DNA of 41,553 nt from Eubacterium sp. (GTDB lineage: Bacteria > Bacillota > Clostridia > Oscillospirales > Acutalibacteraceae), in NCBI GenBank assembly GCA_017450645.1, contig JAFSTE010000008.1, forward strand, positions 1 through 41,553. The letters run 5' to 3'. This document shows, one piece after another, positions 1 to 41,553 of the stretch (positions are counted from its first letter, which is position 1; each line of letters opens with the position of its first letter). The notes under the pieces were generated by a model. The model was not told where the DNA came from. It saw only the letters and a program-made list of their open reading frames with translations, and did no database searches. A program made the position numbers and the translations under genes.

Positions 1-72
1 CACAAAAATCTAAATTTTTGAGGTGCAAAGCAATTTTGAAATAGCAATTTTTCGTTAGAACAATGAACAAAG

Positions 73-100
73 AAGGGTTAAGGCTGACGCCTTAACCCTT
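73..100. terminator. Hairpin terminator after the hydrolase gene
   Basis: A perfect 12-bp stem (73-84 with 89-100) closes a 4-nt loop. It lies about 90 bp past the stop of the minus-strand hydrolase gene. The T-tract on the minus strand is short (CTTTG), so termination may be moderate. Nothing else is recognised in 1-189 except an AT-rich inverted repeat at 3-20. Confidence 0.6.
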
Positions 101-189
101 GTTTTGAAGCCGTTATAGCGGAAAAGAGCATTTCAAAATCTGTTAAATCCCTTAGTTGCCCACCCTTTACGGCGAGGTTAAAATATTTT

Positions 190-1146
190 TTACTTAAAGT
201 GCTTAGCAATAAAGTCGTCGAGCTTAGCGTAGTAGCCCTCGGTGTCATACACAACAGAGTCGGCGTGTTTAGCATCGGGAACGATAAGCTGGTCCTTTTC
301 GCTCGAGCAGAGCTCAAACAGCTCCTGACCCATACGGGTGGGTACAAAATCGTCGCTGCCGCCGTGGATAAAGAGCATAGGAACTCTTGCGTTCATAACG
401 CTGTCCCTTACATCGGTATCGTTAAGGTCGTAGCCCGCAAGGCGCTTATTAAGCTCGTTCATACCCTTAAAGATATAGGGAGCCATATTCTTAACGCCAA
501 CGCCGTTAGCAACCGAGATAAACTCGTCCCTTGCGCTCGTGAACGGGCAGTCGGCAACGATAAGCTTAACCTGCGGTGGGATTTTATCAGCCATCTGACA
601 AACGGTAGCGCCGCCCATCGAAACGCCGTGGAGAATAATCTTAATATCCTCGCCAAAGCGCTCAATAAGATAATCGAGCCACTTTAACATATCCTGACTT
701 TCATAGTAGTCAAAGCCAACCCAGCTTCCCTCGGAATCGCCCGCGGAAGTATGGTCGGTAGAAAGGAAGTTAAAGCCCTTATCGTGATAATACTTATAGA
801 AATTAGCGGAATCTCCCCTGTAGCTGCCGCGGTAGCCGTGCGCAAACACGGCAAAATTCTTGCTCTCATTTTCGGCAGGCAGGAGGTAGCCCTTAAGCGT
901 TTCGCCCCTGTCGTTAACCATATCAATATGCTCGAGAGGCTGAGCGTCAACCCACTTCATATTCTCCTCGCACATATTGCCAAGCGGTATCATATCGCCC
1001 TGGTCCATAGCTTCCTGCATACGCTTCATAGGACCTTTCGGGATAGTTTCCTTATACATTACATCAAGATATGAATGAAATGCAACCGCACCCACAGCCG
1101 CAAGACCTGTGCCTGCAGCAAGGATACCCCAAAATTTTTTAGACAT
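190..1146 (-). CDS. Membrane-anchored alpha/beta hydrolase
   Basis: Serine hydrolase of the alpha/beta fold (318 aa), similar in layout to YqkD/BAAT-type esterases; the substrate cannot be told from sequence. A hydrophobic segment at residues 6-24 probably anchors it to the membrane. The oxyanion HG pair is at 103-104. The nucleophile elbow GVSMGG gives Ser176, and the triad is completed by Asp265 (in GGSDDFVP) and His294 (in DAKHAD), so the enzyme looks intact. The ATG is preceded by GGAG at good spacing. It sits 18 bp downstream of a lipoprotein gene on the same strand and shares that gene's promoter. Either an extracytoplasmic esterase or a cytoplasmic-face enzyme is possible; orientation of the anchor is not certain. 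Confidence 0.85.
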   Translation of the reverse strand: MSKKFWGILAAGTGLAAVGAVAFHSYLDVMYKETIPKGPMKRMQEAMDQGDMIPLGNMCEENMKWVDAQPLEHIDMVNDRGETLKGYLLPAENESKNFAVFAHGYRGSYRGDSANFYKYYHDKGFNFLSTDHTSAGDSEGSWVGFDYYESQDMLKWLDYLIERFGEDIKIILHGVSMGGATVCQMADKIPPQVKLIVADCPFTSARDEFISVANGVGVKNMAPYIFKGMNELNKRLAGYDLNDTDVRDSVMNARVPMLFIHGGSDDFVPTRMGQELFELCSSEKDQLIVPDAKHADSVVYDTEGYYAKLDDFIAKHFK

Positions 1147-1164
1147 AATTTTACTCCGGATATT

Positions 1165-1689
1165 TTACTTTTTCTTTTTAGTAGTCGTTTCTTTTTCGGA
1201 CTTAGCGGTAGTAGCCTTTTCGGTAGAGGGCTGGGTTGTGGTAGGTACAGCCTTAACCTTAAGCTCCCTGAACTCAGAGTCGCCGTTGCGCGCAAGAATC
1301 TGTTTACCGTCGAAGCGGATATAGTACTCACCCTTATTGTCGAAGGTGTAGGTTGTAATATCCTCGCCCTCTTCGTTCTTATCCTCGTGCTCGGTCTTAA
1401 TTGTAGCAATAACTACAACATAGTTATTGTTTTTATACTCAGTACCCTCGTTAGCAACAAGGAAGGAACATTCCTTCATTTCCTTTTCGCTGAGTCCGAG
1501 TTCGTCCTTGCTATAGCTTTTTATAAGATTAATAGCGTCGCCGTTAGCAATCTTAGCCTCGTCGGTTTCTATCTTAGTAGAAGAATACTTAGCGGTGGAG
1601 CCATCATCCTTTTTGTCGCCGCCCTTGCAGGCTGTAAACACCGTAAACAGCACGGCAACACATACTAATAATACTAAAATTTTTTTCAT
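1165..1689 (-). CDS. Putative lipoprotein of unknown function
   Basis: Short secreted protein (174 aa) with a type II signal peptide: MKKILVLLVC, a hydrophobic core, then lipobox FTAC with Cys at residue 21. The mature part is charged and Thr/Lys-rich, with a central segment of probable beta strands and a C-terminal tail of Thr, Glu and Lys repeats ending KKKK. I recognise no family. First gene of a two-gene operon with the downstream hydrolase; a consensus promoter lies 34-62 bp upstream and GAGGT precedes the ATG. A role in presenting or assisting the hydrolase at the cell surface is inference from the operon only. Confidence 0.75.
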   Translation of the reverse strand: MKKILVLLVCVAVLFTVFTACKGGDKKDDGSTAKYSSTKIETDEAKIANGDAINLIKSYSKDELGLSEKEMKECSFLVANEGTEYKNNNYVVVIATIKTEHEDKNEEGEDITTYTFDNKGEYYIRFDGKQILARNGDSEFRELKVKAVPTTTQPSTEKATTAKSEKETTTKKKK

Positions 1690-1722
1690 ACCAGTACCTC
1701 ATATTTCTAATGATACAGGCTC

Positions 1723-1751
1723 ATTATAGTTTAAATTATTTATAAAGTCAA
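1723..1751 (-). promoter_or_regulatory. Sigma-A promoter of the lipoprotein-hydrolase operon
   Basis: On the minus strand TTGACT (1746-1751) is followed after exactly 17 bp by TATAAT (1723-1728). The -35 box lies 4 bp from the stop codon of the preceding protease gene. No terminator is visible between the two, so read-through from the protease is also possible. Confidence 0.75.
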
Positions 1752-1755
1752 TACC

Positions 1756-4700
1756 TTAATATTGATATTTATAGACATCTGAGTAATATGTGTAGTTTAT
1801 CGCACCGTTAGTGTACTGAACGAAGAAGCGAACGCCAAACCACGAAGTTTTAGTAGTAATACCGTATGCGAGCGATACCTCGCCCTGCTTACAGTCGGCA
1901 CCTGACACCTTGCGTACGCGATAACCGTCGGGGCTAAAGGTGTCCGCCTTTTCAAGAGTGAGCATATCCTCGTCCATCTGTACGCCGTACAAAAAGCCGT
2001 ATGATGTAGCCTTAAACTCGCTTTCGTTAGAGTAATTTACGATAAAATTCATACGATAATCGGAGCCTGCAACCGGCTCGAAACGACAGTTATCACAAGC
2101 GGGCATAGCCTGCTCGGCGTAGCTGAGACTGTCAAAGGTAAATACCCCTGCTGTGTCGCCGTAGTCAAAGAAGCCGTAGTCGTTAATATCGTTAAGCTTT
2201 GCATACGCCAAATCCCTGCCGTTAATATGGCTGTCGCCGTTATAGTCGCCGTAGGGCGCGCTTATGTCAAGGCGCACATTGCTTTTATCGACCTCAAAAT
2301 CAATCAGCGCAAGCGAAAGGTCGTTCTTTTTAAGCTGAATATTATGCTCGCCGCAGAGTATTCCCTGCGCAATATAGACGCCGTTTTCGTCGGTTTTTGA
2401 GGCAAGCTCGCCGTCAATATAAACGGATGCACTCGATAGCGGCGTGCCGTTTTTAGCGGTAAGAGTACCCTTTACAAAATGCCCCATCGGGTTTTTGATA
2501 TACTCGTCAAACTCGCTGTCACAATCAAGACAATAATAGCGGTAATAGCTGTCCTGACAGCAGGGGTGCTCGTCGGCTTCAAGCAGGCGCACATCCCTTG
2601 AATGAGTACAGCCGAGGGATACAAAATTAGCCGAGAATTTATCGCAGTAATCGCGCGCCGTAGAGTCCGAATAAGCGTACATTACGGGGCTTGAATAGAT
2701 GCCGTAATCGCTTGTGTGGTACGAAAACAGCGAATAATCCGCAATAACGCACGCGTTATTAAGAAGCGTGAATTTATCGAGCTTTGTGCAGGCTAAAAAC
2801 GCCTCCTCGGCGATTTCTTCACACTTGGCAAGCGTAACCTCTTTAAGCGCCGAACAGCCCCTGAAGCACTGCTTACCTACATAAAGAATATTCTCGTCGA
2901 TATTAAACGCGGTAATCGACTTACGGCTTATGTTCCAAGGGGTGTTTTTATAGTATGTTGTACCGTCGATAACGCAGTCGCTCATACGCCCCGAACCGAG
3001 CGTTAAATTAAGCGTTTTTATGCCCGTACAGCCGTACCATACGGTGTCGTTTCTCGGCACCTCAACCGAGCAAGGAAGGCTCAGCGTTTCGATACCCTCA
3101 GCGCCGTAAAAAGCATAGTCCGAAAGGGTTGTAATGTCGTCACCTATCACGACCTCTGAAATGGCTGAGATGTAGTCGTACCAAGGGATTTCCTGCGCCG
3201 AAGCGTAGCTCGTCATAGCACCGCTGCCGCTAAGGGTGAGGGTGTGTTTTTCGATATCGTAATACCACTCAATATTATCGCCGCAAACGCCCTTATTATA
3301 GGTATTAATCTCAAAGCCGTAGGTGTTCGCGTATGCGACTGCGGTAGCGCCGTCAAAGGCGGCAAAACGCACATTATTTTTAGTAAGTGTATCAGTTAAA
3401 GCGAAGCCTAGGGAGTACCTGCCGAAGGTGATATTTTTAGCCTTAGCGTCCACAAATTCGGGATAGCCTGTATAGATAAATGCGTAGTCACTTATGCCGA
3501 TATTATCGTTAATTTCGAGCGTTGTTCTGTCGTATGACGGCAGAGCTAAAACGATATTTCCGTCATTGTCGTATACCAAGTCGTTTATAGTGTTAAAGCG
3601 CGAATTAAAGACTGTATTACTTCCTTTTTCAATTACAAACGCGGCGGGAGAGAACGACTCTACAGAGTCGGGCATTTCGTAAACCTCGCGCCTTTTTGAG
3701 AGGAGAATAACGCGCTTTTTATCCTTAGAATAAAGCACATTATCCTCAACGCTGTAATTCTCATTTTCGCCGTTAAGATATATGCGGCAAAGGTTGCTGC
3801 AGCCGTTAAAGGCAAAGGCAGAAATCCCGCCCACACCGTTATTAATACTAAGGGTTTTAATGTCCTTTACATACTCGCTCCAGGGCGGCAAAGCAGTCGA
3901 AAAGTCGTACATATCGCCGCTGCCGCTAAGTGTAAGCCGTCCGGTTTCGTCAAGCGAGAAATTAAGGCTTTCGCCGCAAGCGCCGCTTAAAACGACCTCG
4001 GGCACAAAGTAGTCGCCCGTATAGCTGTCGCCGCATACGGTGCAGGTATAAAGCGCATAATTTTCATTTTCAAAAAGCTCAATAAGGTAATTATGCTTAC
4101 AGCCGAGCGCATTAAAGGTAACACCCGAAGCGTAGGCGTAATCCTCCGCAGGAGTGTTCCGGTAGCCATTAATCACAAAGTTTTCTATACCGTCAAACGC
4201 ACCCGTTTTAACCGATTTACAGTTAATATCGAAGGTGAAATCAGTCAGCTTTTTGCAGTTATAAAACGCAAAGCTGCCCACGCTGTCAATACCGCTCGGC
4301 AGCGTAAAATCAGCGTTTTGCATATTATAAAATGTATAGTCGCCGATTGCGGTAACGCCGCTGCTTACGCTCGCGGTTTTTATTTTATCGGCGAATATTT
4401 CCCAGGGAACACTGTCCTTGGTAAAGTTAGTTTCGGCGGTGATTTCGAGCGTTCCCTCGGGTATTTTGCAGGAGTATTCCCCTGCTCTTTCATACTTAAT
4501 ATCCGATATATCAACGAGTCCCCAGCCGAAGTAAATATCCTTACCCTCGTCGCCCAAATCCTTAGAAAACGAGCTTAAAACGGTGCAGACATCGTCCTTA
4601 GTCATATCCTTATTTACGGTCTTAATATCCGCACAAAGCGCCGCAACATAAGGCGAGGAGAACGATGTTCCGCTGCCTCTTGTAAAATGAGAAGCGCTGC

Positions 4701-5742
4701 CCTTATAAACGCTTGTCGACACAACGCGCCTTCCGGGTGCGGTGAAGTCAATGCAGCTGCCGTAGTTTGAAAAATCCGAAAAGGTCTGCATATCCTCCTC
4801 AACGCTCGAAACGGTAATCGCGCCCTCGGTAGCGGCGGGATAGCTATAGCGCACTTCAATAGAATTGTTACCCGCGCTCGCGCACACGCAGACATTATTA
4901 TCTACGGCGTTTTTAAGCGCCGCTTTAAACGAGGATGCGGAGCCCGAACATATAATAGAAATATTAATTACGCTCGCTCCCCTGTCAACCGCGTCGTTAA
5001 TGGACGAAATAATCGCCGAAGCGAAAACATCACTCTCGCCGAACGCGACCACCTTATACGGCAAGAGCTTAACCGTATCGGGCGTGTTATCCGCAACAAT
5101 GCCCGAAACAAAGGTAGCGTGGTTATAGTATTTACCCGCAAGGGCGGTGTCGTAATAAGCGTTACTCATACCGTCGGGGCTGTAGTCGTAGCCGGTGTTA
5201 TAAAACCTGCCCGCAAGCTCCGCGTGGTCGTACATAACGCCGGTGTCGATTATCGCAACTATAACATCGTCGCTGTCCATAGCGTACTTATTTAAAAAGC
5301 TTGTCGAGCCTACCGCTTCGCTGCCCTCGGGGTAAAACGTACCCTTTTGAGATTCTAAGCTGCCGAGAGATTCGGTATCGACTTTAAGCCCGTCGGCTTT
5401 AATTCTTTTATAGGCGCGCCTTGCGTCAGAGCTGTTTTTGTACTGCAAAACTGCAAAGCCCGTCTGTTTATCAACAACACATTTATAAGCGTTATAAGAA
5501 TTGCCGCTGTATTCGGGTAAAAGCAGCCTTGCAAAAGCGAATTTATCACCGTTTTTGTACGCCTTAAGCGCTTCGTTTGTGTTATACTCTTGATAGATTT
5601 CGGTGAGCTCGGCTCTGTAAGCGTTCCGGTCAAAATCGGCGCGCTGAGACAAGACCCTGCCCATAAGCGTAGCAGAGCCTGCTGTAATAATCGCAAGAAT
5701 AATTACAAGCGCCGTTTTAAATTTTTTTGAACACTTTTTCAT
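1756..5742 (-). CDS. Secreted subtilisin-like protease with BspA-type leucine-rich repeats and an internal dockerin-like segment
   Basis: Large exported S8-family serine protease (1328 aa). Residues 10-28 form a signal or anchor helix. The catalytic set is complete: Asp166 (IIDTG), His208 (NHATFVSG), oxyanion Asn292 (AGNNS) and Ser360 (GTSFSSP). Three blocks of LRR_5/BspA-like repeats follow (about 455-530, 630-760, 860-1000), each near a 'LSGSG' beta segment. Then comes a CxxC-bearing stretch, a carboxypeptidase-regulatory-like beta domain (about 1105-1164) and a dockerin-like motif at 1165-1216. Its first calcium loop matches DxNxDxxxNxxD; the second is degenerate. About 112 further residues form an unknown C-terminal domain. 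Likely role: a cell-surface or cellulosome-type protease acting on host or dietary protein. GGTGAAG precedes the ATG. It is transcribed away from the neighbouring symporter. Confidence 0.85.
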   Translation of the reverse strand: MKKCSKKFKTALVIILAIITAGSATLMGRVLSQRADFDRNAYRAELTEIYQEYNTNEALKAYKNGDKFAFARLLLPEYSGNSYNAYKCVVDKQTGFAVLQYKNSSDARRAYKRIKADGLKVDTESLGSLESQKGTFYPEGSEAVGSTSFLNKYAMDSDDVIVAIIDTGVMYDHAELAGRFYNTGYDYSPDGMSNAYYDTALAGKYYNHATFVSGIVADNTPDTVKLLPYKVVAFGESDVFASAIISSINDAVDRGASVINISIICSGSASSFKAALKNAVDNNVCVCASAGNNSIEVRYSYPAATEGAITVSSVEEDMQTFSDFSNYGSCIDFTAPGRRVVSTSVYKGSASHFTRGSGTSFSSPYVAALCADIKTVNKDMTKDDVCTVLSSFSKDLGDEGKDIYFGWGLVDISDIKYERAGEYSCKIPEGTLEITAETNFTKDSVPWEIFADKIKTASVSSGVTAIGDYTFYNMQNADFTLPSGIDSVGSFAFYNCKKLTDFTFDINCKSVKTGAFDGIENFVINGYRNTPAEDYAYASGVTFNALGCKHNYLIELFENENYALYTCTVCGDSYTGDYFVPEVVLSGACGESLNFSLDETGRLTLSGSGDMYDFSTALPPWSEYVKDIKTLSINNGVGGISAFAFNGCSNLCRIYLNGENENYSVEDNVLYSKDKKRVILLSKRREVYEMPDSVESFSPAAFVIEKGSNTVFNSRFNTINDLVYDNDGNIVLALPSYDRTTLEINDNIGISDYAFIYTGYPEFVDAKAKNITFGRYSLGFALTDTLTKNNVRFAAFDGATAVAYANTYGFEINTYNKGVCGDNIEWYYDIEKHTLTLSGSGAMTSYASAQEIPWYDYISAISEVVIGDDITTLSDYAFYGAEGIETLSLPCSVEVPRNDTVWYGCTGIKTLNLTLGSGRMSDCVIDGTTYYKNTPWNISRKSITAFNIDENILYVGKQCFRGCSALKEVTLAKCEEIAEEAFLACTKLDKFTLLNNACVIADYSLFSYHTSDYGIYSSPVMYAYSDSTARDYCDKFSANFVSLGCTHSRDVRLLEADEHPCCQDSYYRYYCLDCDSEFDEYIKNPMGHFVKGTLTAKNGTPLSSASVYIDGELASKTDENGVYIAQGILCGEHNIQLKKNDLSLALIDFEVDKSNVRLDISAPYGDYNGDSHINGRDLAYAKLNDINDYGFFDYGDTAGVFTFDSLSYAEQAMPACDNCRFEPVAGSDYRMNFIVNYSNESEFKATSYGFLYGVQMDEDMLTLEKADTFSPDGYRVRKVSGADCKQGEVSLAYGITTKTSWFGVRFFVQYTNGAINYTYYSDVYKYQY

Positions 5743-5769
5743 AGCTTCACCATATAATAATACAGTCTA

Positions 5770-5775
5770 ATTATA
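5770..5775 (-). promoter_or_regulatory. Possible -10 box of the protease gene
   Basis: TATAAT on the minus strand, 27 bp upstream of the protease ATG. The -35 region 17 bp further up (TAGCAT) is poor, so this promoter may be weak or need an activator. Confidence 0.4.
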
Positions 5776-5785
5776 ACATAAAATA

Positions 5786-5814
5786 TTGACTTATGCTATA
5801 TTATTATGTTAAAT
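5786..5814 (+). promoter_or_regulatory. Promoter of the first GPH symporter
   Basis: TTGACT (5786-5791), 17 bp, then TTAAAT (5809-5814), about 30 bp upstream of the symporter ATG and divergent from the protease promoter. Confidence 0.55.
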
Positions 5815-5843
5815 TATTATTATAAATTGTTTTGGAGTAGAAT

Positions 5844-7325
5844 ATGGAAACTAAAAATTATGTACCTAAAAAGGAATGGATGGCGTACTGCGTAGGCGCT
5901 CTCGGTCAGGGTATGGTGTACGGTATTATGAGCTCGTACATATCCGACTTTTACCTGAATGTGCTTAAGGTTACGCCGATTTTTGTACTCTTATTAATGC
6001 TTCTCGCGAGGGTTTGGGACGCGATTAACGACCCGATTATGGGCTTTATCGTAGACCGTGCAAACCCGAAACGCGGTAAGATGAAGGCGTATCTGCTGTA
6101 CACGCCGATACCCGTTGCAGTGCTTACGATGCTGTTGTTCTGGGCGCCCAATCTCTCGGACAGCCAGCGTATGATTTACGCGGCGGTTACATATGTTGCG
6201 TGGGGTATGATTTACACCTCGTCGGATGTTCCGTTCTGGAGTCTGCCAAACGCATTAACGCCTAACGCGGACGAGCGCGGCTCGATTATCTCAAAGGCGA
6301 GGACGCTAAACGGCGTAGGCTCGGCAATACCGATGGCTATGTTTATGGCGCTGGGCTTCATTCTTCCGAAATTTAACCTTTCGGGCACACAGCTTGAACA
6401 GACAAAATACACCGTAATGGCGCTCACCGCTTCGATTATAGGTAACCTGCTTTTCATAAGGGTTTACTTTAAAACCAAGGAGCGCGTGAATATCCCCATT
6501 CCGCCTAAAAAGGACAAGAGCCAGCCTAATTCGCTAAAGCTTATCTTTACCTGCAAACCGCTTATGATGACAGCGCTTATGGGTATTATCTCGGGCGCAA
6601 GGTATATGTTCCAGGCGGGTGCGGTTCATGTTGCGAGATACTCGTTTTATATCGGCGACACCGAGAAGCTCAAAAACCTGAGCGGTCAGGAGCTCGAGGC
6701 GGCGCTACAGTCGAACATCTCCACCGTTTCAACCGTACTTGCTGCGGCAAGCGCGATAGGTATGTTCGGCGCTATGATTGCCGTAACTCCGCTAATCAAA
6801 AGGTTTTCGTACAAGCAGCTTGTTATCGGCTCGTCGCTGCTCGGCTCCGCTTCGAGTATAGCGATGTGGTTTATAGGATACGAAAACTTCTGGGCGTGCG
6901 TTCCGTGTCTGCTTATCTCCACTATCCCCTGCGGCGTTATCAATGTGTGCGCGTTCGCGATGGTCGGCGACTGCCTTGACTATATGGAGCTTAAAACGGG
7001 CGTAAGGCTTACGGGTATGGGCAACGCAATACAGAGCTTTGTTACTAAGTTCGGTAACGCGATTGCAACCTCGGGCATTATATTAATGTATATTGTAGTT
7101 GGTCTTGATGTGTCGCAGATGAGCGCAAATGTCACCACTAACCCCGCAAGCCTTGACCCGTCAATCCGTACGGGCATATTCTCAATCGTTTCTATTATCC
7201 CGGCGATTTCGCTGCTGCTTTGTATAATTCCTATGTTCTTCTACCACCTCACCGGCGAGTACAAGGAGCAGATGGAAAAAGACCTCGCAAAGCAAAGAGC
7301 GGAAAAAGGCATAGTAATCGAATAA
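5844..7325 (+). CDS. GPH-family sugar:cation symporter (MelB-like)
   Basis: Twelve-helix major-facilitator-type transporter (493 aa) of the glycoside-pentoside-hexuronide:cation symporter family (MFS_2). The diagnostic segment after helix 2 reads RVWDAINDPIMGFIVDR, containing the acidic DAxxDPxxG motif seen in MelB-type carriers, followed by the KxG/KxR loop. Residues 225-300 include a longer central loop with an extra about 30 residues (…SGQELEAALQSNIST…). Probable substrate is a glycoside or oligosaccharide with Na+ or H+; specificity is not readable. GGAG lies 6 bp before the ATG. Single-gene unit with its own promoter and a strong terminator; a paralogue lies at 36.0-37.4 kb, and a GH38 mannosidase in the window could use imported sugars. 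Confidence 0.88.
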   Translation: METKNYVPKKEWMAYCVGALGQGMVYGIMSSYISDFYLNVLKVTPIFVLLLMLLARVWDAINDPIMGFIVDRANPKRGKMKAYLLYTPIPVAVLTMLLFWAPNLSDSQRMIYAAVTYVAWGMIYTSSDVPFWSLPNALTPNADERGSIISKARTLNGVGSAIPMAMFMALGFILPKFNLSGTQLEQTKYTVMALTASIIGNLLFIRVYFKTKERVNIPIPPKKDKSQPNSLKLIFTCKPLMMTALMGIISGARYMFQAGAVHVARYSFYIGDTEKLKNLSGQELEAALQSNISTVSTVLAAASAIGMFGAMIAVTPLIKRFSYKQLVIGSSLLGSASSIAMWFIGYENFWACVPCLLISTIPCGVINVCAFAMVGDCLDYMELKTGVRLTGMGNAIQSFVTKFGNAIATSGIILMYIVVGLDVSQMSANVTTNPASLDPSIRTGIFSIVSIIPAISLLLCIIPMFFYHLTGEYKEQMEKDLAKQRAEKGIVIE

Positions 7326-7330
7326 ATTTT

Positions 7331-7364
7331 ACGGCTACCTGAATTTTAGGTAGCCGTTTTGTTT
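7331..7364 (+). terminator. Rho-independent terminator of the symporter gene
   Basis: Ten-bp stem ACGGCTACCT / AGGTAGCCGT (7331-7340, 7348-7357) with a 7-nt loop, followed by a T-rich run, 6 bp after the stop codon. Confidence 0.85.
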
Positions 7365-7390
7365 GCAAATAATTATTAATATGATATAAT
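7362..7390 (+). promoter_or_regulatory. Promoter of the SPFH-domain gene
   Basis: TTTGCA (7362-7367), 17 bp, TATAAT (7385-7390). A second TATAAT lies at 7396-7401. The -35 box overlaps the T-tract of the preceding terminator. AAGGAGG follows at 7407-7413. Confidence 0.55.
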
Positions 7391-7418
7391 ATCGGTATAA
7401 TCTGTTAAGGAGGGTGCT

Positions 7419-8501
7419 ATGGGTATTTTTAAGGCGGCTACGGGCGCTGTCGGCGGCGTTTTGACTGACCAGTGGCTCGAGATGTATATCTGCGAAAGTA
7501 TGCCCGCAGATGTGCTCGCACAACAAGGTACAAAGCGCGTAAACGAAAACTCGTCTAACACTAAGGGCGAGGATAATATTATAAGCGACGGCTCGCTGAT
7601 TGTTGTTAACAACGGACAGTGCGCCATAGTGCTCGAGCAGGGCAAGTGCATAGGCGTGTACGACAAGCCGGGTGAAAATGTATTCAGCAGTAAAAAAACG
7701 GGAAGCATTTTCTCGGGCGGCGGACTTAAGGGTATCGGCAGGCAAACTATTGAGCGTATCGGCTTTGGCGGCGATATCGCGGTACACCAGTATGTAATTT
7801 ACATAGATACTAAGGAAAAGTTAGACAATCCGTTTTCGCTGTCCGTACCGCTTGAAATCGTTAACAATGCGACGGGGCTTAAATATTACAGCACGGTGAA
7901 TATGAGCGGTGTGTTCTCGTACCGCATCACCGACCCCGCAGTTTTTTACAAGCGGATTTGCGGCAACGCAATCGGTACGGTAACGCGCGATAAAATTCAG
8001 CCGCAATTAACGGCGGAGCTGCGAAGCGCTGCGGTTACGGCGCTCGACAGCCTTTGCGGCGGCGGTGTTGAACCGACTGCCCTGCCCAAAAATGCAGAAA
8101 ATATTTGTTCCGCGCTCACCGACGCAATGACGGAAAAATGGGTAAGCCTTCGCGGATTTTCGGTAGTGTCCGTTGCGCTCGACGGCATATCGCTCGCTCA
8201 GGCGGATAAAACGGTTATCCAGCAAGCAGAACGCGCAAAAATGCTCACTCAGCCCGATATGGCGGCAGCCACACTTGTTGCGGCGCAGTCTGACGCTATG
8301 AACGCGGCGGCGCAAAACACAAGCGGCGCGGGCGGTGCATTCTTTGCGGCAGGGGCGTTTAACACCTTCTCGCAAAACGAGCAGCAAGCGACAAATATTT
8401 TTATGCAACAAAATGACTCAAAACCGGCGCTGTGGCGCTGCGAGTGCGGCAATATGAACACCGGCAACTACTGCGAAAATTGCGGTAAGAAGAGGATATA
8501 A
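7419..8501 (+). CDS. SPFH-domain protein with C-terminal zinc ribbon (YdjI-like)
   Basis: The N-terminal two thirds (about residues 20-260) match the SPFH 'virion core protein' type found in Bacillus YdjI: start MGIFKAATGAVGG, then 'SDGSLIVVNNGQCAIVLEQG' and a central 'YSTVNMSGVFSYRITDP' strand region. A low-complexity Ala/Gln linker (about 265-325) leads to a C-x-C-x8-C-x2-C zinc ribbon (Cys341, 343, 352, 355). No signal peptide or membrane helix. YdjI-type proteins act at the membrane with phage-shock/envelope-stress partners in Bacillus; here it stands alone between its own promoter and terminator, so a membrane-stress scaffold role is inferred from the family. AAGGAGG is 6 bp from the ATG. 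Confidence 0.85.
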   Translation: MGIFKAATGAVGGVLTDQWLEMYICESMPADVLAQQGTKRVNENSSNTKGEDNIISDGSLIVVNNGQCAIVLEQGKCIGVYDKPGENVFSSKKTGSIFSGGGLKGIGRQTIERIGFGGDIAVHQYVIYIDTKEKLDNPFSLSVPLEIVNNATGLKYYSTVNMSGVFSYRITDPAVFYKRICGNAIGTVTRDKIQPQLTAELRSAAVTALDSLCGGGVEPTALPKNAENICSALTDAMTEKWVSLRGFSVVSVALDGISLAQADKTVIQQAERAKMLTQPDMAAATLVAAQSDAMNAAAQNTSGAGGAFFAAGAFNTFSQNEQQATNIFMQQNDSKPALWRCECGNMNTGNYCENCGKKRI

Positions 8502-8505
8502 AATT

Positions 8506-8542
8506 AAAGGCTGTCTTACGATACGGTATGACAGCCTTTTGT
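8506..8542 (+). terminator. Terminator of the SPFH-domain gene
   Basis: Stem AAAGGCTGTC (8506-8515) pairs with GACAGCCTTT (8530-8539), followed by T residues; it starts 4 bp past the stop codon. Confidence 0.8.
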
Positions 8543-8602
8543 TGTGGGGGGCTTTGATTATCGCGCTATGGCTTTGCCATTGCTTGCACTCTTGCGGTAT
8601 CC

Positions 8603-8653
8603 GTCGTCCGTAGGTCCGAGCCCTACCCCCGACAAAACAAAAACCACCCTAAT
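8603..8653 (+). repeat. tRNA-terminator palindrome, copy A (left half)
   Basis: Contains a tRNA-like T-arm GTAGGTCCGAGCCCTAC (8610-8626), an acceptor-like CCCCGAC, and the left arm of a long palindrome (AAAACAAAAACCACCC). Nearly identical to copy C at 10003-10078. The right half is displaced to 9766-9797 by an insertion. Confidence 0.75.
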
Positions 8654-8673
8654 GGGCGTAATTCATAAAGAAG

Positions 8674-8701
8674 GCGGCTGAGTTCAAAAAAACTCAGCCG
8701 C
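8674..8701 (-). terminator. Terminator of the metallophosphoesterase gene
   Basis: Eleven-bp stem GCGGCTGAGTT / AACTCAGCCGC with a 6-nt loop, 33 bp after the stop codon; the minus strand continues CTTCTTT. Confidence 0.8.
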
Positions 8702-8733
8702 TCTATTGTTTATTAAACTCAACAAATCAGAAT

Positions 8734-9579
8734 TTAGCTAACACATTTTAATTCAATTACAACTATTTCCGGCCTGTTATTGAAACGAATAGGCATGATG
8801 CTGTTGCCGATTCCTCGGCTGACAATCATAGTTGTGTTATTTCGAGTAAATTTACCAGCGTCATATTTCGGAAAGACTCCCTGATTAGGAGCAACAATAC
8901 CGCCTATAAACGGCAGTCTGAATTGCCCTCCGTGTGCATGTCCACTCAACACCAGATCAATATTTTCTTCAACATAAGCCTCAAACATCTCCGGGCGATG
9001 AGACAGCAGTATACAATATTCCTCGGATAAGTTCATTTGGTTTAGCTTTGTTTGAAGTATGCTTTGCTTAACGGCAGTATCCCTTTCTGTAAAATCCGGA
9101 TCATCCAATCCGGCGAGCTGTATCGTTTGACCGTCTTTTTCTAGTCGGATTACCTCATCATGAAGAATCTGGACATTCTCGGCAAACAACATCTTCTCCA
9201 GTTCAGAGAATTGCGTGCCAATCCAAGCCTCATGGTTACCGGTAACATAGTAGCATGGGGTAATCTGCATCAGTTTGTGCACAAGAGCAATAGCTGTTTC
9301 CATGTTGGTCCTATTTGAGTCAACTAAGTCTCCAGTAATTGCTATAATGTCTGGGTGTTCTTCCTCTAATTTTCTTGTTATCTGACTATTGTCACTGCCA
9401 AAACGCGCATTATGCACATCTGATACTACAGCAATCTTAAAACTATCAAAAGAATCTGGTAGCTGATTACTCGTTATACTATAGTGAGTAACACCTACAG
9501 TCGCATTTCCCCATATTGTCCACAGAACAAGTACCAGAAGCAGTATCGCAAGGATGACGGCTAAATACTTTTTTACCAT
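8734..9579 (-). CDS. Membrane-anchored metallophosphoesterase (YkuE-like)
   Basis: Calcineurin-type phosphoesterase, 281 aa from the chosen start. An N-terminal helix (about residues 5-23) anchors the catalytic domain, probably outside. All metal motifs are present: D-x-H in VVSDVHN, GDLVD, GNHE, the LLSHRPE histidine and the SGHAHGGQ pair. YkuE-type proteins hydrolyse phosphodiester or pyrophosphate bonds in the cell envelope; the true substrate is unknown. The reading frame opens at a TTG (9594) with no ribosome site; the ATG at 9579 is preferred because it follows a GGGTG and lies about 28 nt from the predicted transcription start. Base use is plainer and more AT-rich than neighbours, and it is the only gene of an inserted cassette, so transfer is likely. 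Confidence 0.85.
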   Translation of the reverse strand: MVKKYLAVILAILLLVLVLWTIWGNATVGVTHYSITSNQLPDSFDSFKIAVVSDVHNARFGSDNSQITRKLEEEHPDIIAITGDLVDSNRTNMETAIALVHKLMQITPCYYVTGNHEAWIGTQFSELEKMLFAENVQILHDEVIRLEKDGQTIQLAGLDDPDFTERDTAVKQSILQTKLNQMNLSEEYCILLSHRPEMFEAYVEENIDLVLSGHAHGGQFRLPFIGGIVAPNQGVFPKYDAGKFTRNNTTMIVSRGIGNSIMPIRFNNRPEIVVIELKCVS

Positions 9580-9613
9580 TCTTTTCACCCACAAACTTCG
9601 ATTTGTCTGGTTT

Positions 9614-9642
9614 ATTATAACATATGGCTTTTAGAATGGCAA
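9614..9642 (-). promoter_or_regulatory. Promoter of the metallophosphoesterase gene
   Basis: Minus strand TTGCCA (9637-9642), 17 bp, TATAAT (9614-9619). A 7-bp inverted repeat GGATTTG/CAAATCC lies just upstream (9673-9692) and could be an operator. Confidence 0.75.
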
Positions 9643-9703
9643 ATAATTCAGTCACAGACTATGGCGAGCATAGGATTTGTAATGCCAAATCCGAAAAAGA
9701 AAA

Positions 9704-9742
9704 ACAGACCGTAAGAGATAATAATACTCTTTCGGTCTGTAA
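9704..9742 (-). terminator. Insulating terminator at the right end of the cassette
   Basis: ACAGACCG plus AAGAG pairs with CTCTT plus CGGTCTGT; on the minus strand the stem is followed by TTTTTCTTTTT. No minus-strand gene ends here, so it blocks transcription entering the cassette. Confidence 0.7.
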
Positions 9743-9765
9743 AACTTCTTTATGACGGGTGCCCC

Positions 9766-9797
9766 AATGGGTGGTTTTGTTTTGTGGTTGCGGGGGT
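9766..9797. repeat. tRNA-terminator palindrome, right half of copy A/B
   Basis: AATGGGTGGTTTTGTTTTG followed by GTGGTTGCGGGGGT. The latter, read on the minus strand, is the CCA-bearing 3' end of the initiator tRNA at 18617-18692. Confidence 0.7.
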
Positions 9798-9882
9798 ACA
9801 AAAGGCAACGCGTCTGCGGTTACCCACGACAATTCTGACTTCTTACACAGTTGTTAGCAACCTGCTACTATCAATAAATATT

Positions 9883-9975
9883 CAAATCAAAAAGCAGGCT
9901 TTGCCGAATTTTGATTTGAGAGGAAAAACATATGAAGTGATTGTTAGCAATTCGCTTGCGTTTTGCTTTAATCAC
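9883..9975 (+). repeat. Structured dispersed repeat, plus-strand copy
   Basis: Two hairpins flank a ribosome-site-and-ATG-like spacer. Hairpin 1 pairs AAATCAAAA with TTTTGATTT around an inner GGC/GCC stem; hairpin 2 pairs GTGATT with AATCAC around an inner AGCAA/TTGCT stem. The same element occurs inverted at 41413-41504 with loop changes that keep the stems. The spacer holds GAGAGGAAAAACATATG. A 66-codon frame running through it is not thought to be a gene. Confidence 0.7.
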
Positions 9976-10002
9976 AAAATATGATTTGACGAGGAGCAGC
10001 TT

Positions 10003-10078
10003 GTCGTAGGTCCGAGCCCTACCCCCGACAAAACAAAAACCACCCTAATGGGTGGTTTTGTTTTGTGGTTGCGGGGGT
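10003..10078. repeat. tRNA-terminator palindrome, intact copy C
   Basis: Reads tRNA T-arm and acceptor end on the plus strand, then a near-perfect palindrome AAAACAAAAACCACCC-TAAT-GGGTGGTTTTGTTTT, then the tRNA 3' end on the minus strand (GTGGTTGCGGGGGT, 10065-10078). The palindrome can act as a bidirectional terminator. The last 13 bp recur at the end of the intact initiator tRNA (18617-18629) in the same orientation. Confidence 0.75.
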
Positions 10079-10452
10079 TGTTATACTTAAATAATTACTA
10101 TCCTCTGAAACCATTGCTATCAGAGGGCTTTGAGTCATTTGTGTCTTTCCTCATAAATGACTTTTTGCAATTATTTTGCAATTTTATTAATTTGTAATTG
10201 TTATGACAAATTATTACGTTTCTTGTAATTGTTTGTGGAGTATTAGATCTAATTTTCATAGGCATTTATGCGTTTATGTATGTTTAAAATATTTTAAAAT
10301 GTAATAAATTATATTTTGAATCAATTGGGTATGTTTAATAATTATAGAGCGTTATAAGCATAATAAAAACTCCCTTATCGTAATGATAGGGGAGTTTAGT
10401 CTGATTGTTGGTCTATTTTTTAAATCTCTATTTTGAAATTTAATAGATTCAA
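10079..10452. other. AT-rich non-coding stretch at the left edge of the accessory block
   Basis: No supported gene. It holds two hairpins: CCTCTGA/TCAGAGG (about 10102-10126) and AGTCATT/AATGACT followed by TTTTT (about 10132-10158), the second a plausible plus-strand terminator. After it come TTTTGCAAT/TTTTGCAAT-rich repeats (10155-10200). A short hydrophobic frame around 10212-10290 has no start codon or ribosome site and may be a gene remnant. Confidence 0.5.
10367..10397 (-). terminator. Terminator of the RHS operon
   Basis: Thirteen-pair stem (10367-10379 with 10385-10397, one G-U pair) with a 5-nt loop; minus strand continues TTTTTATT. About 135 bp past the stop of the immunity-candidate gene. 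Confidence 0.8.
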
Positions 10453-10480
10453 TTTTGACCGTTGGCATACTCTGTGGATA
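10453..10480 (-). pseudogene. Orphan RHS-gene fragment
   Basis: These 28 bp are identical to 13058-13085 inside the intact RHS gene. In the matching frame they read STEYANGQ, part of an RHS core repeat, then a stop. The flanks differ. Probably a leftover of a displaced RHS 3' end. Confidence 0.6.
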
Positions 10481-10531
10481 TATGTTAGTAATAAAATGTT
10501 ATAGTACTAATACATAATTCTTTTGATACAA

Positions 10532-11017
10532 TTAATCGTCATTTTTTCTATGTGAGAAAGACTCATCTTCCAAATCCTCAAATATTACTGTTACGGGCGT
10601 AATGATATTGTTTTGATTTGCTGCACTGGCAGTAAAGTTTGCAGTTATGTTTTTAGATGATAATAATTTATAATTATTTATATTCGTTTTTTTATCATTA
10701 AACACAACATTAATTGTATTAGTATATTTAGATTTCTTTTCTATTGTGATTACGCCTTCCGAAAACAAGCTGAACGACAAATCTTTATCAGAAAATTGAA
10801 ACGGTAAAAGGTCAATAGGAAAATCGTTATTGTTATCTATTATGATTTTTACAGGCATTACTGAATCTGTAGCTTTGTCGTCAGTTAACTCAACAATTGT
10901 AACGCTAACTTTTTCATTATCCACAATGCTTTTTGTTGTATTATCTCTAAACATCCACAATGAGCATAATAAAATGAGTAAAACTATTATAGTTAAACTA
11001 AGTGAAAATTTTCTCAT
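10532..11017 (-). CDS. Small membrane-anchored protein behind the RHS gene; immunity candidate
   Basis: Unrecognised protein of 161 aa: a hydrophobic helix (about residues 4-23, MRKFSLSLTIIVLLILL) then an extracytoplasmic-type domain rich in Asn, Asp, Ile and Val, probably a beta sandwich. An upstream ATG at 11056 would overlap the RHS gene; the ATG at 11017 is chosen because AGGTGG precedes it by about 7 bp. It starts 8 bp after the RHS stop codon, so the two are co-expressed. In polymorphic toxin loci the gene in this place usually encodes immunity, and a surface-anchored protein would suit a wall-targeting toxin tip. That function is inference; no homologue is recognised. Confidence 0.7.
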   Translation of the reverse strand: MRKFSLSLTIIVLLILLCSLWMFRDNTTKSIVDNEKVSVTIVELTDDKATDSVMPVKIIIDNNNDFPIDLLPFQFSDKDLSFSLFSEGVITIEKKSKYTNTINVVFNDKKTNINNYKLLSSKNITANFTASAANQNNIITPVTVIFEDLEDESFSHRKNDD

Positions 11018-11025
11018 AAAACCAC

Positions 11026-14000
11026 CTATTGTAATTGAATCAAGTAAATAGCGCAATTGGGATAATCGCTAATAACAGTGTTCAGATTATACAATTTATG
11101 TTTATGTGATGTATATTTATCTTCTTCATAATAACGCTTTCGTCCAGCTCTATTACTTGTGTGAGAGTAGTAATATAATTCATAATTATTTGAATTCTTG
11201 ACCAGTTCACCACTTAAAGCAGCATGCGATACGCCTAAACTATTTCTACAGTCCCAATCAAAGAATACTGCATATTTACAGTACTTGTATGAAGAATAAT
11301 TTTTCTTTAAAAACTTATTAAGATTACTTTTTTTATATTTACCTGAAAATGAAACTATTTTTCTACAGTGGTTTGTTTTCAGCCAACGAAACAAATTGGA
11401 AGCTTTACCCCAAGCATCTGATATTTGAAATTTTCCGCCGACATGATAATGATGCCAACCTTTTGAACTGCCAATAATGCCAGTCATATGAGATAATTTA
11501 CCCGCATATAAGCACTGAGAAACAAAATTAGCACAATCATTACAGTTTGTTTTATATTTTTTTGTATTCCTTCTCCACCACCATTTATCAGCATATTTTT
11601 TAGCCTTTTTCGGACTGTATTTATATCCTGTTGGGTCACTATTATTTATCGGGTCATTGTCACAATAAGCAAAAATATCAAGACCTACGTAGTTATCTTT
11701 GCTTTGTTGTGCTATTTCAGGCAAATCCGCATTAATAAATCTACAGATTTCAGGGTCGTAGTAACGTGACTGCAGGTAGTAATACCCTGTTTCAAAGTCG
11801 TAGTAATAACCCTTGTACAGTATCGGGTTTGCATATACCGCCTCTTCAATTGCTGACGGCATTTCCTCATCAACAAGCATTGTGTCGAGCAGCTTGCCCC
11901 ACGCGTCATAGTAATAGCTTGCAATTGCGTCGCCTGCCGAGTCAAGCACACCAAGAATTATTCCGTCCGCGTCCTTGTAATAAATATACTGCGCGCCGTT
12001 GTAGGTGTAGCCGAGCGGCTGTCCGCTTGTGTCGTACTGGAACGTCATTGTATTTGTTCCGTCAGACTGCGCAAGTATTACGCCGTCTTTTGTGTTGTAC
12101 TGCGTGGTAGTACCATTAACGGTCTTGCTTGTTCTTATTCCGTTTTCATCATACTTGTAGCTGTAGGTATTATTACCTTCGCTGACTTGTGCAAGACACC
12201 TGCCGTTTGACCAAGTGAAGCTGCGGCTGCCGAAGGTCAGCACATTACCCACCGCGTCGTAGGTTAGACTGTCGTTATTTACCGCCGTCAGTCTGTCCGT
12301 CCAACCACTGCTTGAGTAGGTAAAATTAGTGGTTTCTGTCGGCGTTGCGATTTCAAGATTCTGTGCAGAGTAATTAAAACGCTTTTTGGCTGTTATATTA
12401 CCTCTGCTGTCGTAGGTATATGTATGCTTGCAATAATCGTTAAAGGTGTCGTCAACACGCACTACCTGACCTTTGTCGTCGTAATAATACTTTACGTCAA
12501 GGTTATCATGCAAAAACTGCACCTTACGGTAATTGGCATTATACGTATTTTCTATCTCTGTTTCGTAATCGTCGCCAAATACAGTAAAGTCCGATGTTTT
12601 ATTTGATACATTACCGTTGCTGTTGTACTCGTACTCGCAATTTAGAATTGAGCTGTTGTTAAACTCAACCTCGTCGGCGGTAATTTGATAATCGTCGTTA
12701 TCGGTATGGCTGTATTCAAGCGTATTATTGCCGGCAGTGTAGCTTATTGAATTGCCTGCAAGCGTAGATGTGGTTGTAGTGCCAAAGTTACTTTGCGTTA
12801 CATCGGTATGTGCTTCTGTTTCAAGTTCCTCGTTTGCCTCTGTTATTTGCTCTGTATAGGAGTGTATAAGGGTATTGTTTGAGGTTTTATATACCGATAC
12901 ATTGTCGCCGCTATACACATACCTTAAGCCTGTATCGCTATTTGTTTTTTCCGTAAGTTCGCCATCATTGTTATACGTATATGTCAGATACGGCGTACTG
13001 TCGTTGTTATGATACTGATACTGCAGCAAGCCGGCATTATTATACGCAAAGCGTTCTTTTTGACCGTTGGCATACTCTGTGGATAACAGAGTTGTATCAT
13101 CCTCATCATAATTATAATTTACGGTATTTACATTGTCAATATACACATTCGTTGTTAAACCTTTTGTATTATAACAGAATTTGTATATATCAAACTCTTC
13201 GGTAGCTTTTTCGCCGGTTGAGTGATAAGTATATACCGTCTGAACATCAAGGCGATTGGTTTCGCTTGTAAGATTACCTGTAGTACTGTCATAAACGTAA
13301 CGATGCCCAACTGTTGAGTCAGAATATGAATTCTCTGTCGGCAAACCGTCCAAGGAGCTGTCATAGTCCTCGGGTGCAATTTCCTGCACAACTCTGCCAA
13401 GGCTGTCATAAAGCGTTCTTGTACATTCGCCACCTTCATTTGCAAGCAGCGTTCTGCCTGCAGCGTCATAAATATACGACTCGTTTTCGTTACCCGTCTG
13501 CGTAGTGAGCAGATTGCCCATACTGTCATATGTATAATTAGTTACGGTTGTAGTAGGAGTATTATTCTCCACAGTTGTAACGGTTTCTTGGGTAATATTG
13601 CCCGCTGTGTCATACACATAGGCATTTGCTTCGCCGGTACTATAGGTTTCTGTCAAAACGCGTCCGCTATTATCGTATGTATAAGTTATTGTATCAAAGC
13701 ATGTTAAATTAGAATTATAAGCCGATGGTATCTCGCCCTCATAATCCTCTTTTAGCGTAGCCGAAACAAGTACATTTTTGTTGCTGTCATAAGTATAATA
13801 GGTGTAACTGTCGTCGCACTGCTCACGAACAACATTACCATTATTATCGTATGTATATGTAGTGCTTGTGTTGTCCTCGCCTCCTACAACAGTCATAGTG
13901 AGGATATGTCCTGAACTATCATAGGTATATGTGGTTACTTCATTATCAGTAGTTTCTGTGAGTACACGATACTTGCTGTCGTATGTATATGTAGTAGTTG

Positions 14001-15195
14001 TACCGTATTCGTCAGTATATGATACGGGCAAAAATGCGTCATTATACACGGTACAAGTAGTTTCACCCGTGGAACTGAGGGTGGTATATGTTTTGTCTAT
14101 ATCTGTATATGTATATTGGAGCCACGAACCATTGTCATAAGTTATTTTTTTAATTCTGCCGTTTGCATAATATTCAAGCGATTTATCGTTGCTTTTTGTA
14201 AGCGTATAATCATTTGCCGTACTTACATACTGATAATTTCCAAGCGTAACACCTGCTTGGTCTTTTACCTGAATATATCTGCTCCATTTAGTTGTATATT
14301 CTATGTCGTTTCCATTTGGGTCAGTGATAGTTTTTACGCTATAGTATTGCACATCGGGGTCATTTGTAGCTTCAACCGAATGATAATCCGAAAGGGCAAA
14401 TGTTCTTGTGCTGTCACTTATTGAGGCTTGTTCAGAATTAATTGTTCTTGTAAGATTAAGTGTGTTGCCGTTATTATCTTCAATACCACTTAAGTAGGCA
14501 ATGCTGTTTAGAGCATTAATTGCAAAATGATATTTGTATTCGCCATCATCAAATACATATTCACTGTTAATTTTATTCAGTGTATTACCGGTAATTTGGT
14601 CAACATATGTATTGTCGCCTGTTCTGATTAAAGGATACTCAGTGCCATCGGGAAGAAAAACTTTCAGATAACTGCCTACTGTTACAACCTTTGAATGAAT
14701 TGACTCAAACCAGTCTTTATCGGCACTGTTATATATTCTTGTATAACCAAAATCAATACCATTATATGAAAAATCAAAGTCTGTTGCGCTTTCGGTGTAA
14801 ACACCGATTGCTTTATTTGTTGTGTTAAAATCATCATAAGTAATTGCTCCATCTGTACCAAATCGAGCATATACTGTTACATCATCTGGTGAAAACGCAG
14901 GAATTGTAAACGGTACAGTATAGTTTGTCCAAGTACCGTTTTCGCCAATTTTGTACTGAATAGTTGTATTGTTGTTGTAGTTTAATCTGTAAAGCCCTAC
15001 TAACTCGCCATATCTGTAAAACAACGGCACAGGAGAAATTGCAGCGTTTGCTACAATTAGGTTGTGAAAATCAATATAATCCGACAATAAAATATTGTCA
15101 AACAGAATTGAAAAGAATGACGAAAACGCCATTACTATTGCAAGTACAATACTGATGATAGATTTAGTTGTTATTCTTTTTTTTAACTTGTTCAT
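11026..15195 (-). CDS. Secreted RHS/YD-repeat protein with amidase-like C-terminal tip
   Basis: Long RHS protein (1389 aa). Residues 12-35 form a signal helix. An N-terminal beta region (about 50-300) is followed by many YD repeats (Y-x-Y-D-x-x-G-x pattern, about 330-1120) and the RHS core end SRYYDPEICRFINADLPE…DPTGY near residue 1191. The variable tip (1192-1389, DNA 11026-11622) starts with KKAKKYADKWWWRRN and has NCNDCANFVSQCL, typical of the Amidase_6 family (NlpC/P60-like cysteine fold): Cys1221 and His1324 (VSHAALSG) are the likely catalytic pair. The tip is much more AT-rich than the core, as expected if tips are swapped. Role: contact-dependent toxin or wall-modifying surface protein. 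GGAGG precedes the ATG; a small partner gene follows. Confidence 0.88.
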   Translation of the reverse strand: MNKLKKRITTKSIISIVLAIVMAFSSFFSILFDNILLSDYIDFHNLIVANAAISPVPLFYRYGELVGLYRLNYNNNTTIQYKIGENGTWTNYTVPFTIPAFSPDDVTVYARFGTDGAITYDDFNTTNKAIGVYTESATDFDFSYNGIDFGYTRIYNSADKDWFESIHSKVVTVGSYLKVFLPDGTEYPLIRTGDNTYVDQITGNTLNKINSEYVFDDGEYKYHFAINALNSIAYLSGIEDNNGNTLNLTRTINSEQASISDSTRTFALSDYHSVEATNDPDVQYYSVKTITDPNGNDIEYTTKWSRYIQVKDQAGVTLGNYQYVSTANDYTLTKSNDKSLEYYANGRIKKITYDNGSWLQYTYTDIDKTYTTLSSTGETTCTVYNDAFLPVSYTDEYGTTTTYTYDSKYRVLTETTDNEVTTYTYDSSGHILTMTVVGGEDNTSTTYTYDNNGNVVREQCDDSYTYYTYDSNKNVLVSATLKEDYEGEIPSAYNSNLTCFDTITYTYDNSGRVLTETYSTGEANAYVYDTAGNITQETVTTVENNTPTTTVTNYTYDSMGNLLTTQTGNENESYIYDAAGRTLLANEGGECTRTLYDSLGRVVQEIAPEDYDSSLDGLPTENSYSDSTVGHRYVYDSTTGNLTSETNRLDVQTVYTYHSTGEKATEEFDIYKFCYNTKGLTTNVYIDNVNTVNYNYDEDDTTLLSTEYANGQKERFAYNNAGLLQYQYHNNDSTPYLTYTYNNDGELTEKTNSDTGLRYVYSGDNVSVYKTSNNTLIHSYTEQITEANEELETEAHTDVTQSNFGTTTTSTLAGNSISYTAGNNTLEYSHTDNDDYQITADEVEFNNSSILNCEYEYNSNGNVSNKTSDFTVFGDDYETEIENTYNANYRKVQFLHDNLDVKYYYDDKGQVVRVDDTFNDYCKHTYTYDSRGNITAKKRFNYSAQNLEIATPTETTNFTYSSSGWTDRLTAVNNDSLTYDAVGNVLTFGSRSFTWSNGRCLAQVSEGNNTYSYKYDENGIRTSKTVNGTTTQYNTKDGVILAQSDGTNTMTFQYDTSGQPLGYTYNGAQYIYYKDADGIILGVLDSAGDAIASYYYDAWGKLLDTMLVDEEMPSAIEEAVYANPILYKGYYYDFETGYYYLQSRYYDPEICRFINADLPEIAQQSKDNYVGLDIFAYCDNDPINNSDPTGYKYSPKKAKKYADKWWWRRNTKKYKTNCNDCANFVSQCLYAGKLSHMTGIIGSSKGWHHYHVGGKFQISDAWGKASNLFRWLKTNHCRKIVSFSGKYKKSNLNKFLKKNYSSYKYCKYAVFFDWDCRNSLGVSHAALSGELVKNSNNYELYYYSHTSNRAGRKRYYEEDKYTSHKHKLYNLNTVISDYPNCAIYLIQLQ

Positions 15196-15233
15196 AAAAA
15201 GTCCTCCACAATTACTACTTAATATTCTAATTA

Positions 15234-15263
15234 TATATAGCGCATTTAATATAAAAACGACAA
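15234..15263 (-). promoter_or_regulatory. Promoter of the RHS operon
   Basis: Minus strand TTGTCG (15258-15263), 18 bp, TATATA (15234-15239). The sequence TTCTAATTATATATAG and the downstream A-run resemble two promoter-like repeats at 18067 and 18265. Confidence 0.5.
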
Positions 15264-15354
15264 AAAATTTTTTAAAATTGTCAATGATCTTTTTTAATAC
15301 TAAAAAATCATTGTTGTTTCTTTGTTATTTTTTTATTAGGTCATATCAAAAAAG

Positions 15355-15403
15355 ACAGCCATAAAATGAACTGCACCAATTTGTGTAGTTCAAAAATGGC
15401 TGT
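15355..15403 (-). terminator. Terminator of the unknown two-gene operon
   Basis: ACAGCCAT pairs with ATGGCTGT with an inner GAACT/AGTTC stem; minus strand continues CTTTTTTG. It begins 3 bp after the stop codon at 15406. Confidence 0.7.
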
Positions 15404-15405
15404 GG

Positions 15406-16497
15406 CTATTTTTTTGATTTATATTCTTTTTTATATTTTTTTATTGACCAAATCACAAAAAAGATTAAAGAAACTAATAATAATATAACAATTAAAATAT
15501 CAGGTGATTTGCAAAAAGTTGTTATACCTGAATTCCAATAATGTGTAATAATCCACCAGATATAATCAACAAAATAAAGAAATATAACAAATACATTAAA
15601 AGCAACAATGTAATTAGCTTTTCTTATTATTTTATTAACAAAAGAGCACGACATATATTCACTACAATTTGCACACGCAAATCTGTGAATATTACTTTCA
15701 TATTTATCTTCATCCTCAGATTTAAATCTTAATGTATCAAGCTTGTAATAAGAACAAGTTGATAAAACGCTTCTGTTTGTTAATCTTGCAATCATGAAAA
15801 GGAGTAAGAACATAATATTTCCTAACAAATGCGTACAAAGAATATATTTTCCAATAAGCAGTTGAAGTGTTTTATTGAATAATTCAACAGACTTATTATC
15901 TATGAAAAATTCAATATACACTATTACCACAGATACTATTATGGAAACAAAAATTCCTAAAACAGTAAGAATGTCAGGCATAATATTTCTAACAGTATCA
16001 TTTGAATCATTTAGGGCTTTTTTTGCATTGTTTAATTTAAGTGTAGTATTTTTAACGGTTTTGTTCGCTTCTTCCACGTTTTTTGCAGCTATGCTAATTG
16101 ATTGATTTAATTTATTAAATTTTTCTTCTGTATATTCGGTTGATTTTTTTAATGATTCATCGAAGATAAAAGCATAAGTTTTTAATTTTGACGCAATTGA
16201 TAAGATAGAACGTTTTACAAATTCATAATCATTAATGTTTTCAACGTTTTTTTGCAATTTATTAATATAATTGTTCCATGGCTCTTCTTCAGAATCGTCA
16301 ATTAGGTCATTAAAAGCGCGTGTTTCTTTATTGTTAATATAATCTGTTAAATTTTCATCTAATATTTCATAATCAACAGAAATATTGTCTGATTTATCTA
16401 AGCCTTTTAAAAAATCAATTTCTGAATCAGAAATATTAAAGATACTGTTTTTTTCAACTGCGAAGAGCAAGTCGCAATATTCGCTATATTTACTCAT
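15406..16497 (-). CDS. Coiled-coil, four-helix membrane protein of unknown function
   Basis: Unrecognised protein of 363 aa. The acidic N-terminal cytoplasmic region (1-110) leads to a likely coiled coil (about 115-168, Asn/Lys-rich heptads). Two membrane helices follow (about 173-198 and 212-238), then a loop with a cysteine cluster (Cys275, Cys278, Cys284), two more helices (about 293-318 and 333-352) and a Lys-rich tail. The ATG has AAGGA 8 bp upstream. It overlaps the upstream gene by 8 bp, so translation is coupled. Very AT-rich, unlike the chromosomal core. A membrane effector paired with a soluble sensor is a possible reading, for example in anti-phage defence, but nothing in the sequence proves it. 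Confidence 0.75.
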   Translation of the reverse strand: MSKYSEYCDLLFAVEKNSIFNISDSEIDFLKGLDKSDNISVDYEILDENLTDYINNKETRAFNDLIDDSEEEPWNNYINKLQKNVENINDYEFVKRSILSIASKLKTYAFIFDESLKKSTEYTEEKFNKLNQSISIAAKNVEEANKTVKNTTLKLNNAKKALNDSNDTVRNIMPDILTVLGIFVSIIVSVVIVYIEFFIDNKSVELFNKTLQLLIGKYILCTHLLGNIMFLLLFMIARLTNRSVLSTCSYYKLDTLRFKSEDEDKYESNIHRFACANCSEYMSCSFVNKIIRKANYIVAFNVFVIFLYFVDYIWWIITHYWNSGITTFCKSPDILIVILLLVSLIFFVIWSIKKYKKEYKSKK

Positions 16498-17413
16498 TTT
16501 CTTTTCCTTGTACTTGTTTTATTAAAAGAATAAAAGATTTATTAACATCACTCGAATATTCTCTAATAAAACTTAAACAATCCAACAAAACAATGTTTAT
16601 ATCAATTTTTTGTTTTTCTTCATCAGATAATTTATTGAATTTGTCACGTTTAATGTAGTTAAGTAATGTTCCTATTTTACTTGGCGAAAATAAAACAAAT
16701 TGCAATAAAACATCAATTATTATTTCTTTGAATCGAATAGGAATAGTTGAAAAAGCAATTCTGTCAAATGATGAATAATTATTCTCATTCATAAGAATAT
16801 TTTTAATATCTTTGGATGTATATGGATTATTTATATATTTTGTCAAAGATTTACTTGTATCTCCATTTATATCTTTGTTATATTGTCTGAATATTCCAAA
16901 TTTAAAAAAATCATAATCTATCAAAAATCCGCAAGGTCTGTCAATAACATAATTTAAATCTTTTATTGGATTTTTTGCTATATTTTTTAAAATATTCTCA
17001 TTTATCTCATTTAATAATTGATTATCGTTGACATACTGACTGCTAAATACTATTTCGGACATATATTCCAAAAAAGCAATTAGTATTACTTTCTGTAATT
17101 TAGTATAATTAAAAGAAAAATTCAATAACTTTTCTTTATTTAAGGAATTGCCAAAATCATCTTTTAATTCATCAATCGAAAAGAATTCTTTTTTATTCAT
17201 CAATTTACGTATTATTTCAACAATACATAAAATATAACTTGAAACACTAAATAAATCGGTTTCGTTAATGATATTAGACGTACTTGCGAAATGATTTTTT
17301 GAAAAATCTTGTGTGAAGTAAGTAGTTGTTTTTGTAGATTCAGTCATATTTTTATCTCTCTCAAATATATATTCATTTATTAGAATATCATAAATTTTTA
17401 CCATTTTCAACAT
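16490..17413 (-). CDS. Soluble, helix-rich protein of unknown function, coupled to the membrane protein
   Basis: Unrecognised protein of up to 307 aa with no signal peptide or membrane helix. Composition is rich in Ile, Asn, Lys and Phe; it looks all-helical, with no catalytic motif I can name. Two starts are possible: ATG 17413 (AAGGAG 13 bp upstream, rather far) or ATG 17347 (MTESTKTTTYF, with GAGAGAG 7 bp upstream), giving 285 aa. The outer start is listed. Its last codons overlap the first of the coiled-coil membrane protein gene. Same strong AT bias as its partner and no similar gene elsewhere in the window. Confidence 0.7.
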   Translation of the reverse strand: MLKMVKIYDILINEYIFERDKNMTESTKTTTYFTQDFSKNHFASTSNIINETDLFSVSSYILCIVEIIRKLMNKKEFFSIDELKDDFGNSLNKEKLLNFSFNYTKLQKVILIAFLEYMSEIVFSSQYVNDNQLLNEINENILKNIAKNPIKDLNYVIDRPCGFLIDYDFFKFGIFRQYNKDINGDTSKSLTKYINNPYTSKDIKNILMNENNYSSFDRIAFSTIPIRFKEIIIDVLLQFVLFSPSKIGTLLNYIKRDKFNKLSDEEKQKIDINIVLLDCLSFIREYSSDVNKSFILLIKQVQGKENE

Positions 17414-17539
17414 TTTTTATTATTTACTCCTTAAAATTTTTATTAATTTTAAAATAATAATGGTGCAAAAACAATAATAATATGTTGTTTTTGTTAATAT
17501 TAATACACAGCATTCTTACAAAAAGCATTAATTATCATA

Positions 17540-17570
17540 ACACTACGCTAAGTTAATAGCGTGGCGTTTG
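17540..17570 (-). terminator. Hairpin downstream of the sortase-anchored pseudogene
   Basis: ACGCT/AGCGT core extended by AAC-GTT pairs, just past the pseudogene stop at 17574. The T-tract is weak. Confidence 0.45.
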
Positions 17571-17573
17571 TTG

Positions 17574-18058
17574 TTATTCGGATTCGCTCGAATCCTTTTT
17601 CTTTTTGATTGTAAAGTAAGCTAATGCTCCGAGAACAATTATTCCTGCACCGCCTATTGCAGCAATATTTGTGCCGGTCTTAGGATTTACACTTGCCTTT
17701 ATCTTTTTGATGATTAACTTTTTGTTAACTATCTGACTGTCGCCTTTGATGTTGCAATCCTTATCAACAGTGAAATGATATTTTTTGTGTTAAGTTTAAC
17801 ACCATTCGGTGCCTTTGCCTCGAAGAAAGTGTACTCCCGTTTTGGAAGTTTTGAAAGGATTACTTCGCCGTCTTTGTTGGATTTACCGTCATAGATTACC
17901 CTTACAAACGTTAGGTTTGCACAACGGATAGTAATCTACGGTTTATCGTCGTTATACTATTCTTAAAAAAGTAGTCGAATCCTTTTTAAACGATATGGAA
18001 TAGCCTCCCATTTCGAACTCTGTATCATTATCTAAAGTGAATCATAATTTTTGTGCTC
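17574..18058 (-). pseudogene. Remnant of a sortase-anchored SpaA/Cna_B-type surface protein
   Basis: Reading the minus strand leftward to the TAA at 17574 gives an intact cell-wall sorting signal: NPKTG, a hydrophobic helix (IAAIGGAGIIVLGALAYF) and a KKKK tail. Before it come two Cna_B/SpaA-like beta domains recognisable as 'DGKSNKDGEVILSKLPK', 'YTFFEAKAPNGVKLNT' and 'FTVDKDC', and further up 'FTLDNDTEFEMGGYSISF'. The frame is broken by a one-base shift in the A-run near 17786-17793, by a TAG near 17938-17940 and by another shift near 17960. There is no start codon. The intact ancestor would have been an LPXTG-like wall-anchored adhesin or pilin subunit. Confidence 0.75.
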
Positions 18059-18066
18059 TTTTTTTC

Positions 18067-18107
18067 ATTTCTAATAATATATAGTGTAAAAAGTAAAAAA
18101 CAGACAA
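18067..18107 (-). repeat. Promoter-like direct repeat, copy 1
   Basis: About 33 bp starting TTTCTAATAATATATAGTG are shared with 18265-18301. On the minus strand each reads TTGTCT, a T-rich spacer and TATATT; the spacer is 20 bp here. It lies just upstream of the surface-protein pseudogene and was probably its promoter. Confidence 0.55.
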
Positions 18108-18135
18108 AAAAATATACAAAATAAATATAAAAGCT

Positions 18136-18225
18136 TTAAATTGCCAAAGATAACAACAACAAAGCAATTAAGAAATAAACAACAGGATGTGGTTGCGATA
18201 AAAACAGCTTAACGTATTGTTCCAT
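18136..18225 (-). CDS. 29-residue hydrophobic peptide
   Basis: An ATG at 18225 opens a frame of 29 codons: MEQYVKLFLSQPHPVVYF followed by a single Leu/Ile-rich helix to the end. GAGGG and AAGGTG lie 7-17 bp upstream, and a promoter-like repeat (TTGTCT-18-TATATT, 18272-18301) lies about 45 bp upstream. Size and shape resemble small membrane peptides such as type I toxins or membrane-protein modulators. No antisense RNA promoter is obvious. It is short enough to occur by chance, but ribosome site and promoter are both well placed. Confidence 0.5.
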   Translation of the reverse strand: MEQYVKLFLSQPHPVVYFLIALLLLSLAI

Positions 18226-18264
18226 ATTCAATCCCTCACCTTCTATTCATTTTTGATAATTCGT

Positions 18265-18301
18265 TTCTAATAATATATAGTGTAAAAAGTAAAAAAGACA
18301 A
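18265..18301 (-). promoter_or_regulatory. Promoter-like direct repeat, copy 2
   Basis: Minus strand TTGTCT (18296-18301), 18 bp, TATATT (18272-18277). Same sequence as copy 1 at 18067 apart from a 2-bp spacer difference. Confidence 0.55.
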
Positions 18302-18305
18302 AAAA

Positions 18306-18337
18306 TAAAGCTGTAATCGAAAACTCGAATACAGCCT
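18306..18337 (-). terminator. Terminator upstream of the small-peptide promoter
   Basis: GGCTGTA plus CGA pairs with the complementary TACAGC arm; minus strand continues TTTATTTTTTG. It would stop transcripts arriving from the tRNA side. Confidence 0.6.
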
Positions 18338-18349
18338 TAAATATAAAAT

Positions 18350-18522
18350 TAGTGACGAAAAAGTAAAAACCGCTGACATAAAGCAGCAAATCTCTCCTAA
18401 ATTTCTACTGCAAAATTTTGCAGTTTTTTTGCAATAAATTCGATTTTTTGCAGTTTTTTTGCAATTGTTTTTCGTTTTGCTTTTGCAATTGTTTTTGCAA
18501 TAGCAACGACGTGTGAATGCTC
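18350..18522. repeat. AT-rich repeats next to the tRNA
   Basis: No gene seen. ACTGCAAAATTTTGCAGT is an 18-bp perfect palindrome followed by T residues (about 18405-18429). The unit TTTTGCAGTTTTTTTGCAAT occurs twice (about 18417-18436 and 18447-18466), then TTTTGCAATTGTTTTT twice. Similar TTTTGCAAT motifs stand at 10155-10200 at the other edge of the AT-rich block. Confidence 0.6.
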
Positions 18523-18549
18523 AAAAACCGCATAATATCGCGGTTTTTT
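18523..18549. terminator. Bidirectional hairpin terminator
   Basis: AAAAACCGC pairs with GCGGTTTTT around an 8-nt loop, with T-runs on both strands. Confidence 0.6.
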
Positions 18550-18616
18550 CATTGTTGCACACGCAAATTTTCATTACTGCGAGTACAAAAATGACTATAC
18601 AAAAACCACTAAAAAA

Positions 18617-18692
<76 letters not shown>

Positions 18693-18759
18693 ATATCTAA
18701 GTGCTATATCATTATAGCAGATATTTTAGGTTTGTCAAGATGTTTTTTGTAAATAGGAA

Positions 18760-18910
18760 AGAGCAGTGCTAAATAGCTACTGCCCTTACCCAAATGTTTT
18801 AATTACCGCGTGACTGTCAAGAAATCTCCATAGCGCTGCTCTCTACTTCAGCACCTTCTTGCGCCCACAGTAAATCATTACAGGTATATGCGCAACTAAC
18901 CATATAATGA
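18760..18910 (-). ncRNA. Possible small transcript with strong promoter and no clear gene
   Basis: A consensus promoter at 18918-18946 would start a transcript near 18910 that ends at a hairpin at 18760-18785 (GAGCAGT-GCT / AGC-ACTGC). About 150 nt. A 28-codon hydrophobic frame (stop near 18848) has its ATG between the -35 and -10 boxes, so it would not be made from this promoter. I do not match the sequence to 6S, SRP RNA or another known class. The hairpin could simply be a terminator and the rest untranslated debris. Confidence 0.3.
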
Positions 18911-18917
18911 CACCTAT

Positions 18918-18946
18918 AATATACAACATAATGTTCAAATTGTCAA
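18918..18946 (-). promoter_or_regulatory. Consensus promoter of the orphan transcript
   Basis: Minus strand TTGACA (18941-18946), 17 bp, TATATT (18918-18923). Confidence 0.6.
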
Positions 18947-18999
18947 GGGGTTTTGTTTCAATATTTATGCAATAATTATTTATTAATCGGGATTAGCTC

Positions 19000-19028
19000 T
19001 TGAAATTATTTTTAAATATTTATATAAT
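19000..19028 (+). promoter_or_regulatory. Promoter of the mannosidase operon
   Basis: TTGAAA (19000-19005), 17 bp, TATAAT (19023-19028), 31 bp before the first ATG. Confidence 0.75.
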
Positions 19029-19059
19029 AGAGTGAATAAATTTGAAAGGAAATTTCATT

Positions 19060-19281
19060 ATGAAAGTAAGACTTCCTAAACACAGAGAATTCTTAATTAA
19101 ATTTGAGGACGGCTATCCGCTTGAAAAACAGGCGTGGGCTGAACTCAACCAGATTGTTAAGGACTACAGCGTTGACGGCAAAAGCGTTTACACCGAGACC
19201 TTTATCGAGGACAACGAGGACAAGGTTAAAGCTTTGCAGGAAAAGTACGAATTCACATACGAAATCATTGAAAAACAATAA
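19060..19281 (+). CDS. Small acidic protein of unknown function ahead of alpha-mannosidase
   Basis: Cytosolic 73-residue protein, MKVRLPKHREFLIKFEDGYP…, acidic in its second half, probably one beta hairpin plus helices. No family recognised. A TTG at 19042 opens the frame, but AAAGGA at 19045-19050 lies inside that extension and 9 bp before the ATG at 19060, so the ATG is used. It ends 19 bp before the mannosidase start and shares its promoter, suggesting a regulatory or accessory role with that enzyme; this is inference. Confidence 0.7.
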   Translation: MKVRLPKHREFLIKFEDGYPLEKQAWAELNQIVKDYSVDGKSVYTETFIEDNEDKVKALQEKYEFTYEIIEKQ

Positions 19282-19300
19282 GTTTTAAGAGAGATTAAAT

Positions 19301-22300
19301 ATGGCTGAAAACAGAATTTACACAGTTTCAACAGCACATCTTGACACCGTATGGAGATGGGAGCTTCCTAAAACAATCGAGGAATTCCTGCCCGACACAG
19401 TTATTAAAAACATAGAGCTTATGGAGCGTTATCCCGAATACCGCTTTAACTTTGAGGGCGCGTACAGGTACGAGCTTGTAGAGGAATATTATCCCGAGCT
19501 TTTTGAAAAGATTGTTGAGCTTACAAAGGCGCAGAGATGGTGTCCGTCAGGTTCTGAGTACGAAAACGGCGATGTTAACATCCCCTCACCCGAAGCGATT
19601 TTCAGAAACATCCTATACGGTAACCGTTATTTTAAAGAGAAGTTTAACTGGACTACTAAAGATATTTTTCTGCCCGACTGCTTCGGCTTCGGCTGGGCAC
19701 TTCCGAGTATCGCAAGACACGCGGGGCTTCACGGCTTCACTACCCAAAAGCTCGGCTGGGGCGGCGCTGTACCGAGGCCGTTTGACCTCGGTGTATGGAA
19801 GGGCGTTGACGGCTCGGAGATTTATGCGTGCCTGCATCCCCTGTCCTACAGAAACAAGCTGACCGGCGACATCAGAGCTGACAGAAGGATTATAGGTAAG
19901 GTCGCGGAAGCGGGTATCGGCAACAAGCTGCCGTGGACGGAATGTCTTTTCGGTACGGGCGACTGGGGCGGCGCACCCGACGAGGAAAGCGCCAAGAACC
20001 TCAACGCCAGCGTATATGACAACAAGTTTAACGAGTACACCAAGGTTTACTCGGCTACGACGGACGATATTTTCAAGGACCTTGAAAGGCTGCCGAAGGC
20101 TGAGAAAAAGGCGCTTAAGGTCTACAACGGTGAGCTTCTTATGCGCTCGCACGGCGCGGGCGGATACACCTCGAGGTGTATGAGCAAGAGGCTTAACGCC
20201 AAGAACGAAGCGCTTGCCGACTACTGCGAAAAGGCTGCGCTCGCCGCTTCGCTACTTACTTCTTACAAGTACCCCAGGGATATTATTGACAAGTCCTGGA
20301 AGCGTGTTATCGCGCACCAGTTCCACGACGATATTCCCGGCACTTCGACGATGCTTGTATATAACGACAGCTGGAACGACTACTTCCTTTCGCTCTCGCA
20401 GTTTACGGGCGAATACGAAGCCGCTGTCGGCGCTATTGCAAACGAGCTCGACACCTCTTGGTGCGAGGAGTGCGCCGTTATAGTTAACAACCCCGTTGCC
20501 GCAAGGCGCAAGGAGGTTGTTGAAGCGCATGTCAAGCTCAGACACAATGCAAACAGCATTGCGGTATTCAACAGCAAGGGCAAAGAGGTTAAGAGCCAGA
20601 TTATCAGAAAGCAGGGCAAGGAATTTGACATACTTTTCCTTGCAGATGTCGACAGCGTAGGCTACAAGGTTTACGATGTAAGGGCGAGCAAAAAGCCCTG
20701 TCCTAAATCGGCTACGCTTACCGTTACCGAGCACACGCTCGAAAACAGCAAATACCGCGTAAGGCTTAACAAAAACGGCGATATTGCGACCATTTACGAC
20801 AAAAAGCTCGACTTTAACGTGCTTGCTGCACCGATTAAGCTTGCGGCGTTAAAGAACATCGGCGAGCTCAACTATCCGAGCTGGGAAATGAAGCGCGAGG
20901 AGGTTGACGCAGAGCCGTACGCATACGCAAACACGCCTGAATTCGAGATTATCGAGGACGGCGCGGTAAGGATTGCGATTAAGGTTTCGCGCCACATCGG
21001 ACACTCAAAGATTGAGCAGGTTATATCGCTCGGCTTTGACAGCGAGGTTATCAGGGTCGACAACTACATCGACTGGCAGGAGAGGCGCTCGATGCTCAAG
21101 GCGCAGTTCCCTCTCGGCTTCCACAACTTCAAGGCGTCGTACGACCTCGGCTTAGGCTACATAACAAGGGCTACCAACACCGACTCGCTCTTTGAGGTGC
21201 CTGCTCAGAAATGGGCGGACCTTACAAACGAGGGCGAAACCTTTGGTGTAAGCATATTCTCGGACTGCAAATACGGCTGGGACAAGCCAAACGACAATAT
21301 GCTGCGCCTTACCTGTATTCAGACACCTGCCGGTGCGTTTACTAAGGACGCGCGCCAGGATTTGCAGGATATAGGCAGAAACTTCTTCTCGTTTGGTATT
21401 TATGCTCACAAGAGCGGCATTAAATCGGGTACTAACCTTAAGGCTGAGGGATTTTGCAAGCCGCTGTGCGCGTTCCAGACCACCTCAAGGAGAGAGGGCT
21501 GTCTCGGCGACTCGTTCAGCGCGTTTAAAATCAGCAGCGCCGCAGTTCTTTTAAGAGCTATGAAGCAGGCGTATGACGACGACAGCATTATTATCCGCGT
21601 TAACGAGGGTAATGGCAAGGCGAGAAAAAAGGTATGCGTTACGCTCCCCTTTGAGATTAGCGAGGCTTACTGCGCTAACGCGCAGGAGGAAGTTATCGGC
21701 AACGCTAAATTTGACGGTAAATCCTTTACCTTTGATATAAAGCCGTTTGAGGTTAAGACCTTTAAGATTAAGGTTAATAACGAAAAGAACACAAACAGTG
21801 AAAAGTATAAAAAGCTCGACCTTGACTTTAACGCGCAGGGCATTACCCCGGACAACAACAAGGTTAATGTTATACTTCAGGGTAGCGGCTGCTCGCTGCC
21901 AAACGAGCTAATACCAAATAGCTTAACGGTAAAAGGTATCACCTTTAAGCTGCCGAACAGCGATATGCCGAAAAATGTACTTGTTGCACGCGGTCAGGTG
22001 ATTGAAATACCGAAAGGTATGACAAAGCTTTACCTGCTCGCTTCAAGCACTATCGGCGACAGAGATATAACGCTCGCGGTAGATAATAAAGAGAGAACGC
22101 TTACCGTACACTCGATGACCGAAAAGGTTGGCGTTTGGGATATGGAAGGTCTTGACCAGAAGGCTAAGATTAAGGACGCCGATGTTGCGCTCGAGTTTAC
22201 GCACACGCATCACCCCGAGGGCAATCTGGCTAACCAAAAGGCGTACTTCTTTATCTACGAAGTTGATGTACGAAATGCAAAAACGCTTACTCTGCCCGAG

Positions 22301-22564
22301 GACAGCAGGCTTGTAATACTTGCAATGACTGCGGTTAAGCGCTTTTCAAGCACTAAGCTCGCTACCGAAAATATTAAAGAAAAAGTATTTGATATTGACA
22401 GCATCGGTGCTGCACCGATTGAAAAAATTATCGACAAAGCGGACTTTATCTCCGTTCAGGCAGGCAGACTCAGAGAGCAAGTCAGAAGCGGTAAAGGTAA
22501 AGGCTTTAAGCGCGATAATCTTGTTACAAATGTAATCCGCTCTTTCACAAAATCCGAGTGGTAA
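19301..22564 (+). CDS. GH38 alpha-mannosidase
   Basis: Retaining alpha-mannosidase of glycoside hydrolase family 38 (1087 aa), which releases alpha-linked mannose from oligosaccharides or N-glycan pieces. The N-terminal barrel starts with the zinc motif STAHLDTVWRW (His13, Asp15). The catalytic nucleophile is Asp126 in LPDCFGFG. The middle helical domain carries HQFHDDIPGTS (His339, Asp343-344) with further active-site residues. A beta-sandwich region follows to about residue 780, and an extra C-terminal beta domain of about 300 residues contains a THTHHPEG stretch. No signal peptide, so it works in the cytoplasm on imported sugars. AGAGAG precedes the ATG. Two GPH symporters in the window could supply substrate, but neither is in the operon. 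Confidence 0.93.
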   Translation: MAENRIYTVSTAHLDTVWRWELPKTIEEFLPDTVIKNIELMERYPEYRFNFEGAYRYELVEEYYPELFEKIVELTKAQRWCPSGSEYENGDVNIPSPEAIFRNILYGNRYFKEKFNWTTKDIFLPDCFGFGWALPSIARHAGLHGFTTQKLGWGGAVPRPFDLGVWKGVDGSEIYACLHPLSYRNKLTGDIRADRRIIGKVAEAGIGNKLPWTECLFGTGDWGGAPDEESAKNLNASVYDNKFNEYTKVYSATTDDIFKDLERLPKAEKKALKVYNGELLMRSHGAGGYTSRCMSKRLNAKNEALADYCEKAALAASLLTSYKYPRDIIDKSWKRVIAHQFHDDIPGTSTMLVYNDSWNDYFLSLSQFTGEYEAAVGAIANELDTSWCEECAVIVNNPVAARRKEVVEAHVKLRHNANSIAVFNSKGKEVKSQIIRKQGKEFDILFLADVDSVGYKVYDVRASKKPCPKSATLTVTEHTLENSKYRVRLNKNGDIATIYDKKLDFNVLAAPIKLAALKNIGELNYPSWEMKREEVDAEPYAYANTPEFEIIEDGAVRIAIKVSRHIGHSKIEQVISLGFDSEVIRVDNYIDWQERRSMLKAQFPLGFHNFKASYDLGLGYITRATNTDSLFEVPAQKWADLTNEGETFGVSIFSDCKYGWDKPNDNMLRLTCIQTPAGAFTKDARQDLQDIGRNFFSFGIYAHKSGIKSGTNLKAEGFCKPLCAFQTTSRREGCLGDSFSAFKISSAAVLLRAMKQAYDDDSIIIRVNEGNGKARKKVCVTLPFEISEAYCANAQEEVIGNAKFDGKSFTFDIKPFEVKTFKIKVNNEKNTNSEKYKKLDLDFNAQGITPDNNKVNVILQGSGCSLPNELIPNSLTVKGITFKLPNSDMPKNVLVARGQVIEIPKGMTKLYLLASSTIGDRDITLAVDNKERTLTVHSMTEKVGVWDMEGLDQKAKIKDADVALEFTHTHHPEGNLANQKAYFFIYEVDVRNAKTLTLPEDSRLVILAMTAVKRFSSTKLATENIKEKVFDIDSIGAAPIEKIIDKADFISVQAGRLREQVRSGKGKGFKRDNLVTNVIRSFTKSEW

Positions 22565-22579
22565 GCTGAAAAATTATTA

Positions 22580-22620
22580 AAACACCTTATGCAAATTATG
22601 CATAGGGTGTTTCATTTTTT
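22580..22620 (+). terminator. Terminator of the mannosidase operon
   Basis: AAACACC and TATGC arms pair with GCATA and GGTGTTT, followed by CATTTTTTTTG; 15 bp after the stop codon. Confidence 0.85.
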
Positions 22621-22621
22621 T

Positions 22622-22760
22622 GTAAAGTATATTCACTTTACACAGCGTCAATGTTTATAACGCTGTTGAAAATTCGGTTGAAAATGTTCAAAACTTTAAA
22701 AATCGCTGTTGAAAACTATGTTCAAAATGTTGAAAATGTAAAGCGATTAACTTGCTTTTA
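22622..22760. repeat. Hairpin and GTTGAAAA/GTTCAAAA cluster between convergent genes
   Basis: Begins with GTAAAGT-6-ACTTTAC (22622-22641), a hairpin repeated at 24125-24144 on the other side of ftsZ. Then GTTGAAAA or GTTCAAAA octamers occur six times up to 22737. No open frame. Function unknown; chance AT-rich repetition is possible. Confidence 0.45.
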
Positions 22761-22804
22761 ACAGAGTTTTGAACTTTACAGTGAAAATCGGTTAATATTT
22801 ATAC

Positions 22805-22831
22805 AAAAAACGGCTCCCTAACGAGAGCCGT
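22805..22831 (-). terminator. Terminator of ftsZ
   Basis: ACGGCTC (22810-22816) pairs with GAGCCGT (22825-22831); the minus strand continues with six T residues. 17 bp after the ftsZ stop. Confidence 0.85.
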
Positions 22832-22847
22832 AAATTATATGTAGTTC

Positions 22848-23942
22848 TTATTTCTTGAAGAAGCTTACGATATCCGAGAAAGCGTCGTCGTCGTTAGCTG
22901 AGAAGCCTGTAGGAGCAGCAACCTCTGCAGGAGGAGCAACATCCTTAGTAGCTGTTACGGACTTAATCTCTTTACCGGGTCCGTCCTCGCCGAAACGAGT
23001 AGCGATAACAGTAATAACCATTTCATCCTCGAGCTCTTCGTCGAAGTTTGCACCCCAGATGATTTCGCAGTCAGGATGTACAGCTTCCATAACTACGCTT
23101 GATGCAGCGTCAATCTCTTCAAGACCGATATCGGTAGAAGCAGTGATATTAAGGAGTACGCCGCGTGCGCCGTCGATAGAGGTCTGGAGAAGCGGTGAGG
23201 AAATTGCCTGAGCAGCAGCAACCTCTGCCTTATCCTTGCCCTTAGCTCTGCCAACGCCCATATGTGCGTAGCCTGCATCCTTCATAATCTCTGTAACATC
23301 GGCGAAGTCTGAGTTTACAAGACCTGTAGCGTTTACGAGGTCAGAGATAGACTGAACGCCCTGACGAAGTACATCGTTAGCAATCTCAAATGCATTGAGA
23401 AGAGTAATCTTTTCTTTAGAAACGAGCTTAAGATTCTCGTTAGGAATAACCATGATTGAGTCAACATACTGTGCAAGCTCCTCAATACCGTCCTGAGCCT
23501 GCTGCATACGGCGCTTACCCTCAAAAGCGAAAGGAGTAGTAACAACGCCTACAGTAAGGATACCCATATCCTTAGCAATCTTAGCAACTACCGGAGCAGC
23601 GCCGGTACCTGTGCCGCCGCCCATACCAGCGGTAATGAATACCATCTCAGCGCCTGTAAGGATATCAGTGATAGCCTCGCGTGATTCCTCGGCAGCCTTA
23701 AGACCAACCTCAGGTCTTGCGCCTGCGCCTCTGCCCTTTGTTGCCTTTTCGCCGATAAGTATTTTCTGAGTAGCTGCTGACTTGCTGAGTGCAGGCTTAT
23801 CAGAGTTAATTGCCACAAACTCTACATCCTTGATGTTAGACCTAACCATTCTGTTAACAGCGTTTCCGCCGCCTCCGCCTACACCTACAACTTTAATCTG
23901 AACTACTTTGTTGTCATCCATGTCAATTTCGTATCTGCCCAT
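22848..23942 (-). CDS. ftsZ: Cell division GTPase FtsZ
   Basis: Tubulin-like GTPase (364 aa) that polymerises into the Z ring at mid-cell. The nucleotide-binding [13 protein letters not shown] is at 20-32, the tubulin signature GGGTGTG at 108-114, and the T7-loop motif 'NSDFADV' is present. A short linker (about 318-348) leads to the C-terminal tail [10 protein letters not shown], which binds membrane partners. AAGGAG lies 9 bp before the ATG. It is the last gene of the dcw cluster, separated from ftsQ by 215 bp that contain its own promoter. No ftsA lies next to it, so another tether (for example SepF) is expected elsewhere. Confidence 0.97.
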
Positions 23943-23972
23943 TTTTGAATTCTCCTTAATTTATTATTCTTG

Positions 23973-24034
23973 TTGGTCGATTTGGACTTCGACCGTACAT
24001 TTGCCATTGTAACAGTTTTGTAACCACTTTGCAA
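23973..24034 (-). promoter_or_regulatory. ftsZ promoter and 5' leader hairpin
   Basis: Minus strand TTGCAA (24029-24034), 17 bp, TACAAT (24006-24011); start near 23999. The leader then forms GGTCGA-8-TCGACC (about 23974-23993), 30 nt from the ATG. Confidence 0.65.
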
Positions 24035-24124
24035 TACTTTTTAAGAAATTTTCCAAATTATTTTTACAAAGATTTGAAAAATAACAGATTTTGCTTTGTG
24101 AAACATCACCAAACGGCAAATTTT

Positions 24125-24144
24125 GTAAAGTAAAATAACTTTAC
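24125..24144. repeat. GTAAAGT/ACTTTAC hairpin between ftsQ and ftsZ
   Basis: Seven-bp perfect stem with 6-nt loop, 14 bp past the ftsQ stop. It lacks a T-run, so it is at most a weak terminator or RNA-processing site. Same stem at 22622-22641. Confidence 0.5.
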
Positions 24145-24157
24145 GCTGTAACCGTGT

Positions 24158-25120
24158 CTATTTCTCTGTAAAGTAGATTTGCTTGTCAGAAGTGGCTGTC
24201 ATTTCGCCCTCTGCGCTCGGATTTGTCTGGGATAATTTATCGAGCGCTGATAGCACTGCATATAGCTTATCCTGCATCTTGTCAAGAGAGCCGAGCTTTA
24301 TAACAATACGGTTATCATATACTATAAAGTTATTATTAATATCCTGAGAATAAATAGCGGTGACATTGTCAAATTCGATAGCCTTTAGCTCTTCGGTAAG
24401 CTTAATCAGCCTTTGAAGCTGCTTTTTATTGGTAAGCTCTACCGTTTCGCCTACTACAGCGCTCTTGACAGCCGCCTTTTTAATTCTTACGCGGTTTTTA
24501 GGAGCTTTAGGGCTTCTGTCCTCGAGGACCTTAAAGTTATCGTCAAGAATCGTATAGGTATTATCTTTATTCTTAATTGTATAAACCTTATCCGTTTCAG
24601 TAATAGTTACATTAATAGTTGACGGAAATTTGCGCTTTATATCGGCGTTATAGATGTATGGAAGGCTTTTTTCGAGCTTTTCCTTAGCCTTTTTTGTATC
24701 CGATACAAAAAGGTTTTTATCCTTTTCAAGCGGAAGCACAGCCATAATCTCCTGGGTCGTATAACGCTGATTACCCGTAACATTAATCGCTTCGACCTTA
24801 AATAGAACCGTAAGACTTAATACTAATATAACGCTTATAATACCTACAAATACCAGCAGAGCATACAGCGCGTTTCTGAACTTCTTTTTAAGCCTGCGCT
24901 TTTTGTTCTGGGTTTTGCGCTTAGCCTGAGGAGTCGATTTATCGAGGTTAGCGTTAGTTTTACGCTGTCTGCGCTCCTCCTGCCGCTGAGGTAAGGTTGT
25001 GTCGCGGTTATAAATCTTAGGCGGTTCAAGACCGAAGGAGCCAAGATGCGAGTCGATATTTTTTATGTCCTCGCTGCGATTTTGGCGGTTATTCGGTTTT
25101 TGGTTGGTTTTCTTTTTCAT
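24158..25120 (-). CDS. ftsQ: Cell division protein FtsQ/DivIB
   Basis: Bitopic divisome protein (320 aa) that scaffolds FtsL and FtsB-like partners at the septum. A long basic cytoplasmic head (1-80, Lys/Arg/Gln-rich) precedes a single membrane helix (about 84-107). The POTRA domain follows (about 108-180, 'VEAINVTGNQRYTTQEI'), then the FtsQ beta domain and a short tail. Its start overlaps the end of murA by 32 bp; the ATG at 25120 is supported by GGAG 9 bp upstream. Confidence 0.9.
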   Translation of the reverse strand: MKKKTNQKPNNRQNRSEDIKNIDSHLGSFGLEPPKIYNRDTTLPQRQEERRQRKTNANLDKSTPQAKRKTQNKKRRLKKKFRNALYALLVFVGIISVILVLSLTVLFKVEAINVTGNQRYTTQEIMAVLPLEKDKNLFVSDTKKAKEKLEKSLPYIYNADIKRKFPSTINVTITETDKVYTIKNKDNTYTILDDNFKVLEDRSPKAPKNRVRIKKAAVKSAVVGETVELTNKKQLQRLIKLTEELKAIEFDNVTAIYSQDINNNFIVYDNRIVIKLGSLDKMQDKLYAVLSALDKLSQTNPSAEGEMTATSDKQIYFTEK

Positions 25121-26372
25121 TTTCTATTCTCCGAATATCAGCGCCGAGTGCGGCTAACTGATTTTCAAGCTTTTCATATCCTCTGTCTATATGATTTATA
25201 TTATATATACGCGATACGCCTTTTGCGCCGAGCCCTGCGATAACTACTGCCGCGCCGCCCCTGAGGTCGGTACAGTACGCGTCAGCGCCGTGCAGCTCGG
25301 GCTTACCGTAAACAAGTGCGGTTTTATTGTCCGAAACTATGTCGGCACCAAAGCGCAAAAGCTCTTTTGCGTGCATCATACGGTTTTCAAAAATATTTTC
25401 TACAATAACGCTTGTACCCTTTGCTATGCAAAGCGCAGCCATTACCGGCGCCTGCGAGTCAGTAGGAAATCCGGGGTACACATTTGTTTTAATAAGTTCA
25501 ACGCCGCGCGGACGGGTTTTAAACTTAACTCTTAAGGTTTTATTACCCGAAACAAGTTCAGCGCCCATTCTTTTAAATACGCCGAGTACGGGTCTTACAG
25601 ACGGCAAATCAATTTCCCTTAACAGCACGTCGCCGCCTGTAATTGCAACAGCCGACATCAGCGTAGAAGCAAGTATTCTGTCGCTGATTACCTTGTGCTC
25701 GGTGGAGTGAAGCGAATTAACGCCGTCAATCGTGATAACCGAGCTTCCCGCGCCGTGAATTATAGCGCCTGCGGATACTAAAAAGTCAGCTAAGTCTTTA
25801 ATCTCGGGCTCTCTTGCGGCGTTACAGATAGTTGTTCTGCCTTTTAGAAGGACGCTTGCAAGGATTACATTTTCGGTTGCGCCGACGCTCGGAAAAGACA
25901 GCGTAACGGCGTTTGCGCGTGCGTTTTGCCTTAGGCACTTAACATAGCTTTCGCTAACCTTAATTTCGTAGCCGAGTGCTGAGAGCGCGCAAAGGTGCAT
26001 ATCAATAGGTCTTTCGCCTATTCTGCACCCGCCCGGCAGGCTGACCTGCGCCCTGCCCTGAGATGCGGCAAGCGCGCCGAGGAACACAATCGACGAGCGC
26101 ATCTTAGCCGTAAGCTCTTTAGGTATATCGGTTCGTGTAACATTTTTTGTGTTTACGATAAGAGTACCGTCAATAAAGGTACAATCAGCGCCGAGGTGAT
26201 TTAAAATCTCGATACACACCCCGACATCGCTTAGGTGCGGAGCGTTTTTAATAACACACTCGCCCTTAACTAAAAGCGTAGCCGCCAGAATAGGCAGCAC
26301 GCTGTTTTTTGCGCCGTGAAGCTTTATACTGCCGTCAAGCGGCTTATTACCGTGTATTTCTATGTAACTCAT
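25089..26372 (-). CDS. murA: UDP-N-acetylglucosamine 1-carboxyvinyltransferase MurA
   Basis: Cytosolic enzyme (427 aa) that adds enolpyruvate from phosphoenolpyruvate to UDP-GlcNAc, the first committed step of peptidoglycan synthesis. Lys22 lies in the N-terminal HGAKNS motif. The catalytic loop SLPGGCRIGERPIDMHL carries Cys116, the fosfomycin-sensitive residue. Length is normal for the family. AAGGTG lies before the ATG. Located between murG and ftsQ in the dcw operon. Confidence 0.96.
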   Translation of the reverse strand: MSYIEIHGNKPLDGSIKLHGAKNSVLPILAATLLVKGECVIKNAPHLSDVGVCIEILNHLGADCTFIDGTLIVNTKNVTRTDIPKELTAKMRSSIVFLGALAASQGRAQVSLPGGCRIGERPIDMHLCALSALGYEIKVSESYVKCLRQNARANAVTLSFPSVGATENVILASVLLKGRTTICNAAREPEIKDLADFLVSAGAIIHGAGSSVITIDGVNSLHSTEHKVISDRILASTLMSAVAITGGDVLLREIDLPSVRPVLGVFKRMGAELVSGNKTLRVKFKTRPRGVELIKTNVYPGFPTDSQAPVMAALCIAKGTSVIVENIFENRMMHAKELLRFGADIVSDNKTALVYGKPELHGADAYCTDLRGGAAVVIAGLGAKGVSRIYNINHIDRGYEKLENQLAALGADIRRIENEKENQPKTE

Positions 26373-26425
26373 TATTTCACCTTCTCAAGCCATATTATGC
26401 TAAAGAAGGTGAAACGGTTATTATT

Positions 26426-27559
26426 CTATTTTACGAGCGAGAGTATAATCCCGGCAATTCTTTCTCTTGAGTCTAAAATCGCCATATCCTTCGCGTTCTT
26501 TTCTATCTCGAACAACAGCTCGTCGTCAGAGAGTAGCTCGTCGATAAGTGCGCCGAGGGCGTCGGAATTCAAATCCTTTTCCTCTATAATTCTTGCTGCG
26601 TTGCGGTTAACGAGCGCCATAGCGTTATGGAACTGATGGTTTTCCGCAACATAGGGGGACGGAATAAGGATTGACGCCTTTCCCATAGCCTCGATTTCGG
26701 ACAACGAGGACGCGCCCGCCCTTCCGATAACGAGATTAGCGGCGGACATACATCTGTCCATATCGTCGATGTAAAGCCTTACCTCGACAGTGCCCTTACG
26801 AAATACATTTTCGCGTATTTCCTCAAAGCCCTCGTTTTTAAACTTATCAAGGTAGTCCTTGCCGTTAGTGCCTACCGAGTGAATATGGTAAACGCTGCCG
26901 TCCTCTGCGTGCTTAAGCAGGATATCGTACATAGCGTCGTTAAGCGGTGCAGCGCCGAGCGAGCCACCGAAGGAGAGCACAAGCTTTTTATCGCTGTCAA
27001 TACCAAGCTCACTTCTTGCAGCGGTCTTGTCCTTATTTAAGATTTCGCCGCGCACCGGAAGTCCGGTAACGGCGGGCTCGTTTTTGCAGTCAAGGTGCTT
27101 TTTTGCGTCCTCAACGGTTAGCATAACTCTGTCAACCTTTTTTGCGAGCTGTTTATTAGTAATACCCGGAAATGCGTTTTGCTCGTGAATACAGCAAGGT
27201 ATGCCGAGCTTAACAGCCTCGTCGAGTACGGGGCCCGAAACATAACCGCCAAAGCCGATTACAACATCGGGGGCAAAGTCCTTAATAATTTTCTTACTCT
27301 CGTGCTCGGATTTAATGAGCTTAAAGACCGTATCGACATTATCAACTATTGCCTTTGGAGACAGCGAGCGCTTAAAGCCCCTGATTTCGATAGTGTCAAA
27401 ATCAAAGCCTGCTTCAGGCACAAGCCTTGCTTCCATATGGTCGGCAGTGCCGATAAACAAAAACTCGCTATCGGGTTTAATCTCTCTTATGTATGAAGCG
27501 GTTGCAAGGGCAGGATTGATATGCCCTGCCGTACCACCTGTTGCAAATAAAAATTTCAT
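26426..27559 (-). CDS. murG: MurG N-acetylglucosaminyltransferase
   Basis: Peripheral membrane GT28 enzyme (377 aa) that adds GlcNAc to lipid I to give lipid II. The N-terminal GGTAGHINPA loop is at 8-17, the hinge SFGGSLGAAPLN is central, and the UDP-GlcNAc site GRAGASSLSEIEAMGKASILIPSP…ENHQ is in the C-terminal half. The frame opens at 27625 inside ftsW, but the conserved N-terminus starts at MKFLFATGG and AAGGAT lies 7 bp before that ATG (27559), so this start is chosen. It begins 10 bp after the ftsW stop. Confidence 0.95.
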   Translation of the reverse strand: MKFLFATGGTAGHINPALATASYIREIKPDSEFLFIGTADHMEARLVPEAGFDFDTIEIRGFKRSLSPKAIVDNVDTVFKLIKSEHESKKIIKDFAPDVVIGFGGYVSGPVLDEAVKLGIPCCIHEQNAFPGITNKQLAKKVDRVMLTVEDAKKHLDCKNEPAVTGLPVRGEILNKDKTAARSELGIDSDKKLVLSFGGSLGAAPLNDAMYDILLKHAEDGSVYHIHSVGTNGKDYLDKFKNEGFEEIRENVFRKGTVEVRLYIDDMDRCMSAANLVIGRAGASSLSEIEAMGKASILIPSPYVAENHQFHNAMALVNRNAARIIEEKDLNSDALGALIDELLSDDELLFEIEKNAKDMAILDSRERIAGIILSLVK

Positions 27560-27569
27560 AAATTTATCC

Positions 27570-28787
27570 TTAATTATTAACCTGACTTGATTTACGCGAA
27601 ACGGACAGCACAACTCCCATTTCAAACAGCAGCATCATTATTGCCGTACCGCCGTACGAAAAGAACGGAAGCGAAATACCCGTATTAGGAATTGTGTCGG
27701 TTACAACCATAATGTTAAGTATCGTCTGCACAGCTACCTGCGACACAATACCGATAACAAGGAGCGAACCGAATTTGTCGTTAGTTCTCATAGCAATCTG
27801 AATACCTCTTATAAACAAGAGCGCAAACAGAAGTATAATAAGCGCGGCGCCCACAAAACCTAGCTCCTCGCATACTATCGAAAAGATAAAGTCGTTTTGC
27901 GGCTCGGATACATACAAAAACTTTTGTTTAGAATTACCGAGTCCGACTCCGAATAATCCGCCCGAGCCGATAGCGTAAAGTGAATTATTAGTCTGCCACC
28001 TTAAGCCCTTAGGGTCAAAGCCCTTGTCGAGCCACGCCGTAATTCTTTCGCCGGCATAGTTCATTAATACTTCGGGGTTTAGTATTACCACCGCGACTAT
28101 TGCCGCCATAACTCCGACTCCGAGCGCGAACAGTCGCCAGTCGCTGCCGCCGCAGAACATAATCGAAGCGCCGATACAAAATACAAGGATTGTACACGAC
28201 AGGTGATGCTCAAGGTAAATCAGACCGCAAAAGCTGCCGATAATTATAAGCGGAACAACTATTCCCCAAATGGGGCTTTTCATCTGGTTCGAATACTTTG
28301 CAACATATGCTGCAAGCACTACGATAATTGTAAACTTAGCAATATCAGAGGGCTGCAGTGTAATCGGACCTACCTGAATCCAGCGCTTGAAGTCGCCGTT
28401 ATTTGTGTGGTAAACCAAAACTAGCGCCAACAGTCCGTAGGTTACAATCCAAAGCGGTTTTATAATAAGCTTTAAAAGCTTATAGTTTATTTTAGACACA
28501 AACAGCATAGCCGCAACGCCAAGCACTGCAAAGATAAGCTGTCTGTTAAAGAAATGGTACGAATCCCCTTCGTTTTGAAGCGCGTACGGGTAGGACGCCG
28601 AGAACAGCATCACAAGACCGATTGTAAGCAGCGCTATTGTAATTGCAAAAAACGGGATATCAATACCGCCAAGGGTGAATATGTCGTTTTTGCTTATTCC
28701 CTTTGACTTATGCTTTACAACCTTTTGCTCTGTTTCCTGCCTTTGCGGCTGAGAATAGCGCTTAGGAGGTTCAATGAATTCGGACAT
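27570..28787 (-). CDS. ftsW: FtsW/SpoVE-type SEDS peptidoglycan glycosyltransferase
   Basis: Polytopic SEDS protein (405 aa, about ten helices after a 45-residue charged N-terminal tail) that polymerises lipid II together with the class B PBP encoded upstream. Helix starts 'GGIDIPFFAITIALLTIGLVMLFSAS', the central loop 'RWIQVGPITLQPSDIAKF' with its catalytic-type region, and the C-terminal 'LPFFSYGGTAIMMLLFEMG' are diagnostic. AAGGGG precedes the ATG. Context in dcw favours FtsW or SpoVE over RodA. Confidence 0.93.
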   Translation of the reverse strand: MSEFIEPPKRYSQPQRQETEQKVVKHKSKGISKNDIFTLGGIDIPFFAITIALLTIGLVMLFSASYPYALQNEGDSYHFFNRQLIFAVLGVAAMLFVSKINYKLLKLIIKPLWIVTYGLLALVLVYHTNNGDFKRWIQVGPITLQPSDIAKFTIIVVLAAYVAKYSNQMKSPIWGIVVPLIIIGSFCGLIYLEHHLSCTILVFCIGASIMFCGGSDWRLFALGVGVMAAIVAVVILNPEVLMNYAGERITAWLDKGFDPKGLRWQTNNSLYAIGSGGLFGVGLGNSKQKFLYVSEPQNDFIFSIVCEELGFVGAALIILLFALLFIRGIQIAMRTNDKFGSLLVIGIVSQVAVQTILNIMVVTDTIPNTGISLPFFSYGGTAIMMLLFEMGVVLSVSRKSSQVNN

Positions 28788-28820
28788 ATTTTCACCCCTT
28801 TCGTAAGTAGTTTATATTAT

Positions 28821-29867
28821 TTATTTTCTGCCGAAGAATAAAATTAACAGTGATATAATACAGAACAGTGCGTTAACAGAAGAAAATACTAAACAGATTT
28901 TCTTTTCTTTCCAGCCGCACATCTCAAAATGATGGTGAATAGGAGCCATCTTAAACACGCGCTTACCGTGTGTAATCTTAAAGTAGCCTATCTGGATAAT
29001 ATCGCTCATTGTTTCACAAACATAAATGATACCGATAGGAAGCAGCAGCAGCGGGCATTTAATTGCATAGCCGAGTCCTGCTACCATACCGCCGAGGAAG
29101 AGCGAGCCTGTGTCGCCCATAAAGGTCTTAGCGGGGTTCCAGTTCCAGCAAAGGAAGCCGAACATTCCGCCTAGAAGCGCTGCGGACAAAACGCCGAGTC
29201 CTGCAAAACGCAGAATACCCGAAGCAATCATAAATGTAACTGCAACCGTAGCGGTAACGCTCGAGCAAAGTCCGTCGATACCGTCGGTAAGGTTAACCGA
29301 GTTTACGCAACCGTATACGATAAACACCGTAAGAAGCCAGAATACTATAGAAGTAAACAGATTCTTTGCAAAGTTAACAGGACCGATAAACGGAAGGTAC
29401 CATACCGTATTATTAGAAAGCCAGAGCGTAGCTGTATAACCGAGCGTTACAGCGAGCTGACCGAGAGTCTTTTGTTTAGCGGAGAGTCCTTCGTTTCTCT
29501 TAAGCTTAATCTTAATAAAGTCGTCGGCAAAGCCTACAACGCCGCAGCCGATTGCAAGACCGAGGGTTGCGAAAACAAGCACCTTGTCGCCCGTCGGGTA
29601 AAGCTCTGCGTCAGTACCGTGAAACTCAACGCCCGTAATTGCAAGGACGATACAACCGATAATGAACGCCGCTGTAATGCCGATAATAAACATAATGCCG
29701 CCCATATTAGGTGTGCCCTGCTTTGACTTATGCCAGGACGGACCGATGTCGAGAATGGTCTGGCCGAATTTAAGCTTGCGAAGCCACGGAATAATTACGA
29801 AGCCGAGTCCGCCCGTAATACCGAAGGCTGCAACAGCGCTGATAACTAATGCAATAGTTGTACTCAT
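28821..29867 (-). CDS. mraY: Phospho-N-acetylmuramoyl-pentapeptide-transferase MraY
   Basis: Ten-helix membrane enzyme (348 aa) that transfers phospho-MurNAc-pentapeptide to undecaprenyl phosphate, giving lipid I. Active-site landmarks: the Asp pair in VGFADDFIKI, NSVNLTDGIDGL, and the C-terminal HHHFE in MAPIHHHFEMCGW. AGGAG lies before the ATG; 29 bp separate it from murE. Confidence 0.96.
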   Translation of the reverse strand: MSTTIALVISAVAAFGITGGLGFVIIPWLRKLKFGQTILDIGPSWHKSKQGTPNMGGIMFIIGITAAFIIGCIVLAITGVEFHGTDAELYPTGDKVLVFATLGLAIGCGVVGFADDFIKIKLKRNEGLSAKQKTLGQLAVTLGYTATLWLSNNTVWYLPFIGPVNFAKNLFTSIVFWLLTVFIVYGCVNSVNLTDGIDGLCSSVTATVAVTFMIASGILRFAGLGVLSAALLGGMFGFLCWNWNPAKTFMGDTGSLFLGGMVAGLGYAIKCPLLLLPIGIIYVCETMSDIIQIGYFKITHGKRVFKMAPIHHHFEMCGWKEKKICLVFSSVNALFCIISLLILFFGRK

Positions 29868-29896
29868 AGTTTATTCTCCTGTGTTTGGTAAGTTCT

Positions 29897-31321
29897 TTAG
29901 TTTAATATGTCTGCGATAACCTCACGCTCGTCAAAATGGATTGTGCCCGTGGGGAGTATCTGATATGTTTCGTGTCCTTTGCCTGCAAGCAGGATAATGT
30001 CGTTAGGCTGTGCGTTATCCATAGCCCATTTAATAGCGTCTCTGCGGTTAACAACAACCTTATAAGGAGTCTTGGTGCCCTCCATACCGACGAGGATATC
30101 TTCGATAATTTTATCGGGGTCCTCGCTTCTCGGGTTATCGGAGGTCACTACGCAAAAGTCGGAAAGCTCCGCAGCGATTTTACCCATCTTTGGACGCTTG
30201 GTCTTATCTCTGTCGCCGCCGCAGCCAAAGAGTGTTACCACTCTGCCGGTTGCAATCTCTTTAAGCGAAGTGATTATGTTCTCAAGTCCGTCGGGTGAGT
30301 GAGCATAGTCGATAATAATCGTGTAGTCCGTATCGGTCGGCACAACCTCAATTCTGCCCTTAACGCCGTTTGACTTAGCTATAGCGCCGATAACATCCTC
30401 AATCTCAATACCGAGTGTGAGCGCGCACGCAGCGGCGCAAAGCGAATTATACACGCTGAAACGTCCCGGAATAGGACATTTAACAGTACCGATTCTCTCG
30501 CACACAAGCTCGTACCTTACGCCCTTTGGCGAGAAGGTAACATTTCTTGCGGTAAAGTCGCTGTTAAGGTTCTTAACGCCGTAGGTTTTAACCTTGCAGG
30601 GTAAGCCCTCAACGATTTTTAGTCCGTTCTCGTCGTCAACATTAGTGAGCGCAATCTCGCTGTTTTCAAACAGCATACGCTTAGAATTAAAGTAGTTCTC
30701 CCAGGTTTTATGATAATCGAGATGGTCCTGAGTTAAGTTAGTAAAGATACCGAGGCTGAAGGTAATGCCTGCTACCCTGCCCTGAGCGAGCGCCTGAGAG
30801 GAAACCTCCATAACGCAGTATTCGCAATCAGCGTCGACCATCTTTCTAAAGAGCGACTGCAGCTCGTGCGGGTCGGGCGTGGTGTAGTGCGCGGGAAATA
30901 CCTCGTCGCCTATCATATTCTGCACCGTACCGATAAGACCTACCTTGATGCCGACATTCTCTAAAATCTGTTTAATAAGGAATGTGGTAGTAGTCTTGCC
31001 GTTAGTGCCCGTAAGACCGATAAGCTTAAGGCTCTCGGCGGGATTATCGAAAAAGTTAGCACAGATAACTGAGTACGCCTGCCTTGTGTTATCGACAATT
31101 ACCTGACCCTCAAGTCCTAAATCGTGGTCGCATACAACTGCTTTAGCGCCCTGCTGCAGCATTTCGTTTGCAACGCTGTGACCGTCAAAGCTTGCGCCCT
31201 TAATGCACACGAACAGATAGCCGTCTTTTACAAGTCTTGAGTCGGAGGTAACCTCGAGAATATCAACATCGTTATAGGTGTTTTTTACATTTACTGATTT
31301 TAAAATTTGCGATAGTTTCAT
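29897..31321 (-). CDS. murE: UDP-MurNAc-tripeptide synthetase MurE (meso-DAP type)
   Basis: Cytosolic Mur ligase (474 aa) that adds the third stem-peptide residue to UDP-MurNAc-L-Ala-D-Glu. The ATP loop GTNGKTTTTF is at 105-114. The substrate signature DNPR (395-398, DNPRSEDP) predicts meso-diaminopimelate rather than lysine, so the wall should be the A1-gamma type. KGHE near the C-terminus is normal. It lies 11 bp after the PBP gene. murF, murD and murC do not follow, unlike many dcw clusters. Confidence 0.95.
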   Translation of the reverse strand: MKLSQILKSVNVKNTYNDVDILEVTSDSRLVKDGYLFVCIKGASFDGHSVANEMLQQGAKAVVCDHDLGLEGQVIVDNTRQAYSVICANFFDNPAESLKLIGLTGTNGKTTTTFLIKQILENVGIKVGLIGTVQNMIGDEVFPAHYTTPDPHELQSLFRKMVDADCEYCVMEVSSQALAQGRVAGITFSLGIFTNLTQDHLDYHKTWENYFNSKRMLFENSEIALTNVDDENGLKIVEGLPCKVKTYGVKNLNSDFTARNVTFSPKGVRYELVCERIGTVKCPIPGRFSVYNSLCAAACALTLGIEIEDVIGAIAKSNGVKGRIEVVPTDTDYTIIIDYAHSPDGLENIITSLKEIATGRVVTLFGCGGDRDKTKRPKMGKIAAELSDFCVVTSDNPRSEDPDKIIEDILVGMEGTKTPYKVVVNRRDAIKWAMDNAQPNDIILLAGKGHETYQILPTGTIHFDEREVIADILN

Positions 31322-31332
31322 TTTTACACCTT

Positions 31333-33552
31333 CTAATCTAATACTGAATTAGTGTTCTTAAACGACACTTTTATTACAGTTCCTGCGTCAACCTTAGTAC
31401 CCTTTTCCGTCGACTGCGAATACGCTACAACGCTTGTTGAGGATAAATTGTTTCCGCTTATTTCAATATTTAAATTCCTGTCGGCTGCGCTTGCGTTAGC
31501 TTCGCTGATTGTAAGACCCGTAAAGTCGGGTACTTTAACCTTTTCGCGTTTGCCCTTTTCGGTATAGAGCACCACAAGTCCGCCCGACGGGATAGCCGCG
31601 CCGCCTGACGGCGACTGACTGAGTACTGTTTTACCGCTTCCGACAACCTTGCACTTAAGGTTTTTATCGTTAAGGCTGTTCTTTGCGGAGCCAACCGACG
31701 AGCCGATAACCGACGGAGTTTTTATAGAAAGGTTTTTAGTTTCGTCCTTGTCGTACTGCGGTTCAATGCCGAGCACCTGCATAGCCTGCTCGGTTACCTG
31801 AGCGGCAATAGGTGCGCAGAGTGCGCCGCCGCCCAAATCCTCGTTAGGCTCATCCATAATTATAAGCATAGCGATTTCGGGCTTATCCGACGGTGCGATA
31901 GCCGCGAACGAAACGATATATTTATTTCTTTCACCCTCGCCCGATTCACCGAGCTTGGTAGATGTACCTGTTTTACCGCCCACGCGGTAGCCTGCTACAT
32001 AGCCGTTCTTACCGGTACCCTCGTCTACAACGGCTTTCATCATTTTTCGTACCTTTTCGCTTGTGTCCTCGCTGATTACGCGCCTTACTTCCGTTTTTTC
32101 GGTTTTCTTAACCGTATTGCCGTTTGCGTCCTTAATCTCGGACACGATGTAAGGCTTAACGAGCATTCCGCCGTTTGCGATAGCGCAAAGTCCGGTGCAT
32201 ACCTGGATAGGAGTAAGCGAGTTCGTCTGACCGAAGGATGCGGACGAAAGCTCAACTATACCGTACTGCTCCTCGCGGTAGTACTGCGACATCGCTTCAC
32301 CCGGAAGGTCGATGCCCGTCTTTTGCGTAAAGCCGAAGCCGTCAAAATACTTAAAGTAGTTGTGAACGCCGAGTCTCTGACCGATTGTGATAAAGAACGG
32401 GTTACAGGAGTTTTCGAGTCCCTGAGTTAGATTCTGAGTGCCGTGACCGGGGTGGTAGTGGCAGTGCATTGTGTAATCCTGCACCTGAATTGAGCCCGTG
32501 CAGGTGTAATGGGTGTTAAGATTAACCACATTTTCCTCGAGCGCCGCGCAGGACATAAAGGTCTTAAATACAGAGCCCGGAACATAGGTGTCGCTTACGG
32601 TGAAGTTACGCCACTGGTTCTGTACAGCCTCGCTTTGCGTTTGGGTTTTCTCTTTTTTATTCGTGATTTTCTTAAGCTCTTTTTTGGTTTTTGAATAAGT
32701 AATCTTGTACGGGTCGTTACAGTCGTAGTCGGGCATCGAGCTCATAGCGAGCACAGCGCCGGTATTACAGTTCATAACAATTCCGTAAGCGCCCTTTGCC
32801 TTATACTCCTTCATAGTGGTACGAAGCCCTTTTTCGAGATAATACTGGATAGTCTGATTAAGGGTAAGCACAAGGGAGTTTCCGTCTACGGCGTCGATAG
32901 AGGTTTCGTAATCCGTCGGCAGTCTGTTAGACTTAGCGTCCTTAACGGTGATTATTCTGCCGTTTGTACCGGTTAGCTCCTCGTCGTAGTAAGCTTCGAG
33001 TCCCGAAAGTCCCTGATTGTCGCCGCCCGTAAAGCCGATTACCGAAGAAGCAAAGCTTTCGTAGGGATAATATCTTCTCGTTGTCTGCTCGGTGCCGATA
33101 ACATTGCCGAGCTTGTTCTTAGCGGAAAAGGCGGAAATCTTTTCTTTAATATCATTTTCGACCTTTTTTGCAACAACGACATATTTTGTATCTTTTTTGG
33201 AGTTTTTGTAAAGCTCCTTTTTTTCTTTGTTACTGAGCTTTAGGAATTTTGCAAGGTTTTCTACAACAAGCTCTCGCTTTTCCTCGGTATTAATATTTGA
33301 CGGGTCGATAAAAATATTCCATACCGTAGCGCTCTGAGCAAGAACATTTCCCTCGCTGTCGTAAATAGTACCGCGCATTGCCGATACCTCGGTGTCGGAC
33401 AGCTGCTGCGACTCAGCTTTTGCGGAAAGCTCGTTACCCTGAGCAAACTGCAGATACAGCACCCTTGCGCCGTCTATGCCAAATAAAAAGGCGATTACTA
33501 CAGCAAATATCAAAGTCCTTTTTAACATACCCTTTTTGAAATCCTTTGCCAT
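31333..33552 (-). CDS. Class B penicillin-binding protein with PASTA domains (SpoVD/PBP2B-like)
   Basis: Septal transpeptidase (739 aa). A membrane helix at about 12-30 is followed by the PBP dimer domain, including the RGTIYDSEGNVLA box at 60-72. The transpeptidase domain has Ser327 in GSVFKT, SCN in ENSCNPFF and GKTGTS. The C-terminal 130 residues form two PASTA units (…VIGSSVGSAKNSL…, …VPDFTGLTISEANASA…). Perfect GGAGGTG precedes the ATG. Whether it serves vegetative division or spore cortex synthesis cannot be told; it is the only class B PBP in the cluster, which favours division. Confidence 0.93.
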   Translation of the reverse strand: MAKDFKKGMLKRTLIFAVVIAFLFGIDGARVLYLQFAQGNELSAKAESQQLSDTEVSAMRGTIYDSEGNVLAQSATVWNIFIDPSNINTEEKRELVVENLAKFLKLSNKEKKELYKNSKKDTKYVVVAKKVENDIKEKISAFSAKNKLGNVIGTEQTTRRYYPYESFASSVIGFTGGDNQGLSGLEAYYDEELTGTNGRIITVKDAKSNRLPTDYETSIDAVDGNSLVLTLNQTIQYYLEKGLRTTMKEYKAKGAYGIVMNCNTGAVLAMSSMPDYDCNDPYKITYSKTKKELKKITNKKEKTQTQSEAVQNQWRNFTVSDTYVPGSVFKTFMSCAALEENVVNLNTHYTCTGSIQVQDYTMHCHYHPGHGTQNLTQGLENSCNPFFITIGQRLGVHNYFKYFDGFGFTQKTGIDLPGEAMSQYYREEQYGIVELSSASFGQTNSLTPIQVCTGLCAIANGGMLVKPYIVSEIKDANGNTVKKTEKTEVRRVISEDTSEKVRKMMKAVVDEGTGKNGYVAGYRVGGKTGTSTKLGESGEGERNKYIVSFAAIAPSDKPEIAMLIIMDEPNEDLGGGALCAPIAAQVTEQAMQVLGIEPQYDKDETKNLSIKTPSVIGSSVGSAKNSLNDKNLKCKVVGSGKTVLSQSPSGGAAIPSGGLVVLYTEKGKREKVKVPDFTGLTISEANASAADRNLNIEISGNNLSSTSVVAYSQSTEKGTKVDAGTVIKVSFKNTNSVLD

Positions 33553-33638
33553 ATAATCACCTCCGTTTAATACTTATATTTTTAATATTATAAAAAAGCA
33601 ATTTAAGAGAGTTCACGGAACTCTCATAAATTATATGC

Positions 33639-34208
33639 TTAATTCTGTTTTTTATTACTGCTCTGCTGCTTTTTGGCGCTGTCCTTCTTCTTTTGTTCCT
33701 TTTCTTTTTGCGCTTTTAAAGCCTTAAGGCGCTGAGCCTTAAACGAGTCGACATCCATATACTGAATCTGGTTAGACCTCATTTTAGTCATACCGAGTTC
33801 CTCTACGGCGTACTTGTCGATTTTGCTCATTGACACCATATTATTAAGCGCGCTCTGGAGCGAAATAAATTCACTTTCCGCGTTTGCTATAGCAGTCTGC
33901 TTTGCGGTAATCTCGCGCGTAAGCTCGTTTTTAAGCGCAAAGGAGTGCAGCAAAAGACCTATCATCGCAAGGCAAATAACAGCAACTGCGGCAAGCTTTA
34001 CCATCTTTGCAAATGCTGTTTTTTGCTCTTTTTTAAGCTGTGATTTACTTTTGAGCTTCTTGTTTTCGCGCAGTTTGAGTCCGTCGTCGGGCTTTTCCTG
34101 CGGTCTGAGCTTCGGAGCCTGCGAGCCCCTTGCAAAGTCAAATGAATTAATAAGATACGCTGTGTCGCTCTGATACGAATAGCGTCTGAAATCATTTGTA
34201 TTAGTCAC
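33639..34208 (-). CDS. ftsL: FtsL-like divisome protein
   Basis: Small bitopic protein (189 aa): basic cytoplasmic head, membrane helix at about 69-90 (VKLAAVAVICLAMIGLLL), then a leucine-zipper coiled coil with the late 'VEELGMTKMRSNQIQYMDVD' segment typical of FtsL between rsmH and the class B PBP. The tail of about 30 residues is Lys/Gln-rich, longer than usual. Starts: a GTG at 34217 overlaps the GAGGAGG ribosome site, so the GTG at 34208, 8 bp from it, is chosen. A miniature repeat element sits directly upstream. Confidence 0.85.
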   Translation of the reverse strand: MTNTNDFRRYSYQSDTAYLINSFDFARGSQAPKLRPQEKPDDGLKLRENKKLKSKSQLKKEQKTAFAKMVKLAAVAVICLAMIGLLLHSFALKNELTREITAKQTAIANAESEFISLQSALNNMVSMSKIDKYAVEELGMTKMRSNQIQYMDVDSFKAQRLKALKAQKEKEQKKKDSAKKQQSSNKKQN

Positions 34209-34241
34209 TGTATTCACCTCCTCTTATAATTTCTATCTTTG

Positions 34242-34402
34242 TTGCCTCCCTTGCTAAAGGGAGGGGGACCGCTTGCGGTGGAGGGATGGTCGCTCGATTT
34301 AACGAATAATGAAATCAAGCAATCACTTTTTCAACACCTTATTAAAGGCATTGACCACCCCTCAGTCGCCTACGGCGACAGCTCCCCTTGGCAGGGGCGC
34401 CA
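34242..34402. mobile_element. MITE-like element inside the dcw cluster
   Basis: About 160 bp with imperfect inverted ends: TGCCTCCCTTGCTAAAGGGA… at the left and …GGCAGGGGCGCCA at the right, each with its own small hairpin (CCGCTTGCGG; GTCGCCTACGGCGAC). I recall similar 'CCTCCC…AGGGGA' elements in many gut Firmicutes genomes. It fills most of the rsmH-ftsL gap. No coding frame is credible. Confidence 0.65.
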
Positions 34403-34425
34403 AATCAGTTTCTCGCTTTGCTCGG

Positions 34426-35340
34426 TCAATACTTTATAAATGTACGCAGTCGTGACGAGCGGGCGCGGGGATTTTCCTCAAGCTCCGCCTTGCTCGGTGC
34501 TTTTGACTTAAACGGCATTTCGCCGAGAGGCTTTTTGCCGCATACGCACACCGGAAACTCCTTAGGACAGGTGCAGGGGTTAGCCCATTTCGCAAAGCGC
34601 TCCTTAACCATTCTGTCCTCGAGCGAGTGGAAGGTTATCACGCTAATCCTGCCGCCCGGTGCAAGCACGTCAAGCGCGCTGTCAAGTGTCTGCGAGAGCT
34701 TGTCCAGCTCCGCGTTAACCTCTATCCTTATTGCCTGAAACGTTTTTCTCGCGGGGTGCGAGTCGCGCATAGCCTTTTGCGGATACGCGCTCTTTATAAT
34801 ATCTACGAGTTCAAAAGTCGTTTCAATCTCGCCGTTTTGTCTTGCTTCGACGATGTTTTTAGCTATACGGCGCGAAAACTTTTCTTCGCCGTATCTGTAC
34901 AGTATATCCGCGAGCTGTTCCTCGCTGTAGGTGTTTACAACATCCTTAGCCGAGAGTCCCGACTTGCTCATTCTCATATCGAGCGGAGCGTCCTTGTGGT
35001 ACGAAAAGCCGCGTTGGGCGGTATCGAGCTGAAAAGAGCTGACGCCCAAATCGAGCAGCATACCGTCGATACTGTCAAGCCCGAGCGAGCTTACAATGCT
35101 TTTAATATTCACAAAGTTGTCGTTAACAATAGTTACATTGTCAAGGCTGCCGAGTCTTTCGCCGAGCACCTTAATAGCGTCGGGGTCCTGGTCAATAGCG
35201 ATAAGCCTTTTTGCGCGCTTCGCAATCTCGCGCGAATGGCCTCCGCCGCCTGCGGTAAGGTCGGCAATCACCTTTGTATCGTCAATGTTCAGCGAGTCGA
35301 TAGCCTCGTCAAACAGTACGCTTTTGTGTACAAATTCCAT
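34426..35340 (-). CDS. rsmH: 16S rRNA (cytosine-1402 N4) methyltransferase RsmH
   Basis: SAM-dependent methyltransferase (304 aa) that modifies C1402 in the ribosomal P site. SAM motif DLTAGGGGHSREI at about 27-39; the LLDLGVSSFQLD block at 95-106; VITFHSLEDRMVK near the C-terminus. Starts 2 bp after mraZ stops, so translation is coupled. Formerly mraW. Confidence 0.95.
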   Translation of the reverse strand: MEFVHKSVLFDEAIDSLNIDDTKVIADLTAGGGGHSREIAKRAKRLIAIDQDPDAIKVLGERLGSLDNVTIVNDNFVNIKSIVSSLGLDSIDGMLLDLGVSSFQLDTAQRGFSYHKDAPLDMRMSKSGLSAKDVVNTYSEEQLADILYRYGEEKFSRRIAKNIVEARQNGEIETTFELVDIIKSAYPQKAMRDSHPARKTFQAIRIEVNAELDKLSQTLDSALDVLAPGGRISVITFHSLEDRMVKERFAKWANPCTCPKEFPVCVCGKKPLGEMPFKSKAPSKAELEENPRARSSRLRTFIKY

Positions 35341-35342
35341 AT

Positions 35343-35780
35343 TTATAAATCGAACTCGTCAAGAATGTCCTCAACCTCGTCAACGGTAATCTGGCTGAGC
35401 TCAGCCTTAAACTGCTCGCAGTTCCAGATTTCTATTCTTCTGCCGTTACCGAAAACCTCTGCCTGAGCTTCTCCGAGCAGGTCAACCTGGCGTCTCAGCT
35501 CCTCGTTTAAAAGGAGTCTTCCCTGTCCGTCGAGGCTCATCTTTTCGGCGTTTGCAAGGAAGAACAGCTCAAGCTGCTTCCTCTTTTTATGGTTGACATT
35601 CTCGTGAATGTTTTTCATAAACTCGTCCCACTCGTCTATCGGAAAGAGAGCAAGGCATTTGCCGAAGCCGCGCGACGCAACAAATTCTGCACCGAGGTCG
35701 CCACGCATATTAGCAGGGATAGATATTCTGCCCTTAGCGTCAATTTTATTGGTTTTATGACCCATAAAGCTATATTGCAT
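35343..35780 (-). CDS. mraZ: Transcriptional regulator MraZ
   Basis: AbrB-like DNA-binding protein (145 aa) with two tandem swapped-hairpin units; MraZ represses its own dcw operon in other bacteria. The first unit reads 'GHKTNKIDAKGRISIPANMR', the second 'KMSLDGQGRLLLNEELRR' in pattern. The frame extends to 35873, but the conserved start is MQYSFMGHK at 35780 with AAGGAG 10 bp upstream, and the extension would cross the promoter's transcript start. First gene of the cluster. Confidence 0.93.
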   Translation of the reverse strand: MQYSFMGHKTNKIDAKGRISIPANMRGDLGAEFVASRGFGKCLALFPIDEWDEFMKNIHENVNHKKRKQLELFFLANAEKMSLDGQGRLLLNEELRRQVDLLGEAQAEVFGNGRRIEIWNCEQFKAELSQITVDEVEDILDEFDL

Positions 35781-35834
35781 ACTCTCATCTCCTTTCTGAG
35801 TGAATAAAAGATTAATCCGCAAACTTAGGATAAA

Positions 35835-35873
35835 TTTGGGATTAATATGAATTCTTTTGGGATTTCTCCCCAC
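35835..35873 (-). promoter_or_regulatory. Possible MraZ boxes in the mraZ leader
   Basis: On the plus strand TTTGGGA occurs at 35835-35841 and 35856-35862 (21-bp spacing, two helical turns), and GTGGGG occurs on the minus strand at 35868-35873. Known MraZ sites are repeats of TGGGN-type boxes near this promoter, so these are candidates only. Confidence 0.45.
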
Positions 35874-35881
35874 TTACATAT

Positions 35882-35910
35882 ATTATAATGGGCAACACGC
35901 CCATTGTCAA
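35882..35910 (-). promoter_or_regulatory. Consensus dcw promoter with palindromic spacer
   Basis: Minus strand TTGACA (35905-35910), 17 bp, TATAAT (35882-35887), a full match to sigma-A consensus. The whole spacer, ATGGGCGTGTTGCCCAT, is a perfect 6-bp inverted repeat around 5 bp, a likely repressor site. Start near 35875, leader about 95 nt. Confidence 0.85.
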
Positions 35911-35971
35911 GGACAAATTTAGCTATGTGGTAATTGTAATATTTTGTAACATTTTTGTAATTCTTCTACAA

Positions 35972-36000
35972 TTTTCAATATCTGCTATATATGATATAAT
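35972..36000 (+). promoter_or_regulatory. Promoter of the second GPH symporter
   Basis: TTTTCA (35972-35977), 17 bp, TATAAT (35995-36000), divergent from the dcw promoter; AAGGAG follows before the ATG. Confidence 0.6.
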
Positions 36001-36026
36001 ATAAAAAACCTAATAAGGAGCGACCT

Positions 36027-37418
36027 ATGGAATACAAAACTACATGGCGAGAAAAGCTTTGTTACGGTATAGGCGCAATCGGGCTTGACTTAAGCTACGG
36101 CTTGTTCTACTCGTTTTTGAGCGACTATCTTGTATCAACGCTACACCTTGCGGAGGGCTTTTTATTGTTGCTGACGCCTATAGCAAGGATTTGGGACGGA
36201 ATCAACGACCCTATGATGGGTACAATCGTTGATAACACTAAAACTAAGTTCGGCAAATACCGACCCTGGATTGTAATAGGCGCGGCGAGCAACGCGATTG
36301 TGCTGTTTTTGCTGTTTTCCAAGTTCGGAATGAGCGGGCTGCCGTTATACATCTATATAGCGGTTATGTACATTTTCTGGGGTATGACGAACACGCTTGC
36401 CGATATCCCCTACTGGTCGATGATACCGTCGTTTACGAGCGACCCCAAGGACCGTAATATGGTATCCACCGTTGCGAGAACCTTCAGCGGTCTCGGTCAG
36501 GGCATAATCACTATCGCAACGCCGATTATCGTGCCGATTCTTTCAAAGGGTACGGCGGAGATTGACAAGCACGGCTACTCCCCCACGGGCTTTTCGCGCT
36601 GGGCGGGAATATGCGGAATACTGCTGCTCGCATTCGCTGTGATTTGCGTGCTGTCTACCAAAGAAAAGAATGTCGTATACGGCGAAAAGAAAAAGTTTTC
36701 GTTTAAGCAGATTTTCAGAGTTATATCGCACAACGACCAGCTTGTGGTATTTATGGTATTTGCGATGCTGTCTAACGCGGGATGGTACCTGACGAGCGGA
36801 ACGGCGAGAACCTACTTTACTCAGGTTGTCGGCGACGGCGTAGCGCAGTCGAAGTTCCAGACCATCGGCGCCGTCGGTTCGGTACTCGGTCTCGGCGTAA
36901 TACCGGTACTGTCAAAATGGTTTAATAAAAAACAGATTTACCAGATTTCACTTTGCACAACGATAATAGGTTACATCGTTATGTACATCTGCGGACCCGT
37001 TATGCAGAACACTACGGCGCTGAGCTTTGCTTACATACTGTCGTCTACGGGTATCGCGTCGATGTTCGTGTCGCAGACAATTTTCCTCGCAGACATCGTG
37101 GATTACGGCGAATATAAAAACGGCGAGCGAAACGAGAGCATTACCTTCTCGATGAAGGGCTTTCTTCAAAAGCTTGCGTACACTATTCAGACGGTTATTT
37201 ACTTCGGCGGACTCGGACTGTTCCACTACTCAAAGCAGGTTGCCGAAACCGGCAGCGTAAACGACGCCACAAAGGGCGCAATCGGCTTTATAGGCTTCGG
37301 CGCACCGGCAATACTCGTAACACTGTCGCTGATAGTATTCAGCAAAAAATTCAAGCTGCACGGCGAGCTTGCGGACAAAGTACATGATTATATCGTAGAA
37401 AGAACGGCTAAGGAATAA
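36027..37418 (+). CDS. GPH-family sugar:cation symporter (second copy)
   Basis: Twelve-helix MFS_2 transporter (463 aa), paralogous to the one at 5844-7325 but clearly divergent and without that protein's extra central loop. Family landmarks: 'EKLCYGIGAIGLDLSYGLFYSFLSDYL' in helix 1, RIWDGINDPMMGTIVDNT, KFGKYRPW, and IVDYGEYKNGERNES before helix 11, all seen in MelB/XylP/UidB-type carriers. Probably imports a glycoside with a cation. Independent transcription unit. Confidence 0.9.
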   Translation: MEYKTTWREKLCYGIGAIGLDLSYGLFYSFLSDYLVSTLHLAEGFLLLLTPIARIWDGINDPMMGTIVDNTKTKFGKYRPWIVIGAASNAIVLFLLFSKFGMSGLPLYIYIAVMYIFWGMTNTLADIPYWSMIPSFTSDPKDRNMVSTVARTFSGLGQGIITIATPIIVPILSKGTAEIDKHGYSPTGFSRWAGICGILLLAFAVICVLSTKEKNVVYGEKKKFSFKQIFRVISHNDQLVVFMVFAMLSNAGWYLTSGTARTYFTQVVGDGVAQSKFQTIGAVGSVLGLGVIPVLSKWFNKKQIYQISLCTTIIGYIVMYICGPVMQNTTALSFAYILSSTGIASMFVSQTIFLADIVDYGEYKNGERNESITFSMKGFLQKLAYTIQTVIYFGGLGLFHYSKQVAETGSVNDATKGAIGFIGFGAPAILVTLSLIVFSKKFKLHGELADKVHDYIVERTAKE

Positions 37419-37435
37419 TCCTTAGCCGCTCTTTT
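37405..37435 (+). terminator. Terminator overlapping the symporter stop codon
   Basis: CGGCTAAGGA (37405-37414) pairs with TCCTTAGCCG (37419-37428); the loop ATAA contains the stop codon. CTCTTTTAG follows. Confidence 0.85.
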
Positions 37436-37482
37436 AGTTTTCGGTGTTCGGTTTTCAGTTAAGCGTCGCTGAGTATAAAAAA

Positions 37483-37511
37483 CAACCGCAGGTTTCCCTG
37501 CGGTTGCGTTT
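37483..37511. terminator. Bidirectional terminator between convergent units
   Basis: CAACCGCAGG pairs with CCTGCGGTTG (10 bp, 4-nt loop), TTTTT on the plus side and TTTTTT on the minus side. On the minus strand it ends the surface-protein/peptide operon. Confidence 0.85.
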
Positions 37512-37523
37512 TTGTATAGCCTG

Positions 37524-37676
37524 TTAGATAGAAAATGTGCCAAGTGCTTCCATTTCCCAGCCGTTGAAGGCATTCTGAAGCGGGTTACCCTGCGGCTCAG
37601 ATGTTGTGATAACATCCTCTGTTGCAGTGTTAACTACCTTAAATTCAGGCTCTTTGTATTCAAAATTCTTTTTCAT
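37524..37676 (-). CDS. 50-residue peptide with 'EDVITTS' motif
   Basis: Small hydrophilic peptide starting MKKNFEYKEPEFKVVNTATE and continuing DVITTSEPQGNPLQNAFNGW with a short hydrophobic end (ALGTFSI). AAAGGAGGG overlaps the stop codon of the upstream surface-protein gene and lies about 8 bp before the ATG, so translation is coupled. I recall peptides with a 'KPE-x-EVV…EDVITTS' head as frequent in gut Clostridia, with no established role. Leader-peptide-like shape invites a RiPP comparison, but no maturase is nearby. Confidence 0.7.
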   Translation of the reverse strand: MKKNFEYKEPEFKVVNTATEDVITTSEPQGNPLQNAFNGWEMEALGTFSI

Positions 37677-37691
37677 ATTCCAAGCCCTCCT

Positions 37692-40600
37692 TTATTCAAA
37701 ATATGCTTCTGCAGCAACATTGTAGTTGTAAAGGCTTCTGCCGAGGTCGGTTGCGCCGTTGTCGTACGCAGCCTTTGCGTAGTTAAGTACGCTTACCTGT
37801 GCACTTGCATTACCAAGTGTTGCAGTCTTCTGCTCGTCGAAGTCCTCAGGACGAATTGCACCAAGGTCGATGAATACCTTGTCGTTTGTGCCAATGTATG
37901 CGTTAGGAGCTGTTTCAGTGTTGTAGCCAAGAATAGCTGCATCATCTGCTGTAAGGTTAGTATATACACGAAGTGAAGGTGTAGATGTAGCTACAAATGC
38001 AAAATTAACGAATGAGAATGCTTCAGTTGATTCTGCTGTAGCTGCAGTTACCTGTGAGAAATCAGGAGCTGCTGTATTGAAGAATGCATGCTCGAAGTTT
38101 TCTGCTGTGTATGTACCGCCGATAAATCCACCTGCTTCGTAGATTGCCTTACCATAGTCGTACATAGCCTCTACAAAGTTCTTCTCGTCGCCTGCCGGAA
38201 GCTCTTCTGAAGCCTGGAGACAGTAATCTACGATTGATGTTGTGATAGTCTTAACCTTTGTTGCGCCGTCATAAATCTCGATTGTGATGTCGTCATTCAT
38301 CTGTGCAGGAGCCTGCTCAACGTTGATAACCCAGTTGCCGTCGTATGTGCCGCCGGACTGCTTTGTAGCCGTAGCGTTTGTAACTGTGAATGAAGCGCTG
38401 TCCTTATCGATTGCGCCGCTCGTCGAAGAGCCGTCTTCGTTGTTGTTGTATGTTACTACAACGCTTGCGTTATCTTCGTCTGCATAAGCAGCAACGTCAA
38501 TGTAAGCGTTCATTGAAGTTGTTGAATCAGAAATTACGCTGTAGCCGTTGTTACCCTCAGGATATACCTGCTCACCGTCTTTAACAAGTTTAACTGTATC
38601 GCAAACGAGTTCGATGATAGCTTCTTGCTCGAAGTATCCGTCGCCGTCCCAGTCAAATGTGTACTCCCATGTTTTGTTCTCACCTGCCGCGATAGCAGCT
38701 TCAAGGCTCTCTACTGTTACATGAGGCCACGAGTACATGAAGTTAGCGCCATCCTTTGCAGTGTAAAGGTTCTTAACTTTAAGCTGACCTGTTGTAGAAT
38801 CAATAGAACCGTTTGTGTAACGTGCATTCTCGGAGATTACAGTTCCTTCGGGAGCAATAAACTTAATGCCGCCCATGTAATAGCCAGCGTAATATCTGCC
38901 TACTGAATAATCCGGGTCTGCATAGCTTAATGAAGAATTAGAAATAGTAATCTTTTCGTGAGCAGTACCGTTACCGGTAATTTCAGCATCGCCTGCCTGA
39001 TACAAACCGATTGTACCGTATGCAATAGGAGCGATTACATAACCGCCTGCTGTTTCGTCATAAACAGTCTTATAATCCTCAGCAGCAAGTGCAGTTACAT
39101 TGCTCGAGAATACAGCTGTTGAATTACCGGGGATAACGTTGTCAACTCTCGGGAAATCAGCAGTCGGATAAAGCGGGTCGTCCTGCTTAGCATAGCTTGC
39201 TACAGCTGCGCCGTTTGCAGAAGTAATTGTACCAGCCTTAACTGTAACGGTAGGAACGTTACCCGGATAACCGCAAGAATCGATGATGATTGCGTCGCCT
39301 GTGCCGTTAGCGCCGTTAGTATTGAACTTATAGTCAGTCTTTTCGCCGGTTGCAGTAATAGCAGCGTTACCATAAATGTTCATTGTACCGGACTTAATGT
39401 AAACGCCTGAACCACCGGTAAGGTTAGCATTTGAGTAGATGTTCCACTTAGCATAACCAGCTGCATAAACAACAGCATTTTCGTTGCTTGCAGTAACTGT
39501 ACCAGTGATGTTGATAGCAGCTGCATTAGTCTTTACAGCAGGCTCAGCAACGTTACCGTTGATGTAAACGCCGTACTTAGAATTGATAGTACCGCCGAGC
39601 TGAAGCTTTGCACCGTATGCAGCACCGCTTGTAGCACCAATCATAGCACCGTAACCGTTAGGAGCATTAATTGTTGCAGGTGAGGTAAGTGTAAATGTGC
39701 TGTAGTTTGAACCGCTATCGGTAGCTGCACCGTAAACGGCTACTGCAGCATTAGCGCCTGTAAAGTTTGCGTTAAGATTACCGGTACCTTTAAGTGTAAG
39801 CTGACCGTGACGGATGTTGAATGCACGAGCAGTAGTAGTAATGTCGTTACCGTTCAAATCAATAGTAATCTTCTGATTGTCGGCAATTTCATATGTTGAC
39901 GCAAGTGTGCAATCATCAAGAAGAGTGATTGTTGCAGTAGCACCTGCAGCTACAGAATCAAGAGCATCTTTAAGTGATGTGAATTCTGCAGAATTAGTTC
40001 TTGCTACTGTGCTTGCGTCAACGTTCTTGATTTCACCAGTTGTGTTGTCAATAATCTGGTCTGCCGGAAGGTATGCAGATACTGCCGTGTTCGGCTCGCC
40101 TGCATTTGTCAAGTAAGTACCGCCGTTAAGCTCAGTAGTAGCCTTGGATGTATCAAGTGACATTGTGCCGTTGAATTCACCGTCGTTAATAACTAATGTT
40201 GTATCTGTTGTGTTACCTTCAGAAATAACATAGTCAGACGACTTACCTGTTGTGAATGTACCGTCGTTGATTACAACTTCACCGCGCGAGTTATTAATGA
40301 TATAGTCGCGATATGTTCTTGTTGCACCTGTGTTAGTAACCGTCTCGAACTCACCGTCGTTGATAGTAGTGCTTGCATCTGCAGAATTCTGATAAATGAT
40401 AACACCACTACGGTTTGCCTTATCCATTACATACTTACCGCTGTCGATTACAAGCTCAGATGTATCAAGTACATTGAAGATGTAAGCAGAAGAGTTTGCG
40501 CCGTAGGTAGCATAGATTGCACCGCCGCCAACGCTGTCCTTAACAGTAAGCTTTGCACCGTTTTTAAGCACGAACAGGTCGGTAGGATACGTAACAGTAG

Positions 40601-40880
40601 TTTCACCGCTTACACGGAAATACTGTGTGTGACCTTTAAGGTCGATTGTGATATCCTTGCCGTCTACAGGAATAACAAGTGCGCCTGATGTTGTTGCAGG
40701 ATAAGTTGTGTTGTCTGCAGTAAACTCGATTACATCGCCGTCTGCAGCAGCAGCAACAGCTGCTTTAAGCTCAGCGCCGTTTGCAACGGTTGTAGTTGCA
40801 GCGAATACGGTGAAAGGCATCATTGATACAGCCATAAGAACCGAAAGAGCAATCGCAACGATTTTCTTAGAAATTCTCAT
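37692..40880 (-). CDS. Secreted beta-helix-like surface protein
   Basis: Exported protein of 1062 aa. Sec signal peptide with cleavage near TVFA-ATTT (residue about 28). The N-terminal half resembles pectate-lyase-like right-handed beta helices: 'GAELKAAVAAAADGDVIEF' and a second 'SLKDALDSVAAGATATITLLDDC' start, each followed by short turns such as 'LVINDGEFNG' and 'LTLKGTGNLN'. The C-terminal third holds a segment with 'FDWDGDGYFEQEAI' and ends with an 'LYNYNVAAEAYF' helix often seen at the end of clostridial exported proteins. No LPXTG motif. Probably an adhesin or glycan-binding protein. The frame opens at 40889, but AAGGA is only 1 bp from that ATG and 10 bp from the ATG at 40880, which is chosen. 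Confidence 0.8.
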   Translation of the reverse strand: MRISKKIVAIALSVLMAVSMMPFTVFAATTTVANGAELKAAVAAAADGDVIEFTADNTTYPATTSGALVIPVDGKDITIDLKGHTQYFRVSGETTVTYPTDLFVLKNGAKLTVKDSVGGGAIYATYGANSSAYIFNVLDTSELVIDSGKYVMDKANRSGVIIYQNSADASTTINDGEFETVTNTGATRTYRDYIINNSRGEVVINDGTFTTGKSSDYVISEGNTTDTTLVINDGEFNGTMSLDTSKATTELNGGTYLTNAGEPNTAVSAYLPADQIIDNTTGEIKNVDASTVARTNSAEFTSLKDALDSVAAGATATITLLDDCTLASTYEIADNQKITIDLNGNDITTTARAFNIRHGQLTLKGTGNLNANFTGANAAVAVYGAATDSGSNYSTFTLTSPATINAPNGYGAMIGATSGAAYGAKLQLGGTINSKYGVYINGNVAEPAVKTNAAAINITGTVTASNENAVVYAAGYAKWNIYSNANLTGGSGVYIKSGTMNIYGNAAITATGEKTDYKFNTNGANGTGDAIIIDSCGYPGNVPTVTVKAGTITSANGAAVASYAKQDDPLYPTADFPRVDNVIPGNSTAVFSSNVTALAAEDYKTVYDETAGGYVIAPIAYGTIGLYQAGDAEITGNGTAHEKITISNSSLSYADPDYSVGRYYAGYYMGGIKFIAPEGTVISENARYTNGSIDSTTGQLKVKNLYTAKDGANFMYSWPHVTVESLEAAIAAGENKTWEYTFDWDGDGYFEQEAIIELVCDTVKLVKDGEQVYPEGNNGYSVISDSTTSMNAYIDVAAYADEDNASVVVTYNNNEDGSSTSGAIDKDSASFTVTNATATKQSGGTYDGNWVINVEQAPAQMNDDITIEIYDGATKVKTITTSIVDYCLQASEELPAGDEKNFVEAMYDYGKAIYEAGGFIGGTYTAENFEHAFFNTAAPDFSQVTAATAESTEAFSFVNFAFVATSTPSLRVYTNLTADDAAILGYNTETAPNAYIGTNDKVFIDLGAIRPEDFDEQKTATLGNASAQVSVLNYAKAAYDNGATDLGRSLYNYNVAAEAYFE

Positions 40881-40939
40881 TTTAATCATTTCCTTTCATA
40901 ATTTGATTTAAATTTTTGTGTTTTTTATAAAACAGGAAT

Positions 40940-41184
40940 TCCGAATAACTCGGATATGAGATACTCTCAGCTGACCGCATACATAGTAACTATGTATCTG
41001 AAAGTTTTTCTCCCTAATTTAGCATAGACAGGTCGAACCCGATAAAGTCAACCCGTCCAAGTCGGCCTGATAAGGTTCGACTTGTCTACGCTTAAACTCC
41101 TGGATTATACAGTTGTTGCAACGGGGTTAGCGACATGCCCGCTGCACTTAAGCAGCAGGCGGTCACTAAGACTGAGAGTATCTC
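40940..41184 (-). ncRNA. Large multi-branched structured RNA upstream of the surface-protein gene
   Basis: On the minus strand a perfect 13-bp stem (41172-41184 with 40958-40970) encloses the region and continues with TGACCGC/GCGGTCA (41159-41165 with 40972-40978). Inside are an 18-bp stem with one mismatch (41074-41092 with 41021-41039), a hairpin ATACATAG/CTATGTAT (40979-40997), and a GCTGC hairpin (41141-41156). A small TCCGA/TCGGA hairpin with a U-rich tail closes the 3' side (40940-40954). Size and branching resemble the raiA class of clostridial RNAs or an unnamed class; I cannot confirm either. The surface-protein ATG lies 60 nt further on. Confidence 0.75.
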
Positions 41185-41198
41185 TCATTCCCGTTTAC

Positions 41199-41258
41199 AA
41201 AAAAAAGCGATGTATTAACAAAAGGGCGCAAAGTGCCCTAATATATTAATACATTCGC
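41199..41258 (-). terminator. Terminator-like hairpin just behind the promoter
   Basis: GCG-ATGTATTAA (41246-41258) pairs with TTAATACATCGC (41207-41218), with an inner AGGGC/GCCCT stem, then eight U residues on the minus strand (41199-41206). It directly follows the -10 box and precedes the structured RNA, so it may attenuate the operon or end a transcript from beyond the window. Confidence 0.7.
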
Positions 41259-41287
41259 ATTATATCAAATTTAAAATAAAGTGTCAA
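41259..41287 (-). promoter_or_regulatory. Full-consensus promoter of the RNA/surface-protein operon
   Basis: Minus strand TTGACA (41282-41287), exactly 17 bp, TATAAT (41259-41264); start near 41252. Confidence 0.85.
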
Positions 41288-41412
41288 TACATATTAGGAA
41301 ATTTATGAACAAATTGTAAATTTTTTAAAATTTCGACAAAAATAGACATTTGTAGCGGTTTATGAGTTGAAAATTGAGAGTTTCGGGTGCTGCGCACGTC
41401 CAAACACATTTC

Positions 41413-41504
41413 GTGATTAAGGCAAAACTAAAGTTTTGCTGACAATCACTTCATATGTTTCTCCTTGTCAAATCAAAATTCGGCTTCGCCTGCTTTTTGA
41501 TTTG
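41413..41504 (-). repeat. Structured dispersed repeat, minus-strand copy
   Basis: Inverted copy of the element at 9883-9975. Same order: AAATCAAAA/TTTTGATTT hairpin, CAAGGAGAAACATATG spacer, GTGATT…GCAAAAC-TTTA-GTTTTGC…AATCAC hairpin. Loops and inner stems differ while pairing is kept. Confidence 0.7.
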
Positions 41505-41507
41505 TAG

Positions 41508-41527
41508 GGGCGATTCACGAATCGCCC
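41508..41527. repeat. Perfect palindrome next to the structured repeat
   Basis: GGGCGATTC-AC-GAATCGCCC, 9-bp arms. Another small palindrome TGGAC/GTCCA stands at the end of the window (41541-41553). Region 41290-41412 holds nothing I recognise. Confidence 0.6.
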
Positions 41528-41553
41528 GTTAAATCAGGTGTGGACGGAGTCCA

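Follow-up and report, generated by a model that had tools for sequence, protein, structure and literature searches.

A small bulged hairpin with compensatory changes in the leaders of surface-protein genes of Eubacterium sp. and related Clostridia

The locus and its leader

The window, a stretch of 41,553 nucleotides from Eubacterium sp., contains a surface-protein gene on the minus strand (37692–40880), which encodes 1062 aa from the ATG at 40880 and begins with the signal peptide MRISKKIVAIALSVLMAVSMMPFTVFA. An alternative in-frame start is present at 40889, and the Shine-Dalgarno sequence AAAGGA is found just before the start codon. The 1062-aa protein had no match in Pfam or NCBIfam. Nearby open reading frames on the same strand (33639–35873) resemble ftsL, rsmH (mraW) and mraZ, and we take them to belong to the division cluster. 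All leader features described below are on the minus strand, and the contig ends at 41553, upstream of the promoter.

The leader starts with a sigma-70-type promoter, TTGACA-17-TATAAT (41287–41259), which was identified by consensus match and agrees at 12/12 positions, as stated in the preliminary description. With the end of the -10 box at 41259, the predicted +1 was placed at about 41252. The hairpin with eight U residues reported behind the promoter was also found; 41252–41212 folds at −14.3 kcal/mol and the U8 run occupies 41206–41199. A longer, terminator-like stem (41258–41207, GCGA-A-UGUAUUAAUA../..UUAAUACAUCGC) abuts the U8 run directly and folds at −21.9 kcal/mol, and none of 1000 base shuffles of 41258–41208 was as low. 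Its base, GCGA...UCGC, is complete only in transcripts that come in from upstream. A transcript with its start at about 41252, folded to 41207, lacks GCGA and reaches −16.0 kcal/mol. A GC-closed stem thus stands directly before the U run in read-through RNA, against five unpaired bases in between for a start at about 41252, and three for a hypothetical start at 41254. For the likely promoter start the hairpin-U8 is not a textbook terminator, since the five unpaired bases part the stem from the U run, and RNA from this promoter cannot complete the stem because bases 41258–41255 lie upstream of the likely +1. The earlier claim that the RNA can be made only if the terminator is bypassed is therefore probably wrong, whereas read-through RNA can complete the stem. 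Most likely the hairpin-U8 acts as a terminator against read-through from upstream that would be disarmed for RNA of its own promoter, in which, on the simplest reading, the terminator-like stem becomes the shorter 5'-terminal hairpin (41252–41212).

Further downstream, the predicted 227-nt RNA closed by a perfect 13-bp stem (41184–41172 with 40970–40958) was recovered, with more helices inside; 60–80 nt separate it from the coding sequence. Compared with dinucleotide shuffles, folding gave z −10.6 for 41252–40890 (0/100 as low) and z −8.0 for 41200–40935 (0/200 as low). The plus strand of the latter stretch gave z −7.9, as inverted repeats would, so that fold energy alone cannot pick the strand. 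In the lowest-energy fold an outer stem is predicted between AAACGGGAAU (41196–41187) and 40939–40930, and two hairpins specific to the window are predicted at 41169–41127 and, the longer one, at 41093–41021.

The 13-bp stem belongs to one of two mutually exclusive predicted folds, and it is the other, compact fold that is conserved in relatives. The 3' arm common to both (40970–40958) alternatively pairs with the local ACTTTCAG (41005–40998). In the compact fold the conserved core (41004–40964) consists of this local stem P2 (41005–40998 with 40970–40963), the hairpin P3 (40997–40979) and, between P3 and the P2 3' arm, the bulge GCGGUCAG (40978–40971), and the window-specific 5' arm of the 13-bp stem (41184–41172) can alternatively form a small hairpin of its own, GAGAG-AUA-CUCUC. 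Whole-leader energy was −141.4 with the 13-bp stem versus −135.4 in the compact fold, which is thus 6 kcal/mol less stable, and the conserved P2 is absent from the lowest-energy fold of the window. In lowest-energy folds of growing prefixes, which are not a kinetic simulation, the local domains appeared before the 13-bp stem, which formed after emergence of its 3' arm. By eye, the heptamer UGACCGC was spotted in the window-only hairpin (41165–41159 within 41169–41127) as the exact complement of 7/8 conserved bulge bases; by our own estimate it would occur by chance in about 1% of 200-nt stretches.

A conserved core in leaders of relatives

Searches with blastn using the whole leader returned only fragments of 15–43 bases in 200 family and 80 genus genomes, which were judged to be chance, and no match in phages or plasmids; no relative with the 13-bp stem or the other window-only helices was found in these nucleotide searches. 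A search with the protein alone in 118 genomes yielded 17 places including the N-terminus, namely the window and 16 others. GGTCAG was present upstream of the start codon in all 16 of the others, 11 of them having it as GNGGTCAG. Orthologs with 84–85% identity over about 620 residues (G245, G215 and G214) carry the element in short leaders from which the long RNA of the window is absent.

In these leaders the P2 5' arm ends in ..C-N-G and is directly followed by the hairpin P3 (often AUAU..AUAU), then by an unpaired eight-base stretch, GNGGUCAG, and the P2 3' arm (C-N-G..). Core pairs were named by hand from individual folds. RNAalifold found no consensus pairs in the first raw MAFFT alignment, in which the hand-named core was paired in 79.2% of cells versus 66.5% in shuffles; the outer stem P1 was paired in 71.3% of cells and, being weakly supported, is not claimed here. 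Alignment A2 was left out because long-loop members were misplaced. Alignment A3 consisted of 21 cores, with loops shortened by hand in 14/21, and was paired in 81.3% of cells compared to 55.6% in shuffles, with a covariation score of 0.648 versus 0.190 (0/500). Sliding the partners by 1–3 columns destroyed the signal (at most 48.4% paired, score 0.154).

Two models were built, R1 from the whole compact leader (9 sequences) and R2 from the core (21 sequences), with the window in neither. R1 matched the window at 40924–41021 (29.3 bits, E 0.0075, the only match at E≤5 in its genome) and R2 at 40964–41004 (34.1 bits, E 2.1e-6, the only match at E≤1 in its genome), the latter using the local P2 and not the 13-bp stem. 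At E≤1, R2 matched 10/16 leaders of the other N-terminal homologues (11/17 with the window); the six that were missed, including those of the G245 and G214 orthologs, contain GGTCAG with a poorer stem fit or long loops. From 53 sources given to R2, 50 matches were obtained, as R2 did not match the protein-recruited L111, L059 and L077 at E≤0.05. Two matches inside coding sequence (L206, L209) were taken as false; they were kept in sets of n=50 and dropped in sets of n=48.

Alignment A4, with the 50 R2 matches (46 distinct rows) fitted to R2, was paired in 88.9% of cells against 63.9% in shuffles, had a covariation score of 0.614 against 0.168 and showed a change on both sides in 10/11 pairs. 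Among 48 cores (the two likely false matches dropped), bulge column 1 was G in 45, column 2 was C/T/G/A in 33/9/5/1 and column 3 was G in 47, while columns 4–8 were G, U, C, A and G in 48/48; this invariance, partly forced by the model, and the pairing values are inflated, since R2 was trained on motif-selected sequences, 14/21 loops were shortened and A4 was fitted to R2. At the level of sequence comparison, a shared motif with compensatory changes in both stems and a fixed orientation is shown. The hexamer GGUCAG also occurs in SRP RNA; mimicry of SRP RNA was considered and dropped, as the partner strand differs and the six-base match is weak.

In the genus, 30 R2 matches of at least 27 bits, window included, were found in 16/80 genomes, 19 being A3 training members and 11 not, and the other 64/80 genomes had no match at this level. 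Among 300 genomes of the family, four besides the window's own exceeded 26 bits (G073, G184, G087 and G355) and belong to three other genera. The best non-window match in 394 genomes of the order reached 24.6 bits and was taken as background. All R2 counts are lower bounds, as strict filters lose members (the G214 ortholog leader was missed, and G240 reached 20.2 bits). A pattern scan of genome contigs gave 28 stretches, 7 of which were counted as new leaders (L221, L223, L233, L235, L237, L239 and L245) and 5 as re-finds of genus copies, judged by core and protein (L225, L227, L234, L238 and L244). These 12 accepted contigs are gut or rumen MAGs labelled Eubacterium, Ruminococcus, Ruminococcaceae, Clostridiales or Clostridia. 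The remaining 16/28 had a weak P2 or lacked the gene context and were regarded as chance matches; they came from Prevotella, Sphingobacterium, Spirochaetales, Terriglobia and other taxa. The core pattern was also matched in two viral contigs.

Signal-peptide ORFs were called with a simple rule of our own. One lay within 700 nt on the same strand in 43/50 core matches (L245 doubtful). The seven matches without such an ORF were at contig ends (L198, L136, L138 and L235), within coding sequence (L206, L209) or had none (L239). When only the 36 matches recruited independently of the protein search were considered, 24 had a signal-peptide ORF within 200 nt; the same distance gave 0/50 on the flipped strand, 1/34 for weak control matches and 5.7% for 2000 positions drawn at random from these loci. 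Repeats separate the core from the gene in several leaders, with up to 485 nt between the two, and a signal-peptide gene follows there too. Pfam was run on 20 downstream proteins, many of them cut by locus ends, and matched BspA-type LRR, beta-helix, ubiquitin-like, fn3, CBM26 and other domains, with 6/20 having no Pfam match. That unrelated proteins have a leader in common is evidence against a single gene family related by simple descent.

Two of the downstream proteins (L213:3-1856 and L215:771-2501) have a ubiquitin-family match, PF00240 (78.6 and 58.7 bits), behind the signal peptide, and one of them also carries BspA-type LRR. A MITE-like repeat insert was seen 3' of the core, between core and gene, in L213 and L211 (its left end also in L214); the inverted ends of the L213 insert are TTAAGGCAACGCCGCAT and ATGCGGTGTTGCCTTAA.

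Promoters scoring 11 or more of 13 were regarded as strong and were present in 23/48 leaders, with the core 5–27 nt after the predicted +1 in 19/23. The exceptions were L223 (95), L239 (78), L113 (42, match misplaced) and the window (248); since the search went further than 150 nt upstream in the window only, large distances in other leaders would have escaped it. In a control limited to 150 nt, 22/48 real leaders had a strong promoter (19 at 4–27 nt), whereas 50 rounds of shuffled upstream DNA yielded, on average, 0.36 per 48. It is thereby shown that the core follows closely on predicted promoters and precedes genes of secreted proteins, as far as both can be called from sequence.

Homologues in front of several genes, compensatory changes in the stems and independent recognition of the window copy were all found, as expected if a set of genes has a structured leader RNA acting in cis. 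The suggestion of a regulatory leader in the preliminary description is borne out by this conserved core in the 5' leaders of the window gene and of many other surface-protein genes; covariation, by which that reading was to be judged, is present in the core.

Comparison with known RNAs and possible mode of action

Rfam at gathering thresholds identified only tRNA in the full window, and at E≤10 two weak matches in 40880–41553, both outside the RNA. When loci of relatives (10 and 18) were scanned with Rfam 15 at permissive thresholds, all matches listed fell outside the cores, and no riboswitch family of Rfam matched on the scanned cores. Gut-1 RNA (RF01706, 60.5 bits) was found at L198:686-756, a hairpin-rich stretch just 3' of a core copy. 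A literature search for GCGGUCAG/GGUCAGC did not find the motif in the titles and abstract starts of part of the matches, and the main texts of PMC8040213 and PMC2864571 make no mention of surface, secreted or signal-peptide terms.

The stand-alone RNA, raiA-like in size, that the preliminary description offered as one possibility is not supported: no Rfam family matched on the RNA, and raiA (RF03072) was unmatched both in the window and, at E≤1, in its assembly, which is 87% complete and whose search had no strong positive control, since none of 14 control genomes came over the cut-off. In excerpts of PMC11706538, raiA/ModT of C. difficile is an abundant RNA with isoforms of 215 and 260 nt, has its own promoter and acts in trans. 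The window version is like it in size and multi-branched fold, and unlike it in lacking any sequence or structure match and in preceding a coding sequence, into which it runs after 60–80 nt. That a stand-alone small RNA of this kind precedes the gene by accident would agree with the strong promoter and the very stable fold; given that only a weak terminator-like site (40954–40940) lies between RNA and ATG and that a coding sequence is mostly retained behind the conserved core, we give this reading hardly any credence. An element acting as DNA, in which a regulator or recombinase would recognise an operator or a hairpin of single-stranded DNA, is quite improbable as well. Its inverted repeat and its operator-like distance from promoters would suit such a site, and recombination could shuffle related promoters and signal peptides, but the arms change with compensation rather than keeping a fixed operator sequence, and the conserved part is one-sided, on the sense strand of the gene, as seen in the flipped-strand control.

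Stable structures at the very 5' end are found in the B. subtilis aprE leader and in E. coli ompA, both messages of exported proteins. The element is like them in position and differs in that the core holds its bulge sequence while the stems covary. A plain 5' message stabiliser, for which any stable 5' hairpin suffices and no sequence is recognised, would explain the proximity of the core to the predicted +1 in most strong-promoter leaders and the hairpin at about +1 with which the window RNA opens, and 5' stem-loops are reported as stabilising aprE, ompA and papA mRNAs in titles cited in PMC3997798. It would, however, need no fixed single-stranded sequence, and a nearly invariant bulge on freely varying stems makes this explanation unlikely.

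A new riboswitch class, with bulge and junction as a small-molecule pocket that switches the fold, seems to us improbable to a similar degree. A conserved, covarying, aptamer-like domain with conserved unpaired bases does stand in 5' leaders before a coherent gene set, the two mutually exclusive folds of the window copy differ by 6 kcal/mol and, according to passages of PMC6200980, c-di-GMP riboswitches (c-di-GMP-I/II) precede putative surface-protein genes in Clostridioides difficile as structured 5' leaders common to several of them. The core is unlike these in having no Rfam riboswitch match and no visible terminator or ribosome-site switch. The ribosome site paired with the core at a mean of at most 0.3 in 34/34 leaders with the ATG within 130 nt, and 3/34 had six or more consecutive T between the core and the ATG; neither a core-tied terminator nor ribosome-site masking by the core was found in these 34 leaders. 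In 4/34, pairing of the ribosome site with other parts of the leader exceeded 90%, which leaves room for some translational masking. With low ribosome-site pairing and few T runs, the family as a whole shows no standard riboswitch platform, although individual copies may be different; core-to-gene distances reaching 485 nt and the very small size of the conserved part also speak against a riboswitch.

On balance, we believe that the element represents a new family of cis-acting leader RNA that serves a regulon of surface proteins; a factor acting in trans probably reads it. We infer this factor and its effect, and recognition in trans is what best fits a coherent set of messages whose 5' ends bear a hairpin with a conserved bulge and freely covarying stems. 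The element would be the P2-P3 hairpin near the message 5' end, with the bulge GNGGUCAG displayed on its 3' side, and would work as RNA, marking the mRNAs of surface proteins with signal peptides across one genus of the family and three of its sister genera. A factor, most likely an RNA-binding protein, would recognise the bulge and set the stability or translation of these messages as a group, and the 5'-terminal structure may also protect the message from decay.

If this regulon exists, uncultured gut and rumen Clostridia would coordinate BspA-LRR, beta-helix, ubiquitin-like, carbohydrate-binding and other surface proteins via one small RNA element, for which Rfam 15 gave no match. The element would offer a ready regulon definition and a simple eight-base recognition element. 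A more speculative and rather unlikely extension takes the bulged hairpin as an address tag of secreted-protein messages, with GNGGUCAG read by one RNA-binding factor or a new ligand and the window copy as a two-state device; the tag could then serve to place messages at the membrane or to turn unrelated surface proteins on and off jointly, and in the window copy the extra upstream strand could open it.

The expanded copy in the window

Between promoter and core, the window has the extra helices 41169–41127 and 41093–41021 and the distal arm 41184–41172. Its leader is an expanded form of the compact element that has gained extra structured domains, and its core consequently lies about 220 nt further downstream. 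As the extra domains offer a competing 13-bp partner, the window copy may toggle between the compact fold, with the core formed, and the long-range fold, with the core opened. Were the regulon real, the copy would be a natural experiment in which the element has been expanded into a possible switch. In the leader of the G245 gene, an ortholog of 85% identity (L059:1969-2190, minus strand), an AU-rich hairpin follows the promoter and is itself followed by AACGGGAA, as is the case in the window; the two leaders may therefore have some of the expansion in common.
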